DNA of 64,000 nt from Methanosarcina barkeri 3 (lineage in GTDB: Archaea; Halobacteriota; Methanosarcinia; Methanosarcinales; Methanosarcinaceae). Positions 1 through 64,000 of the stretch are shown here, piece by piece (the first letter of the stretch is position 1; every line of letters starts with the position of its first letter). A model generated the notes under the pieces. It searched no databases. It was not told the origin of the DNA and saw only the letters and a list, made by a program, of their open reading frames with translations. The stretch covers positions 2,294,001 to 2,358,000 of the forward strand of contig NZ_CP009517.1 in assembly GCF_000970305.1 (NCBI RefSeq), given 5' to 3'. Position numbers and translations under genes: made by a program.

Positions 1-357
1 GATTACGTCCTCAAACTTAACGCTACTCTTTATTTCTGCCGAGGAAGGAAGCCCATTTTCTTCTTCAGTTACAATAATTGAAGTTGAACTTCCTATTATG
101 GATTCTGCAGGTTCCACATCTATGATGCGATAAGCAAAATCCGGGAACATCCGGCGGTCAAAGAGATAATCTCCCTTACGAGCAACATAGCCGTTCCACT
201 GTTCCCTGGCATAGAACTCAAAAACATCCCGATTTTCAATAACAGGATATTCGTCCATCATGCCGCTTAACGGATAACCTTCAGGCTTCAGAATCAGAAG
301 CTCGGAGGTAGATTTTCCAAACTCGGTATTATTTTCATGAGTTTTTTTCGCGTTCAC
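1..357 (-). CDS. N-terminal part of a possible AMA-type AAA ATPase, cut by the window edge
   Basis: This leftward frame stays open for 119 codons from a GTG at 357 to the window edge, so only the N-terminus is present. An in-frame stop lies at about 403-405, which limits the start to 357 or a GTG at 378; no clear ribosome binding site is visible at either. The protein reads as a soluble beta-rich domain, with the stretch EFYAREQWNGYVARKGDYLF followed by a proline-containing segment. That pattern reminds me of the N-domain of archaeal AAA ATPases of the AMA/proteasome-regulator group, but no Walker motif lies inside the window. The frame is clearly coding by composition; the family name is a guess. 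Confidence 0.45.
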   Translation of the reverse strand, partial: MNAKKTHENNTEFGKSTSELLILKPEGYPLSGMMDEYPVIENRDVFEFYAREQWNGYVARKGDYLFDRRMFPDFAYRIIDVEPAESIIGSSTSIIVTEEENGLPSSAEIKSSVKFEDVI

Positions 358-1025
358 TCTTTGTGAGACTGGTCGCACTTTGTTATCAACTCGAATACTT
401 TTCTATGTCTCTATATTACTATAGTACTCCGAAGAGCTAATAAAATTAACCCATAAACCAGATAAAATATTCGACTGCGAAAGACTTGCCCTCTTCTTAA
501 AGACAAGAAAGATCTTTTAGAAACCCTGTATTTAAGTTTCTCTGAGGGTAAATATCTGTCAGGTTCCTTTTCATGGAGTCAGGCAATCATTATATATTCA
601 TATACTTAATGTAACAAGGTATAAACCCTGTGGGACATTACATAAGTGTAAAATATTTATATGAGTAACCAAATAGGTAATTTGTTATTTGAAATATATT
701 TGAATTAACGGTTATGTAATATAACAGACTTTCTAAAGTTCTAATGTTAGAATTTTGAGATTGTGTTTTTATATAGTACATACGAAGTCTGATTTAAAAA
801 GAGAAAGCTAATATATTAGATAAATAATATAAAACTTATAATTATTGAATGAATATGTTTTCAAATTTTTTGGAAATCTATCAATAATGTTGAGTAAATT
901 ACCGGACTAATATGTTTATATATTAAATATTTACGAATTAAGTATTAAATTGTACAGCAATATTATGTCGGTAATAAGGACTAACGACTTAAAAATGTAG
1001 TGCCTAAATAAGGCAATTTCAGAGT
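358..1025. other. AT-rich intergenic region
   Basis: About 670 bases of very AT-rich sequence without a supportable gene. It lies between the start of the leftward edge gene and the small rightward ORF, so promoters for both directions must be here. A TATA-like run at 912-926 and a second at 1003-1012 could serve the small ORF. Nothing else stands out. Confidence 0.5.
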
Positions 1026-1223
1026 ATGATTTTTATGTTTACTATGGAGAACACGGAAGGTTTCGACCAGAAAACTCTTGATAAGATGAATGCTGAAGTT
1101 AAGAAAACTATGAGCAAGCACGATCCTAAATCGAAAGATTACAAAAAGTTATTCGAGCAGGTTGAAGACCAGATCTTCGACAAATATTGTTCAGAGGTAT
1201 TCAGACCCTCTCTCAAACTTTGA
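1026..1223 (+). CDS. Small lysine-rich hypothetical protein (up to 65 aa)
   Basis: This small ORF stands alone in an otherwise non-coding 1.5 kb region. I do not recognise the product. It is charged and probably cytoplasmic, rich in Lys and Asp/Glu, with one cysteine near the C-terminus and no signal peptide or membrane segment. Its composition is helical and protein-like. Three in-frame ATGs compete, at 1026, 1035 and 1044. None has a strong ribosome binding site, and the third would fit a near-leaderless transcript from the TATA-like element at 1003-1012. It could be a real small protein or a chance ORF; conservation in related genomes would decide. Confidence 0.4.
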   Translation: MIFMFTMENTEGFDQKTLDKMNAEVKKTMSKHDPKSKDYKKLFEQVEDQIFDKYCSEVFRPSLKL

Positions 1224-1850
1224 TAATTTACCATTTGGATTTACCTTTAACTAAATCCTTCAGATAAATTCTTTTTTATTTTTTACTTATGTACCTATAT
1301 TAATTAGCTGATATCGTTTTATTTTTTAGTTATTAACACTCATCCTTTTAGTAAATTCATATTCTTCTCCAAGTACATTTTTGATGAATAAACACAATTT
1401 GTCGATCTCAACTTTGGAGATGTAGATTCTTTATCAGATCTTCACTTACCTGTCTCATGTTATTCCATTGCTACCCGTTGCGTAAAACATCCTTACTAGT
1501 CGTGAAAGATGAGAAGGACAACGTACCATAGCAAATAAAACAATTTTAAAAGGACGTTATCAAGAAACCTGAATCCCTTACAGAAAATCAACATTAAAAC
1601 CCCTTACATAAAATCAATGTTAAAAACCGTTACATAAAATCAGTATTAGAAAAGTGGCATACAATAATCAAAAACACTTTGAAAATGGATTAAGTACTAA
1701 AAAAGCAACAAAGAGTAAGCAAATTTCACAGATTGAGTATACAAAAGCGTAAAAATAACTTAAGAAATATGCTAGAATCAAAATTTAAGATATAAAAGAA
1801 TTAAAATTTGATATATGCAAGAATCAAAATATACAATAATCTAAAAGAAC
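1224..1850. other. AT-rich region downstream of the small ORF and the 5S gene
   Basis: About 630 bases between the small ORF and the end of the rRNA operon. I see no gene. It contains a short tandem repeat (1575-1652) and A/T-rich sequence toward the 3' side of the rRNA operon. Confidence 0.5.
1575..1652. repeat. Three tandem copies of a 26-bp unit
   Basis: Units start at 1575, 1601 and 1627 and share a core of the form c-c-n-ttaca-n-aaaatca followed by an AT tail. They differ from each other at a few positions. The array lies outside any gene. Confidence 0.75.
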
Positions 1851-1851
1851 T

Positions 1852-1866
1852 AATTTTTAAAAAAGC
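1852..1866 (-). terminator. Possible oligo-T terminator of the rRNA operon
   Basis: On the minus strand a run of six T follows the end of the 5S gene by about 30 nt. Archaeal termination commonly uses such oligo-T stretches. No clear hairpin precedes it. Confidence 0.35.
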
Positions 1867-1892
1867 CATGGAAAAGTAAAGTATTATAAGGT

Positions 1893-2014
1893 GAGCATGG
1901 CAGCGATCCAGAGTTCCCGAAGGCTCGCACACTTCAGTACAGTAAGGAACGCGGGCAGGCTTATCTACTGTGTTCGGGATGGGTACAGGAGTTGCACTGC
2001 CGCTATGGCCGCCA
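1893..2014 (-). rRNA. rrf: 5S ribosomal RNA
   Basis: The reverse strand reads as a complete 5S rRNA of about 120 nt. It carries the conserved CCGAACAC box and GC-rich complementary ends that form helix I (GGCGGCC at the 5' side; the 3' end lies near 1893). It is the last gene of the leftward rRNA operon, just downstream of the 23S gene. Ends are accurate to a few bases only. Confidence 0.93.
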
Positions 2015-2048
2015 TACTCAACATATAAGAAGGATTGGAAAAGGAAAA

Positions 2049-2090
2049 GTCATGTATAAAGTGCTGCATTACTGGATTTCGCCTGGACCT
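2049..2090 (-). other. 3' arm of the 23S pre-rRNA processing stem
   Basis: This stretch is complementary to 5006-5045 on the other flank of the 23S gene. Blocks of 10, 7-8, 6-7 and 7 matching bases are separated by short mismatched segments. The paired arms would form the long stem that archaeal splicing endonuclease cuts at a bulge-helix-bulge to release pre-23S rRNA. Confidence 0.8.
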
Positions 2091-2097
2091 GACTTGG

Positions 2098-4997
<2,900 letters not shown>

Positions 4998-5213
4998 TCC
5001 TAACCAGGTCCAGTAAGCGTCCAGTATACAGCACCTATACATGACTTCATGTACCTGCATGTCAACACAGGCAATCCGTCCTTCCCCGGAAATTTACTTC
5101 CCGGGTGCATTTAATGAGTTTGATAAGTAGACGATCATTGTATTATGATCGATGATTTTAATGGTGAGGTTTTGTCGGTTTATCGGCATCTGGGTGGTGG
5201 GTTTTTTATGCTT
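4998..5213 (-). other. 16S-23S internal transcribed spacer without tRNA
   Basis: The spacer is about 215 bp. It contains the 5' arm of the 23S processing stem (5006-5045) and the 3' arm of the 16S processing stem (5166-5200). I searched it for a T-loop and anticodon arm of the tRNA-Ala that many euryarchaeal spacers carry and found none. The middle holds a small imperfect hairpin rich in A/T. Confidence 0.75.
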
Positions 5214-6692
<1,479 letters not shown>

Positions 6693-6801
6693 GTTAATGT
6701 ATCGCACACTTCAAAATTAAAGGTCTTGGTCGCAGAAACTTGCACTAACAACTATCAATTCAGTTATTTCAGTTTCGCGATGATGTGTTATGAAAAACTC
6801 T

Positions 6802-6836
6802 CACCGCCCAGAATTAACCGAACCGACAAAATCCTC
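6802..6836 (-). other. 5' arm of the 16S pre-rRNA processing stem
   Basis: The reverse strand here is complementary to 5166-5200 in the 16S-23S spacer. A block of about a dozen pairs around TTTTGTCGGTT and a second block around CTGGGTGGTG (with G-U pairs) are separated by an internal loop. This is the stem expected to loop out the whole 16S gene for processing. Confidence 0.78.
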
Positions 6837-6924
6837 GTCAGACAGGAAAAAACTCCTGACTCCATTATTAATGAACAGTAATTGCTGCATTTATAATGCA
6901 GGAAATTATAGTTATGTGCTCATA

Positions 6925-6935
6925 GTATTTAAAGG
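6925..6935 (-). promoter_or_regulatory. Candidate proximal TATA box of the rRNA operon
   Basis: The reverse strand reads CCTTTAAATACT, a TATA-like element about 235 nt upstream of mature 16S. Transcription from it would start near 6900 and include the 16S processing arm. Confidence 0.4.
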
Positions 6936-7045
6936 TACCTATTCCCCTTCAAATGAAGAAGAGACCTTGACTAGATGACTATGAGAAAAACCGTCCAGCA
7001 CAATAAATTCATGCTGAAACAGGAAACACATATACATCAGTTTTA

Positions 7046-7056
7046 GTATATAAAAC
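7046..7056 (-). promoter_or_regulatory. Candidate distal TATA box of the rRNA operon
   Basis: The reverse strand reads AAAAAGTTTTATATAC, an A-rich BRE-like run followed by a close match to the archaeal TATA box. Transcription would begin near 7020-7025, giving a leader of about 330 nt ahead of 16S. Confidence 0.5.
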
Positions 7057-7334
7057 TTTTTATTCAGGAACACTTGGAAAAAACAAAGAATGAAAATTTG
7101 TTTTGCAAAATCCCTGATTTTCACTCTCAAACTACAAATTCAAGAGCGATCCACGCTTGTTTTGCGCGTGGAACATACAACGGAATATCCAATATATATA
7201 CCTGTCGCCTGACCGAACGCCTAGAAAAAAATAATAATGAAGAGAGAGTAAAAGAAATCAAAAAAGCGTAGCATTAAAATAATAGCAGAAAGTTGAAAGC
7301 TGCAAGACGAATAACCTTAAAACTCGAAAAAACG

Positions 7335-7343
7335 ATATATAAG
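7335..7343 (+). promoter_or_regulatory. TATA box of the eIF1A-rio1-KH operon
   Basis: A good TATA element (GATATATAAGGG) lies about 70 nt before the eIF1A coding region. Initiation about 25 nt downstream would give a leader of roughly 40 nt. Confidence 0.5.
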
Positions 7344-7407
7344 GGATTTAAGAGTATAAAAATAAAAAATATAACTATAATATAAACTGTAATAATGAGG
7401 TATCAAA

Positions 7408-7737
7408 CTGGCAGACTTAAAGAAACCTACATCCAAAAACAAGCCTGCAACGGAAGAAACTGTTACAAGAATACGCACACCACGCAGGGAAAATAACGAG
7501 ATCCTGGCAACTGTTGAGAGTCTCCTGGGTGCAAACCGCCTGAGACTCCGTTGCATGGATGGGGTCGTTCGTATGGGAAGGATTCCGGGTTCAATGAAGA
7601 AAAAAACCTGGATAAGAGAGGGAGACGTCGTTATTGTCGTACCCTGGGAGTTCCAGAACGAAAAGGCAGATGTAATCTGGAAATATACAAGGCCGCAGGT
7701 AGACTGGCTTGAGAGAAAAGGATACCTGAAAGGATAA
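7408..7737 (+). CDS. eif1A: Translation initiation factor eIF1A, apparently with a CTG start
   Basis: This factor helps place initiator tRNA and scan the start site on the small ribosomal subunit; it is the archaeal homologue of bacterial IF1. The 109-residue product has a basic N-terminal tail, then the OB fold with [22 protein letters not shown] and the C-terminal tryptophan-rich end ([19 protein letters not shown]). The only in-frame ATG (7555) would remove half the OB fold. Upstream, coding similarity runs back to a CTG at 7408, six bases after a GAGGT ribosome binding site, and an in-frame TGA at 7396 blocks any earlier start. The gene is first of an operon with rio1 and a KH protein, whose products act in ribosome maturation. 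Confidence 0.9.
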
Positions 7738-7738
7738 A

Positions 7739-8521
7739 ATGGGAATGGATCAGGAAAAAAAAATAAGGCGTATTGATAGCGCTAAAGATAAATCTAGGGC
7801 CAGGGAGAAGGACTCCGAACGGCTAAAAGTAGAAGAAAATGTGTTCGATGTACCCACTCTTAAAATTCTTTATACTCTATCCAACAAGGGTGTAATAAAA
7901 GCAATGGGTGGAGCTATCAGTACTGGAAAAGAAGCAAATGTATTCTATGCCGAAGGCCCGGATAAAGAGCTGGCTATAAAAATATACAGGATTGCAAGCA
8001 GTACCTTCAAAGCTATGGACGCCTACATTATGAAGGATCCTCGCTTCACAAACATTCGAAATAACAAACGGGATATTATTTTTGCATGGACACGCAAGGA
8101 ACTTCAGAACCTGAAACGTGCAAAAAATGCAGGAGTCCGGGTTCCGGAACCCATACTTGCCGAGAAGAATATTCTTATCATGGAGTTTATGGGAGAAAAA
8201 GAGGTATCTTACCCCCTCCTCAAAAACACGCATCTTGAAAACGAGGAAGCAAAGAGTATTTTTGATACCATCGTTGAATACATGCGCCTCCTATATAAAA
8301 AAGCAAACCTTGTACATGCCGATCTGAGCGAGTATAATATCCTGATCGACCCGAACAACCTGACTCCCATATTCATTGATATGGGGCAGTCCGTAACCCT
8401 GGAGCACCCTAATGCCCGGGAGTTCCTTTACAGGGACGTACAAAATATACTCAGGTTCTTCAGCCGCTATGGGATAAAGGACAAACCTGAAGAGCTATTT
8501 AAAAAAATACAGGTGGAATAA
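7739..8521 (+). CDS. rio1: RIO1 family atypical serine kinase/ATPase
   Basis: RIO1 acts in late maturation of the small ribosomal subunit. The 260-residue protein has the family's features: a flexible nucleotide loop STGKEANVFYA (about residues 61-71), the invariant lysine in AIKIYR (K81), the catalytic loop HADLSEYN with D195, and the metal-binding IDMGQ with D214. Length is normal. It begins one base after the eIF1A stop; an ATG at 7745 is an alternative start. The next gene follows after one base. The three genes form a tight translation/ribosome operon. Confidence 0.95.
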   Translation: MGMDQEKKIRRIDSAKDKSRAREKDSERLKVEENVFDVPTLKILYTLSNKGVIKAMGGAISTGKEANVFYAEGPDKELAIKIYRIASSTFKAMDAYIMKDPRFTNIRNNKRDIIFAWTRKELQNLKRAKNAGVRVPEPILAEKNILIMEFMGEKEVSYPLLKNTHLENEEAKSIFDTIVEYMRLLYKKANLVHADLSEYNILIDPNNLTPIFIDMGQSVTLEHPNAREFLYRDVQNILRFFSRYGIKDKPEELFKKIQVE

Positions 8522-8522
8522 T

Positions 8523-9071
8523 ATGACTCAGTATGTCAAAATTCCCAAAGAAAGAGTCGGAGTAGTCATAGGCCCTAAGGGAGAAATAAAAAAGCTTATC
8601 GAGGAAAAAACCGCGTGCCAGCTTGAAATAGATAGCGAAAGTGGAAAGATAGATATTACCTGTGAGGAAGATCCACTAAAAGAGTTCAGGGTTCTTGAAA
8701 CTATAAAAGCGATAGGAAGAGGTTTCAGTCCTGAGAAAGCTCTTGAACTTCTGGATGATGAGATGCTTATGCTTGATATTATCGACCTTTCCGATGTTGC
8801 TACAACTCCAAAAGAACTTCAGCGGATAAAGGGTCGGATAATAGGAAGAAACGGAAGAACGAGAGAACTTGCAGAAACCCTGATAAATGTTAAGATATCA
8901 ATCTATGGAAAAACCGTGTCCATACTTGGACACCCTGAACAAAACATTATAATTAGGACAGCTATAAGGATGCTGCTTGATGGAGCTACTCACGGTGCAG
9001 TATACAAGTTCCTGGAAAAAAAGCATCAGGAACTTTTGCAGTCCCAGCTTGACTCAGTTGATTTTTATTAA
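8523..9071 (+). CDS. KH-domain RNA-binding protein (Dim2/Pno1-like ribosome assembly factor)
   Basis: This 182-residue protein has two KH domains. The first carries GVVIGPKGEIKKLIEE (about residues 12-27) with the GPKG loop, the second RIKGRIIGRNGRTRELAE (about 100-117) with the GRNG loop. This arrangement matches archaeal homologues of eukaryotic Pno1/Dim2, which bind the 3' end of the small-subunit rRNA and work with Nob1, Rio1 and the dimethylase. It sits one base after rio1. Partnership with Rio1 and eIF1A is inferred from the operon and from eukaryotic knowledge. Confidence 0.92.
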   Translation: MTQYVKIPKERVGVVIGPKGEIKKLIEEKTACQLEIDSESGKIDITCEEDPLKEFRVLETIKAIGRGFSPEKALELLDDEMLMLDIIDLSDVATTPKELQRIKGRIIGRNGRTRELAETLINVKISIYGKTVSILGHPEQNIIIRTAIRMLLDGATHGAVYKFLEKKHQELLQSQLDSVDFY

Positions 9072-9139
9072 GATTGATGTATAAATTTGCAGGGCCTTAT
9101 AATACTACATAAGTATTTCAAGGCCCCTATAATATTATT

Positions 9140-9265
9140 TCAACTTTCACCGTTCTGACTTTCACCGTTCTGACTTTCGCTGTTCTGATTTTCGCTGTTC
9201 TGGCTTTTGTTATTCCGACTTTTGTTATCCCAGTTTTTTAGAAACTTGGTTTTTAGCTTTTTCAT
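9140..9265 (-). CDS. Candidate 41-aa small protein with QNSES-type repeats
   Basis: The reverse strand holds an ATG at 9265 and an open frame of 41 codons. The basic start MKKLKTKFLKNWDNKS is followed by five-residue repeats of the type QNSEN/QNSES/QNGES, ending in TGA. The 15-bp DNA repeat keeps this frame. No good ribosome binding site is visible, so it may be a chance frame over a tandem repeat, or a remnant of a repetitive protein tail. No function can be given. Confidence 0.22.
   Translation of the reverse strand: MKKLKTKFLKNWDNKSRNNKSQNSENQNSESQNGESQNGES
9143..9232. repeat. Six tandem copies of a 15-bp unit
   Basis: Units start at 9143, 9158, 9173, 9188, 9203 and 9218. The first two are identical and later ones diverge stepwise. 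The period is five codons. Confidence 0.85.
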
Positions 9266-9401
9266 ATTTGCCAAATATTCTCAGTTAAAAATTCTCAGTT
9301 AAAAATCCAATTAAAGTTTTTTATTTAAAACTCCTTGTCTAGAATTTTTCATGTAAAATATATCACCTTAAGCTTCCCCATGTAATCTCAAAACCTTTTT
9401 C

Positions 9402-10805
9402 TTAGTCCTGAATTTCGCTATCCTCTTCAAGAGCTTCTTCCTCCTCGGATCTTTTTCCCCTACCCTCTAGGAAGTTCCCTCTTCCGGGTTTCGCATTAAT
9501 TGATTCTTCAATCCAGATTACTTCACCTCTTGAGAGAGTGTACTCGGGAAAAACACCTTCCATGCCTTCAAAAGGAGTCCAGCCAGCTTTACTGTGCAGG
9601 AACTCGGCTTTTATAGGGCGGAGCTCTCGAGGATTTACAATGATCAAATCTGCATCAAAACCTACCTCAAGCCTGCCTTTGGATTTGCGATCCAGCCCAA
9701 AGGCTTTTGCCGGATTCCAGCTTGTAAGCATGATCATCCGTGAAAGCGGCAGGATATTTTTTCTCACTGCAGCAAGCATAAGAGGCATGAGAGTCTCGAC
9801 TCCGGGCACCCCTGAAGGAGCAGCTCTTATATCGACATCTTTTTCAGACTCCAGATGAGGGGCATGATCCGAAGCTACTATGTCAACAGTTCCATCGTTA
9901 ATCCCGTTTACAAGAGCTTTGATACTATTACTTCCACGTAGAGGAGGATTCATTTTTCCAAAAGAACGGAGTCTTTCCCAATCGCGTGTAGAAAGGAAAA
10001 GATGATGAGGAGTGACTTCACAGGTAAAAAGAGGTTCTTTATTTTCCTTTCTTGCAAGATATTTTTCCTTGCGTATAATACCCATCGCTTCAAGCGTACT
10101 CACGTGGCAGAGATGAGCTCTTACTTCCAGTTTGGAAACAAGCTCCAGGGCTTTTTGAACAGCGACAGCCTCACATGCGTTAGGGCGTACTTTTGAATGG
10201 TAGTCACAAGAAACATCTCCTTTTAACAGTCCTTCCAGCTCAAGGCGCATTTTCTCATCTTCAGCGTGGATGGTCGCAAGTGCACTGAGACGTTTAATTT
10301 CAGCAAGTGCTTCTTCAAAGGTTTCTTCATTAATATTTAGTTCGCCTGTAGACTCGGCCATGAAGATTTCCCCAAAAGCAGTAACTCCCAGTTTCCAGAG
10401 TTCTTCTAACTTCTCAATATTGCCTGTTACCCCACCATTGATTCCAAAATCAACAATAGATTTTCCTCTGGCAAGTTTGAGCTTTTGTTCGAATGTTCGT
10501 CTATTTGTTGTCGGAGGCACGGTATTAGGCTGATCAATGACAGTAGTAATTCCTCCTGCAGCGGCCGCACACGAACCAGTATACCAGTTTTCTTTCGAGG
10601 TCATGCCGGGCTCTCTGAAATGGACATGTACATCAATCCCGGCAGGTAAAGTAAGAGCACCTCCTGCGTCTATTATCATATCCGAGCTTGAGACCCTGAG
10701 ATCTTTTCCTATTTTAGTAACTTTGCCATCCTCAATAACGATTTCAGCAGGCTGAAGCGAATTATTATAATAAATTCTTGTATTTTTTATAAGAATATCA
10801 GGCAT
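9402..10805 (-). CDS. pyrC: Dihydroorotase
   Basis: Dihydroorotase closes N-carbamoyl-aspartate to dihydroorotate in pyrimidine synthesis. The 467-residue protein shows the amidohydrolase metal site DVHVHFREPG (H60, H62), later histidines in HLCHVS and TPHHL, the substrate-binding NPPLRG and the metal/catalytic SDHAPH. At the place where related enzymes have a carboxylated lysine (F-K-x-F-M) this protein has GEIFM with Glu146, so the metal bridge may be a glutamate. The C-terminus is an unusual acidic tail. A TATA-like element at 10818-10828 implies a short or absent leader. It is transcribed alone, convergent with the KH operon. Confidence 0.93.
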   Translation of the reverse strand: MPDILIKNTRIYYNNSLQPAEIVIEDGKVTKIGKDLRVSSSDMIIDAGGALTLPAGIDVHVHFREPGMTSKENWYTGSCAAAAGGITTVIDQPNTVPPTTNRRTFEQKLKLARGKSIVDFGINGGVTGNIEKLEELWKLGVTAFGEIFMAESTGELNINEETFEEALAEIKRLSALATIHAEDEKMRLELEGLLKGDVSCDYHSKVRPNACEAVAVQKALELVSKLEVRAHLCHVSTLEAMGIIRKEKYLARKENKEPLFTCEVTPHHLFLSTRDWERLRSFGKMNPPLRGSNSIKALVNGINDGTVDIVASDHAPHLESEKDVDIRAAPSGVPGVETLMPLMLAAVRKNILPLSRMIMLTSWNPAKAFGLDRKSKGRLEVGFDADLIIVNPRELRPIKAEFLHSKAGWTPFEGMEGVFPEYTLSRGEVIWIEESINAKPGRGNFLEGRGKRSEEEEALEEDSEIQD

Positions 10806-10868
10806 GGGCGTCTATATGCTTATAAACGTACTTAAAACTTCTACATCAGCGAGAACAGGAAGTGGTTA

Positions 10869-10913
10869 GTTAAAAAAAGAAAGAAATGAGGAAAAGAAAA
10901 AGAAAAAAAACCT
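10869..10913 (-). terminator. T-rich terminator after phoU
   Basis: On the reverse strand several T runs broken by C follow the phoU stop codon directly. This is the kind of pyrimidine tract that ends archaeal transcripts, here closing the pst operon before pyrC. Confidence 0.5.
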
Positions 10914-10915
10914 TT

Positions 10916-11566
10916 TCAGTTCAGTTTGACTCTCTCAGCCGTAGCAAGATAGACTACGCTTTCACAGATGTTGCAGCAGTGATCTGCAATTCTTTCAAGG
11001 TAACGGATTAGGAAAAGTAAATTTGTAGCTCTTGAGATTATACTTGTATCTTTTGCCATCATTTCGATAAGTTCGACCCAGACTGCGTAAAAGAGTTTAT
11101 CGACCTCTTCATCCCTTCTCGCTGCTGCTCTTGCAAGTTCGACATCCTGGGTCTCAAAAGCCTTGAGGGAATTCTCAAGCATAAATGCGGCGGCATCTGC
11201 CATTTTTTTCGTATCTATAAGCGGTTTTACATGTCCGCCCTCCATTCTTCCCGGGATTTTGGCAATATTTATTGATAATCCCACAATTCTTCTCAGGTCT
11301 GCCGTGATCTTCAGAGTGGATACTACAAGCCGAAGATCGCTTGCCATCGGCTGCTGAAGAGCAAGCAGATCAAAAACCGAAGCCTCAATATCTTCTTCAA
11401 GTTTATCCACTTCTGGCTCAAGGGCAAGTGTTTTTTCAGCAAGCCTAACATCGAGATTTAGAACTGAAGTCATCGAGTCCCTGAAAATCAGTTCCACCAT
11501 TTCTCCGAGAGAAAGTACAGACTCCTTAAGCAGATCCAGCTGCTTCACATATTGTTCTCGAGCCAT
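10916..11566 (-). CDS. phoU: PhoU family phosphate uptake regulator
   Basis: PhoU restrains phosphate uptake by acting with the Pst transporter. The product of about 216 residues is all helical with two PhoU repeats, each carrying the characteristic E/D-rich metal-binding pattern (for example EPEVDKLEEDIE near residue 50 and RDEEVDKLFYAVW in the second half). The frame extends to a GTG at 11575 that overlaps the pstB stop, but an ATG at 11566 has a GGGTGA site five bases before it and is preferred. It is the last gene of the pst operon. Confidence 0.93.
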   Translation of the reverse strand: MAREQYVKQLDLLKESVLSLGEMVELIFRDSMTSVLNLDVRLAEKTLALEPEVDKLEEDIEASVFDLLALQQPMASDLRLVVSTLKITADLRRIVGLSINIAKIPGRMEGGHVKPLIDTKKMADAAAFMLENSLKAFETQDVELARAAARRDEEVDKLFYAVWVELIEMMAKDTSIISRATNLLFLIRYLERIADHCCNICESVVYLATAERVKLN

Positions 11567-11571
11567 TAAAA

Positions 11572-12348
11572 TCACCCAAACCTGCCTGTAATATAATCCT
11601 CAGTACTCTTCTTCCTTGGATTTTGGAAAATCTGCTTGGTCTGGCCGAACTCAATCAATTCCCCCATAAGGAAAAAACCGGTATAGTCTGATATCCTCGC
11701 TGCTTGCTGCATATTATGAGTTACGATTACTATAGTATAATCTTTTTTAAGATCCGTTGTCAGATCTTCAATCCTTAAGGTAGAAATAGGATCAAGAGCA
11801 CTTGTGGGTTCATCAAAAAGAATTATTTTTGGTTTTACTGCCAGAGTTCTGGCAATGCAAAGTCTTTGTTGTTGTCCTCCACTAAGAGAGAGAGCAGGAG
11901 ACTTGAGCCTGTCTGAAACTTCATCCCAGATTGCAGCCGAACGAAGAGCCCGTTCGACAATACCGTCAAGATCTTTTCTGTTTGCACCGTGGATACGCGG
12001 CCCATAAGCTACATTATCATAAATCGACATAGGGAAAGGGTTGGGTTTCTGGAAAACCATGCCTACACTTTTTCTAAGGTCAACAACATCCACATCTGGA
12101 CCGTAGATATTATTGCTTTCTATCGTAACTTTACCTTCTATTCTACAGTTATTAATAAGATCATTCATCCTGTTTAAGCAGCGGATAAAGGTGGACTTGC
12201 CACAGCCTGAAGGACCTATAAGAGCGGTTATACTATTTCTAGGGATATGCATGGAGACGTTCTTAAGCGCCTGTTTCTCCCCATACCACAGATTAAGGTT
12301 TTCTACTTTTATCTGAGGTTTAGATACGTTTTGAATACCTTCAGTCAT
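11572..12348 (-). CDS. pstB: Phosphate ABC transporter ATP-binding protein
   Basis: PstB drives phosphate import through PstC/PstA. The 258-residue protein has all ATPase motifs in order: Walker [10 protein letters not shown] (about 44-52), the Q-loop VFQKPNPFP typical of PstB, signature LSGGQQQR, Walker [13 protein letters not shown] and the switch histidine in VTHNM. Length is normal. It follows pstA after about 50 bases and its end overlaps the phoU region. Confidence 0.96.
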
Positions 12349-12400
12349 TTAAGTACCTCACTATCACATAAATCATGATGAGTCGTTAGTGAAACTCTTA

Positions 12401-13330
12401 TTAAACTTTCAATTTTTTCCGGTAATGCCTGCGAATCAGAACAGCTACAAAATTTAAACCCAGGACGATAATCAACAGAACCAGAGCTGTTCCATACTGA
12501 ATAGACCTGGTTTTTGCAATATTTGTCCCTGCTGTTGCAAGCACGAAAAGGTGGTAAGGGAGCGCCATAAATTGCGAATAGGCCGAATCAGGCAGCCTTG
12601 GTAAAAAATAAGCTACGCCTGTAAAGAGAATAGGAGCGGTTTCTCCTGCAACCCTCCCTATACTCAACACTGATCCCGTAACAATTCCGGGTATGGCAGC
12701 TGGCAGCACTACATGCCGGATAGTCTGCCATTTACTGACCCCAAGTGCAAGAGACGATTCCCGATATTCTTTAGGAACCGTAAGCAAGGCTTCCTCAGTA
12801 GCACGGATAATAACAGGCAGAATAAGGAGAGAAAGTGTTAGAGAGGACGCCAACAGAGAAGGACCAAAACCAAAATATTTTACAAACAACGCAAGCCCAA
12901 AAAGCCCGAAGACAACAGAAGGAGTTCCTGCAAGGTTGTTGATTGCCATCTCAATTAGCCAGGTTGTCCGGGTTTCTCCTGCATACTCATTAAGGTATAT
13001 AGCCACCATAACTCCAACAGGAAGAGCCACAGTCATGGAGCCTATGATGAGGTATAAGGTACCTACAATTGCCGGATAGATTCCACCTTGAGTCATCATA
13101 AGTCTGGGCATTTCAGTAAGGAACCCAATGTTAATTGCACCATATCCATTGTAAACAATATAAGCAAGGATAACTAGCACAAACCCTACTACTATCAGTA
13201 CTGAAAGGCCAAGAAACGCAAAGGCGATCTTTTCGCTTGTCTTTGCATTAAGTCTAAAATTCAGCCCTCCCTGAACCCTGGTCGCTTTATGATCACTTTC
13301 TTTTACTTCTGCATTTAGCTCCATGCTCAA
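12401..13330 (-). CDS. pstA: Phosphate ABC transporter permease PstA
   Basis: One of the two membrane subunits of the phosphate importer. The 309-residue protein has six predicted membrane segments and the EAA loop where the ATPase docks (EALLTVPKEYRESSLALGVS, about residues 190-209). An unusual hydrophilic N-terminal stretch of about 30 residues precedes the first membrane helix. It overlaps pstC by four bases, which suggests translational coupling. Confidence 0.95.
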   Translation of the reverse strand: MSMELNAEVKESDHKATRVQGGLNFRLNAKTSEKIAFAFLGLSVLIVVGFVLVILAYIVYNGYGAINIGFLTEMPRLMMTQGGIYPAIVGTLYLIIGSMTVALPVGVMVAIYLNEYAGETRTTWLIEMAINNLAGTPSVVFGLFGLALFVKYFGFGPSLLASSLTLSLLILPVIIRATEEALLTVPKEYRESSLALGVSKWQTIRHVVLPAAIPGIVTGSVLSIGRVAGETAPILFTGVAYFLPRLPDSAYSQFMALPYHLFVLATAGTNIAKTRSIQYGTALVLLIIVLGLNFVAVLIRRHYRKKLKV

Positions 13331-14217
13331 TCCACCTTGAACCGATATCGCTTTTTGATTGAATCCGCAATCAGGTTAATCAGGAAAGTTATGATAAAAA
13401 GTACGGATCCGACCGCAAAGAGAGCATGGAAGTGAGTACTTCCTTGAGGAACTTCACCCATTTCAAGTGCAATTGTGGCGGTCATTGTCCTTACAGAAGC
13501 TAGAAAACCCTCTGGAAAAGAAGGAATTACTGCAGTATTTCCAGTAACCATCATAAGGGTCATAGTCTCTCCTATAGCTCTTCCTATACCAAGCATTACA
13601 GCCGCTGAGATTCCCGATAGTGCTGCAGGAACTATGACTTTGTATATCGTCTGCCACTTTGTAGCCCCAAGAGCAAGCGAACCCTGTTCGAGAGTACCGG
13701 GAACAGAACTTATAGCATCCTCTGAAATAGTGATAATCGTAGGGAGCGCCATAATTCCCAACATAATAGAGCCCGTAAGAGCAGTTTGGCCGGTTGGCAG
13801 GCTAAAGCTATCTTGTATAATTGGAACCAGTATAACGAGCCCAAAAAACCCAAATACAACAGAAGGAATTCCTGCGAGAATTTCAATAAACGGTTTCAGA
13901 AAATCTGCAATCCGTGGATCAGCGATTTCAGAAATATATATAGCAGCAGCAACTCCCAGAGGAACAGCAAAAATGATAGCGCCGGCAGTAACAATAAGAG
14001 ACCCGAAAAACAGAGGTAACAGCCCAAATTGCCTGTTTATTGATGTCGGATACCAGAACTTTCCTGTAAGGAAATCCATAAGAGACGTATCCTTAAAAAG
14101 AAGTAAACCGTCTCTGAATAAAAAAAGACATATAAGGAAGAGAATAACAACCGTAAGGACACTGACTGAAAATAGAGTCCATTCGATTGTTTTTTCCTTA
14201 TAATTTCTGCTTAGCAT
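13327..14217 (-). CDS. pstC: Phosphate ABC transporter permease PstC
   Basis: The partner membrane subunit of PstA. The 296-residue protein has about six membrane helices. The EAA-type loop is seen as EDAISSVPGTLEQGSLALGATKWQTI (quoted here only as its features: residues about 168-193, with the glycine of LALGATKW). The end reads HALFAVGSVLF, as in PstC proteins. It follows pstS by about 30 bases and overlaps pstA. Confidence 0.93.
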   Translation of the reverse strand: MLSRNYKEKTIEWTLFSVSVLTVVILFLICLFLFRDGLLLFKDTSLMDFLTGKFWYPTSINRQFGLLPLFFGSLIVTAGAIIFAVPLGVAAAIYISEIADPRIADFLKPFIEILAGIPSVVFGFFGLVILVPIIQDSFSLPTGQTALTGSIMLGIMALPTIITISEDAISSVPGTLEQGSLALGATKWQTIYKVIVPAALSGISAAVMLGIGRAIGETMTLMMVTGNTAVIPSFPEGFLASVRTMTATIALEMGEVPQGSTHFHALFAVGSVLFIITFLINLIADSIKKRYRFKVD

Positions 14218-14247
14218 TTTATCCCTTAAATGTTTTTAGCAGTTGTT

Positions 14248-15171
14248 TTACTTTTTTAATGGGATATACCCGACTGTACTTACAATGCTCTGCCCTTTTT
14301 CGCTCAACACAAAATCAGTAAATTCCTTTGTCAAGCCTGAAGGCTCTCCATCGGTATAGAAGTAAAGGGATCTTGAAAGCGGGTATGAACCATTAAGTAT
14401 ACTTTCTTCAGTTGGAGCTACAGACCCATTACCATTATTCAGGCTTAGTGCCTTTATACTGCTGTCGATGTACGCAAAACCGATATACCCTATTGCGTTG
14501 GTATTCTGGGAGACCTCAGTAACTATGCCTCCAGTAGCAGGCTGAATAAGAGCATCAGGTCGGTATTCATCACCTTGCAAAACATCCTTCTGGAAGTCTT
14601 TATAAGTTCCGGAACTGCTGTCTCTTGAAATTACAGCAATTTGTGCATCCGCTCCGCCAACTTCTTTCCAGTTGCTGATGCTTCCGTTGTAGATACCACG
14701 TAGCTGGTCAAAGGTAAGGTTAGAAACAGAATTAGAAGGATTTACAATTACAGTAATGCCGTCATAGGCAATAGTAGTCTCTACAGGATTGATTCCTTTT
14801 GCTTCAGCAGATTTAATTTCGTCATCTGTCATTTCTCTGGATGCCGGAGCAATATTTACTTCACCGTCAATAAGAGCAGCAATTCCAACTCCGGATCCGC
14901 CTCCGGTAACTGTTACGCTTTTCCCAGAGTTTTCAGCCATGAATTCTTCAGCTTCAGCCTGTGCAAGAGGCAGAACCGTATCAGAGCCTTTCAAGAGAAT
15001 ACTTGCAGATTCAGCACCACTAACGTTTTCTGCAGAAGGAGGTTCAGCACCAGTAACATTTTCTGCAGAAGATCCTTCGTTGTTTTTAGTTCCGGTACAT
15101 CCAATTCCCAGGAACACAAGCCCGATAATCAATAGTAAGAGAATTGAATACTTTTTTAATTTATTTGCCAT
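14248..15171 (-). CDS. pstS: Phosphate-binding lipoprotein PstS
   Basis: PstS captures phosphate outside the membrane and delivers it to PstCA. From an ATG at 15171, with GGAGTG upstream, the product has 307 residues. A short basic start and hydrophobic helix end in LGIGC, a lipobox that anchors the protein. The mature part begins with an Asn/Glu-rich linker holding two near-identical copies of a GAEPPSAENVSGAE-type sequence. Ligand-site segments SGKSVTVTGGGSGVGI and SRDSSSGTYKDFQ follow. A longer frame to 15240 lacks a ribosome binding site. This is the first gene of the pst operon. Confidence 0.95.
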   Translation of the reverse strand: MANKLKKYSILLLLIIGLVFLGIGCTGTKNNEGSSAENVTGAEPPSAENVSGAESASILLKGSDTVLPLAQAEAEEFMAENSGKSVTVTGGGSGVGIAALIDGEVNIAPASREMTDDEIKSAEAKGINPVETTIAYDGITVIVNPSNSVSNLTFDQLRGIYNGSISNWKEVGGADAQIAVISRDSSSGTYKDFQKDVLQGDEYRPDALIQPATGGIVTEVSQNTNAIGYIGFAYIDSSIKALSLNNGNGSVAPTEESILNGSYPLSRSLYFYTDGEPSGLTKEFTDFVLSEKGQSIVSTVGYIPLKK

Positions 15172-15252
15172 GTGTACAGACACTCCATCAAGTCGTAAAT
15201 TAAATTTACGTTCGCCTAAGTTGTTTCCAGTACAATGCACAATAAATGAAAA

Positions 15253-15262
15253 ATATATAAAG
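15253..15262 (-). promoter_or_regulatory. TATA box of the pst operon
   Basis: The reverse strand reads CTTTATATATTTT, a strong TATA element about 85 nt upstream of the pstS start. Initiation is expected near 15228-15232. I cannot identify a phosphate-control site. Confidence 0.5.
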
Positions 15263-15696
15263 ATTCGCTTGGTAGAATATAGAGAAGTACATATTATTAA
15301 AAAATATAATAGAAAACAGTAGAGTATATTTATCTTATAAAAAATATAGATATTAAGAGAAATAGCACTAAGGAAAAATTAGTATAAGAGATCAATGGCA
15401 GGCAAAATTAACTGAAGCTCAGAAGAAAGAACAGAGATTAAAGACCAGTTTGTGAGCATAACATATAATTTGAAAGTGAAGTAAAGTAATACGAAAATGA
15501 AGTTAAAAGTCTGGAAATGAAGTAAAGTAACACGAAAATGAAGTTAAAAGTCTGGAAATGAAGTAAAGTAATACGAAAATGAAGGTAAAAGCTGGAAATA
15601 AAGTAAAGTAATACGAAAATGAAGGTAAAAGTAATCTGAATACTTTAAAAATACAGAAATTCAGAACAAAAAAGTTTCAGGACAAAAAGCGCAGTT
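15263..15696. other. Intergenic region between pstS and polB
   Basis: About 430 bases with no gene. It lies upstream of the pst operon and downstream of polB. The right half is a 41-bp tandem repeat; the left half is plain AT-rich sequence. Confidence 0.5.
15478..15636. repeat. Four tandem copies of a 40-41 bp unit
   Basis: Units start at 15478, 15519, 15560 and 15600. Copies one and two differ at one base; copy three lacks one base; copy four is partial at its end. The core is gaagtaaagtaatacgaaaa. A purine-rich strand bias is obvious. Confidence 0.9.
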
Positions 15697-18495
15697 TCAG
15701 AAATCGAAAAGAGAACTCTGAGCTGCATGTCCATTCTCCTTACATAAATTCTGCTCCTGAGCTTTTACCTTACTTTCCTTTTCTGAAGAGGGCTTTTCCT
15801 GTTTCTTTACTTCAGGCTTTTTAGCTTCAAAATCAAATAGTCCTTTTTGTTTTGAATCAAAGTCAAGTGAAGATATCTTGACCCCGAAAACTTCAAGAAT
15901 ACGTTCCACCGGTGGAAGTATCTGCTTCTTAATATAGTAATCGACATCTATCGGGATGTTGTTTTCCCTAACATAATCCGGGTCTTCAGCCCGATCAACA
16001 AAGAGTCCTTTACCTGCAATAATGACAAAAGGTATCCTTGTTCCTATGGAAGGTACAACACCGGTCCTTTTTTTCAGGTTTTCAACAACAGTAAGATGAG
16101 GTTGCTTGTTCTTATAACTTTCAGTCTTTTTTGTAAGGGTGCGGGTTAGAACAAGACTTTCGATAATATCCGAGTCTTTTGCAGGATCGAGATTCCTGAC
16201 CTTGCTGACTACTTCACGAACGTAATTCACAGCCTGGTCAACATTACCTTCTATAAGCACAAGTTCAAGCACTTTATTGAGGGTTACCGAGGTCAGTTCA
16301 CACCAGTCCCTTCGGACAGTCTCCATACCTTTAACCTTGATCTTGTCTTCCCAGCCTGAATTTCTTGGCTCGAAAAGCCAGAGAGCGTAGCGCTTCTTTG
16401 CAATAAGAAGAGCACGTTTGGCAATGGACTCGAACTCAAGTTCCATTGGATCGGGCAAGGACGCAGAAACGATATTCGAAAGCCTGTTACCTATAAGACT
16501 AATCTCTTCAAGAGATAGATCCTCTCTGGACTTACAGTGAACAAAAACACTGTCAGTATCCCCATAGGCAACCGACAATTCAACTACCCTATCCTGGGGA
16601 GAGAGTTCTCCGGCTTCGTCAAGGAGTAGAGCTGTTTTATTCCTGAGAATTATTTTTCCTATAGTACTGTTGATAATTTCCCGCGTATTGAGGATATTAC
16701 TTCTTCCAAAACTGGTTACTGCGTTTGCAAGAGTCAGGCTGTAGAGCCTTGCCCTGGCATACCCGGAATAACCATAAAAGCTATTTAGCAAGCTTTTCAG
16801 GGCAAGTTGAGTGGCATCAAGTACTCTGTACTCATTTTCATTAGAAGTCTTTCTCATCCTTTTCTTTGTCTGTGTCCTTCGACTAAGCAGATCTTCAAGG
16901 ATAGAAGGCACAATACCTTTATAAACATCAGGAGGCACGAACTCTCCACCGGATGGAGGTTTGATAGTTACCTCTTCAGGCCGGTCACCTGTGACTACTG
17001 TAGTGTAGCACAGGTTATGTGCCATCATTATGGTTGGATAAAGGGATTTGTAGTCAAGAATTAGCACATTTTCCAGAAGTCCCTTCTGAGGTTCAAGAAC
17101 TTCTCCTCCTTTGAGATCAGAGCTCATTTCATATCTCTCGGCCGAAACTCCATCATCAGGTTTTGGAAGGAGAACTCTGTCGCGGAGGCCAAACTCTCTT
17201 AAAAGAAGAGTTTCAATCATCGATGTCTGGCCTCCATCAACGATTTCCTGAAGCAGGCTTCCGCTCACCTGAGCAAGGGCAATATATTTGTCAAGAAGTT
17301 TTAAATGAAGGATAAGTTCAAGGGCAAGCTCCGCATCCCTGCGTGAGTAATCGACGAATTTTTTGAATTTTTCCCCCGTATCGGCCCAGTACTCTTCCAT
17401 TTCAAGGGGGGGTACATCCAGTTTTTCGCGGTTCAGAAGTTCCTTTGAAACCGCACGCAGGGTGTACTGCTTCAGACTGAAAGCTCTTCTTACCAGAGGA
17501 AGCGCATCAACAACCACCCTGCCTTTCATTTCAGTGCGGGTAATAAGTCCGAATTTTCTGTAACCTATTTTGCTGCCATCCCGGCCGACAACAGGATTTA
17601 TTGATTTCCCTTCTGAAACCAGAGTTTTTACTCGGTCCGTTATGTAAGGAATATCAAAATCCTGGTGATTATATCCCACTACAATATCAGGGTCGTACTC
17701 ACAGAAGATCTCAAAAAACCGATTTAGCATCTCGGTCTCGTCCTTGCAGGGATAAACATCGGAATTCAGACCCTCCACAGGTTTTGCCAGAAGCACAAGG
17801 GTTTTATGTCCTTTATACTCAGGCTCGAAAGAGAAGCTGATCATGACTACAGGTGAAACCTCAGGAGAAGGCATTCCTCCATCAAGAGGCAGGCATTCGA
17901 TATCAAAAGATAGATACTTCAGGGGAGCAAGAGTAAGATTTTCAACTTTATGGAATCCGGACGCAAGGATTGAAGCATCACACGCGAATTTCTCACAGCG
18001 AGAACTACCTGAACTACTTGTCCGGATATATTTTGCAGGATCAACGGCTTCCCCTTCTGCAGATACCCAGACCATACCTCCGAGATCTCTGTCAATTAAA
18101 AAACGATTTCTGAAAAGAATATCGGTCTCATACACTTCCCATTTGCCTTCGGCCCTCATTACTTCCTGAAGCTTCAGAATCTCGTCCCTGATTTCGGGCA
18201 CCTCTCTGGGCAAGTGAGTAGTAACCCTGAGCATCTTTGTCTTTGTTTTCTGATACCCAATAGGCTCGAATTTCTCAACAATATCTACTTTTTTAACTTG
18301 AGTGAAAGTATCTTCGATAAGCCTGGCTACGGCATTAAGGTCTCCAGAGGCCTTGAGATAGAAATAAGGTTCAAAATCGGGAACAAAACAGCAAACGCTC
18401 TTCCCGTCCTCTCCCCTACCAAAGAGGCGGATTACGGGACTGCTGTCATTAATGACTTCATAGTCTGCATCCAAGATCTGGAAATCCATAGGCAT
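15697..18495 (-). CDS. polB: Family B DNA polymerase
   Basis: Replicative or repair DNA polymerase with proofreading. The 932-residue protein has exonuclease motifs FDIECLPL (about 198), YNHQDFDIPY and YSRRDAEL, then polymerase motif A DYKSLYPTIMMAHN, motif B KSLLNSFYGYSG and motif C YGDTDSVFV, followed by the KKRYALW region. No intein interrupts these usual insertion sites. The C-terminus carries two PCNA-binding-like boxes, QKGLFDF and the terminal QSSLFDF, joined by a Lys/Glu-rich linker. A TATA box at 18516-18524 places transcription start at or near the start codon, so the mRNA is probably leaderless; an ATG at 18489 is the alternative start. Confidence 0.96.
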   Translation of the reverse strand: MPMDFQILDADYEVINDSSPVIRLFGRGEDGKSVCCFVPDFEPYFYLKASGDLNAVARLIEDTFTQVKKVDIVEKFEPIGYQKTKTKMLRVTTHLPREVPEIRDEILKLQEVMRAEGKWEVYETDILFRNRFLIDRDLGGMVWVSAEGEAVDPAKYIRTSSSGSSRCEKFACDASILASGFHKVENLTLAPLKYLSFDIECLPLDGGMPSPEVSPVVMISFSFEPEYKGHKTLVLLAKPVEGLNSDVYPCKDETEMLNRFFEIFCEYDPDIVVGYNHQDFDIPYITDRVKTLVSEGKSINPVVGRDGSKIGYRKFGLITRTEMKGRVVVDALPLVRRAFSLKQYTLRAVSKELLNREKLDVPPLEMEEYWADTGEKFKKFVDYSRRDAELALELILHLKLLDKYIALAQVSGSLLQEIVDGGQTSMIETLLLREFGLRDRVLLPKPDDGVSAERYEMSSDLKGGEVLEPQKGLLENVLILDYKSLYPTIMMAHNLCYTTVVTGDRPEEVTIKPPSGGEFVPPDVYKGIVPSILEDLLSRRTQTKKRMRKTSNENEYRVLDATQLALKSLLNSFYGYSGYARARLYSLTLANAVTSFGRSNILNTREIINSTIGKIILRNKTALLLDEAGELSPQDRVVELSVAYGDTDSVFVHCKSREDLSLEEISLIGNRLSNIVSASLPDPMELEFESIAKRALLIAKKRYALWLFEPRNSGWEDKIKVKGMETVRRDWCELTSVTLNKVLELVLIEGNVDQAVNYVREVVSKVRNLDPAKDSDIIESLVLTRTLTKKTESYKNKQPHLTVVENLKKRTGVVPSIGTRIPFVIIAGKGLFVDRAEDPDYVRENNIPIDVDYYIKKQILPPVERILEVFGVKISSLDFDSKQKGLFDFEAKKPEVKKQEKPSSEKESKVKAQEQNLCKENGHAAQSSLFDF

Positions 18496-18515
18496 GGTTT
18501 ACGTTTTTAGATAGA

Positions 18516-18524
18516 CATATATCT
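18516..18524 (-). promoter_or_regulatory. TATA box of polB
   Basis: The reverse strand reads AAGATATATGTC, centred about 25 nt before the polB start codon. This spacing predicts a leaderless or nearly leaderless transcript. Confidence 0.5.
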
Positions 18525-18627
18525 TTTGTTGTACTTTTGAAAATTATAATTCTATTTTCGAGAAACCATAGTATTTAAGATGAAAAATAAAGAACTTCAA
18601 GCTAAAAGTTTCCATAAAAGAAGAACT

Positions 18628-20706
18628 TCAAGCCGAAAAGCTGCCTGAAGAAACCGAGAATTCAAAAGGGGCCGAAGTTCGAACAGCTTCAACTATTGAA
18701 TCTGCCTTCAGGTCCTCAAGTGCAAGATATCTGGCTCCAAGAGCACTTGAAATCTCCTGCGCAAGCCCGAATTTAATTATGCTGCTTTCCGTATCAATAA
18801 CTGCCGATTGTATGCATTCACTTCGAAACATGGAAGCTATCGTTTTTGACTCCTGGAGAGGAGGTTCACCGTTCATACTGACATTTGCCCTTCCGTCAGA
18901 GATCAGAACCATAAACGGACAAATGTCAGGATCGCGCAGAAGTTCTGCCTTTATGGTTTCATAGCCTTTCATAAGCCCATGTGAAAGGGGAGTCTTTCCT
19001 CCGGTTGGCAGTTCTTCCAGATATTTTTGCGCCATTTCCACGCTGGATGTTGGCGGCAGCACCAGCTCTGCTCCTGCTCCCTTAAAAGCAATAAGCCCAA
19101 CTTTATCACGTTTCTGGTAGGCATCCATCAACATTGAAAGCACTGCACCTTTAGAAGCTACCATCCGCTGTTGAGCCCCCATAGAACCGCTGGCATCCAC
19201 AACAAAAAGTACAAAGTTACCTATCTTTTTCTCACGGACTTTTTGCCTGAAATCCGATTCATGAATTACTATGGAGTTTCCGTTTTTTTCCCTTACAAGC
19301 TGGTAAGGTGCAGCTGCCCTTAAGGTAGCATCAAAAGCAAGATCCGTGATTTTTTCCTCGGGAATTTTACTCTTTATATACCTGCCCTGTTTGGATTTCG
19401 TAAGAGTTTTGCTGCGCCGACCTGACCCATTTCGGTTATTTCTTCGAAAATCGGGAGAAAATTGCTTTATCTGGTAACTCGCTCCTGTTGCAAAAATAGT
19501 TTCCGAGGAAGCATCAGGCTGTTCTCCGGTGCTGTCCTGAGGGCTATCTGATTTCTGCTCTTCTGGGTGAGCCTGTGATCTTCCGGTTTGCTCATTATGC
19601 TCTTTTTTTTGCTGTTCATTTTTATTTTCATCTTTTTCTTTTTGCTTTTCTTTTTTATTTTCCTTTTCTTTTTCCCTTTGTTTCTCTATACTTTCATTTA
19701 GCTTATCCTGCTTATCAGAATGATTATCAAACGGTTTTCTACGCATACGGTGAGGAAGGACAAGCTCTGCAGCTTCTTTTACATCCTCTTCAAGGACCTC
19801 AGTCCTGCCATTGAAAGCTGCAAGAGTGATTGAGGTTTTCATCATTGTGATATCTGCCCTGTGCCCATCGACTCCCATATCAACACAGATCTGGCTGATC
19901 AACTCAAGCATGCTATCCGAGATCCTCACTTCAGGAAGTAATTTCTGTGCCAGGAGAATCTGCCCGCAAAGCTCGGACTCTGCAGCCTGCCAGCTTACTG
20001 CAAAAGTTTCAGGATCGGTCTCATAACTGAGCCTATATTTGATAAGTTCCACCCGTCTGGCTACATCCATGATTCCCTTTATATCCACGCATAAACCGAA
20101 ACGGTCAAGTAACTGGGGTCGAAGTTCTCCTTCTTCGGGGTTCATGGTTCCTACAAGCACGAAATTTGCAGGATGGGAAAAGGAAATTCCTTCTCTTTCA
20201 ACGGTATTTACTCCCATTGCTGCAGAGTCCAGGAGCACATCTACAAGATGGTCATCCAGAAGATTAATCTCATCCACGTACAGGATACCCCTGTGAGCAT
20301 GAGCAAGTACTCCGGGCTCAAAGCGCTTTTCCCCTTTCTTGATGGCATGTTCGATATCAAGAGTCCCTACAACACGGTCTTCGGTAGCACTTACAGGTAG
20401 ATCCACAACTTTCATTTTTATGGAAGAACTCTTAAGAGTCCCGGCTTTTACCTTTTCCAGGCACTCTTCACACATTGCATTTACATCATGAGGACTGCAA
20501 TGGAATTTACAGCCTTCTACTACTTCGATTTCGGGCAGGAGATTAGCCAGTGCCCGGACAGCCGTTGACTTGGCAGTACCTTTTTCACCCCTGATAAGAA
20601 CCCCTCCTACTTTCGGATTGATAGCATTCAGGATCAGGGCTTTTTTCATTTTCTCCTGCCCGACTATTGCAGTAAAAGGGTAAGTAGTAATATTATGGTT
20701 TTTCAT
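18628..20706 (-). CDS. Fused ChlI/ChlD-type chelatase AAA+ and VWA subunit
   Basis: This 692-residue protein combines the two helper subunits of magnesium/cobalt chelatases. The N-terminal AAA+ part has Walker [13 protein letters not shown] (about 40-51), Walker [12 protein letters not shown] and sensor [14 protein letters not shown] long Lys/Glu/Gln/Asn-rich linker (about 330-410) leads to a VWA domain with the MIDAS motif [11 protein letters not shown]. Such subunits power the large chelatase CobN/BchH; a CobN lies on the divergent operon and is the likely partner. The gene follows the S-layer-domain gene by 19 bases with its own GAGGT site, so the two are probably co-transcribed. The metal and tetrapyrrole are unknown. 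Confidence 0.93.
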
Positions 20707-20725
20707 GGTTTAACCTCAATATATT

Positions 20726-22486
20726 TCAGTTTCCGATAAGGTATTCTTCAACACTCATAACCGGGATAGACCACTTAGTAACCGTAGGAAGAACGGAATC
20801 CACATTTTCCACCTTGTTCATGAAAGGGAAAAAGGTAACATTGAGATTTTCTCCTGTCTTCTTTTCAAAAGAGCCAAGGTGAATCTCTTCTGTAACCTCG
20901 AGGTCCGAACCGAAATTGAGAGAATTTTCGTTTTCAAGCCGGATTTCAGGGGAAGTTTCAACAACAGTAAGTGCCCCGAACATATCCCCGACCTTTATTT
21001 CAAGAGGGCTTTCGGAAAAGTGTAAAGGATATTTCAGGCTTACACCAGAGGTTCCGTTTCCTTCCAGGACATTATCCACATATACGGAAAAGAGTGGGAC
21101 TTCAATACCATTTACTGTTTTATTATACAGGAGAGTATGTGTACCCAGATCAGCTGACTTCCCTGGAGAGATTATACTTGAATAAACAGCAACATTATTT
21201 CTCAAAACCGTCAGGTGGACTTTATCCGACTCTATGCCATCTACTTTCAGAGTATACCCTTCTCCAAGGTTCCACTCTTCACCGGAATAGAGACTTCTGC
21301 CATTGTCATCATCCATAAGGACATTTATAAGTCCCTGGTCGTCTCCTAGATATGCATATTTCTCACCATCCCATCCAAGCACAGAATATCCACCATCAAA
21401 AGCGTTTTCTCCATAATTCCTCATCTCCGGGTTTTTATATGGAACCTTGACAGGTGAAGATTCATAAACCAGACCTCCTTTCGGAATCCATTTGTCTTCG
21501 GTATTAAGATTGAGTTCAAGTCTTTCTGTACTGAAATTGTTTTCAAGATCATAATAGAGCATACCAAAAGAATCAGCAGTCCAGACGCAGGAATCCGGAG
21601 AAGAATCCGAGCGGTTTACAGTTAAAGATGTACCTTTTATCTGATATGACTTGATAACCTCTTTAGTCATATTGTAAGAACATGCCCTGTATACGGAATC
21701 AGCCACCCTGAAATCGATCAAATCTTTAAGGATAGTGACATAATCTCCAGGACTCATCTGGATAGGCACTCTATTTTTCAGTTCGATTTTTTCATCTGTA
21801 GCCTCAGTGACCTCGAAATTACCATACTGATCCCCAATGTTAATCTCAATAGGTTCGGTCGAGTACTGGTTTACACTCGTGAGACTCACAATCGGGTCCT
21901 TACTGTCAAGAACACGGTCGAGAGTTCCTTCCAGAATCGTATACTTAGTGCCGTTTATTGTAGCATTGAAGTTGAACTTTGAACCTTCTTCGAGAGATTT
22001 CGCAGTAACCGGGACGGAGTTTTTCTGAAGTTCTATGAGAGCAGAATCATTGTTTACCCCCTGAAGCACCAGTTTGTAGCCATTTCCCAGATCATAATCA
22101 TTTCCTCGTTGAAGATCACGACTTCCATAGCTAACAAGGTTCTCGGTGATCAAACCATCTTCAAAGACCTTATATTTCTTCCCAAAGAAAGCCGTTGAAC
22201 CATAAACGATTTTTGAGGTATAAGTTGCATTTCCCGCATCAATAAACCCGTTTTTAGAGAAATTAAGCTCCAGAGACTCATAGTACGTGCCGGTAGAAGT
22301 TGAATAATAAAACCCGGGGCAATTTTCTCCGTTAAGAATTGTGTGTTCTCCGGCTGAAATATCTATAATAGGGCCTCGTTGTTCAATAGCACCGTCTACA
22401 GGATTAATAGCAATTAAAATAACTGAGATAACAAAAATAATATAAAAATAGATAGTGATTATAGTCATTTTGTTGCAATTAGTCAT
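20726..22486 (-). CDS. S-layer-domain (DUF1608-type) surface protein
   Basis: A secreted or surface protein with two copies of the Methanosarcina S-layer duplication domain, roughly residues 40-280 and 310-550 of the predicted product. Each repeat contains aromatic-rich motifs such as NCPGFYYSTSTGTYYESLELN and the later DSFGMLYYDLENNFSTERLEL segments. An N-terminal hydrophobic signal ends near PVDGA. No C-terminal membrane anchor is present, unlike the main S-layer protein. The open frame reaches 22519, but a TATA box at about 22510-22518 lies inside that extension, so I prefer ATG 22486 or 22468. It shares a transcript with the ChlI/ChlD gene, pointing to a role in the nearby transport locus. 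Confidence 0.85.
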   Translation of the reverse strand: MTNCNKMTIITIYFYIIFVISVILIAINPVDGAIEQRGPIIDISAGEHTILNGENCPGFYYSTSTGTYYESLELNFSKNGFIDAGNATYTSKIVYGSTAFFGKKYKVFEDGLITENLVSYGSRDLQRGNDYDLGNGYKLVLQGVNNDSALIELQKNSVPVTAKSLEEGSKFNFNATINGTKYTILEGTLDRVLDSKDPIVSLTSVNQYSTEPIEINIGDQYGNFEVTEATDEKIELKNRVPIQMSPGDYVTILKDLIDFRVADSVYRACSYNMTKEVIKSYQIKGTSLTVNRSDSSPDSCVWTADSFGMLYYDLENNFSTERLELNLNTEDKWIPKGGLVYESSPVKVPYKNPEMRNYGENAFDGGYSVLGWDGEKYAYLGDDQGLINVLMDDDNGRSLYSGEEWNLGEGYTLKVDGIESDKVHLTVLRNNVAVYSSIISPGKSADLGTHTLLYNKTVNGIEVPLFSVYVDNVLEGNGTSGVSLKYPLHFSESPLEIKVGDMFGALTVVETSPEIRLENENSLNFGSDLEVTEEIHLGSFEKKTGENLNVTFFPFMNKVENVDSVLPTVTKWSIPVMSVEEYLIGN

Positions 22487-22507
22487 AAATGTGAAGAATA
22501 TAGTAGC

Positions 22508-22518
22508 AATATATATCA
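22508..22518 (-). promoter_or_regulatory. TATA box of the S-layer protein and chelatase operon
   Basis: The reverse strand reads TTGATATATATTG. Initiation about 25 nt downstream falls near 22488, at or just before the preferred start codon. Confidence 0.45.
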
Positions 22519-22878
22519 ATTTTGTTTTTTAATTAGAAAAAGTAATTATTATAATACAAAAAAAAGCGTAATGTTGAAGGAGAATATAAAACCGTAAAGC
22601 TTAGTTCATAGAGTACCTGGGAGAACAATAACTATTACCTGGTCTTACTGATAGTGGAAATTATGAGAATTTTAAGAATAAACTAATTGTCGAGTAGAAA
22701 TTAAAATAGTAACTCAGTATCGCAGAAAAATCGAATTGGGATAGTAGTTATAATTTTTAGATGTCGTAGCTATAATTTTGGGATATCGTAACCATAATTT
22801 TTATTTTATTATTACTATATGAGATGATTTAAGAATATTTTCGAAATATTTATTAATCACTTCCTATATGGGTCAATT
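22519..22878. other. Divergent control region of the chelatase/transport locus
   Basis: About 360 bases separate the leftward S-layer/chelatase operon from the rightward lipoprotein/cobN operon. It must hold both promoters. Three imperfect tandem units of 20-23 bp with the core ata-rich tcgta-n-ctataatttt lie at 22738-22802 and could be regulator binding sites. A TATA-like run at 22843-22853 suits the rightward operon. Confidence 0.5.
22738..22802. repeat. Three imperfect tandem units of 20-23 bp
   Basis: Units at 22738, 22760 and 22780 share the pattern g-at-n-tcgta-n-c-n-ataatttt. They lie between two divergent operons, upstream of the rightward TATA-like element, where activator or repressor sites would be expected. 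Confidence 0.6.
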
Positions 22879-23460
22879 ATGACTTCCAGAAAGACTATAA
22901 TGTTCGGATTTATAGTCCTGGGCCTTGCAGGCTTGATAATTTATTCTCAGATTGTCCCAGATAAAAAAAACGTATACCAGGAAGACTTTAAAAATTGTAA
23001 TTTTGAAGGAGAGTTTCTAAGATGCAAAAATGGGGCACTGTATCTAGAAACAACAAATTCGTCACAGACAGGGGAAGGGATTTGGAGTAAAAATATGAGC
23101 TTATCCCCAGGAAAAATTTCCTGGAACTGGAACGGACAGGACCTGAATAAATTCAGTCTCTGGCTAAAAGTGACATTCAGTGATCACAAGTCTATTTACT
23201 ATGTTGCAGCGGGAAGCATGAATCCTCAATCCGAAGGTGAATATTATCGGGATCAGGAAAATCGAAGGCGTTTTTCGCCATCGATTATAATCTCAGGAAT
23301 TCCACTGAGTTCAGTTGAAAGAAATCTTGCTGAAGATTATGAAAAGTACTGCGGGCCTGCTGAAAATATAAAAATTGAAAAATTGAGTGCAGGTTTTGGT
23401 GACAACAGTACGCAACATCAGAACATTTTGAGTATCTCAGACCTGAAGATATACGGATAA
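22879..23460 (+). CDS. Hypothetical membrane-anchored extracellular protein
   Basis: I do not recognise a family. The 193-residue protein has one N-terminal hydrophobic helix (about residues 8-26) and an outside domain of about 165 residues. The outside part contains three cysteines and looks beta-rich, with tryptophan pairs in GKISWNWNGQDLNKFSLWLKV. It is the first gene of the rightward operon that continues with two lipoproteins and cobN, so it probably belongs to the same surface system. Confidence 0.75.
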   Translation: MTSRKTIMFGFIVLGLAGLIIYSQIVPDKKNVYQEDFKNCNFEGEFLRCKNGALYLETTNSSQTGEGIWSKNMSLSPGKISWNWNGQDLNKFSLWLKVTFSDHKSIYYVAAGSMNPQSEGEYYRDQENRRRFSPSIIISGIPLSSVERNLAEDYEKYCGPAENIKIEKLSAGFGDNSTQHQNILSISDLKIYG

Positions 23461-23486
23461 CAAAGAGTAATCAAAGGAGTCTGAAA

Positions 23487-25037
23487 ATGAAAAAGAGTAG
23501 TATTGTACTGATAATTATATTTTCAGTAGTGTTTCTAGTCTGTTCGGGATGCACATCTTCACATATTTTAACCTCTAATGAAAAAGGAAACAATAGCAGT
23601 GAAGAAATCTCAGAAATTGAGAGCGGTCATGAAAGCAGTCAATTCAGTCAGGAAAACCTAACCTCTTCTGAAAAATCTTCTCCTTACCTTTACTGGGAAT
23701 ATGAACTTGGAAATATAACTCCGGATAATCTCAGTGAAGGAAGATCGACTGTCCAGGACTGTGTGGCATACTCTTGGGACGGAAAGCATGTAGCTGTCGG
23801 GACAGGGAAAAAACTGACAGTTATTGACGTGTCAGGCAAAAAACTACTCTGGGAAAAGACTCTAAGAGGAAATATCTCGGAAGTTTCGTTCTCGAAAGAC
23901 GGAAAGTATCTGCTCGCAGGGGAAAAGAGTACTGACGGATACATTTATTCTCTGGATGCCGGCACAGGAAATGAAATTCACAGTTATAGAAGTGCCGATG
24001 ACCTGGGAACCAGTACGAACTCAAAATATCAGCCCTGCATATACAAAATAACGGCTGCTGATGATGCTGTATACATTGCAGCAGGTCGATACTGGAAAGA
24101 GCCCGAGTACGGGCTGGCTTCAAGGGTGTACAGGTTCAGTCCGGATGGCACTCTTTCATGGAAACTGCCTGCAACCGAAAACTATGCTCAGAGTGTAAAC
24201 TGGATTGATTCAAGCCAGGATGGAAAAAATGTGGTTTTTTCAACCGGGGACTGGACAAATTCCCTTGGGCTTGATGCAGTTGTCTATTCCGTGGATGAAA
24301 GTGGAAACCTCCGCTGGAAATATGAAATTCCTCCTCTTAAGCCTTACTTTGTTTCTGCAGCTATCTGGCACGGACTTGATATTTCAGATGACGGGTCCGT
24401 GGTAACTGCCTATACCGGGGATGGACGAAAATACCTTTTTTACGATTCCGAGATGATGAGACCAGGAGATGGGAAAACAGCATGGGACATGAAAACCCCA
24501 GGAGACGGAAAGACATCATGGGACACCTATGATTGGCAGTCCAATGTAACAGTTCCAGAGGAAGTTGAAGGAAGTCATATCTATGCCTATGGGGAAGCTG
24601 CAAAAATTTCCAGTAAAAATGAGATACTTTACCTTACCGGAGCCACACTTCCTGCTTATTATCCCGATAACATACCAATGGCACATCCCCTTGAGAACTC
24701 TCTTGTGTCGTGTGATACTGAAAAAGGAAACACTTCCTGGAACTATAATCTCGGAGGACGCTGTGCAGGGATCTTCTTTTCTCCGGATATGAGATTCTTT
24801 GTCCTGCCAGTTGGAAAAGACTCGTCTTCAGGTAATACTCAGGTTCATGGAGTTCATGTTTTTGATAACCAAAAATCCGGAAACGGTAATTCAAGGCTAA
24901 TCTGGAGATTTAACACTGAAGGCGTTATTTTAGATGCTGCGATTTCTTCCGACTGCACAGTTGCTGCAGTTGAAGCTCCTCTAAAGCTTGAAAACGGGAA
25001 TGTGATTGGGAAACACAGGTTAATAATTGTCAGGTGA
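23487..25037 (+). CDS. Beta-propeller (PQQ-like repeat) lipoprotein A
   Basis: A 516-residue lipoprotein. The signal ends in VCSGC, a lipobox, and is followed by a low-complexity Ser/Glu linker to about residue 65. The rest is a run of WD40/PQQ-like blades with repeated patterns such as SWDGKHVAVGTGKKLTVIDV, FSKDGKYLLAG, RVYRFSPDGTLSWKLP and ISDDGSVVTAYTGDGRKYLF. Such propellers bind partners or ligands outside the cell. A short local duplication gives PGDGKTAWDM and PGDGKTSWDT (about residues 322-341). It precedes a paralogue by four bases. Ligand unknown. Confidence 0.88.
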   Translation: MKKSSIVLIIIFSVVFLVCSGCTSSHILTSNEKGNNSSEEISEIESGHESSQFSQENLTSSEKSSPYLYWEYELGNITPDNLSEGRSTVQDCVAYSWDGKHVAVGTGKKLTVIDVSGKKLLWEKTLRGNISEVSFSKDGKYLLAGEKSTDGYIYSLDAGTGNEIHSYRSADDLGTSTNSKYQPCIYKITAADDAVYIAAGRYWKEPEYGLASRVYRFSPDGTLSWKLPATENYAQSVNWIDSSQDGKNVVFSTGDWTNSLGLDAVVYSVDESGNLRWKYEIPPLKPYFVSAAIWHGLDISDDGSVVTAYTGDGRKYLFYDSEMMRPGDGKTAWDMKTPGDGKTSWDTYDWQSNVTVPEEVEGSHIYAYGEAAKISSKNEILYLTGATLPAYYPDNIPMAHPLENSLVSCDTEKGNTSWNYNLGGRCAGIFFSPDMRFFVLPVGKDSSSGNTQVHGVHVFDNQKSGNGNSRLIWRFNTEGVILDAAISSDCTVAAVEAPLKLENGNVIGKHRLIIVR

Positions 25038-25041
25038 GAGA

Positions 25042-26757
25042 ATGAAATGGAAAATTTTGATAGTCCTGCTTATTCTAACTGTAATTACTGCCGGATGCGC
25101 TGAAAAAGGCCAGGAATCAGAAAATGGTAAAATTGCTCAGGCTTCCGAAGGTGCCCAGAATATAGAGGAAACGGGTAATTCCGATGCCGGGGTATCCATA
25201 GACTCTATAGTATTTTCCAGAACCGGAGCTCTGATTACCCTAAAAGAAGAGGCAGAAATTTCACAGGTAAAAATTTCGTCTGTTAATAATTCGGCAGAGT
25301 CAATAAATATTGGAAAAACCGAGAATCAGGTCTTTGTAGCTTTTGACTGGAAACCCAATACTCAATATAAGTTTGAAGTAATCACAGGCAACGGGGCAAA
25401 AAGTGATCTGGAAGTGTACGCTCCTGAAAAACCTGCTTTGAAAGAAGAGTACGCTACAAAACTTGAAGATGTTACTCCAGGATCGATAGATAAAACTACG
25501 GAAAATGTAGAAGGCATGATTAAATTCTCCCCTGACAGCAAGTATCTTGCTATTGGGACTCAAGGAGGTTCTCTGAAACTTATAGAGCTTGCAACAGGTG
25601 AAAAGGTTTGGGAAACACAGCTTGTTAAAGGCATAGCTGATGCAAGAATTTCAGATATAGAGTTTTCAGGGGATGGCAAACGTCTGATAGTAGGAGAAGA
25701 TAGTCCGGACGCTTTTATTCACTGCTTTGATTTAAATGGCAAAGAAATCTGGAAATATGGAGCAGGACAAGACCTGGGTTCAGATCTTGACCACATGCCA
25801 GCCATGAAAAAAATAAAACTGGATTCAAAAGGAAACATCTATGTTGCTGCCAGTAGAGCTTGCGGCTACATAGGAGAGAAATACAAATATTTGGGAAAAG
25901 TTTATTCTTTTGACCCTGAAGGCAATTTACGCTGGAAATTCCCCGAATCCGAACTTATGGACTCAGGAGTTACATGGGTTGATACAACCCCTGACGGAAA
26001 ATATTCTGTTTTCGGCACTACCAACTTTGCAAACGCCGACAAATGGAAAGAAGGAACTGTACATGTTCTGGACGGAAATACCGGAAAGGAATATTGGAAC
26101 TATTCAATCCCGCCTCTTAAACCATTTTTTGATTATACTGCAATATGGTACAGTACCCAGATTACTCCTGATGGTAAAAATATAATAACAATGACCAGTG
26201 ACGGGCGAGCCTTTTTATTTAATAATTCCAGGAGCATGGAAACCGGCACACCGGAAATAGGATGGCAAGCAAACATTTCAACCCCGGTTGTAGTAAGCGG
26301 AGTTCCTATTTACGGTAGTGCGAATTATGCATACATTATCAATAATACCCTTATTTTCTCGATAGGCAGCACATTCTCCAAAGACAAAAACAACGATGCT
26401 CCTATAGAACATCCTAATGGAAACAGCATCTTTGCCTATGATACTGACGGCAACCTGCTGTGGAAATGGAGAGTGGATGGCTATGCAGGGGAATGTGCAA
26501 TGAATGACAGGTATCTTGTTGTCCCTATATCCCAGAACCTGGTGACCGAGGACAGAAATGTCCACGGAGTGTATGTCTTTGACATATCAAAAAGCGGAGG
26601 TTCAAATTCCAAACTTGTCCAGGTCTATAATACCAAAGGAATTACAATAGCAGCTGATATCTCCCCTGATGGCAAGTATATTGCAGCCCTGGAAGCTCCT
26701 GCAAGGCTTGATGACGGCACAGCGCTTGGAGAGTATAAAGTGCATGTTCTTACATGA
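25042..26757 (+). CDS. Beta-propeller (PQQ-like repeat) lipoprotein B
   Basis: A paralogue of the preceding gene, about 571 residues. The ATG at 25042 has a GGTGAG site nine bases upstream and is preferred over the TTG at 25027. A signal peptide ends in TAGC (lipobox). An extra domain of about 100 residues, with an Ig-like look (GVSIDSIVFSRTGALITL), precedes the propeller. Blades include FSPDSKYLAIGTQGGSLKLI, FSGDGKRLIVGE and ISPDGKYIAALEAP. The two lipoproteins share the same C-terminal order of motifs (NVHGVYVFD, then a final blade). It ends 12 bases before cobN, so the operon couples surface propellers to a cytoplasmic chelatase. Confidence 0.88.
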   Translation: MKWKILIVLLILTVITAGCAEKGQESENGKIAQASEGAQNIEETGNSDAGVSIDSIVFSRTGALITLKEEAEISQVKISSVNNSAESINIGKTENQVFVAFDWKPNTQYKFEVITGNGAKSDLEVYAPEKPALKEEYATKLEDVTPGSIDKTTENVEGMIKFSPDSKYLAIGTQGGSLKLIELATGEKVWETQLVKGIADARISDIEFSGDGKRLIVGEDSPDAFIHCFDLNGKEIWKYGAGQDLGSDLDHMPAMKKIKLDSKGNIYVAASRACGYIGEKYKYLGKVYSFDPEGNLRWKFPESELMDSGVTWVDTTPDGKYSVFGTTNFANADKWKEGTVHVLDGNTGKEYWNYSIPPLKPFFDYTAIWYSTQITPDGKNIITMTSDGRAFLFNNSRSMETGTPEIGWQANISTPVVVSGVPIYGSANYAYIINNTLIFSIGSTFSKDKNNDAPIEHPNGNSIFAYDTDGNLLWKWRVDGYAGECAMNDRYLVVPISQNLVTEDRNVHGVYVFDISKSGGSNSKLVQVYNTKGITIAADISPDGKYIAALEAPARLDDGTALGEYKVHVLT

Positions 26758-26769
26758 GAGGAGAAAAAC

Positions 26770-29700
26770 ATGAAAATTGTTTCAATAACGTGGAATTCCT
26801 ACATTCCCACTCTCCTCAAAGCTGCAGGAGATCTTGGCATAGAGCTTGAAGCCCACTATTCAAAAATACTGGAAGATAATCCGGAAGAAGCTGAGAAGGT
26901 ACTTCTTGAATGCGAACATGCGGATGCAGTCTTTCTATACTATATATCAAATCCTTTCTGGGAAGAGTTCTACGAAAAACTTGAACCGTTAAAAACGAGG
27001 GTACCCGTAATCTGCGTAGGGAGTGATCCCTCCTCATTTACCCTCTCTTCGGTGAAACTTGAGATTGCAGCTACATGTTTTTCTTATATAATCTATGGAG
27101 GACAGGAAAACTTTGCCAATATGCTGCGTTATATTTTAAAAGAAGTTTTAGGCTGCAAGATTGAAACAAAACCACCTGAAAAGATACCATGGGACGGGTT
27201 ATTTCATCCGGACGCAGAGAATAGATTCTCAAACCTTGAAGAGTATATTAAATGGTACGGGCCTTTGAAAGATAAAACCGTGGGTCTGCTTATCTCCAGG
27301 ACTTCCTGGGTAAACAACGAACTCGAGATAGAGAATGCTCTAATAAGAAAGCTAGAAAAGCTCAATCTATCGGTTGTCCCTGTTTTTGCATACTCATTGA
27401 AAGATAAAGAACTTGGAAGCAGGGGAATGAATGAGGTCATAGAGGATTATTTCATAAAAAACAGCAGGCCTATAATAGATTGTCTTATAAAACTATCTCC
27501 TTTTTTTATTGCAAGCAGTAAAACCGAAGAGAGAAACATATCCTGCGCAGCAAAAGGCATAGAAGTCCTGAGAAAACTTGATGTCCCTATTTTCCAGCCT
27601 GTAATTTCACACTATATGACTGTTGAAGAATGGCAGGAATCAATGGGATTAAGCAGTGAGATTGGATGGAGTGTAGCTCTTCCGGAGTTTGAGGGGGGAA
27701 TTGAGCCTATCATAATAGGAGCAGGCAAAAAAGAAGGAAACTATATGGGGCGTTTTCCTATAGAGGACCGCTGCTCAAAACTTGCATCCAGAATTTTAAA
27801 ATGGACCGAACTCAGGAAAAAACCGATCAACCGGAGAAAAGTTGCCTTTATCCTGCACAATAGACCCTGCACAGGTGTTGAAGGCTCGGTAGGAGACGCT
27901 GCAAATCTTGACTCTCTCGAAAGCGTGGCAAGAATACTGAACCGGATGCAAGAAGCAGGTTATGCCGTCAATCCTCCTGAAAACGGAAAGGACCTCATTG
28001 AAACCATTCTCAAGAGAAAAGCAATTTCCGAGTTCAGGTGGACTCCTATTAATGAGATAGTGAAAAACGGCGGAGCCCTGGCTTTTGTGGAAAAAGAAGA
28101 ATACGAGAAATTTTTCAACACTCTAAGCCCGAAGGTAAGGCAAAGAGTAATTGAGGGCTGGGGAAATCCTCCTGGAGAAGAAGTAGACGGTATTCCTGCA
28201 GCTATGGTCTATGATAATAAGATCGTTGTAACAGGAATGCAATACGGAAACGTTGTAGTTTGCGTACAGCCAAAACGGGGATGCGCAGGTGCCAGATGTG
28301 ACGGAAAAGTCTGCAAGATCCTCCACGATCCTGAGGTTCCGCCAACCCATCAGTACCTTGCAACTTACAGGTATCTTGAAGACACATTCGGAGCCGATGT
28401 GCTCGTACATGTAGGAACCCATGGGAACCTTGAGTTCCTGCCTGGAAAAGGAGTTGGGCTTTCAGAAGATTGTTATCCTGACATAAGTATCGGGACTATT
28501 CCCCACCTTTATATTTATAATTCGGACAATCCTCCGGAAGGTACAATTGCCAAACGCCGGAGCCTTGCTTGTTTGATAGACCATATGCAGACTGTCATGA
28601 CCTCAGGAGGACTTTACGAAAACCTGGCAGAACTTGACAGACTGCTTGGAGAATACGAACAGGTGAAACACGACAGGGGACGTGAGCATGCCCTGAAGCA
28701 CCTGATCCTTGACGAAATCAAAAAATCTAATCTGAATTCCGAGATAAAAGCCGATCACCAGACTCCGTTTGAAGAAATAGTAAGAAAAGCACACGAAGTT
28801 CTTGGAAAAATAAGAAACAGCCAGATACATAATGGGATGCACATCTTCGGACAGATTCCCGAAGGAGAGAAAAAAGTCGAATTCATAAACTCGGTTTTAA
28901 GGTATGATGACCAGGGAAGTGTGGGAAACAAAGTCTCGATTAGGAGGTTGATTGCAGAACTTCTGGGACTTGACCTGGATGAACTGATCTCTGACCAGAG
29001 CCTGATTTCCGAAAACGGAAAATCAAACGGACAGTTGCTTGAAGAGATAGACTCCCTTTCTAAAGACTTTATAAGAACATTTATAAATAACCCTGAAAAA
29101 GAGCCAGCCCGGATAATCAAAGAGATTTTTGATGAAAAAGACTTTGAAGGGCAGGATGTCAAAGAAGAAAGCTTTGAAGGACTGATTGTCAAAGAAAGAA
29201 TCTCTGAAGAGCAAAATAACGACGAGGAGATAAATAACCCTGAAATAGAGCCAACCAGGATAATCAAAGAAGTTTTTGAAGGAAAACGCTTCGGAGAGCA
29301 AAATATCAAAGATCCGGATATAAATTCCGCACTTCTTCAGGATGCAGCTTCGATTTGCAGCAGGATTCTTGATCTTGAATCCAGAATAGATGACTCACTT
29401 GAAATTGAAGCTCTTCTGCACGGCTTTGATGGAGGGTACATCCCTGCAGGCCCTTCAGGCCTTATTATGCGTGGAAGAGATGACGTGCTGCCAACAGGCA
29501 GGAATTTCTATTCACTTGACCCGAAAAAGATTCCGACAAAAGCTGCCTGGAGAGTAGGACAGCAGCTCTCAGAGGTTCTGATTAATAGGCACATCAAAGA
29601 CGAAGGCCGATATCCTGAGAATGTGGGATTTTACTGGATGGCAAATGATGTAATGTGGGCTGATGGAGAGGGAATGGCCCAGATTATGAGCCTGCTTGGG

Positions 29701-30774
29701 GTTGAACCGGTATGGTTCAGCAATGGACAGCTGAAAGGGTTCTCCGTGATTCCACTTGAAGAACTTGGCAGGCCAAGAATTGATATTACAATCCGAGTTT
29801 CAGGAATTCTACGGGATAATTTTCCAAACTGTCTTGAAGTCATAGACGAAGCAATCCAGGTTGTGGCTTCCCTTGATGAACCTGAGGAGATGAATTACCC
29901 AAGAAAACACAGTCTTCGGATGATTGAAGACGGAACAAGTTCCAGGGATGCTACCTTAAGGATCTTTTCAAGCAAGCCAGGGACTTATTCGGCCGGGGTT
30001 CAGCTTGCAGTCTATGCAAGTGCCTGGAAAGATGAAAAAGACCTGGCAGACATCTTCCTTTACTGGAATGGGTATGCATATGGAAAGGATGTAAAAGGCA
30101 AGGAAGCCCATACTCAACTTGCTTCAAGCCTTAGGACTGTGGATGCTACCTTTAATAAAGTGGTAAGCGACGAGTACGACCTTTTAGGGTGCTGCTGTTA
30201 CTTTGGAGTCCACGGAGGTTTTACAGCTGCAGCCAAGCAGGCTTCCGGAAGAGATGTAAAAGTTTACTTTGGTGATACTCGAGAACCTCAGCACGTTGAA
30301 GTCAGGGACATGGCTGACGAACTGCGAAGGGTCGTAAGAGCCAGGCTCTTAAATCCGAAATGGATTGAAGGCATGAAGCATCATGGATATAAAGGCGCAC
30401 AGGACATTTCGAAAAGGGTTGGAAGGGTCTATGGCTGGGAGGCTTCTACCCAGGAGGTGGATGACTGGATTTTTGATGATATCACAAAGACCTTCGTGCT
30501 TGACGAAGAAATGCGCCGCTTTTTTGAAGAGAACAACCCCTATGCCCTCGAGGAAATGTCCAGACGGCTCCTTGAAGCTCAGTCAAGAGGGCTCTGGAAC
30601 CCCGACCCCGAGCTTCTGGAAGAATTGAAAATGTCTTATCTCGAAATTGAGAGCTGGATGGAAGAACTGGCAGGAGAAGGAGAGTTTCAGGGTGGGGCTG
30701 TTGATATAATTAGTTCCGAAGATGTCCCTGACTGGAACGCAAAAATGCAGGAAATCCGAAAAATTCTCAAATAA
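26770..30774 (+). CDS. cobN: CobN-type metal chelatase large subunit
   Basis: CobN/BchH-family proteins bind a tetrapyrrole and insert (or in some systems remove) a metal, using ChlI/ChlD-type helpers. This 1334-residue protein has the family's core: QPKRGCAGARCDGKVCKILHD, then LVHVGTHGNLEFLPGKGVGLS, and DNFPNCLEVIDEAI and LGCCCYFGVHGGFTAA further on. A hydrophilic insert at about residues 770-860 contains a direct repeat of 49 residues (NNPEKEPARIIKEIF and NNPEIEPTRIIKEVF). It sits between propeller lipoproteins and an ECF-like transporter. Vitamin B12 synthesis in archaea uses another, ATP-independent chelatase, so this enzyme may serve a different pigment or salvage; that is inference. Confidence 0.94.
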   Translation: MKIVSITWNSYIPTLLKAAGDLGIELEAHYSKILEDNPEEAEKVLLECEHADAVFLYYISNPFWEEFYEKLEPLKTRVPVICVGSDPSSFTLSSVKLEIAATCFSYIIYGGQENFANMLRYILKEVLGCKIETKPPEKIPWDGLFHPDAENRFSNLEEYIKWYGPLKDKTVGLLISRTSWVNNELEIENALIRKLEKLNLSVVPVFAYSLKDKELGSRGMNEVIEDYFIKNSRPIIDCLIKLSPFFIASSKTEERNISCAAKGIEVLRKLDVPIFQPVISHYMTVEEWQESMGLSSEIGWSVALPEFEGGIEPIIIGAGKKEGNYMGRFPIEDRCSKLASRILKWTELRKKPINRRKVAFILHNRPCTGVEGSVGDAANLDSLESVARILNRMQEAGYAVNPPENGKDLIETILKRKAISEFRWTPINEIVKNGGALAFVEKEEYEKFFNTLSPKVRQRVIEGWGNPPGEEVDGIPAAMVYDNKIVVTGMQYGNVVVCVQPKRGCAGARCDGKVCKILHDPEVPPTHQYLATYRYLEDTFGADVLVHVGTHGNLEFLPGKGVGLSEDCYPDISIGTIPHLYIYNSDNPPEGTIAKRRSLACLIDHMQTVMTSGGLYENLAELDRLLGEYEQVKHDRGREHALKHLILDEIKKSNLNSEIKADHQTPFEEIVRKAHEVLGKIRNSQIHNGMHIFGQIPEGEKKVEFINSVLRYDDQGSVGNKVSIRRLIAELLGLDLDELISDQSLISENGKSNGQLLEEIDSLSKDFIRTFINNPEKEPARIIKEIFDEKDFEGQDVKEESFEGLIVKERISEEQNNDEEINNPEIEPTRIIKEVFEGKRFGEQNIKDPDINSALLQDAASICSRILDLESRIDDSLEIEALLHGFDGGYIPAGPSGLIMRGRDDVLPTGRNFYSLDPKKIPTKAAWRVGQQLSEVLINRHIKDEGRYPENVGFYWMANDVMWADGEGMAQIMSLLGVEPVWFSNGQLKGFSVIPLEELGRPRIDITIRVSGILRDNFPNCLEVIDEAIQVVASLDEPEEMNYPRKHSLRMIEDGTSSRDATLRIFSSKPGTYSAGVQLAVYASAWKDEKDLADIFLYWNGYAYGKDVKGKEAHTQLASSLRTVDATFNKVVSDEYDLLGCCCYFGVHGGFTAAAKQASGRDVKVYFGDTREPQHVEVRDMADELRRVVRARLLNPKWIEGMKHHGYKGAQDISKRVGRVYGWEASTQEVDDWIFDDITKTFVLDEEMRRFFEENNPYALEEMSRRLLEAQSRGLWNPDPELLEELKMSYLEIESWMEELAGEGEFQGGAVDIISSEDVPDWNAKMQEIRKILK

Positions 30775-30789
30775 CAAAAAGGTAGCGGA

Positions 30790-32367
30790 ATGAAAAATAG
30801 AGGTTTTCTCCTCCTAATACTTGTGCTAATTCTACAGCCCGTAGCTGCACAGGCTCAGCAGGAGGATTTCAAACCTGAAGATATGACTACATTCATAATT
30901 CAGGTCCCTCATGGGGTAGAAGGAAATGGCCTTGCAGTCGGGAACAGCACGCTCTCTGCATATCTTTTCTTTGAAAGCTATTATGATGGCGATATGAATG
31001 TGACAGTGGAATTTGACTTACCGAAAGGTTTTGTGCTTCATGAAGCTTCGGTTCATTCATTTTCACTTCAGACCGAGTATGATGACTGGTACAGGCTTGT
31101 TGATTTTTACATACCTGCAGACACACCCTGCGGGATTTACAACATAACTGCAAAAGCAGTCGTTGATGTTAAGGGAAAAAAACACACTATTGTGCGTACA
31201 ACCCAGCTTAAAATTGCGTCAAAAAAAGAAGTCGCAAATGAAGTCTCAGTATCCCAGCCCATAGTACCGTCAGATGAAGACGGACATGGAGACCCCAGCC
31301 ACCCATTAAATACTCTGGTTGTCCAGGAAACATCTCCTGCACTCAAAAAGCTGCTTAAGGTTACGGACCTGAAGATCGAGAAAGAAGACCTTACTTCGAC
31401 CTACATGGGGATAAAGATTGAAAATACCGGGAACAGTACAATTCCTGTCATAGTTACATATGATATTCTGGACACAAAAACCGGTGAGCATGTAAAAGCA
31501 TTTAAACCCGATATTATGGGGATGAACGCAGATACTTTGTGTTATGCTGCCGTAACCCTCTCACCAGGTTCAAGTTCACTGATAAGCCTTCCCATCTATA
31601 TATCTCAGGATGCAATGGGAGGAGACTACCTTCTGAGGGTTAAAGTAAAACTCACAGGTAGCGACTGGATTGCAATAGCAAAAAATCAAAAAATTACTGC
31701 AATCTCAAGGCGGTGGGGACCTATAATAACTACTTTTACCGCCTCTTTGTTAGGACTTACTGCTCTGGGTTTTTTCCTCTCAAGACCCAGGGAGATAATG
31801 GATAGGTTTAAAACACGTAACCTTGTGATGATTGCCCTTTTCGGCACCGTTTCTTTTGCAGCAATAAACCTGCCCATGACCATCCTGTGGGAGTTATCCC
31901 ATGCTATCTTCGGACCATTCAGTTTCCTGTTCACAGGGCTCTTCAATGAGATTCTACTTTACATGCTCATTGCTTCTCTTGTAGTCCTGATCCCAAAACC
32001 GGGAGTTATAAGCCTTTTTATGATGGTCAGGTTTCTACTTGGAGGTTTCATTACAGGTAGTTTTACTCCTATAACTTTTATAACACTGTCCGTCAATGCG
32101 GTAATTCTGGAACTTCTATTGTACATTGCAGGTGTAACCGGTAAAAATACGGCTCTAGATAACAGGTTCAGGATGGGAATTCTTTGCGGGTTCGCTGATA
32201 TGTTCAGTAGCTATGTATCCTTCAGTGTCTGGATGGTACTCTACAGACTTTTCTACAGCGACTGGTATATAGCCGCAAATATCCTGATAGACGGATTCCT
32301 CTACACATTCATAGGAACCTGGTTTGGAATAAGCCTTGGGAATAGACTAAAAAAGGTGGCAGAGTGA
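30790..32367 (+). CDS. Membrane protein with extracellular domain and ECF S-component-like membrane part
   Basis: A 525-residue protein. A signal peptide (about 1-22) is followed by an extracellular beta-rich region to about residue 305, including two Ig/NEW3-like stretches. A membrane helix (about 308-330) and then five or six more helices follow. The segment IFGPFSFLFTGLFNEILLYM and the following hydrophobic helices resemble the substrate-binding S components of ECF transporters, especially the YkoE type. The next genes encode EcfA-like ATPases and EcfT, which supports this reading. Substrate is unknown; a metal, corrinoid or other tetrapyrrole fits the cobN neighbourhood. The fusion of a large outer domain to an S component would be unusual. 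Confidence 0.75.
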   Translation: MKNRGFLLLILVLILQPVAAQAQQEDFKPEDMTTFIIQVPHGVEGNGLAVGNSTLSAYLFFESYYDGDMNVTVEFDLPKGFVLHEASVHSFSLQTEYDDWYRLVDFYIPADTPCGIYNITAKAVVDVKGKKHTIVRTTQLKIASKKEVANEVSVSQPIVPSDEDGHGDPSHPLNTLVVQETSPALKKLLKVTDLKIEKEDLTSTYMGIKIENTGNSTIPVIVTYDILDTKTGEHVKAFKPDIMGMNADTLCYAAVTLSPGSSSLISLPIYISQDAMGGDYLLRVKVKLTGSDWIAIAKNQKITAISRRWGPIITTFTASLLGLTALGFFLSRPREIMDRFKTRNLVMIALFGTVSFAAINLPMTILWELSHAIFGPFSFLFTGLFNEILLYMLIASLVVLIPKPGVISLFMMVRFLLGGFITGSFTPITFITLSVNAVILELLLYIAGVTGKNTALDNRFRMGILCGFADMFSSYVSFSVWMVLYRLFYSDWYIAANILIDGFLYTFIGTWFGISLGNRLKKVAE

Positions 32368-32491
32368 CGTTAGCTTTAATCAGACTTTTCTGGCCTCTGG
32401 TCAAGCTTTCTCTCGGAAAGGCTCGTACCGCTGCCAGACGCTTTCGATTAAGCCTTTTTTTGAAAAGGTTTTGGTTTGCGGTTGTGGTATA
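32368..32491. other. Short spacer with an imperfect hairpin
   Basis: The 120-base gap before the ECF ATPase gene contains a hairpin-forming run around 32446-32472 (AAGCC-T run-GAAAAGG). It might cause partial termination or mark a new transcript start. No clear TATA element. Confidence 0.35.
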
Positions 32492-34261
32492 ATGATAGAA
32501 ATCAAAGACCTGTGGTATACTTATCCTGGAAGATCGGAGCCAACTTTAAAGGGAATCAACCTTAGAGTCGAAAAAGGAGAGTTTGTTCTCCTAACAGGGC
32601 CTACAGGATGTGGAAAAAGTACTTTATTGAAAACCTTAAACGGGATCATCCCTCACGAATCAGGAGGGATATTTTCAGGTAGTGTGAAAGTCAAAGGGAT
32701 GGAAACCACCGAATCAAACCAGATTGAAATCTCGAAAGAAGTAGGCCTTGTGTTTCAGAACCCGGATGACCAGATTTTTTCTACAACCGTTGAGGATGAA
32801 GTAGCCTTTGGGCCTGAAAACCTCTGCTTCGAGCGAAAAGAAATTGATAGAAAAGTAGAAGAAGCCCTGCAAATCGTAGGGATGTCCGGTCACAGGCTGG
32901 CTTCCACAAATTCACTTTCCGGGGGACAGAAACAGAGAATCTGCATTGCCAGCATGCTTGCAATGACGCCTGAGCTCCTTGCTATGGATGAGCCTGTAAG
33001 CCAGATGGACCCCAGGGGCACACACGAAGTCCTGAACACGGTAAGAGAACTCAACAGGAAACTGAAAACGACTATTCTGCTTGTTGAACACAGACTACAC
33101 GAGCTTGCACCCTTTGTAGACAGAATTGTCATAATGGACGACGGACAGATAGTCTTTGATCAACCTGCCTCGAAAGCTTTTGATCATCTTGAAGTATTTT
33201 ACAGGCTTGGACTTCGGATTCCCGAACCTGTTGAACTCTGCCACAGTCTTGGAATCAAAGCCAGTCCTTTGAGTGTCAGTGGGGCTCTTGCCTTACTGGA
33301 CACGGATGACTTTAAAAAAAATATCAGTGTTTCTCAGTCCTCTCCAAATCCAGAGGAAAGTACTGTAGTAATCAAGAACAGTTCAAGGAGAGCTTCTACT
33401 GAAAATAACAACTCTAAAAATAACAACTCTGAAAATAACAACTCTGAAAATGATGGTGATTCGATTGTTTTAATTCAGGATCTATGGTCAGGATACGAGA
33501 AAAACAAGATGGTACTGAAAGGAATAGATCTGGAAATCAATAAAGGTGAGAGGATCGCGATTATGGGCACGAACGGTTCGGGAAAATCAACTCTGCTTTT
33601 ACACCTTGCAGCTATTCTCAAACCGGATAAAGGAAGTGTGAAGGTTTTTGGAGAGGACACAAGGTCCAAGAATCCGTATTCCTTTGCAGGTAAGGTCGGA
33701 TTCGTTTTCCAGAACCCTGACCTTATGCTCTTCTGTGACTCAGCTGAGGAAGAAGCAAGATTCGGACCTGTTCAATTAAAGTACAGTAATATTGAGGAAA
33801 GGGTAAAAAATTCTCTTGAAGCTATGTCAATTCTTCCTTTCAGGCACGACCTCCCCCAGGCACTGAGCAGGGGACAGAGACTCAGAACAGCTGTTGCCTC
33901 GGTAATTTCCATAAACCCCAAACTCATTCTTCTCGATGAACCCACAACAGGGCAGGATAGAATGAACATAGAACAAATGATGGACTTTTTCAAAAATAAT
34001 AATTCTACACTGATTTTCTGCACACACGACATTGAGGTAGCCATGTCTTATGCTACAAGAATCCTGGTGATGAATGATGGGAAGATCATAGCAGACGGGA
34101 AGGGAAAAGAAGTTATAAAAGACACTGAAAGCCTCAGAAAGGCCTCGCTTACCCAACCTCCGGTTGTTGAGATCGCAAATCATCTGGGAATCAACGCCTT
34201 TTCAGTTAAAGAACTTGTGAAAACACTGACTTCCAGAAGTGCTGAAGGGACAAAGTGTTGA
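32492..34261 (+). CDS. Fused ECF transporter ATP-binding protein (two EcfA domains)
   Basis: Energises an ECF-type importer. The protein of about 589 residues joins two ABC ATPases. Domain one has Walker A GPTGCGKST, Q-loop VFQNPDDQIF (typical of ECF ATPases), signature LSGGQKQR and Walker B LLAMDEP. Domain two has GTNGSGKST, VFQNPDLMLF, a changed signature LSRGQRLR and LILLDEPTTGQD. The linker (about residues 290-325) is a repeat of the type ENNNS encoded by 15-bp DNA units. The ATG at 32492 starts the usual MIEIKDLWYTYPG; a TTG at 32471 is possible. It precedes ecfT after a repeat-rich gap. Confidence 0.93.
   Translation: MIEIKDLWYTYPGRSEPTLKGINLRVEKGEFVLLTGPTGCGKSTLLKTLNGIIPHESGGIFSGSVKVKGMETTESNQIEISKEVGLVFQNPDDQIFSTTVEDEVAFGPENLCFERKEIDRKVEEALQIVGMSGHRLASTNSLSGGQKQRICIASMLAMTPELLAMDEPVSQMDPRGTHEVLNTVRELNRKLKTTILLVEHRLHELAPFVDRIVIMDDGQIVFDQPASKAFDHLEVFYRLGLRIPEPVELCHSLGIKASPLSVSGALALLDTDDFKKNISVSQSSPNPEESTVVIKNSSRRASTENNNSKNNNSENNNSENDGDSIVLIQDLWSGYEKNKMVLKGIDLEINKGERIAIMGTNGSGKSTLLLHLAAILKPDKGSVKVFGEDTRSKNPYSFAGKVGFVFQNPDLMLFCDSAEEEARFGPVQLKYSNIEERVKNSLEAMSILPFRHDLPQALSRGQRLRTAVASVISINPKLILLDEPTTGQDRMNIEQMMDFFKNNNSTLIFCTHDIEVAMSYATRILVMNDGKIIADGKGKEVIKDTESLRKASLTQPPVVEIANHLGINAFSVKELVKTLTSRSAEGTKC
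33403..33448 (+). repeat. In-frame 15-bp repeat encoding an Asn/Ser linker
   Basis: Three copies of a unit like gaaaataacaactct occur in tandem inside the double-ATPase gene. The period of five codons preserves the frame and produces the flexible joint between the two ATPase domains. Confidence 0.8.
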
Positions 34262-34374
34262 AAAGATATGCTGGATAACATAAGGTATTGAAAGACATGC
34301 TGGATAACATAAGGTATTGAAAGATATGCTGGATGGTATAAATATTAAAAAGATGTGCTGGATAATATAAAATA
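34258..34374. repeat. Four tandem copies of a 28-30 bp unit
   Basis: Units start at 34258, 34288, 34317 and 34345 with the core ttgaaagatatgctggataa. The first begins inside the stop codon region of the double-ATPase gene. The array fills the gap between the ATPase and ecfT genes. Confidence 0.85.
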
Positions 34375-34399
34375 TTAAAGGGACGCGGGGTGATATGAC

Positions 34400-35293
34400 A
34401 TGATAGGTGCTAGATCAATTGCAGAACCGACAATTAAGGATACAGTTATTCATAGGATGGATCCAAGAGCTAAGATTCTTATTCTGATTTCCATAGTTTT
34501 TGTCGCTGTATCCCTGGATAACCAGAAAACAATGTTTTTATTGTTTCTTACTGTACTCTCAGGATTCGTACTTGCAAAAATGCCGGCAATAAAGATCAAG
34601 ACCCTGGTTATATTGCTCGTACTTTTGATATGGGGAACTATTTATTCACAGGCTCTCTTTTATTCTCAACTCCCGAGAACTGTTATTTTTACCATAATCC
34701 GTCCTGAATTCCCGATTCTGGGCTGGTTGACAGGCGGCGGACTGTTCGTATATGAGGAAGGATTTCATCACGGCGCAGTTCAGGGACTTAGATCGGCTTC
34801 AATCCTTTCTCTTGGGCTGTTGATGTGCTGGACCACGGACTCGAGAGATATGTTAAATGGCCTTGTCGGACTCAGGGTTCCTTACAGCGTAGCTTTTATG
34901 GTAATCACAGCAGTAAGATTCTTACCAATAATAATCACCGAAGTAGCTACCGTGATAACAGTCCAGCGGCTCAGGGGATTTAATCCGAAAAAGTTCGGGT
35001 CAGGAATCATAAAAACATTACTCAATATATTGACTCCGACTCTTGCAAACTGTGTACGGAGAACCGGAACCCTTGCAGTCTCGATTCAGAGTCGAGCTTT
35101 TCGGGCAAACCCGGACCGGACATCTCTTAAAAAACTGGAGTTCTCGAACACTGATAAGATAGTGGTTACAGTCTGTGTTTTTACAGCCATAAGTGTTGTG
35201 ATTATGAAGCTTATTTACAATATGTATACAAGCGGGATTTATTATACTTCAGGTTTAAGACCTGTTTATGCAATTGCAGGAGGATACCTGTGA
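34400..35293 (+). CDS. ecfT: ECF transporter transmembrane protein EcfT (CbiQ-like)
   Basis: EcfT couples the ATPases to the substrate-binding S component. The 297-residue protein begins with DTVIHRMDPRAKILILIS, the usual EcfT start, has about five or six membrane helices, and carries the coupling helices with the short motifs VQRLRGF (about 192) and SIQSRAFRA (about 228), where EcfT family proteins have their Ala-Arg-Gly signatures. It overlaps the next gene by four bases. The genes together make a complete ECF module: S component, double ATPase and EcfT. Confidence 0.9.
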   Translation: MIGARSIAEPTIKDTVIHRMDPRAKILILISIVFVAVSLDNQKTMFLLFLTVLSGFVLAKMPAIKIKTLVILLVLLIWGTIYSQALFYSQLPRTVIFTIIRPEFPILGWLTGGGLFVYEEGFHHGAVQGLRSASILSLGLLMCWTTDSRDMLNGLVGLRVPYSVAFMVITAVRFLPIIITEVATVITVQRLRGFNPKKFGSGIIKTLLNILTPTLANCVRRTGTLAVSIQSRAFRANPDRTSLKKLEFSNTDKIVVTVCVFTAISVVIMKLIYNMYTSGIYYTSGLRPVYAIAGGYL

Positions 35294-36057
35294 TAGAGAT
35301 AAAAAAATTATCCCGATCCTTTGGAAACCTGGTAGCTGTGGATAATCTGGATCTTGATGTTGAAAACGAGATCTTTGGCCTTCTTGGCCCCAATGGAGCA
35401 GGCAAAAGTACGACAGTTATGATGCTTACAACTCTACTAAAACCCAGCAGCGGTACTGCAAAAGTATGCGGATACGATATAGTAAAAGAGTCAAAAAAAG
35501 TAAGGTCAAAGATAAGTTATGTCCCTCAGGATATGGCAGTTGACCGAAAACTTACAGGCAGGGAAAATGTACAGCTTTATGCAAAGCTCTATGGCATCCC
35601 TAATAGAAATTCAAAGGTAGATGAAGTGATTGAAATGATGGGGCTTTCAGAGCGTGCCGGCGACCTTGTAGCAACATACTCCGGAGGAATGAGAAGACGC
35701 CTTGAACTTGCTCAGGCGCTTGTGCACGAACCTGAAGTTTTGTTTCTGGATGAGCCGACACTTGGACTGGATGTAAGTGGTAGAAAGAAGATATGGGAGC
35801 ATATCAGGATGCTTAAGGCCGAAGGGATGACCATCTTCATGACTACACATTACCTTGAAGAGGCAGAAAAATACTGCAACAGGGTTGCCATTATTGATAA
35901 AGGAAGAATCGCAGTTGTTGGTTCTCCTGAAAACCTGACAAGCTCCATCGGGGAAAATGCCTCCCTTAATGACGTTTTCCTTGAGAACGTTAAAACCCCT
36001 GAAGAGCAGGCAGGGTTTAATTCGAACCAGTTTAGAAACCTTCTGAGGCGTAGATAA
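35290..36057 (+). CDS. ABC-2 type exporter ATP-binding protein
   Basis: ATPase of a DrrA-like exporter. The 255-residue protein has Walker A GPNGAGKST, signature YSGGMRRRLELAQAL, Walker B EVLFLDEPTLGLD and switch TTHYLEEAE. It starts with GTG inside the ecfT end and overlaps the permease gene by one base, so the three genes are translationally coupled. The substrate is unknown. Placement after ecfT suggests either export of a product or removal of a metal, but this is inference. Confidence 0.93.
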   Translation: MIEIKKLSRSFGNLVAVDNLDLDVENEIFGLLGPNGAGKSTTVMMLTTLLKPSSGTAKVCGYDIVKESKKVRSKISYVPQDMAVDRKLTGRENVQLYAKLYGIPNRNSKVDEVIEMMGLSERAGDLVATYSGGMRRRLELAQALVHEPEVLFLDEPTLGLDVSGRKKIWEHIRMLKAEGMTIFMTTHYLEEAEKYCNRVAIIDKGRIAVVGSPENLTSSIGENASLNDVFLENVKTPEEQAGFNSNQFRNLLRRR

Positions 36058-36782
36058 TGAGAGCGGTATATTACTATTTTGAGAGGGATCTCGTAAAATG
36101 GCTAAGAGGAAGAATAAATGTAATCTCTTCACTTATGATGCCTGCAGCCTGGCTGGTATTTGTTGGACTTGCCCTGCCCACGAAGTTTACTGATAACTAT
36201 CTTCAATTTATTACTCCTGGTATCCTTGTCATGACGACGCTTTTTTCCTCCCTTCAGGGAGGAACTTTAATGATTTTTGACAAAATACTAGGTTTTTTAA
36301 ATAAGTTCCTTGCCATGCCCTCTCCACGAGAAAGCATGTTGTACGGAAAAATCCTATTTATCAGCGTAAGAGGCCTGCTGCAGGCAACGGTGATACTCCT
36401 TATAGCTACTCTTCTTGGTGTAAGAATATTGAACCCTGTGAATATAGTTCTGATATATATTACATTGTTTTTATTTTCGGTATTTTTTTCTGCTCTCTCA
36501 ACTATGATAGGACTGTATTTAAGCGACCATGACAGTTATTCGGCTGTCAACAGTATGATCAGCATGCCTTTATTCTTCACCAGCAGTGCACTCATGCCCT
36601 ATGACGTCATGCCTGCCTGGTTGAGGACTCTGGCCAGGCTTAACCCGGTAAGTTATGCAATAGACAGCACAAGAACTCTGTTTGAAGGAGGAATACCTGT
36701 TCATGGGCTCATAAGTCTGGCTATAGGAGCCGGAATTATGGTACTTCTCGGGACATACCAGTTCAGGAAAGCATTTGTGTGA
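36057..36782 (+). CDS. ABC-2 type exporter permease
   Basis: Membrane partner of the preceding ATPase. The 241-residue protein has six predicted helices and the ABC-2 pattern of a short cytoplasmic start (YYFERDLVKWLRGR), a central loop KFLAMPSPRESMLYGKI and the region FFTSSALMPYDVMPAWLRTLARLNPVSY (spanning residues about 178-205), which is the family signature. It is the last gene of the rightward locus. Confidence 0.92.
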   Translation: MRAVYYYFERDLVKWLRGRINVISSLMMPAAWLVFVGLALPTKFTDNYLQFITPGILVMTTLFSSLQGGTLMIFDKILGFLNKFLAMPSPRESMLYGKILFISVRGLLQATVILLIATLLGVRILNPVNIVLIYITLFLFSVFFSALSTMIGLYLSDHDSYSAVNSMISMPLFFTSSALMPYDVMPAWLRTLARLNPVSYAIDSTRTLFEGGIPVHGLISLAIGAGIMVLLGTYQFRKAFV

Positions 36783-36870
36783 AAAAGAGGAACGAAAGTA
36801 AAAGGAAGCAAAATATGGACAAAGGGAATAGAAGAGCAACAGAGAAAAAATTTAGAAATAGAATAGAAGT

Positions 36871-36990
36871 AGAAAAGTAGAGAAAAGTAGAGAAAAGTAG
36901 AGAAAAGTAGAGAAAAGTAGAGAAAAGTAGAGAAAAGTAGAGAAAAGGGGTAGAGAAAAGGGGTAGAGAAAAGGGGGTAGAGAAAAGTAG
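36871..36990. repeat. Tandem array of a 10-bp unit, with longer variants
   Basis: Seven exact copies of agaaaagtag run from 36871 to 36940, followed by two or three 12-14 bp variants with extra G residues and more single copies. The array is purine-only apart from T, and lies between the convergent ends of the exporter permease and the AbrB-PhoU gene. Confidence 0.9.
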
Positions 36991-37052
36991 AAAAGAAGTA
37001 AAGAAAAAGAGAGAAAAGTAGAAAAAAAAGTAGAAGTCCGAACCTTTGAGGT

Positions 37053-38057
37053 TTAAACTCTTTTAATATTCATGTTAATTGCAACTTCTGCAATATCAGC
37101 ACTGTACTCCGAAACCCGCCTGAGACTTTCCAGGATCATACTGAGTTCAATATTACCCGAACCTTCGCAGTTCTGTGGCTCCAGAGAAACTCCAAACTGG
37201 GAAACTTTCTTGGCTTCTACAACGATTTTATTAATAGCCTGCAGGTCTTCTTCGGTCATTGAGTCTATCGAGCTTTCGAAAACCTTGCAGGAAAGCTCGG
37301 CCATCTTGAAGATAGGATCATCGGCAGTGACTCCCAAGTCCATTTTCAGGACACTTTTTGCAATCTTTACAGCATGATCTCCCACACGCTCGATACTTTT
37401 CGTAATAAGTCTGTATCCCAGGCATTCTCTAGGGTGCCGGATTCCAATCTTTTCAGATAGCTCGATATCTTCAATAGAAGCCTTTAGCTGACGGACAGCA
37501 AGAAGATAAAAGCGATCCACATCGTCGTCTCTCTGAATGACATCTTCAGCAATCTCTACATTGTGATCCCTGAGAGCAGTCATGGAGTCTTCAAGCATGG
37601 AAAGCACAAGCCCATACATATTTCTAATTACCCGGGTAAGGGGAAGGTCATTGTAGTTCAGAAGACATTGGAAGACCAGTTCGTTCCTAGATTCTTCTAT
37701 AAGTTCAAGTCCTATCAGTTTCTGACGCACAGAATCTTTGATAAACTTACGGTCATAGGCACTGAAGCCTTTTTTGGTAGTCAGTCTGATAATGTCGTAG
37801 CCTACAAGATAATGAGAAATAAGAATCCTGAGATTATTTTCTGCACTGTCGGAGTGAACATAGTCAATGGTTGCATTAAGGGCGGAATGTTCCTTTGAAA
37901 CCGCACTGGAAGAGACAAGCAGAGTTTTATTAGGCATAGGTGTGAGCGTAAGGGTGTCACCGGCTTCAAGCCCTATATCTCGGACCCATTTTATAGGGAG
38001 GGACACAATATAGGTAGAGTTTCCGGTAAACTGAACTTTTCTTTTATCCTTGGTGAT
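37053..38057 (-). CDS. AbrB-type N-terminal domain fused to PhoU domain, regulator
   Basis: A phosphate-linked regulator with an N-terminal SpoVT/AbrB swapped-hairpin DNA-binding domain and two PhoU repeats. The AbrB part reads RKVQFTGNSTYIVSLPIKWV then GDTLTLTPMPN. Standard starts allow only a GTG at 38006, which would cut this domain in half. The reading frame continues upstream to an ATC at 38057 that sits seven bases after AGGGGG; no ATG, GTG or TTG exists in between. I therefore propose a start at 38057 with a non-canonical codon. PhoU repeats contain RDDDVDRFYLL and the helix pairs typical of the family. It is not linked to the pst operon. Confidence 0.85.
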   Translation of the reverse strand: MTKDKRKVQFTGNSTYIVSLPIKWVRDIGLEAGDTLTLTPMPNKTLLVSSSAVSKEHSALNATIDYVHSDSAENNLRILISHYLVGYDIIRLTTKKGFSAYDRKFIKDSVRQKLIGLELIEESRNELVFQCLLNYNDLPLTRVIRNMYGLVLSMLEDSMTALRDHNVEIAEDVIQRDDDVDRFYLLAVRQLKASIEDIELSEKIGIRHPRECLGYRLITKSIERVGDHAVKIAKSVLKMDLGVTADDPIFKMAELSCKVFESSIDSMTEEDLQAINKIVVEAKKVSQFGVSLEPQNCEGSGNIELSMILESLRRVSEYSADIAEVAINMNIKRV

Positions 38058-38071
38058 AAATAAACCCCCTA

Positions 38072-38919
38072 GGGTATTTTAGTTAATCTTAAGAGAACTA
38101 TATAGAGAAAAGTAATATATAAAGGTATCTTAGAAATAGAACACTAAAATGATAAGTAAAACATGATAGCTGTGTCTAATTATGGTATATAGGATCAATT
38201 ACAGAATCATAGAAAAACATAGAGTTAGGCTAAAAGTTCGGTTATAAAGGTAGATATAAAATCAATTTTTAGAAAGACATTTTTTCTCGTAAAACTCTTT
38301 TCTTACAATAGGTACAAAACAATTCTGTATAATACTATATTAATCACTTTCGAGTAACGATAAAAACCGATTAATCAGGGAACAACCTGGAAGAAAGTAA
38401 GTATGAAAAACCGCTGAAAAGATAATTAAAATAAAGAAAAAAATGGTTAACAAAATAAAGAAAAAAAATGGTTAACAAAATAAAGAAAAAAAATGGTTAA
38501 CGAGAGATCAAAGATGATAAATAAAGAGAACTAATTAACGGGAAATCAGCAGTGTAGCGAATTTTCTGTAGATTTAGAGTCAAGTTTTTGTATGCTGATT
38601 ATACTTTAGTTCTCTTGTTGTTGGATTCTCCAACTGCTAACTTATTAAAATTTATTATTTTATAGAAAAATTGACACATCACCTAAATTTCTGTGTTTTA
38701 ATCTAGATTTTCTTATTTTAATCTAGATTTTTGTATTTTCATTATACTCTAAACTACTATGTTTTTACTATACTCAAAATTATTGTGTTTTTCTTTTAAG
38801 TTTATACAAGTGATATTCTTCAGGATTAGAGATGTTTACTGTTGAATAAACATTATTTTGCAAACATTCTTAATATCTTATCTATTCCTGAAGTTCACTT
38901 TAGAAGTAAGACCCTAATG
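38072..38919. other. Intergenic region upstream of the AbrB-PhoU gene
   Basis: About 850 bases, very AT-rich, with no supportable gene on either strand. A 25-bp tandem repeat is at 38428-38501, and imperfect TCTAGATTTT and ACTATACTC repeats follow near 38700-38790. A rightward ORF at 38842-39174 is antisense to a membrane protein gene and is rejected. Confidence 0.5.
38428..38501. repeat. Three tandem copies of a 24-25 bp unit
   Basis: Units start at 38428, 38452 and 38477; each is aaaataaag-A run-tggttaac. Two copies are identical and the third lacks one A. Confidence 0.88.
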
Positions 38920-39285
38920 TCAAAATTTTCCTCTTTCAGCCAGAACAGCCCCAATTACCGAACCAATTATGCCTATCACAGCGGTATGAGCTACGATGAC
39001 AATGGTAACTATAAATGCGGAGGCAGCTATAAGTCCTCCAAGTACAGGGGCGTCTCTGAGTATCGATCCAAGAATTCCTCCAAGAAGAAAACCCGGAATA
39101 ATCATGAAAACGGTCATCAGAACTCCGGTCTTAAGCCCTTCTCCAGAACCTCCGTCTGCGTAATAACCTCCTAAAAGACCTCCCAGAAAAGGAGCTATGG
39201 AGTTTACTAATGGAATGAAATAAAAGACAAAAGTACAGACCATACCTATGAGTGCTCCACTTAAAACTCTTGCTATTATCTTCAC
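38920..39285 (-). CDS. DUF5518-like small membrane protein
   Basis: A 121-residue membrane protein with four hydrophobic helices and glycine-rich turns (GGLLGGYYADGGSGEG, GFLLGGILGS). The pattern fits DUF5518, common in methanogens and halophiles, with no known function. It has a GGGAGGTGAAG ribosome binding site. It lies about 80 bases downstream of the SemiSWEET gene and may share its transcript. Confidence 0.8.
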   Translation of the reverse strand: MKIIARVLSGALIGMVCTFVFYFIPLVNSIAPFLGGLLGGYYADGGSGEGLKTGVLMTVFMIIPGFLLGGILGSILRDAPVLGGLIAASAFIVTIVIVAHTAVIGIIGSVIGAVLAERGKF

Positions 39286-39368
39286 CTCCCACAGTAAAGA
39301 ACGTACAAATCTTATGTTATAATAAAATTGATTTAATCATTCATAAATATATAGCTAAACATTAAAAA

Positions 39369-39680
39369 TTATTTTCTAAAAAGAGACAAGTTCTTTCCAG
39401 ATTTTCCATACTTATTACCAAAGTTAAGGACAAAACCCAAATAGTCATTTTTAATCTTGAGCCCTAGCAATAAGAAAGCAAGTACGAAAGAAATACTGTT
39501 TGCAGTGATCAGGGCTGGATCATTTACCAGGATACCGTGGATCATCCAGAGAAGCATGCCTGAAGTAGAGCAAATTAGCATCATCAGGGATACATCCTTT
39601 GTAGACCTGGTAGTCAAAGCTCTTAGAAGCTGTGGAGCAAAAGCTACAGTTGTCAGTGCACCTGCAATATAACCGATCAT
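39369..39680 (-). CDS. SemiSWEET family PQ-loop transporter
   Basis: SemiSWEETs are half-size sugar transporters that work as dimers. The 103-residue protein has three membrane helices (about 3-20, 33-52, 60-77), with the PQ-loop signature FAPQLLRALTTRSTKDVS after the first helix. A basic C-terminal tail of about 25 residues is longer than usual. Substrate is unknown. It starts six bases after the end of a possible 47-residue ORF, whose GGGAAGTGA end serves as its ribosome binding site. Confidence 0.88.
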   Translation of the reverse strand: MIGYIAGALTTVAFAPQLLRALTTRSTKDVSLMMLICSTSGMLLWMIHGILVNDPALITANSISFVLAFLLLGLKIKNDYLGFVLNFGNKYGKSGKNLSLFRK

Positions 39681-39686
39681 TTAATT

Positions 39687-39830
39687 TCACTTCCCGAATT
39701 TAGTTAAGATGCCCCAGAAAAAATAGAAAATCTCTGAGAGTTTCGATGTAACCGCAACAGGATGGTACTCTTTTTCTAGATTTGCGACTCTGCAGCCCAG
39801 TTCCATCTCGTGATGAGAGGTTCCTTTCAT
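39687..39830 (-). CDS. Candidate small protein (47 aa) upstream of SemiSWEET
   Basis: An ATG at 39830 opens a 47-codon frame that ends six bases before the SemiSWEET start. The product starts MKGTSHHEMELGCRVANLEK and ends with an aromatic-rich hydrophobic stretch (SEIFYFFWGILTKFG). The tight spacing suggests a co-translated small membrane-associated protein. No clear ribosome binding site is visible in front of it, so I cannot exclude chance. Confidence 0.38.
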   Translation of the reverse strand: MKGTSHHEMELGCRVANLEKEYHPVAVTSKLSEIFYFFWGILTKFGK

Positions 39831-39971
39831 TTAGTTCAAAGGGCTAAGGCTCCAGGTTCAACCATTTAAGGAACAATTACTTAAGTAATTTTTTTATTTA
39901 CATATAGAATTTGCGAAAGAAACATAACCCTGATATAAGCGTATCTCGTAAAACTCTACTGGGATATGGTT

Positions 39972-40391
39972 ATGACAGAAGACTGCCTTTTTTGTAAAAT
40001 AATAGAAGGAAAAGTTCCTTCAGAGAAGGTATATGAAGATACTGCCGTTTTTGCATTTCTTGATGTTTTTCCAGCAAGCGAAGGGCATACACTGGTAGCT
40101 CCTAAAAAACACTTTAGCAAGTTTACGGATATGGATGCGGAAAGTGTTGCTTCGCTTTTTGAGGCTACAAGGAAGATTACGGCTGCAATCGAGGAGGCAT
40201 TTTCAGCAGAGGGATCGAACATTGGAATCAATGATGGAAAAGTAGCCGGGCAGGAAGTTCCCCATGTCCATGTCCATGTTATTCCCAGGAGAAGAGGAGA
40301 CGGTGGGAGAGGAATAAAATCAATAGTATGGACTGAACCTGATACTGCCAATTTGAAAGAAGTTGCGGAAAAGATCAGGAGATCGCTCTGA
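39972..40391 (+). CDS. HIT family nucleotide hydrolase
   Basis: HIT proteins hydrolyse or transfer nucleoside monophosphates. The protein of about 139 residues starts CLFCKIIEGKVPSEKVYEDT, with a CxxC pair of the HINT/PKCI type, and ends with the histidine triad HVHVHVIPR near residue 93. It has the Asp-containing loop AFLDVFPASEGHTLV before it. Two ATGs compete, at 39966 and 39972; the second has a better spaced GGGAT. Monocistronic. Confidence 0.93.
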   Translation: MTEDCLFCKIIEGKVPSEKVYEDTAVFAFLDVFPASEGHTLVAPKKHFSKFTDMDAESVASLFEATRKITAAIEEAFSAEGSNIGINDGKVAGQEVPHVHVHVIPRRRGDGGRGIKSIVWTEPDTANLKEVAEKIRRSL

Positions 40392-40561
40392 AAAGAAAGC
40401 TCACAACAAGAGAAATAGTCCCCAGACAGAACATTTCCCAGATAGGGTTTTCAATACGAAACGATAATATATTTTTTGGAATATAATGAATTTAAGGAAA
40501 GGCAGCAGGCAGAATTGTTGTCAGTACCCTTCCGGTTTCTCTTACTTTGGGGGTAAGAACA

Positions 40562-40789
40562 ATGGCAGAAATGGAAATTGATGTTAGAGGGCAGACCTGC
40601 CCTGTTCCTCTGGTAGAATGCAGAAAAGCCTTAAAGAAAGCCTCTCCAGGGGATCTTGTTATTGTGAAGGGAACACATCCGGCATCAAGAAAAGAGATTC
40701 CTATGGCCTGCGAAGCAATGGGTCTCACAGTACTGGAAATTGAAGATAAAGAAGGAGGTAAAGAGTGGGAGATTAAGATCCGGAGATAA
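40562..40789 (+). CDS. TusA/SirA-like sulfur carrier protein
   Basis: TusA-family proteins carry a persulfide on a conserved cysteine. The protein of 75 residues has the hallmark GQTCPVPLVECRKAL with the Cys-Pro-x-Pro site, then the beta-alpha-beta pattern of the fold ending in EWEIKIRR. The ATG at 40562 has GGGGGTAA upstream and is preferred over a TTG at 40547. It precedes a DsrE-like gene by about 20 bases and an IscS/IscU pair by 600 bases, which suggests sulfur transfer in Fe-S or tRNA thiolation. Confidence 0.92.
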   Translation: MAEMEIDVRGQTCPVPLVECRKALKKASPGDLVIVKGTHPASRKEIPMACEAMGLTVLEIEDKEGGKEWEIKIRR

Positions 40790-40809
40790 GCCGGAAGGGG
40801 AATGAAAAC

Positions 40810-41229
40810 ATGGGGGAAAAGACTGTCATTATCCTGCATAGCGGAGACATGGATAAGGTATACAGCGCACTTATAATTGCAAACGGAGCTCTTGCAATGG
40901 GTATGGAAGCCTCCATATATTTTACTTTCTGGGGGTTAATGCGCTTGAAGAAAGGAGAGCTTGAGAAGGGGCCACTCTCCAAGATGAATATGCTAGGGCT
41001 TGGCAGGCAGATGATCAAACAAAGAATGAATAAAGCCAATGTTGCTTCACTTGAAAGGCTGATGAATGATTTCAAGGAACTTGGCGGAAAAATAATCGCC
41101 TGCGAGATGACCATGGAAATTATGGGCTTGAGTAAAGAGGAGCTTCGCACAGAGTGGATAGATGAATGGGGAGCTGTAGGTTCGTATATTCAGGAAGCTC
41201 GGGACGCAAACGTAACTCTCTTTATTTGA
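40810..41229 (+). CDS. DsrE/DsrF-like protein
   Basis: A 139-residue protein of the DsrE-like fold. It opens with a beta strand and loop (VIILHSGDMDKVYSALIIANGA) and carries the FTFWGLMRLKKGEL turn seen in the DsrE/peroxiredoxin-like family that pairs with TusA. A single cysteine at about residue 98 (KIIACEMTMEIMG) is in the position used for sulfur transfer by relatives. It is downstream of the TusA-like gene with a GGAAGGGG site. Together they look like a sulfur relay module. Confidence 0.85.
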   Translation: MGEKTVIILHSGDMDKVYSALIIANGALAMGMEASIYFTFWGLMRLKKGELEKGPLSKMNMLGLGRQMIKQRMNKANVASLERLMNDFKELGGKIIACEMTMEIMGLSKEELRTEWIDEWGAVGSYIQEARDANVTLFI

Positions 41230-41423
41230 GGTTTGGAAAACTCTTAGAGTTTGAGTTAAAGCTTAAAATATCACTATAATATGAGTTTTTCCATGGTCTG
41301 ACCTGAACTAGATGTATCTTACTAAGCAAATATCACTATCCAGGGATTTATTACCACTAATTTATCGGATTAAAATCCAGAAATTTACTGGAGACTCTGA
41401 GATTTAACTGTAAAATCTAAAAT

Positions 41424-42620
41424 TTGATTATTTCAAACGGGGAGGGAGAAGAAATATTCGAGAATATAATATATCTTGACAATGCCGCATGCACACGATT
41501 GGATGAGCGGGTACTTGAAGTAATGAAACCTTATTTTTTTAATATCTATGCAGTTGCAACATCGGAATTTGGCTATTCTATGGGTATTGAAGCAAAAGAA
41601 GCACTTGCAAGATCCCGAGAAAGCATAGCTTCAAAGCTTGATGCAAATTCAGAAGAGATTATCTTCACTTCAGGGTCCACTGAATCAAGCAACACTGCGC
41701 TTAAAGGCGTTGCCATGGCTCTTAAAGAGAAGAAAGGAAAACATGTTGTTGCCTCGAAGATAGAAGATTTTCCTGTGCTTAATACAGCAAAAGTTCTCGA
41801 AGGACAGGGTTTTAGTGCGACTTTCCTGGATGTCGATCCTGAAGGGTTTGTGGATCTCGAAGAACTTAAAAACGCTATAACAAAGGAAACTGTTCTTGTT
41901 TCAATTCAACAGGGAAACCAGGAAATAGGGACAGTACAGGATTTGAAAGCTATCTCGGAAATATGTGAAGAAAAGGATGTGCTCCTGCACACGGATGCTA
42001 CTCATAGCTTTACTCGGCTACCTCTCAATGTAAAGGAATTGCCTGTGGACCTGATCACTATGTCAGCCCATACCATCCACGGTCCAAGAGGAATAGGTGC
42101 TCTTTACATCAGGAAAGGTACCCCAATAACCAAATTTATGGATGGAGGTTTCCAGGAATTTAACCTGAGGGCAGGAGTGGAAAATATTCCATCAGCCGTT
42201 GGTTTTGCAAAAGCTGTAGAACTCGTAACCGAAGAGGAAAACAAAAGGCTCAAAGCAATGAGAGATCGCATAATCGATAAAGCACTCTCTGAGATTCCGG
42301 AAGTTACCCTCAACGGGAGTCGGGAAAAACGTCTACCTCAGAATGCAAACCTGACTTTTCACTATGTAGAAGGCGAATCCGTAACTTTGCACATGGATAT
42401 GAGAGGTTTTGCAGTAAGTACGGGTTCAGCCTGTTTCAGTCGTTCCCTTGAAGCTAGCCATGTAATCAGGGGTATAGGAGGAGATCACGAAAGAGCTCAT
42501 GGCTCAGTACGCTTTACCTTCGGGCGCTATAATCATATTGAGGATACCGATGCAGCAATTGAAGCGATGAGCGAAATCGTGGCAAGGCTCAGGGAAATAA
42601 GCCCTCTTGCAAGGAAATGA
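41424..42620 (+). CDS. IscS/NifS-like protein lacking PLP-binding residues
   Basis: A homologue of cysteine desulfurase, 398 residues if it starts at the TTG. Family landmarks are YLDNAACTRLDE, FTSGSTESSNTALKG, LLHTDATH and the cysteine loop GSACFSRSLEASHVIRG (C337). The lysine that holds PLP is replaced: the usual SAHKIHGPKG reads SAHTIHGPRG (T217). The histidine that stacks on PLP is Asp (EDFPV, D115), and the Gln after the Asp is His (DATH). It probably cannot bind PLP, as reported for the Archaeoglobus homologue that serves as a cysteine ligand partner of IscU. A strong GGGAGGGAG site lies before an ATA at 41454, so the start is uncertain. The IscU gene follows. Confidence 0.88.
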   Translation: MIISNGEGEEIFENIIYLDNAACTRLDERVLEVMKPYFFNIYAVATSEFGYSMGIEAKEALARSRESIASKLDANSEEIIFTSGSTESSNTALKGVAMALKEKKGKHVVASKIEDFPVLNTAKVLEGQGFSATFLDVDPEGFVDLEELKNAITKETVLVSIQQGNQEIGTVQDLKAISEICEEKDVLLHTDATHSFTRLPLNVKELPVDLITMSAHTIHGPRGIGALYIRKGTPITKFMDGGFQEFNLRAGVENIPSAVGFAKAVELVTEEENKRLKAMRDRIIDKALSEIPEVTLNGSREKRLPQNANLTFHYVEGESVTLHMDMRGFAVSTGSACFSRSLEASHVIRGIGGDHERAHGSVRFTFGRYNHIEDTDAAIEAMSEIVARLREISPLARK

Positions 42621-42664
42621 GTGGAAATAGATGGAAAGCGCACGAAAGGAAGCAGGCTATAGAT

Positions 42665-42736
42665 ATTTTAGACGATTTAGTCATTTTAAACGGTTTAATC
42701 ATTTTAAACGGTTTAGTCATTTTAGACAATTTAAGC
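42665..42736. repeat. Four tandem copies of an 18-bp unit
   Basis: Units start at 42665, 42683, 42701 and 42719 with the pattern attttaaacggtttagtc; a fifth is decayed. The array lies between the IscS-like and IscU genes. Confidence 0.85.
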
Positions 42737-42784
42737 ATTCTAAACAAAGAAATAGAATATTAGAGAGAAAGAGAGAGTGAGATA

Positions 42785-43420
42785 ATGAAGTTTCCTTACA
42801 GTCAAAAAGTGCTGGAGCATTTTAAGAACCCGCACAATGTCGGGCAGATCGAAAATCCTGACGGAAAAGGCCTCGAAGGAAGCCCGGCTTGCGGAGACAT
42901 GGTAGCGGTTTACATTAAGGTCAACCCAGACACCAAGGTTATTGAGGATATAAAATTCGAATCTTACGGCTGTGCATCAAATATTGCTACTGCTTCGATT
43001 ATAACAGATCTTGCACGTGGAAAAACTCTCGATGAAGCAAAGAAAATAACATGGAAACAGGCTTCGGAAGAACTTGGGGGACTTCCTCCGATTAAAGCCC
43101 ACTGCTCAGTACTTGCAGTTGAGGGCCTGCGGGCTGCAATCAGAGATTATGAGGAAAAACACGGGCTTATAACCGAGAAAGAGCCTACTACCGAAGAGGT
43201 TATCAGAAGCAGGTTAAAACACGTTATGAACCCTCTGACCGGTCTTGACATAATTCGTACAAACCTGATCCTGAAAACGAGCATTGAAAATGGAGTTGTG
43301 AGGGTAGTTGTAGACCTGCCTGCAAACCATCAGTTTGCTCCAGCAATAAAAGAGGATATTATGGAAAAACTGGGATCTTTGTGGGATGTCGAAAGGGTTG
43401 ATGTAATATTTACAGCCTGA
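42785..43420 (+). CDS. iscU: IscU scaffold fused to a MIP18/DUF59-like domain
   Basis: IscU builds Fe-S clusters. Residues 1-130 are a standard IscU: SPACGD (C36, D38), GCAS (C63) and HCSVLA (C107) are the cluster ligands. The remainder (about 145-211) resembles the DUF59/MIP18 or SufT-type domain, with the pattern VMNPLTGLDIIRTNLIL and VRVVVDLP, a domain linked to cluster delivery. The fusion makes a protein of 211 residues, longer than plain IscU. It follows the IscS-like gene, and the C337 of that protein could complete a cluster on this scaffold. Confidence 0.92.
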   Translation: MKFPYSQKVLEHFKNPHNVGQIENPDGKGLEGSPACGDMVAVYIKVNPDTKVIEDIKFESYGCASNIATASIITDLARGKTLDEAKKITWKQASEELGGLPPIKAHCSVLAVEGLRAAIRDYEEKHGLITEKEPTTEEVIRSRLKHVMNPLTGLDIIRTNLILKTSIENGVVRVVVDLPANHQFAPAIKEDIMEKLGSLWDVERVDVIFTA

Positions 43421-43480
43421 ATCTTATATTTAAAGCCCGAATCTTATATTTAAAGCCCGAATCTTATATTTACAGCCTGG
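43401..43480. repeat. 20-bp tandem repeat grown out of the IscU gene end
   Basis: Four units start at 43401, 43421, 43441 and 43461. The first is the coding end itself, including the TGA stop; the next two are identical to each other, and the last resembles the first. The order suggests slippage duplication of the gene's 3' end. Confidence 0.85.
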
Positions 43481-43533
43481 TTTTTACGGTCTGCTCTCAG
43501 ATGAAATCTGGTCTAAAGATCTAGAAAAATGAA

Positions 43534-43557
43534 GAGAGGAGAGTATTTTCTCCTCTC
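43534..43557 (+). terminator. Hairpin between iscU and katE
   Basis: A perfect 9-bp stem (GAGAGGAGA with TCTCCTCTC) encloses a six-base loop. It lies between the convergent ends of iscU and the catalase gene and could stop or stabilise either transcript. Confidence 0.55.
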
Positions 43558-43580
43558 AAATGAGTTTAGCTCAAACAAGT

Positions 43581-45725
43581 TCAAGCTGGAACCTGTTCCT
43601 TATTCTCTCTGTTCCAATGTCGGTGGTTTGCAATCGCAGTAGTGAAGGATTTGCTAAAAGAACTCCGATCTCCTTTACTAACATCAGTCACGACACCTTT
43701 ATCGGAAATTAATGGAATATCTTTGTCAGCCGACTCTTGCCCTGCAAATTGTATATCGGGAAGGTTTGCAGCTTTGAGTAACTCAACTCCCTCACCGGTT
43801 GCTCCCAGAGGCTTGCAATGCCTGAATGCTTCATTAACGAAATGTATAGCATCTCCCTGCATCTTCAGAGTCTCTACATTCTCTTTTCCTCCAGGAATGT
43901 ATACGGCATCATACAATACCGACGCTGTGGTGACATAGCTTTTATCAACCTCGAGTTCCTCCCCGCTTGAACTCTTTAACATTCCCTGGTGTTTAGAGAT
44001 AATATAGGCTTTTGCTCCGCCAGCCTCTAAAGCCTGCATTACCTCACTGACATCTTTATGATCATATCCATCTGCAACAAGGATAGCAACTTTTCTGGTT
44101 TTAATAGTGTTCTTCACGGTGTGTTCCGAACGCTCCTGGCTTACGTTCGGAGATTCTTTCGTGACCGATGACCCTCCTTTCTGATCGGGGGCAGGGACAC
44201 CTATTCCTTTTGCGATCTCGATTGCAAGATCTCCGTCTACATTATTGAACATATCAACAATTGCTTTTCGTATACTCTTATCCTCTACTTTCCCTATTTC
44301 AAAATGGAATGCGTCTATGATATGTTTCTTTTCAGGCTCCGACATACTATTCCAGAACAATTTGGCCTGACTGTAAAAGTCTTTGAACTTCTCACTGCGA
44401 GCACGGATCTTTCTACCCTCTACTTTTTCCATATAATGGACATATCCGCCTTCTTTGGCGGAGGCCGGCCGTGGAAGGTTTTCCCCTACCGTATTAGGGA
44501 AATAGCTTGTCTTACCTTTGTTTATCGTTGTGCGGTGATATCCTTCCCTCTGATTATTGGCTATTGGTGCCAGTGGCCGGTTGATTGGAATTTCCTGGAA
44601 ATTCGGGCCTCCCAGGCGGATCAGTTGAGTGTCGAGATATGAGAAAAGGCGTCCCTGAAGAAGCGGGTCGTTGGAGAAATCGATCCCAGGAACCACATTT
44701 GCCGGACAGAACGCAACCTGCTCGGTTTCAGCAAAGAAATTGTCCGGGTTACGGTTAAGGGTCATCTTCCCTATCCATTTAATGGGTACATCCTCTTCAG
44801 GCCAGATTTTGGTGGGATCAAGAATATCAAAGTCAAATTTAAACTCATCCTCTTCCTCCAGAATCTGTACTCCAAACTCATACTCCGGATAGTCCCCCAT
44901 CTCAATTGCTTCCCAGAGGTCTCGCCGGTTAAAGTCGGGATCTTTTCCTGCTATCTTCTGAGTCTCATCCCAGACAAGCGAGTGAATGCCAAGCAGAGGT
45001 CTCCAGTGAAACTTTATAAATCTTCCCTTGCCTTCTGCATTAATAAAACGGAAGGTATTAACCCCAAAGCCCTGCATCATCCGGTAACTCCTGGGGAGTG
45101 CACGATCTGAAAGCACCCACATAATCATGTGCGCATTTTCGGGATGGCAGGCAACGAAATCCCAGAATGTATCATGGGCTGCAGAAGCTTGAGGCATCTG
45201 GTTGTCCTGTTCAGGTTTAATTGCATGAACAAGATCAGGGAACTTGATTGCATCTTGAATAAAGAAAACAGGAATGTTATTGCCGACAAGATCATAATTT
45301 CCGTCTTCAGTGTAGAACTTTGTTGCAAAACCCCGAACGTCTCTTACAGTATCAGCCGAGCCTCTGAAACCTACAACAGTAGAGAATCGCACGAAGACAG
45401 GTGTCTTCTTGTTGGGGTCCTGCAGAAATTTCGCACTCGTGTACTCTATCATAGGCTCATAAACCTGGAAATACCCATATGCTCCAGATCCCCTGGCATG
45501 AACAACCCTTTCCGGAATTCGTTCATGGTCAAAATGAGTTAATTTTTCCCTGAAGTGAAAGTCTTCAAGTAGGGTTGGCCCCCTTTCCCCTGCCTTGAGT
45601 GAAATATCAGTGTTACTGACCTTAACGCCCTGATTTGTAGTCAGAAACTCACGCTCAGGATCTTCTCGAATTGTTTCCAATTGTTCGTCTTTGCTTTTCT
45701 CATCGACCATTCTCTTTTTTTCCAC
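43581..45725 (-). CDS. katE: Large-subunit catalase (KatE/HPII type)
   Basis: Breaks down hydrogen peroxide. The 714-residue protein has the catalase core with distal-site [29 protein letters not shown] and heme-binding [18 protein letters not shown] with the axial tyrosine. After residue 540 comes a class I glutamine-amidotransferase-like domain ([27 protein letters not shown]), as in HPII. Large catalases are mostly bacterial, and their presence in some Methanosarcina is thought to come from transfer. The start is a GTG at 45725 with AAGGTG in front, or ATG 45710. No partner genes. Confidence 0.95.
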
Positions 45726-46253
45726 CCTACAACACCTTCCCTATTTATTCTGATTTTTAATTTAGTGAGTTTTATTAATGTTAGAACCCATATTTTCGGG
45801 ACTCAAATACTGGAGTTTATACTTTCACGGACTCTTAATGGAAGCACGATAGATAGTGGCGGGACTCAATGTAAGTGATAACCATGCCTGGAATAAAAAA
45901 TTCTAGTCCGTCCATGAAGCGTATCTTGGCGGGCAGCCAGAGAATAACTTAGCTCTATGTAGGCTGGAGCTTCAGTTAAATTTACAACTTACAACTGAGT
46001 GCACATACATATTCAACTTCCCCTTTTCGACTTCCCCGTTTTTAAATTGATTTAATATTATATGAGCGTTATTACAATGAGATCAATTATTTAGTTTCGA
46101 GAGAAATTCTCCGTCTGGAAGAACAAGAGGATAAACTTAATAATTTATTTATTATAATATTTAATAAATTTATTTGATCGGAAATTTGGTGGGAGAATAG
46201 TAATGTAATAAAATGGTAATAGGTTCAGTGAATGAATAAAAAAGAGATAAATT
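45726..46253. other. Intergenic region upstream of katE
   Basis: About 530 bases without a gene. The catalase promoter must be near 45750-45800. A conserved-looking stretch at 45895-45975 (reverse strand GAAGCTCCAGCC, then a hairpin) resembles the right end of an IS200/IS605-type element, but no transposase is present. Confidence 0.45.
45895..45975 (-). mobile_element. Possible remnant of an IS200/IS605-type right end
   Basis: The reverse strand starts CTGAAGCTCCAGCCTACATA and forms a stem between CAGCC and GGCTG with an inner AGAG/CTCT pair. GAAGCTC followed by a hairpin is typical of the 3' end of IS605-family TnpB transcripts in archaea. No transposase or second end is visible, so it may also be an unrelated structured RNA. 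Confidence 0.25.
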
Positions 46254-46683
46254 TCATAAAATAGATAAAGATGAAGATACGGACTTTGACCTTTCCTTAT
46301 AATACATGAAAAGTTCCTCTCCCCATTTTAAAGCCTGAAGCTCAAAGGCAATTAGAAATCGAGTCGTTAATCTTCCTTTTTTATCCAGTAGAGATAGAAT
46401 AAATACCTTATCAGTTATAATCATTGATATGGGTTTTAAGTCACTTTCATATACCAAAAAATCAGAAGCCTTGCTACAAAAAACGCTTTTTATTTCTTTT
46501 TTATATTCGATCAAGGCTTTGTTAATGATAGGGTTATTTATTTTTAAAATTGGGATATCGGAATGATATTCAGTCTGGAAAGCCTCTAGGACTTTTTCTG
46601 TAACAATTGTTGTAGCTTCGATATCCTTTAAATATATCCAAAAAGAAATAAAAGAGAAAAAGGATGAAATATTGAAATAAAAG
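46254..46683 (-). pseudogene. Fragment of a DUF1724-type transcription regulator
   Basis: The reverse strand encodes about 140 codons resembling the C-terminal half of the Methanosarcina HTH/DUF1724 regulators: FWIYLKDIEATTIVTEKVLE, then DFLVYESDLKPISMIITDKV and the highly typical ALKWGEELFMYYKERS near the end. The frame runs upstream of the first possible start (TTG 46514) into sequence that is still similar, then the N-terminal winged-helix domain is missing. It is therefore a broken gene. The remnant has no intact neighbours. Confidence 0.65.
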
Positions 46684-47635
46684 ACATTATACGCTTAGAA
46701 CTAAGAAAGTGAGGGGATATACAGGAAAATATGTAACAATTATTTTTTGGAAAATTTCTACGATATTTTAACATCTACCTTAGCGGGTCTGCTGAGGGAA
46801 TTTCTTTTTAAATTGCCTGCACTCCGTACATTTTGAACCCTTACCTTCAAGGACCCTATAAAAATTTCTTTTCTTCTACCTTGTCAAACATCTCAGCATT
46901 GTTAAGTATTTAAAATTTTCAGGAATATGTAGTCCTGAAGGACAGGATATACAATAATAGTAGCCAGTACAGTTATTAACTCTTGTTTTTTACCTGTAGA
47001 TTTTCTATACTTTATAAATCAGCTTTTTCTTCTTTGACCAGGAATTAAGGAGAACCATTCAGTTTTTCTTTTTTGACCAGGAATTAAGGAAAACAATTCA
47101 GTTTTTCTTCTTTGACCAGGAATTAAGGAAAACCGATTTAGTTTTTTCTTCTTTGATCATGGAATGAGGAAAACTATTTTCTGAGAGTTTACGTGACTCT
47201 TCATTAATCAGATCGGACAAAGAAGAAGTTTGGGAAAAAGAACAATAAAAAGACTATATTATAAATGTTAGGTTTAATTCGAAACTAAAATATAGAGTTA
47301 AATCTAGAAAAAACGATGATGACAGATATTATATAAAAAGAACCTAAAAATAATAACTGGATCATGTAGGAAATAAGAAATACTTTTTAATGCATTATAG
47401 CCACGGGAATATAGAGATATGATTTTGATACATGGCACTTAATACGTAGTATTTCATGCGTAAAAAAAGAATATTTTAAATATGTCTTTTTCAATTTGAA
47501 GAAGTACCGGATCCAAAGTGCAATCAATCCCAATTCATGGAATAGTCCAGACAGGAACAGATTTTAATTATAAAGAATATACACAGAAATTCCATTCTTA
47601 ATCCCTAATTGAAGGTGTACTTTTTGAACCAGGGA
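46684..47635. other. Long intergenic region with a 40-bp repeat
   Basis: About 950 bases. No intact gene is supported. A decayed coding-like stretch on the reverse strand near 46785-46880 encodes CTECRQFKKKFPQQTR-like residues and a stop; it may be a gene remnant. A 40-bp tandem repeat is at 47021-47179. The promoter for the envelope genes lies near its right end. Confidence 0.45.
47021..47179. repeat. Four tandem copies of a 39-40 bp unit
   Basis: Units start at 47021, 47061, 47100 and 47140. The common core is tttttcttctttgaccagga followed by attaaggaaaac. The last copy has the most changes. Confidence 0.88.
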
Positions 47636-48586
47636 ATGTTGAAGAAAGCCATTGTAATTCTCTTACTGATTGCAGTGGGAGTATTTCTTGTCCGTGCTTA
47701 CTGGACGGAGATTGTATCTGTTTTTGGAGAGAGCTTGAAAATGCTCACTGAAACACGGATTCGATATGTTATTCTGGCGTTCTCAGTTTACCTGCTGAGT
47801 GTGTATTTATTTGCGGTCCGCTGGCAGCAAGTGCTCTCCCGCATTGGTTACACTCTTAAAGCTACGGACCTTCTTCCCATTCTTTTCGGAGCAATTTTTG
47901 TTAATAACCTGACTCCAGCGAATCGGACAGGAGGAGAACCCTTGCGGATGTTCTGGGCTAATAAACGCTTCGGTATAAGCTATACTGACGCTTTCATAAC
48001 GATCCTTTTTGAAAGGCTCGTTGAAGCTATTCCCATTATCCTGCTATTATTCTATGTGTTATACCGCTTTCCCTCTTTAGAGATTAACTTCCTGCCTCAG
48101 AAAAGCATCTTGACGTTAAGTTCAACTTATTTACTGATCCTTGCCTTCCTTGCAACCGGAATACTGATATGGGTTTTCCGGGAAAAATTTACTGTCTTTC
48201 TTAAAGATATACAGCAAAACTGGAAAAAACTCAATAAAGCCTTTATTCCTGTTCTCCTGTTATCTTCTGGGGTCTGGATTCTTGATGTAATACGCCTTCA
48301 GCTTATCTCTATGGCTCTAAATCTTCATCTCCCCCTATATATTGTTGCATCAGTTTCAATTTTTTATCTCCTACTTGGACTTCTGCCAATAACCCCAGGA
48401 GGACTTGGAATAGTTGAAGGAGGGCTGATCTCCCTGCTTCTATACTTTGGATTACCGCTTGCTTCCTCAGGAAGTTTCGTTTTTCTAGAACGTTTTATTT
48501 CTTTTGGGCTCAGCAGCCTGATAGGGTTCCTGTACCTTTTTTACTACGGAGGAAGTGAGATATGGAAAAACATAAAATTGCAATGA
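47636..48586 (+). CDS. Flippase-like membrane protein (UPF0104/AglD family)
   Basis: A protein of about 316 residues with some eight membrane helices. It carries the family's marks: NLTPANRTGGEPLRMFWANKR near residue 100 and the later GLLPITPGGLGIVEGGLISLL segment. Relatives (MprF flippase domain, AglD partners) move lipids across the membrane. The start is uncertain: a TTG at 47609 or the ATG at 47636. It overlaps the glycosyltransferase gene, so the two probably act in glycolipid or glycan building. Confidence 0.9.
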   Translation: MLKKAIVILLLIAVGVFLVRAYWTEIVSVFGESLKMLTETRIRYVILAFSVYLLSVYLFAVRWQQVLSRIGYTLKATDLLPILFGAIFVNNLTPANRTGGEPLRMFWANKRFGISYTDAFITILFERLVEAIPIILLLFYVLYRFPSLEINFLPQKSILTLSSTYLLILAFLATGILIWVFREKFTVFLKDIQQNWKKLNKAFIPVLLLSSGVWILDVIRLQLISMALNLHLPLYIVASVSIFYLLLGLLPITPGGLGIVEGGLISLLLYFGLPLASSGSFVFLERFISFGLSSLIGFLYLFYYGGSEIWKNIKLQ

Positions 48587-49692
48587 TCAGTGATTGGTAT
48601 TTTCCAAAGGTTGGCGGAATCGAGTATTCCATGCATACCCTAGCTAAAACCCTGACCATGCACGGATATGAAGTAAGCGTTATTACAAGGAGCTATCCGG
48701 ATATTCCTGAGTACAGCAGAAGAGATGGAGTATCAGTGATAAGGGTCAAAGGTAGACCTTTACCCGGACAGAGTCGGTTTCTCATGCCCAGTGCATATAA
48801 AGAACTTTTTGGCCTTTTGAAAAACGAAAATTATGAAATTATTAATTGCCATGGACTGGATTCACCCATAGGTATGGCTGCTCTTATTGCATCCAAAAAA
48901 CTCGGAATTCCCGTAGTAGTCACCAATCACTCCCTAGTAGGAAATACACCATATCGCTCGCTTTTTTATCTTGCAGGTAAATTACTTTTAAAGAATGTTG
49001 ACGCTGTAATTGCAGTTAGTTCGGCAGTTGAAAAAGACTCTAAACTAATGACAAAAAAACCAATTTACCGAATTTTCAATGGGGTAGATTCTGAGGATAA
49101 AATCGTCAAAGTCCCTTTTCCTGTTGATCCTGAAGGAAAACTCGTAATTGTCACTGTTGCACGAATGACAAAGAAAAAAGGTGTTCAGAATATTGTAGAC
49201 CTTTCCCCTTCTCTTCTGCAAAAATATAATAATTTATTATTTGTAATGATAGGAGACGGTGAACTCAAAGAAAAACTGGAAAAAACGGTAGAAGAGTTAG
49301 GTATATCCAGAAATTTTTACTTTACAGGGGAAGTATCCAGGGAAAAAGTGCTGGGGTATCTGGAACAGGCGGACATCTTTGCCCTTCCCTCGATTAATGA
49401 GGCTTTTGGGATTTCGATTCTGGAGGCAATGTCAAAAGAAGTTCCTGTTGTAGCAATGAATAACAGTGGGGTTTCGGACATTATAACTAACGGTGTAAAC
49501 GGCTATCTTGCAGACAGTCTTACCGAATTTTCATCCTATCTTGAGAACCTTATAGAAAAACCAACTCTGCGAACTTCCTTTTCCAGGGAGGCTTTAAGAG
49601 GGCTTTCAAACTATGATTGGAATAGGATCTGTGAACAAACAATCAGAGTATATAAACATGTCACTTATGAAAAATATCACAATAACCGTTGA
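48562..49692 (+). CDS. Family 4 glycosyltransferase
   Basis: A GT-B fold sugar transferase of 376 residues. The N-terminal half has DWYFPKVGGIEYSMHTLA (about 10-27), the acceptor side loop; the C-terminal half has VARMTKKKGVQNIV and the donor-binding ALPSINEAFGISILEAMS (with the two glutamates of the E-x7-E motif). It starts inside the upstream gene and its end overlaps the deacetylase gene by about 35 bases. It likely adds sugars to a membrane lipid. Confidence 0.92.
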   Translation: MEKHKIAMISDWYFPKVGGIEYSMHTLAKTLTMHGYEVSVITRSYPDIPEYSRRDGVSVIRVKGRPLPGQSRFLMPSAYKELFGLLKNENYEIINCHGLDSPIGMAALIASKKLGIPVVVTNHSLVGNTPYRSLFYLAGKLLLKNVDAVIAVSSAVEKDSKLMTKKPIYRIFNGVDSEDKIVKVPFPVDPEGKLVIVTVARMTKKKGVQNIVDLSPSLLQKYNNLLFVMIGDGELKEKLEKTVEELGISRNFYFTGEVSREKVLGYLEQADIFALPSINEAFGISILEAMSKEVPVVAMNNSGVSDIITNGVNGYLADSLTEFSSYLENLIEKPTLRTSFSREALRGLSNYDWNRICEQTIRVYKHVTYEKYHNNR

Positions 49693-50383
49693 TGTGGAAG
49701 AAGATTGTCCCCCTATGCTTACGAGTACGAGAGGCATGGAAGAAGGACTGCCTGAGTTACTGGACCTTTTCAAAAAAGAAGGGATAAGAGCAACCTTTTT
49801 TGTTACCGGGATGATGGCTAAGCAGTACCCTGACCTTATATCCAGAATTCCGGAAGAAGGGCACGAGCTTGGATGTCATGGATACACTCATACACGTTTT
49901 GACCGAATGGATAAAGAGGAAGCCAGGCTTGCTCTTAAACAGGCTGGAAAAATTTTAAGGCAATTTGAAAGGAAACTTGTTTCTTTCAGGGCTCCAAACC
50001 TGCAATTTCCGAGAGACTATCTTGGACTTCTAGAAGATGAGGGTTTCAGGTATGATTCATCCATTGCAGCGTATAAGCCTCCTTTTCCTCGGAGTAGAAT
50101 TGAAGGTAAAATAATAAGGATTCCTGCGACGATTACTTCTTCATTTGTAAGACTGCCTCCTGGATTTTTTCTCCCGCTACTCAAGCGCTGGGAATCTCCT
50201 GTCATTTTTGTCCATCCCTGGGAATTCGTAGATATGTCAAACACATCCATACGCCTTGACTGCAAGTTCAATACCGGAGGAAAAGCTCTCAACAACATAA
50301 AAATCCTGATCCGTGCCTTAAAGTCTCAACACTACAGTTTTTTAACTCTGCAGGAAAGAGCAAATCTTGAAAGACATAAGTAA
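49658..50383 (+). CDS. Polysaccharide deacetylase family protein
   Basis: A NodB-fold enzyme of about 241 residues. Catalytic features are TVDVEEDCP at the start (metal-site Asp), GHELGCHGYTHTRFD (HxxxH metal site) and SFRAPN. The HPWEF segment in the second half supplies the usual histidine. It probably removes acetyl groups from an amino sugar made by the neighbouring glycosyltransferase. ATG 49658 and 49667 are possible starts; upstream TTG 49613 is less likely. Confidence 0.9.
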   Translation: MSLMKNITITVDVEEDCPPMLTSTRGMEEGLPELLDLFKKEGIRATFFVTGMMAKQYPDLISRIPEEGHELGCHGYTHTRFDRMDKEEARLALKQAGKILRQFERKLVSFRAPNLQFPRDYLGLLEDEGFRYDSSIAAYKPPFPRSRIEGKIIRIPATITSSFVRLPPGFFLPLLKRWESPVIFVHPWEFVDMSNTSIRLDCKFNTGGKALNNIKILIRALKSQHYSFLTLQERANLERHK

Positions 50384-50682
50384 CTGCCTGAAAATATTAG
50401 ATGAAACTCATTTTCTCATGAAGATACCAATGTTGCTGGAATCCTGCCTTAAAAACCATCTCAGTGAATTATTTCATAAAATTATAATTCAGACCAATAT
50501 GGTTTTACTATTATAATTTCGTGGGATGTAATTTTATGATGTTATTATTCACGAAATTATGGTTTTATAGTATGATTTCACGAAGTTATAGTTTTATGGT
50601 ACGATTTCACAAGATCAGGATTTCATAATGTCATATTTTCATACTGAATAATTTTTAAGTTCTAATAAAACAATGAAACAAA
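50384..50682. other. Spacer with degenerate AT-rich repeats
   Basis: The 300 bases between the deacetylase and the leftward ArsR gene contain three to four degenerate copies of a roughly 29-bp unit (about 50493-50612) built on ttatggttttat-n-gtatgatttcacga. No gene is seen. Confidence 0.5.
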
Positions 50683-51012
50683 TTATTCTTCAAGAACTTC
50701 CAGAAGCTTCCTGATTTTATCATTTTCTATCGAATAGAGTCTCATTTTTCCTTCTTTTCTTACTTTAATTATCCCCCAGTCCTGCAATTTTGCAAGGTGC
50801 ATTGAGGTATTGGACTGGGTTCTACCAATGAGTTCAGGAATCTCGCAGGCGCATAGTTCTCCTTTACATAACTCTCCGTTAAAGCCATCGGATTTATTCG
50901 CCTTGTATTTGCGCTCAGCCTCAAGAAGAGCCTTGATTATCCTGTATCTTGTATCTTCGCTCAGTGCCTTGAAAAGCTGGACATTTTTTTCATCAATCAT
51001 ATCAATAAACAT
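50683..51012 (-). CDS. ArsR family winged-helix regulator
   Basis: A 109-residue metalloid- or metal-responsive repressor. Helix three carries ELCKGELCACEIPE with C49, C54 and C56, close to the ELCVC motif of ArsR/SmtB proteins that bind arsenite or cadmium. The recognition helix follows in TQSNTSMHLAKLQDWG, then the wing. An insertion of charged residues at about 31-47 is unusual. The target genes are unknown; none of the neighbours is an arsenic gene. An alternative start is ATG 51000. Confidence 0.9.
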   Translation of the reverse strand: MFIDMIDEKNVQLFKALSEDTRYRIIKALLEAERKYKANKSDGFNGELCKGELCACEIPELIGRTQSNTSMHLAKLQDWGIIKVRKEGKMRLYSIENDKIRKLLEVLEE

Positions 51013-51137
51013 TGAACTTGAGAATATATAACTTTCTAAAGCTAAAATGGAAAATCAAGTAAATCAAGTACTTGATCGAGATGCATTTAAATAGCCTATA
51101 GGATTTAAATAGCCTATGGAATCAGGAATCTTCAATT

Positions 51138-51422
51138 TCATTTTCCGGCTGCTTTCTTAGCATCTTTTGTTATCTCTTTCATCATCGCTCCAACAAGGTT
51201 AGCTTTTTCACAGTGAGAAGCCTCTTTTGGCTTGCAGTTCAGGAGAACGCTCATGAGTCTATCAGCCATCCGGTAGAACTTGAGATCTTCAAGCCGGATC
51301 AAAAGTGCGGATAAGTTTTCGCTGAACTCCCTACATTTGTCATGGTTACAGACAGCTTCATCATGCAACTGGCATACCGTTTGCAGATCTTCTATTATTT
51401 TCCTTGGGATGTTCTCGACCAT
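51138..51422 (-). CDS. Hypothetical cysteine-containing small protein
   Basis: A 94-residue protein that I cannot place in a family. It is helical and has five cysteines (C17, C25, C30, C63, C71), several near histidine, which could bind a metal. It starts with MVENIPRKIIEDLQT and ends with a Lys/Ala-rich helix. It lies upstream of and in the same direction as the ArsR gene, with about 125 bases between them. Confidence 0.7.
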   Translation of the reverse strand: MVENIPRKIIEDLQTVCQLHDEAVCNHDKCREFSENLSALLIRLEDLKFYRMADRLMSVLLNCKPKEASHCEKANLVGAMMKEITKDAKKAAGK

Positions 51423-52111
51423 AGAAATCGATCCGGTTAGTAGTTATATTAAATAATTTAAAAAGAAGTTGAAAGTATAAAAGTAAAACTTAACAAAGCG
51501 AAAAGCGAGAAAGTGAAATATGAGAGAGTAAAGAATCTTCTGGTATCTATTGTATTTACACACATAAGATACGAAGTATATGAACTGTTGACTTAGGTCC
51601 ATAGTGGTTGGAACATACTTCAACGTGCAACTTACCATAAAGATTTACGATGTTCTATTTATCAGTTTTGGAATAGATACTATCTAACTCAATAAAATAG
51701 ATAGCATTTGATATAGAATGGATAATTAGTCTATATATTACATTCAAATCTAAGATCCAATGAAAATTTTGGGTATTTATTTCGAATAAATATGAAACAA
51801 AATTTATATATTATGCTAAAAGTGTTTAGATGAGTATTAAGAGGTATGCGTTCCAGGAGGATAAACGGTCACGTTCAAATTTTACAGGTAAAAATAAAAC
51901 TTTAATTTTCTTGGCAATTTGATGATATTGATCCCAGAATCAAATTAGAAAAATATATATATTTATGCGCATATGTGTAAATTCGAAATATATTAATTTC
52001 TTTTGCAACTCGCATCAGTTCAATAAATAGTTAAAAAACGGTTAACCTGGAAGTTACCAGATTGCCTGAGAAGAAGTATAGAAAAGAGCAAGATTTAGGA
52101 GTCCGAAAAAC
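51423..52111. other. AT-rich intergenic region
   Basis: About 690 bases between a leftward and a rightward gene, so it holds two promoters. TATA-like runs occur near 51735, 51800 and 51950-51962. No gene, repeat or structured RNA is clear. A rightward frame at 52062-52277 overlaps the methyltransferase gene out of frame and is rejected. Confidence 0.5.
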
Positions 52112-52813
52112 ATGTCAAGATCAAATATCTGGAAAGATTTTTTTAAAGATAAGAAGCATGGAGGGCACAGATATTCATCTGAGGATTTTCTTTCTATGGA
52201 GGCAAGGGAAAAATTGTTTCACCTTGATGGAGGTAAAAGACTTCTTGATTTTGGATGCGGGGCCGCAGAACTCCTGACTTACTATGCTCCGGAGTATGAG
52301 CAGCTTGTGGGAGTGGATTTTTCTGAATCTATGCTAGAAGAAGCTAGTAAAAGGATTAAGAAAAAAAAGTGCCAAAATATAGATCTAATTCTTGCTGACC
52401 ATGAAACTCTCTGGGAAAAACTGAACTCTTCTTTTGATCGAATAACTGCAGCCGGTGTAATTCAGTACTTGACATTTCAGGAAATTGATAAATTTATCTC
52501 CGATGCATCAAAGTATCTGAATGAAGATGGTAAAATTGTACTTTTTGATATTCTGGACTCCCGCTTATATCCATTATGGAAGATAGGTCTATTCTCACAA
52601 GATGCAAACGGTTTCAAAATTTTATGTAAAACAGGTTTCGAGTTTAGGACTGCAATATCTTCAAGTCTGAGAAACCGTCCAAAAGATATTCTTGGATTTG
52701 CCCACAATCCTTACACAGTAGAGAAAATTGCAAGTAAGCATGGTTTTAGAATGATTTGCGTACGTTCAATGTATTACGAGTACAAATATCATGCGATAAT
52801 GTTTCGAGCTTAA
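52112..52813 (+). CDS. Class I SAM-dependent methyltransferase
   Basis: A 233-residue methyltransferase. SAM-binding motif I reads LLDFGCGAAELL (about 44-55), followed by the acidic loop LVGVDFSESML, a motif DLILADHETL and post-motif FDRITAAGVIQYLT. The fold and length suit small-molecule or lipid methylation, but no substrate can be named. The start ATG has AGGAG nine bases before it. A secreted deacetylase-like protein and an acetyltransferase follow. Confidence 0.9.
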   Translation: MSRSNIWKDFFKDKKHGGHRYSSEDFLSMEAREKLFHLDGGKRLLDFGCGAAELLTYYAPEYEQLVGVDFSESMLEEASKRIKKKKCQNIDLILADHETLWEKLNSSFDRITAAGVIQYLTFQEIDKFISDASKYLNEDGKIVLFDILDSRLYPLWKIGLFSQDANGFKILCKTGFEFRTAISSSLRNRPKDILGFAHNPYTVEKIASKHGFRMICVRSMYYEYKYHAIMFRA

Positions 52814-52865
52814 AAGGCTGTTCAGACGGACATTAATTAAGGAATATCAAGTTTGGTTAAAAATA

Positions 52866-54680
52866 ATGCAAAATTGGTGTGGTGGTTTAGTGAACAGCCG
52901 TAGTCACCTAAAAAAATTTTTTCTAATACCGTTTATATTTGGTAGTTTGTTTATTGGAGGAACTGAAGCTTTCTCCTGTAAGGATACCTCAAAAGTTCAT
53001 GAGAATATCAATCAAGGCATTCTTACCTTATTTTCACAAAATTACTCCAAATCTAAAAGTGTTCCGAAAAATGTTTTTATCGCAAAACTTCAGGGTAATA
53101 AGATTTATGACAAATTATACTCTGTAATTTATGGGATGCTTAAGTCAGAAATTTCTTTAAATACCTCAAAAGCACTACAGTATAAAGTAAGAAGAGACTC
53201 CTGTTCATGTCCATATAGTTTGTTTCCGGTTGCGGACACTGTTTTAGAATCCGGAGTAAATGGATATACGGCAGATTTAGTTAAATCTTCGGAAACTTAT
53301 AGATTCTGTGATGCTGCTTCTATCCCACTAGTTCACTATACAGAACAGCCAAGACAGATTGGATCACTGTACATTTGTAGGTTTGTACCAATGGTTAAAT
53401 GCACTTACCAAATCTCAATAGATCTAAAGATGGATGACCCACAAAGCTTTGTTGAGCTTAATACACCGGGTTCGAAGTTGATCCTCCATAAAATAAATAA
53501 TAATATTATATTAGAAAGTTATTTTAAAGATCCTTCCGGGAATATAAGATGCGAATCCATATCCTTTGAGAACACGGGAGAAAGGTCAAATTTTGCAATT
53601 ATGTTTGATGGGCAAAACAAAACGAATACAATTTTTGCAAAAGATGGCAACTGTATAGTAACACCTTTTTATAATACTGACAGGCAGAGACTACCGTATG
53701 TGGATATTTCAAATGGGTACATAAAGCTCACTTCTTTTGTACTTGGCAAAGGAACCTATCTCGATGTTGATATATACAGTATAAGCCAGATTGTAGATAG
53801 AAAGCTCATAACTGCAATTGGAAGTAATAGAATGCTGCCTTTCGGAATTGATGGCCCGCATTTTAGAAATACGACCGAACAGGGAATACGCTACCTTAAT
53901 AGCAAGAAAAATAAAGGAACAATATGGTTCGATATAGAACTCCTTGAACAATACAGCGAAGAAGACCGTGAATACTTACGCAGTCTGGTCATTAATGAGT
54001 CTTGGGATGTAGGTGTACATTACTCTAAAGAATTGAATAGTTTTCCGCTAGAACAAGCTTACAAGATAATGAATGAAGGATATCTATACGTGTACGAAAT
54101 AATTGGGCGAAAACCGACAAGCTGGTGCTCCATGAGAAACAGAGATAATATTCTGCATGCTCGTTATGCATATGAAAACTTAGGGATGCTCTGGAGAAAT
54201 GGAGACTCGGGAATTCATACGGAGAAATATATTGGAAGTCTGGAAGATAATACCTGGGAATGGTGGGAAACAGCATCTATAGCAGGCATAGTACACCCTG
54301 TCTTTACCCACGAACTTGATCTGGATCCGGCCGTAAAATATTCAATTAGTCGCTCAAAGTTTCGAAATTGGGTAGATAACTATGAGTCAAATAATATGTC
54401 CATAGTGTCTTTTCACGAGTACGATCAAGTAAGCCGAAACACATATGATGCCAGTTTTGAAAACCTGCAATATACTGAAAATTCTGTTCTTTTCGATGCA
54501 CACACAAATGGTGGTATTGCCTTTGTAAACGTAAACGTAAAAGCTGGAAGAGATACTCAGATTTACGACAACACATCTGGAAAATTCCTTGATTACGACA
54601 TAGAACAGGATAATTCGATTACGTTCTGGGTTGAAAACAATCATAGTTATATTATAGAGTTAAATAGTGCCGAATATTGA
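52866..54680 (+). CDS. Large secreted protein with deacetylase-like C-terminal domain
   Basis: A 604-residue secreted protein. An N-terminal hydrophobic signal (about residues 15-36) precedes a middle domain that looks like a concanavalin-type beta-sandwich (about 150-320). The C-terminal part (about 330-560) resembles the polysaccharide deacetylase fold: FGIDGPHFR, then GTIWFDIELLEQYSEEDR, WDVGVHYSKE and SIVSFHEYDQ in the places of the Asp and His metal sites. I cannot show that the catalytic set is complete. GTG 52890 with GGTGG in front is an alternative start. Confidence 0.7.
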   Translation: MQNWCGGLVNSRSHLKKFFLIPFIFGSLFIGGTEAFSCKDTSKVHENINQGILTLFSQNYSKSKSVPKNVFIAKLQGNKIYDKLYSVIYGMLKSEISLNTSKALQYKVRRDSCSCPYSLFPVADTVLESGVNGYTADLVKSSETYRFCDAASIPLVHYTEQPRQIGSLYICRFVPMVKCTYQISIDLKMDDPQSFVELNTPGSKLILHKINNNIILESYFKDPSGNIRCESISFENTGERSNFAIMFDGQNKTNTIFAKDGNCIVTPFYNTDRQRLPYVDISNGYIKLTSFVLGKGTYLDVDIYSISQIVDRKLITAIGSNRMLPFGIDGPHFRNTTEQGIRYLNSKKNKGTIWFDIELLEQYSEEDREYLRSLVINESWDVGVHYSKELNSFPLEQAYKIMNEGYLYVYEIIGRKPTSWCSMRNRDNILHARYAYENLGMLWRNGDSGIHTEKYIGSLEDNTWEWWETASIAGIVHPVFTHELDLDPAVKYSISRSKFRNWVDNYESNNMSIVSFHEYDQVSRNTYDASFENLQYTENSVLFDAHTNGGIAFVNVNVKAGRDTQIYDNTSGKFLDYDIEQDNSITFWVENNHSYIIELNSAEY

Positions 54681-54865
54681 TGGAATAACGGTTCTATACA
54701 GGATATTTTCTTGTGATCTACTTTGTTTATTTATGTGTAGTGCTGATACAGCTTTTTATCTAGTGAAAGATAAAAATGAGATATAATTAGGAAAATCTTT
54801 CAGCAATAGTTAGAATTGTCTTTGAAAACTTCATTAACAGCATAATTCACCAAGTAAGTGATCTT

Positions 54866-55432
54866 ATGAGCCTCTCAAAAATTTGCATTAAACCCATTAT
54901 GTATTTAATATATTTTAAGAGACTGATACGAGATGCTATTGGAGCTTTTCTTATAAGGAATTGGAAACAGACGGAAAAGGAGAGCGTGATGCCCATAGAG
55001 GATGTTATGCTTCCTGAAGTGTTTAGAATTCAAGAAGAAGGATTTGAAAATCAAGGACAGAACGAACTTATAAAATATTCAAGAAAGCTCAGGAAAATTT
55101 TTTATGTAATTAAGAGTCAGGATCAAGTGGTAGGTTACTCGACATACTACATACGATTAATCCCCTCCTTAAAAGGTTTCAAGAAAATATCAGTAATTTG
55201 TTCAATTTCGGTGGATAAGAGCTTTAGAAGGAAGGGTTTTGGTGAAAAGTTATTAAAAGAAAGCATTCAGGAAATGAAGTTAAACAAAATAACTTCGGTA
55301 TTATTGTATGTAAGTGTAAATAATACTTCTGCTATTAAACTATATGAAAAACTGGGATTTCGAATAATAAAGGAAACGAGAAACATTTGTGGTGACAAAA
55401 GATGTTATGAAATGGAATTGAATCTTGTCTAA
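54866..55432 (+). CDS. GNAT family N-acetyltransferase
   Basis: A 188-residue acetyltransferase of the GNAT fold. The acetyl-CoA site is SVDKSFRRKGFGEKLLKES (about 113-131, with R/Q-x-x-G-x-G), and the C-terminal LYVSVNNTSAIKLYEKLGF region is typical of RimI-like enzymes. About 45 N-terminal residues lie outside the fold, with a hydrophobic patch. Target unknown. It follows the secreted deacetylase-like gene but with a 185-base gap. Confidence 0.88.
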   Translation: MSLSKICIKPIMYLIYFKRLIRDAIGAFLIRNWKQTEKESVMPIEDVMLPEVFRIQEEGFENQGQNELIKYSRKLRKIFYVIKSQDQVVGYSTYYIRLIPSLKGFKKISVICSISVDKSFRRKGFGEKLLKESIQEMKLNKITSVLLYVSVNNTSAIKLYEKLGFRIIKETRNICGDKRCYEMELNLV

Positions 55433-55871
55433 TTGTTTTTGGTTTAATCATTATTTATTAAGTTTTTTAGTTTAATCATTACTGGTTTAATTGTTTTTGA
55501 TTTAACTATTAGTTCTTGATAACTTATTAGATTCAATCATTTTTATATTTTGCCATTTATCGCTTTTAATGAATCTCTATTTTATATCTGGTAGTGTCCT
55601 GAATTTTCTATGAATTCAAAGCCAAATTTTTCTATACTGAGCATCATTCAGTTCTTTTAATATTTGATTCTCAAGCCACAAACTTATTAATATTCCGAGT
55701 TTTACAGAGAAATTGGAACGTTGCCATAGTGTCATCAAGTTACAGAATATAATTCTGTGGAATTTAGATTAGTTCAAATTGATTTGAACTAATCCTTAAA
55801 TATAAAAATCATAGTAAGGATATTGTCTTAACAGCTTAAGCCAAAACCATATGTAAAAAGGAAATACCGAA
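55433..55871. other. AT-rich intergenic region
   Basis: About 440 bases. The left part has short repeated runs based on ggtttaatcatt (55440-55520). A TATA-like run is at 55799-55806, upstream of the AhpD-like pseudogene. No other gene is seen. Confidence 0.5.
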
Positions 55872-56169
55872 ATGAGAATGCTTGAAGAATTTTTTCCAGA
55901 GTTTACCCAGAAACTGGACGAAATTGATCAGCTTTGCTCCGAAAAAAGGGTGATAGATAAAAGGACCTATCAGTTCATTTGCTTTGCTCTCTCCATTAAA
56001 GCCAGGTCAAAGACTTGCGTTCTTAAGCATTTTAAAGGTTCCCTGGAAGCAGGAACTACAATCAAGAAACTTCATATATTCTTGCCCTTGTAATGAGAGA
56101 AGCTGCAGGTGCCGACAACTGTGGACTCATGATGTAATTGGGGACTGGAAAGAAATCTTGAAAAATTAA
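55872..56169 (+). pseudogene. Frameshifted carboxymuconolactone decarboxylase/AhpD-like gene
   Basis: Three frames together encode a small AhpD/CMD-like protein. Frame one (55872 to about 56075) reads MRMLEEFFPEFTQKLDEIDQ and KRTYQFICFALSIKARSKTCVLKH. It then shifts to a frame with YILALVMREAAGADNC, and shifts again to THDVIGDWKEILKN before a stop at 56169. Continuous homologues have these three pieces in this order. Two frameshifts make the gene almost surely inactive, unless the assembly is wrong. It has an upstream AAAAGGAAATA-type site. Confidence 0.75.
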
Positions 56170-56329
56170 TACTTCCTGCAGTTGTGCAGGAGATGAAAAG
56201 TAAGTTCATTAACAGTAACTGTCTTCAAGAATAGTAACTTTCGTCAAGTTTATTTTCCAAATTCGACCCAGTAACTCGCTTTCAAGAGTTTTTCAAGACT
56301 AAAATTTATAATTAAAAATAAGGAATAAA

Positions 56330-57799
56330 ATGAACGAAAAATATCTGACGTACTTAAGGCAAAACTGGAAAAAAATAGGGCTTTCCACTGCAATTCTGAT
56401 ATTCTTGATTGCACTGGGAGTACTCATCTTCTATACTATAGAGTCCAACATTCCCCCTAAGACGTCAAACAATACTGTGTATGTAGCAGGAGACGGGAGT
56501 GGAGATTTTAACTGCGATGGAAAAGACGACCAGGTAGAGATAAACCAAGCTCTTGAATACGTTGCAAAAAATCAGCAGTTTTCAACCGTTCATTTGAAAG
56601 GTCCGAATACATACGTTATCTCCGATAGTATTCTAATCGGAAATAATACAACCTTAGAAGGAGACAATACGGCTGTAGTAAAACTCGAGGACAATGCAAA
56701 CTGGCCAGTGAGTAAGCCTATGATAACGCAGATGGACAGTGCTGGAGTCTATGGAGTCACTATAAAAGGGTTTGAAATAAATGGAAACCATGACAAGAAC
56801 GAAGATAGAAAGAAAGGGCAAGGATACTATAACATGATCAAGTTCCTTGACGCTGAAAACGTAGATGCTCATGGTATGTATATGCATGACGGACATGGAG
56901 ACGGGTTAAGAGTAGAAAGAGGCTCCAATATCAAATTTTACAATAATAGAGTATATAAACTGGGGCACGACGGTCTTTTTGCCATCGATTGCCTGAATGT
57001 GGAGGCCTGGAATAACAGAATCACTTGCAGGACAAACAGCGGTCTTAGAGTCTGGAACTCAAATTACGTAAAATTCCATGATAACGTAATAGATTCCTTT
57101 TATCACTGGAGTGCAGGCGGTTCTGGAATTCAGATTGAGAAAACAACAGGTGTCGTCAACGATGTTGAGGTATATAACAATACTATCTATCACACTTATG
57201 GCCCTGGAATCTGGCTGATAGGTTATGGAGAGGCTTATCCCAAAGAAGAGGCGCAGAATGTCCATATTTACAAGAATACCCTCTATAACACAGGCACTAA
57301 CCCCAGTATTGACTGGGTAGGAGGGATCGTAACCAGTGGGTTCTATGATACCCTTATTGAGAAAAATGTGTTTGATAGAGTTTATCATGCAGCCATTATC
57401 CAGATGTATCCTCCTTCTTCCGAAGACAGAGACAGTTCAGTTGATCTTTCACCTCAGGGTACAGGTTACAGTACGATTGTCCGTAATAACATAATCATTG
57501 ATACCCAGAAGCGCAAAAAAGACCCTGAAGGGACAGGATACGCAGTGATTAATTATCTACCTGAAACGCATTCTTTTGTACTGGAAAACAACTGTCTGTA
57601 CAATAATAAAGGTGGAAATTATAAAAATGCAAGCTCAACAACTGACATTTATTCAAACCCTCTATTTGTAAACCATGGTAAACATGATTATCATCTGAAA
57701 CAAAACTCTCCCTGTATTGGGATAGGATACGTATCATCAGATTCTTCAAAAGAATTAGAGGTTAGTGGAAACAAGACAAATATAGGAAGGTATGATTAA
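56330..57799 (+). CDS. Membrane-anchored right-handed beta-helix protein
   Basis: A 489-residue protein with an N-terminal membrane helix (about 16-37) and an outside right-handed parallel beta-helix. Repeated strands of the type NVDAHGMYMHDGHGDGLRVE, NVEAWNNRITCRTNSGLRVW and NVHIYKNTLYNTG are typical of the NosD/pectate-lyase-like repeat family. Acidic and histidine-rich turns could be catalytic for polysaccharide. A DGSGDFNCDGKDDQ segment near residue 60 looks like a calcium site. It may be a surface carbohydrate-active enzyme or adhesin. AAGGA precedes the ATG by six bases. Confidence 0.85.
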   Translation: MNEKYLTYLRQNWKKIGLSTAILIFLIALGVLIFYTIESNIPPKTSNNTVYVAGDGSGDFNCDGKDDQVEINQALEYVAKNQQFSTVHLKGPNTYVISDSILIGNNTTLEGDNTAVVKLEDNANWPVSKPMITQMDSAGVYGVTIKGFEINGNHDKNEDRKKGQGYYNMIKFLDAENVDAHGMYMHDGHGDGLRVERGSNIKFYNNRVYKLGHDGLFAIDCLNVEAWNNRITCRTNSGLRVWNSNYVKFHDNVIDSFYHWSAGGSGIQIEKTTGVVNDVEVYNNTIYHTYGPGIWLIGYGEAYPKEEAQNVHIYKNTLYNTGTNPSIDWVGGIVTSGFYDTLIEKNVFDRVYHAAIIQMYPPSSEDRDSSVDLSPQGTGYSTIVRNNIIIDTQKRKKDPEGTGYAVINYLPETHSFVLENNCLYNNKGGNYKNASSTTDIYSNPLFVNHGKHDYHLKQNSPCIGIGYVSSDSSKELEVSGNKTNIGRYD

Positions 57800-57821
57800 C
57801 ACGGTTTTATTTATGCAAAAA

Positions 57822-58799
57822 TCAAAAATCATTCTCTGAGAAGTCCGTTAACTTGAGCTGTTTCGAACGGGAAAGTTGTGCCTGCATAGGTTTCATGTAG
57901 TCCCCGGACAAATGGTATTTTTTCATAAGAGAGCTGAGTATTCCGTAAAGTTCAGCCTTATAGGCTCTATCAGCCTCCCCTTTTGCATATAATTTGTGGT
58001 ATGGGTCAGTAAGATCAGGAAAGTTGAGTTCAAGGAAATCGAAGAAATGTTTTCTGGTTTCACCCCTGAGGTAAAGAATGCCAGGCAAAGCATAGTCAAC
58101 TTCACATTCGGCTGCAAGGGACATAATTTGCTCTAAATTTTGAGGACTGTCGGTAAGAAAAGGAAGAATCGGCATCATATGGATTCCGGTAATGACAGCT
58201 GTACTTTTAAAAGCCTGCAGGACTGAAAATCGTTTTTCAGGAGACGAAGCCAGGGGTTCCAGCAGTGAACTTACACTCTTATCCACCGTTGTAACCGTAA
58301 CCGCAACATTAACATATGTTATTTCAGCAAGTTCTGTTAGAAGATCGAAGTCTCTAAGAATAAGGTCCGATTTTGTAGATATAGTGACCGGATTTCGGTG
58401 TTTAATCATCAATGCCAGAACCTGACGCATCAGCCCGTACTCTGCTTCTGCAGGCTGATAACTATCGCAGACCCCACCTATATTAATTACTTCCTTTTTC
58501 CAGTTTCGTGCTGCAAGCTGCTTTTCAAGAGCTTCTAAGATATTGGTCTTTACATAAATCTTTTTAAAAAAGGCACAATCCCTTTCCTTAGAAGAAAGAC
58601 AAAAATTTTTTTTGGAATCTTCTAAAAAAGCAGAACCTTCTTTTTCTTCCAGATAGCTGTGAGAGTACATTGCATAACAATAATTGCAGCCATGCTCACA
58701 ACCTCTGTAGACATTAAGATCCCAGTGGAATGGTAGATTAATTCTACTGGATTTATTTATTCGGTTCAGAGCTTTTTTAACCTCGATTTCTTCGAACAT
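57822..58799 (-). CDS. Radical SAM protein of the spore-photoproduct-lyase-related family
   Basis: A 325-residue radical SAM enzyme. The 4Fe-4S binding motif is [18 protein letters not shown], a C-x3-C-x2-C motif at about residues 33-41, with a second possible motif absent. It has the [16 protein letters not shown] and [16 protein letters not shown] segments of the SplB/Rv2578c-like group, whose members often have unknown substrates. No partner gene is adjacent. Any role in DNA repair is not supported by the sequence. Confidence 0.87.
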
Positions 58800-58914
58800 C
58801 CTGGAATAAGATAGGAGTGAGAGCTATAATAAACTTAAGAAAGGAGAACTTAAGAAGAATTTTGTACCAGGAAATACATTCCAAAAATAGAAAATAAGAG
58901 CCTGCTCTCTATAA

Positions 58915-59745
58915 TTATTCTCTGTAAATTCCGTCTCCTGTAGTAAGTTTTCCTTCCGCCTTTACCCAGCCTTCCTGCGGGCCTGAAAGCCGGATAGAAA
59001 TTCTATCAACGTAGTCATTATATTGCCATCCATAGATCCACCATTCATTCCGGCTATTGAGCTCGACAAAAATCTGAACATCGGCATCATGAGACGTATC
59101 ATAGTGTGCATAGACAAGGCTTTCGTAATCAAAATATTCAGGATTGAGATGCTCAGATCGGGGAACTATAGGTTCTTCTTCGGATTCTCGAAGATTATGT
59201 TTGGGTAGGAGTACGGGCTCATTACCAACAGGAAATCTGGTATTAATCATATGTTCAGCCTTTACATTGGTCCCGAAATCAAACGATGTCAAAACTGGAG
59301 TTTCTTCTGAGTATTCATTGGACTCCACTATTTGTTCTTCTTCCTCAACTTCATCTTCAATATTTTCAGATCCATGCTCAGGCTCGGGTACAGCTACAGG
59401 AAGAGAATGATAAACAGGTTTAATTTCGGCAGTTTCCATTTTGAACATTAGTCCATGCTCAGTATCTTCAAGGCTAAGATTCCAATTTGAAGGCTTATTG
59501 TAATAATCACCGTTCACTATTTCCAGTCCTACTTCGGATTCATTCTCAAAAACCGGAATAGGCAAATACAAAGTTACATTTTGCAGAGTTCTGTTGCTTT
59601 CTATAATTATACCGTATTCATAATTACTCATAAGACTGTCATTATACATTTCTTCGTTTTCATTTTCCAGATACATTGAACCCAGCACAAGCAAACAGAG
59701 AAAAAATAAGACAAATCCTCCAAAAATGGTCATCTTTCTGTTCAT
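58915..59745 (-). CDS. Hypothetical membrane-anchored secreted protein
   Basis: A 276-residue protein of unknown family. It has one N-terminal hydrophobic helix (about 6-25) and an outside domain. The middle (about 125-150) is a run of Glu/Asp, probably a flexible linker. Flanking segments have beta-sheet character, such as YEYGIIIESNRTLQNVTLYL and SIRLSGPQEGWVKAEGKLTT. No catalytic motif is visible. It is transcribed leftward, divergent from the radical SAM/EgtD-like cluster, so the two could share control sites. Confidence 0.75.
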   Translation of the reverse strand: MNRKMTIFGGFVLFFLCLLVLGSMYLENENEEMYNDSLMSNYEYGIIIESNRTLQNVTLYLPIPVFENESEVGLEIVNGDYYNKPSNWNLSLEDTEHGLMFKMETAEIKPVYHSLPVAVPEPEHGSENIEDEVEEEEQIVESNEYSEETPVLTSFDFGTNVKAEHMINTRFPVGNEPVLLPKHNLRESEEEPIVPRSEHLNPEYFDYESLVYAHYDTSHDADVQIFVELNSRNEWWIYGWQYNDYVDRISIRLSGPQEGWVKAEGKLTTGDGIYRE

Positions 59746-60031
59746 TGTCAGTCACTTTCCTCTAAAAATTGAAAGAGACTATGTGAGGAAGACAATTAAA
59801 CCTTACTCAGTTTATAATCAGGAAGAATAAGAATAATACTGAATTTGTCACATTGTGTTAAATGAGTTATAAAACGAAACCAAAGTAAGTGGAAAAACGA
59901 AACCAAAGTAAATGGAAAAAAGAAACCAAAGTAAATGGAATATTTTGTTTACTGGCTATACATTACATTTTTATCAGTTAGAAGATAGACTCAAAAAGCA
60001 CTTAGTTTCTTGTAATTTGATAAGGAACGTC
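59746..60031. other. Divergent control region with a 22-bp repeat
   Basis: Region between the leftward secreted protein gene and the rightward radical SAM gene. Three tandem copies of a 22-23 bp unit (59872-59939) lie upstream of a strong TATA box. An ORF at 59912-60184 spans the repeat and TATA element and is rejected. Confidence 0.5.
59872..59939. repeat. Three tandem copies of a 22-23 bp unit
   Basis: Units start at 59872, 59894 and 59917 with the core acgaaaccaaagtaaatgga. They lie about 95 bases upstream of the TATA box of the radical SAM gene and could be regulator sites. Confidence 0.8.
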
Positions 60032-60040
60032 AAATATATA
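60032..60040 (+). promoter_or_regulatory. TATA box of the radical SAM/EgtD-like cluster
   Basis: The run AAATATATATTT is a strong TATA element. Initiation about 25 nt downstream would fall near 60062, which argues against the ATG at 60048 as the start of the radical SAM gene. Confidence 0.5.
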
Positions 60041-60086
60041 TTTTTATATGTGGGAGAAAAAATTAAAGAACCTGGAGACTATAAGC

Positions 60087-61190
60087 TTGTTTTCACCGCC
60101 TCCGGTACTGAAAGGGTACATGTATGGAGCACAGGAAGCCCGTCAGGCACGAAACTCAAACAGGCTTTTAGCCATACGCCTTGAAACAAATAAGTCCTGC
60201 AATCTTCGCTGTCGCTATTGCTATGCACAGAGTGGTGAGGATTCGGCAAAAATAGCCGATTTTAATAATCTCAAGCGTGTTATTCAGGAGGCAAAAAAAC
60301 TTGGGGCCAGGTCTGTGGTCGTAATAGGGGGAGGAGAGCCGACCCTTTACCCAAGTTTCAGGGATTTAATAGCCTATATTGATTCCCTGGGAATAATCCC
60401 GGTAATTTTTTCGAATACAGTTTTGATGACAGAAGAGCTTGCAGGATTCCTGTACAAACACAATGCCTCAGTAATGGGAAAGTTAGATTCCCTTAATTCC
60501 GAGGTTCAGGACTACCTCGCAGGAAGAGCAGGAGCCTCCGAAGATATCAAAAAAGGGCTTCAAAACCTTCTCAAAACAGGCTTTTCAAAACCTGCAGGAC
60601 CTGGAGAACTTCGTATGGGAGTTTCTTTCGTCAGTAACAAAATGAATCTGGAAGAAATAGAGGAGATCTGGCATTTCTGCAGGCAAAACAATATTTTCCC
60701 CAATATGGAAATTCTAACACCGACAGGCAGAGCGAATGATGAACTTGAGGATAAGCTGCTCACGGCTGAAGAAATAAAGGAGTATAAATTAAAACTGCTG
60801 GAAATCGACCGGAAATATTACGGTTATGACTGGCTACCTTACACACCGATAACAGCAAGTGGCTGTCTTCAGCACTTTTACAGCCTGTATATCAATATAG
60901 AAGGAAATGTCCGGCCCTGTGCGCCTACAAAGCTGGACGAGCATCCTGCGTTTAAAGTTGGAGGGGAATATCCCTATAATATAAATAAGATGAGCCTTCG
61001 GGAAATTTATGATTCCAGTCTTTTCACCTATGTCCGAAACATCGATAAAATGCTCGAGGGAAGGTGCAAAAACTGCGAACATGCAGAAGAGTGCATAGGC
61101 TGCAGGGGATATGCTTACAGCGTAGGAGTAAAACGTGGCATCGACCCTCTTGAAGCCCTTAGAATGGAGTGCCAGCAGTGTTTCAAATAA
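60087..61190 (+). CDS. Radical SAM enzyme with SPASM-like C-terminal cluster
   Basis: A radical SAM enzyme of about 367 residues. The SAM-cleaving cluster is in SCNLRCRYCYAQSG (C-x3-C-x2-C), followed by VVVIGGGEPTLYP. The C-terminus carries extra cysteines in GCLQHFYSLYINIEGNVRPC and KNCEHAEECIGCRG, a SPASM/Twitch arrangement for further Fe-S clusters; such enzymes often modify peptides. The frame opens at ATG 60048, but the TATA box makes a TTG at 60087 (with GGAG nine bases before) or ATG 60120 more likely. An EgtD-like methyltransferase and an arginine-deiminase-like gene follow. Confidence 0.9.
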   Translation: MFSPPPVLKGYMYGAQEARQARNSNRLLAIRLETNKSCNLRCRYCYAQSGEDSAKIADFNNLKRVIQEAKKLGARSVVVIGGGEPTLYPSFRDLIAYIDSLGIIPVIFSNTVLMTEELAGFLYKHNASVMGKLDSLNSEVQDYLAGRAGASEDIKKGLQNLLKTGFSKPAGPGELRMGVSFVSNKMNLEEIEEIWHFCRQNNIFPNMEILTPTGRANDELEDKLLTAEEIKEYKLKLLEIDRKYYGYDWLPYTPITASGCLQHFYSLYINIEGNVRPCAPTKLDEHPAFKVGGEYPYNINKMSLREIYDSSLFTYVRNIDKMLEGRCKNCEHAEECIGCRGYAYSVGVKRGIDPLEALRMECQQCFK

Positions 61191-61304
61191 ATGGATTGTA
61201 AAACGACGGTAAAAGAAAGGTGAAAGAAGAACTCAGGCAATAACATATGTTAAAAGAAATAATAAGAGATGTGCTGTTGAATAATTTATGGAGAAGGTGA
61301 GAAA

Positions 61305-62330
61305 TTGAACAGTACAGGAAGAGTGGAATTTGGACGGATTTCGGAAAATAAGGAAAAGACAGTAATTACAAGTAAGGAGGAAATAGAAGAAAGACTCTGC
61401 CAATGCCTGAAAAACTACGAACTGCCTGATTATCTTCTATATACCGGTACCGGAGGAGCAAAAAACTGGCTGAAACTTGATGAGACTGAGGCGTTTCCCG
61501 TAGCCAGGCAGCTTAAAGTCCTTCTGGAAAAAAATCTGGATTCCATCGTGAGATTTATTCCAACAGGCATGAGTCTCGTAAGTGTGGGAGTTGGAAATGG
61601 AGAGAAAGAAAGAATTTTTCTCGAAGCATTAGTAAAGAAAAATCTAGCTGAAAATGCGTCCTCAGGAAAAGTGTCGATACGCTATTACCCTATCGATATA
61701 AACAGTGAGTTTGTAGATATCGCCCTTGAAAAGGTCGATAACCTGCCTGTAGAAAAGAAAGGAATAGTTGGTTTCATAGAGGATATGGCAGCTCTTAAAA
61801 TAAATTGGCGTCGCCCGATTCTTTTCTGTATTCTGGGAAATACCTTTTGCAATTACGAACCAGAGTTCATTCTTCAGCTAGTCCATGAAAATCTCGAGCA
61901 GGGAGATCTTTTTTTCTTCGATGCCAGCCTGCTGCCTACTGAAGGTCCGGAGGCACAATCTGTAAAGAGATCCGTAATGGGTACCTATACTTCAAGAGAG
62001 AATATCCTCTTCAATATGTATCCCCTGCTTCAGTACGGAATGGACCCTGAGGATTTCGATTTTGAACTCTTGCTTGCTCATGTAGACTCAAGGGTAGGGG
62101 GAGTATACAGAACCAGGAAGAATCTGTATATCCTGAAGGATACTGAACTCGCAATTGGAGAAGAAACCATAGGCTTCAGGGAAGGAGATGTCATCCGTAT
62201 GGGTTTCACTTATAAGTATACATATGACCAGGTTATAGATTTTCTGGACATTTGCGGATTTGAGGTCCTCAAGGGTTTCCTGAGTGAAGACCGGGCAAGT
62301 GCCATAATCCTTGCAAAAAAACGTGTTTGA
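61305..62330 (+). CDS. EgtD-like SAM-dependent methyltransferase
   Basis: A 341-residue protein related to histidine N-methyltransferase EgtD (methyltransferase family 33). The SAM site reads LVSVGVGNGEKERIFLEAL (about 90-108), followed by RYYPIDINSEFVDIALEKV and later LFCILGNTFCNYEPEFI, the order found in EgtD. Substrate residues of true EgtD cannot be confirmed here, and no ergothioneine gene (EgtB, EgtE) is near. The start is TTG at 61305 with AAGGTGAG upstream. Neighbours suggest a shared pathway. Confidence 0.85.
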   Translation: MNSTGRVEFGRISENKEKTVITSKEEIEERLCQCLKNYELPDYLLYTGTGGAKNWLKLDETEAFPVARQLKVLLEKNLDSIVRFIPTGMSLVSVGVGNGEKERIFLEALVKKNLAENASSGKVSIRYYPIDINSEFVDIALEKVDNLPVEKKGIVGFIEDMAALKINWRRPILFCILGNTFCNYEPEFILQLVHENLEQGDLFFFDASLLPTEGPEAQSVKRSVMGTYTSRENILFNMYPLLQYGMDPEDFDFELLLAHVDSRVGGVYRTRKNLYILKDTELAIGEETIGFREGDVIRMGFTYKYTYDQVIDFLDICGFEVLKGFLSEDRASAIILAKKRV

Positions 62331-62362
62331 GAACGACATAGATTAAGTGGGAGATTCAGGGT

Positions 62363-63334
62363 ATGGGTTGCGAGATTGATGAACTGAAAAGGGCCGAAAA
62401 AGCAGGGTCAGGTATCATTTACGGATGCGAGGAACTAGGGCGGCTGAAAAGTGTAATGATGCATACGCCTGGAGAAGAACTTTCTCTACTCAATGAATCG
62501 AACTACAAATACTGGCTATACGACAAGGTCCCTGAAATTTCCGGGTATGTCAAAGAGCATAGAGGTTACCAAGAATTGCTGGAGTCAAGCGATGTCAGGA
62601 TTTATGAACTTGAGGATTATGTGGACGAGAACATAGACTTAATTACGAAGATGCCAAATCTAACTTTTTTACATGATACCGCAGCTATTTCCAGAAAAGG
62701 TGCTATTCTCTCAAGAATGCGTCCGCCTGCCAGGGAGAAAGAAGAACTTGTTGTAAAGGAAGCCCTGAATAATCTGGGAATTCCCATTTTAAGCGAATTC
62801 AATGGAGGACAGGGGTTTTTTGAAGGCTGTCTCTTGCTTTCAAAAGAAACAGTCTTTGTAGCGGATACGGAAAGGCACACTTACCCATTTATCAAGGAAT
62901 TTATTTCAAATGTTTTGAAAGACTTCAGTGAAGTTATTTATGTCCGGGTTCCGAAAGCCAGGCGATATATGCATCCTGATACTGTCTTCAATAGAATAAG
63001 GGAAGATCTTTCCCTTGCTTATTTACCTGCATTTAAGGAAACCTGCCTGTTTACTGAAAATTCCATCGAAAAAATCGATTTTAAAGCTTTCATGCACGAG
63101 AAAGGAATGGAAATTATTTCTGTTTCGGATTCAGAACAAAGACGCCTGGCCTGTTCTTTTGTTCCTCTCGAAAGCGGAACTATTTTTCACTACGATACCG
63201 CACTTGATCACAAAACCAGGAAAGACCTTGAAAATGAAGGTATAGAGATTATTTCTTTTCACCCCGATGCCCTGCTTGCAGGAGGCGGAAGCCTGCGCTG
63301 CCATACTCTGAGGCTTTGCAGAAGGAAAAATTAA
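62363..63334 (+). CDS. Arginine deiminase/amidinotransferase-like hydrolase
   Basis: A 323-residue protein of the guanidine-modifying (amidinotransferase) superfamily. The likely catalytic set is complete: FLHDTAAI (D105), FFEGCLLL (E154), RYMHPDTVFN (H204) and GGGSLRCHT (C313). Family members hydrolyse arginine, dimethylarginine or agmatine, or move amidino groups. The MMHTPGEEL start is typical. It follows the EgtD-like gene by 32 bases with GGGAG upstream, so both are probably co-transcribed. Substrate unknown. Confidence 0.9.
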   Translation: MGCEIDELKRAEKAGSGIIYGCEELGRLKSVMMHTPGEELSLLNESNYKYWLYDKVPEISGYVKEHRGYQELLESSDVRIYELEDYVDENIDLITKMPNLTFLHDTAAISRKGAILSRMRPPAREKEELVVKEALNNLGIPILSEFNGGQGFFEGCLLLSKETVFVADTERHTYPFIKEFISNVLKDFSEVIYVRVPKARRYMHPDTVFNRIREDLSLAYLPAFKETCLFTENSIEKIDFKAFMHEKGMEIISVSDSEQRRLACSFVPLESGTIFHYDTALDHKTRKDLENEGIEIISFHPDALLAGGGSLRCHTLRLCRRKN

Positions 63335-63390
63335 AATTAACGGAAAATTTGAAAAGAACTGGAAAGAGGGGCAGAAAAAGTCAGATCGGG

Positions 63391-64000
63391 TCAGAATAAA
63401 AAATCAATAATTATCGAGCCCGAGTAGAGTACCAGTGAAACATGATAAAGGAAAAGTGCGAGCAGGCCAGCCTTCTGACTTTTTTTTCTGAGGAGCTTAT
63501 AATTTGCAAATCCCAGAACCAGAAACCCTGATATAAAGCCGTAAAATGCAATATCACCCAGCTGTCTTAAAAAAAGAAGCGCTGTGAAATAATGCACAAG
63601 CGTAAAACCCGAAATCCAGAGTAAAGTTCCTTCAGTGCCATAAAGTACGGGAATTGATTTTATTTCTCTGGCTTTGTCGTTTTCCATGTCAATAAAATCG
63701 TTGACTGCAAGGTGTGCAAGTGTCCAGGGATAAAAAAAGAGCAGGTAGAGCAGTACAGACATATCAGGCTGCCCATAGCAGAGATAGCCTGCGATTGGAA
63801 AAAGAGTAAAATCCATCCTGCCTGCAAGCTGAGCAAACGGGAAATTCTGGCTCTTTCTTTTTATCTGATAAAAATACTCGAAAATACATGACAAAAGCAT
63901 TGCAAAGAATACATAAAAAGAGTTTGGATAAGGCAAGGTAATCATTACCAGTCCAGTAAGCCCGGAAAGCAGCAGAAAAATTATCAGAGCAAAATTAGGG
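63391..64000 (-). CDS. UbiA family prenyltransferase, N-terminus beyond the window
   Basis: The frame is open from the window edge at 64000 to a stop at 63391, so the N-terminus is missing. The remaining 203 residues have about six membrane helices. The Asp-rich motif NDFIDMENDKAREIKSIPVL is the NDxxDxxxD prenyl-diphosphate site of UbiA enzymes. Relatives attach prenyl chains to quinones, heme, or glycerol phosphates in archaeal lipids. It converges on the arginine-deiminase-like gene with a 56-base gap. Whether it belongs to that pathway is open. Confidence 0.85.
   Translation of the reverse strand, partial: PNFALIIFLLLSGLTGLVMITLPYPNSFYVFFAMLLSCIFEYFYQIKRKSQNFPFAQLAGRMDFTLFPIAGYLCYGQPDMSVLLYLLFFYPWTLAHLAVNDFIDMENDKAREIKSIPVLYGTEGTLLWISGFTLVHYFTALLFLRQLGDIAFYGFISGFLVLGFANYKLLRKKSQKAGLLALFLYHVSLVLYSGSIIIDFLF

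Follow-up and report, generated by a model that had tools for sequence, protein, structure and literature searches.

The window analysed here, a 64,000-nucleotide stretch of the Methanosarcina barkeri 3 genome, encodes an IscS homologue that lacks the PLP lysine (iscS*, 41424-42620 on the + strand; 398 aa from a TTG codon, the numbering used below), and an IscU adjoins it just downstream (42785-43420, + strand). What does such an IscS do beside an IscU, and where does the sulfur of the cluster come from? A preliminary description of the locus had proposed that the protein acts like Archaeoglobus fulgidus IscS together with the adjacent IscU, and that sulfur is supplied from elsewhere. Sequence and gene context support the parts concerning a dead IscS, its IscU and an outside source of sulfur. 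The likeness to A. fulgidus IscS has to be qualified, as the two proteins differ in their substitutions and belong to clades that are placed apart; one common origin is, even so, not rejected. The genome is complete (4.56-Mb), and the nearest named relative for the iscS* protein is Methanosarcina spelaei (97% identity).

Translation and alignment, both with IscS chains of solved structure and with the genome's own three canonical IscS, put Thr217 (ACC, 42072-42074, + strand) where the PLP lysine would be, Asp115 in place of the PLP-stacking histidine and His194, three residues past the conserved Asp191, in place of the glutamine, in agreement with the preliminary description. Cys337 (TGT, 42432-42434, + strand), the cysteine of the persulfide loop, is retained in the motif STGSACFS and conserved in the compared IscS, as had also been read. 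The iscS* protein thus resembles canonical IscS/NifS in sequence family, Cys loop and IscU partner, but differs from them in lacking the PLP lysine, the stacking His and the Gln. Thr86, Asn165 and Asp191 of the PLP site are still present. Asp115, His194 and Cys337 are invariant in 38/38 window-type sequences of the neighbour survey described below, and H219 is a further invariant pocket residue alongside D115 and H194; the lysine position reads Thr in 34 of the 38, Leu in 3 and Met in 1. Cys181 (codon 41964-41966) is also invariant in all 38, and is found in only 2/44 canonical IscS.

The protein belongs to the class V aminotransferase fold family (PF00266, 228 bits), and its closest solved structure is A. 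fulgidus IscS-IscU (329 bits; PDB 4EB5, 4EB7, 4HVK). It scores below the cut-off of every curated NCBIfam desulfurase model, the best being TIGR03402 with 435.5 bits vs 530.75. The dN/dS values of iscS* against Methanosarcina orthologs are 0.05-0.11, and those of tusA, dsrE2 and iscU are about 0.12 or below, so that the iscS* clade is under strong purifying selection. A pseudogene in decay was rejected on these values and because the gene is intact in many genomes; a sequencing error was rejected because identical residues occur in dozens of independent genomes. From the residues in the PLP site we infer that iscS* has lost PLP binding and, with it, probably desulfurase activity. That D115, H194 and H219 form a metal site is speculation. 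An AlphaFold2 model built on a 15-sequence alignment had a mean pLDDT of 60, falling under 50 in the Cys loop, and was set aside.

The iscS* gene is the third of an operon with the order tusA-dsrE2-iscS*-iscU. The first gene (40547-40789, + strand) encodes an 80-aa TusA sulfurtransferase/sulfur carrier (PF01206, 73.7 bits) with Cys18 in a CPxP motif; PF01206 matches no other gene of the genome. The second (40810-41229, + strand) encodes a 139-aa DsrE2-like sulfur carrier (PF13686, 130 bits) with the conserved Cys98; its score against the NCBIfam model for DsrE2, NF047629, is under the cut-off. The 211-aa product of iscU consists of a NifU_N scaffold (PF01592, 144 bits), with Cys36, Asp38, Cys63, His106 and Cys107, and a C-terminal PF01883 domain (52 bits). 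This MIP18/SufT-like domain is encoded at 43193-43405. Elsewhere the genome encodes the three canonical IscS (L002-L004), each of which keeps the His, Gln and Lys and is adjoined by an IscU, and a SufS-like protein.

The core inference, a dead IscS working with IscU in the manner of A. fulgidus, is already published (Deere et al. 2020, PMC7585200). That paper describes M. acetivorans IscS1 (MA0808) with IscU1 (MA0807, 24.2 kDa), states that the lysine is missing in IscS1 and proposes a function like that of A. fulgidus IscS. It also states that IscS1 formed inclusion bodies in E. coli, that the gene arrangement is common to Methanosarcina, and that four genes clustered with iscS1/iscU1 are of unknown function. 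On the residues given there, IscS1 is the evident ortholog of the window protein, with an identical STGSACFS loop, and the ligand spacing of the IscU proteins matches (C45/D47/C72/C116 in IscU1, C36/D38/C63/C107 in the window). The accessible part of the paper mentions neither TusA/DsrE2 nor the His and Gln changes, and it says nothing of relatives in bacteria or of the start codon (PMC7585200). We found no paper linking TusA/DsrE to a Lys-less IscS in the openly readable literature, a body that excludes the A. fulgidus originals. What is new here is the genomic rule that ties degraded PLP sites to TusA/DsrE neighbours.

According to PMC7585200, which cites Marinoni 2012, Pagnier 2014 and Yamanaka 2013, A. 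fulgidus IscS lacks the PLP lysine and has no desulfurase activity, and IscS-IscU was crystallised with a cluster. The iscS* protein and A. fulgidus IscS have in common that the PLP lysine is replaced, the loop Cys is kept and iscU is adjacent. However, the pockets differ. The A. fulgidus-type keeps the His, has Ala for Gln and Asp for Lys, and carries an SSND motif, whereas the window-type reads Asp/His/Thr; His115 and Ala194 are present in 40/40 sequences of the former type, Asp and His in 38/38 of the latter. In PDB 4R5F, A. fulgidus IscS has a Lys at the Asp position. Unlike the window IscU, A. fulgidus IscU has no PF01883 fusion. Both IscS of A. fulgidus are Lys-less, and its one further PF00266 gene is aminotransferase-like, which leaves it without a canonical class V desulfurase; the sulfur of A. 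fulgidus must therefore come from elsewhere.

We surveyed ~9-kb regions holding IscS genes; most came from the archaeal phylum, and Chloroflexota and Spirochaetota were added. Carriers were found with HMMs built on the TusA and DsrE2 of the window, and IscS were classed by their PLP-site residues. The degraded set comprised 85 IscS (40 of A. fulgidus-type, 38 of window-type and 7 of a Spirochaetota sister group) and the canonical set 44, mostly archaeal. His and Gln are present in 44/44 of the canonical sequences, a set chosen on these residues. A TusA and/or DsrE2 gene on the same strand within 3 kb was found for 76/85 degraded IscS vs 0/44 canonical ones (Fisher p 7e-26, a statistic that ignores relatedness). 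For two of the 44 canonical IscS (L148, L222) carriers do lie within 3 kb, on the other strand, and these belong to neighbouring degraded IscS. Pfam confirms such carriers next to IscS in A. fulgidus as well: one of its two loci has DsrE immediately 5' of iscS, and the other has TusA-DsrE. For the second locus, in L140, the DsrE frame starts at 3704 and its end lies 9 bases ahead of iscS. The operon copies of the carriers conserve their thiols, Cys18 in 71/71 TusA and Cys98 in 64/64 DsrE2. The loop Cys is present in all IscS of both sets (85/85 degraded, 44/44 canonical), and the IscU ligands are conserved throughout the degraded groups, alignment gaps aside. The fusion of IscU with PF01883 was found only at window-type and sister-group loci, and beside none of the canonical or A. 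fulgidus-type IscS in the survey.

Nine of the 85 degraded IscS have no adjacent carriers. Four of them (L233-L236) are from one genus, and all four genomes have a TusA-DsrE2 pair elsewhere, ~110-150 kb off where it is on the same contig. The genome of L163 has such a pair ~4 kb away, and those of L062 and L232 encode TusA and DsrE2 domains inside one fused protein of 825-846 aa. L048 lies near a contig end, and no TusA-DsrE2 was found in the partial genome of L063. Such fusions of TusA and DsrE2 domains lie at G452:C111:10717-11424 and G590:C12:78078-78788, in Chloroflexota genomes whose Lys-less IscS lack adjacent carriers. Other neighbours at the bacterial loci include DUF362, methyltransferase, permease and proline dehydrogenase genes, and none recurs among the ten proteins scanned. 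The seven Spirochaetota sister-group loci (L220-L226) have TusA-DsrE2 operons; the Lys is kept in four of them and replaced by Leu or Met in three, and the Gln is lost in all seven, the Lys-bearing four reading Tyr, Ala or Ile there. The sister group is apparently an intermediate state. At L226 a PF00266 gene upstream in the operon was considered as a canonical desulfurase and rejected, as it is a phosphoserine transaminase.

The groups had been set by residues before tree building, and those residues were excluded from the tree. The tree sets the window-type, the sister group and the sequence L191 apart from the canonical and A. fulgidus-type IscS with support of 100/97, and puts the A. fulgidus-type inside the canonical set. 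The AU test does not reject a tree in which all degraded IscS form one clade (p 0.174), and the IscU tree is no more decisive (p 0.145). Since the IscS and IscU trees fit one or two origins, the association with TusA/DsrE amounts to one or two independent contrasts. Orthologs of window-type iscS* (about 70-97% identity) are present in most Methanosarcinaceae examined, and remoter members (61-70%) in some Chloroflexota and Spirochaetota. A distribution limited to Methanosarcina was rejected on account of these bacterial relatives, two of which (L229, L230) sit on contigs above 2 Mb, which makes contamination unlikely for them.

The TusA-DsrE2 pair just upstream, which the preliminary description had missed, is most likely the answer to where "elsewhere" lies, and such carriers also accompany A. 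fulgidus IscS. We put about even weight on a model in which IscS* has no desulfurase activity and works for IscU as a docking partner and persulfide relay (or cysteine ligand), receiving sulfane sulfur via TusA/DsrE2. Sulfide or another inorganic donor would be the ultimate source, and DsrE2 and TusA would each carry sulfane sulfur as a persulfide on their one conserved cysteine. IscS* would keep the IscS dimer platform and the mobile Cys loop and would make no sulfur from cysteine. TusA and IscU may both dock on IscS*, and Cys337 would then hand the persulfide to IscU, or serve as a cluster ligand, with the cluster built on IscU. Sulfur would flow in the direction opposite to that in E. coli, from TusA to IscS. 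At the sequence level the model agrees with the fixed PLP-site changes, the retained thiol cysteines, the operon linkage and the purifying selection. As the thiols are conserved and the two clades have different residues in the pocket, the part they share is the thiol chain and not the pocket. Single steps have precedents: sulfide alone can persulfurate DsrE (PMC3397948), and in E. coli TusA receives sulfur from IscS, so that the docking partnership exists (PMC9769115). A comparable set of carriers is the dsrE3A-dsrE2B-tusA cluster of Metallosphaera cuprina, which like the window combines TusA and DsrE proteins with conserved thiols in one cluster; the carriers of M. cuprina are tied to a heterodisulfide-reductase-like sulfur-oxidation complex, whereas those of the window are tied to IscS* and IscU (PMC4175335). 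The presence of three canonical IscS and a SufS-like protein counts against a relay, as cysteine sulfur is available in the cell. Given TusA-DsrE2, a persulfide relay is no less likely than a role as cysteine ligand alone.

The main rival, a pure scaffold model that goes back to the preliminary description and to PMC7585200, holds that IscS* provides only Cys337 as a ligand, and a docking surface, to a cluster on IscU; free sulfide would be the source, and TusA-DsrE2 would serve another sulfur pathway and be merely co-regulated. It has on its side the structure and the activity claims published for Lys-less A. fulgidus IscS, as cited in PMC7585200, together with the conserved loop Cys and IscU ligands. 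The one genus in which TusA-DsrE2 lie apart from iscS* also fits it. So do TusA and DsrE/SirA proteins in Methanococcus voltae, a methanogen reported without a SufS-type desulfurase (PMC9431491); the control genome of M. jannaschii has them too, and from such methanogens it follows that the carriers have roles without IscS*. What this scaffold model leaves unexplained is the restriction of TusA/DsrE to degraded IscS, A. fulgidus included, and we regard it as rather unlikely. An enzyme that persists in altered form, with PLP bound non-covalently or with another ligand or metal in a pocket remodelled around D115, D191, H194 and H219 and with different sulfur chemistry, appears improbable. The remaining Thr86, Asn165 and Asp191 would suit it, as would D115, H194 and H219, which are invariant rather than drifting, and a figure legend for 4EB5 in PMC9769115 that shows PLP in A. 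fulgidus IscS. However, the Lys-less clades fill the pocket differently (D/H/T vs H/A/D) and share only the Cys loop and the partners, and the lysine position drifts to Leu or Met in bacteria. Finally, a dead paralogue might regulate canonical IscS by heterodimerising with it or competing against it. The three canonical IscS in the genome would provide the targets, and the probable AUA start of iscS* described below suggests low or regulated translation; but iscS* shares its operon with a dedicated IscU, and in A. fulgidus the Lys-less type occurs without any canonical partner. This regulatory role is thus very improbable.

More tentatively than for the window protein itself, we propose that the relay may represent a cysteine-independent ISC branch of archaea and some bacteria, A. 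fulgidus included, in which TusA/DsrE2 charge IscU via a dead IscS. The sulfur supply of A. fulgidus IscS-IscU is left open in the accessible literature, and the survey suggests a testable answer: it is IscS with a dead PLP site, and not the working copies, that is encoded beside TusA and DsrE. If the relay is true, ISC Fe-S assembly need not begin with cysteine, which would suit anaerobes that live on sulfide, and the direction given in textbooks, from IscS to TusA, would be reversed.

A second, independent observation open to experiment is the conserved probable AUA start of iscS*. The TTG at 41424, the start taken by the ORF tool, lacks both a ribosome-binding site and conservation among relatives. 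Codon 11 (41454-41456, + strand) is ATA in 28/28 sequences of Methanosarcina and its sister genus, preceded by a conserved G-rich, Shine-Dalgarno-like element, which in the window reads GGGGAGGGA (41438-41446, + strand) and ends ~7 bases 5' of the ATA. At the same position 20/21 other relatives have ATG or GTG. In several sequences (e.g. L014, L015, L034, L012, L013) no ATG, GTG or TTG occurs from the last stop to the conserved YLDN motif, and in L015 a TAA stands directly before the ATA. All 13 conserved Ile columns of iscS* vary synonymously, and an ordinary Ile codon therefore does not account for the invariant ATA. Judged from this conservation, translation probably initiates at the AUA at 41454 and not at the TTG at 41424, which would give a protein of 388 aa. 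Residue numbers would drop by 10, to T207, D105, H184 and C327. These are close to K206, H104 and Q183, which we take to be the corresponding residues of E. coli IscS. The cysteine of E. coli IscS is Cys328 (PMC9769115). Some Methanosarcina have an ATG four codons after the ATA, and residue numbering suggests that this ATG is the annotated start in M. acetivorans.

Short tandem repeats with units of 18/36 bp and 20 bp were observed at 42665-42745, in the gap between iscS* and iscU, and at 43406-43477, where iscU ends. The - strand at 43581-45725, convergent with iscU, encodes a long catalase with a C-terminal DJ-1/PfpI-like domain, in a methanogen.
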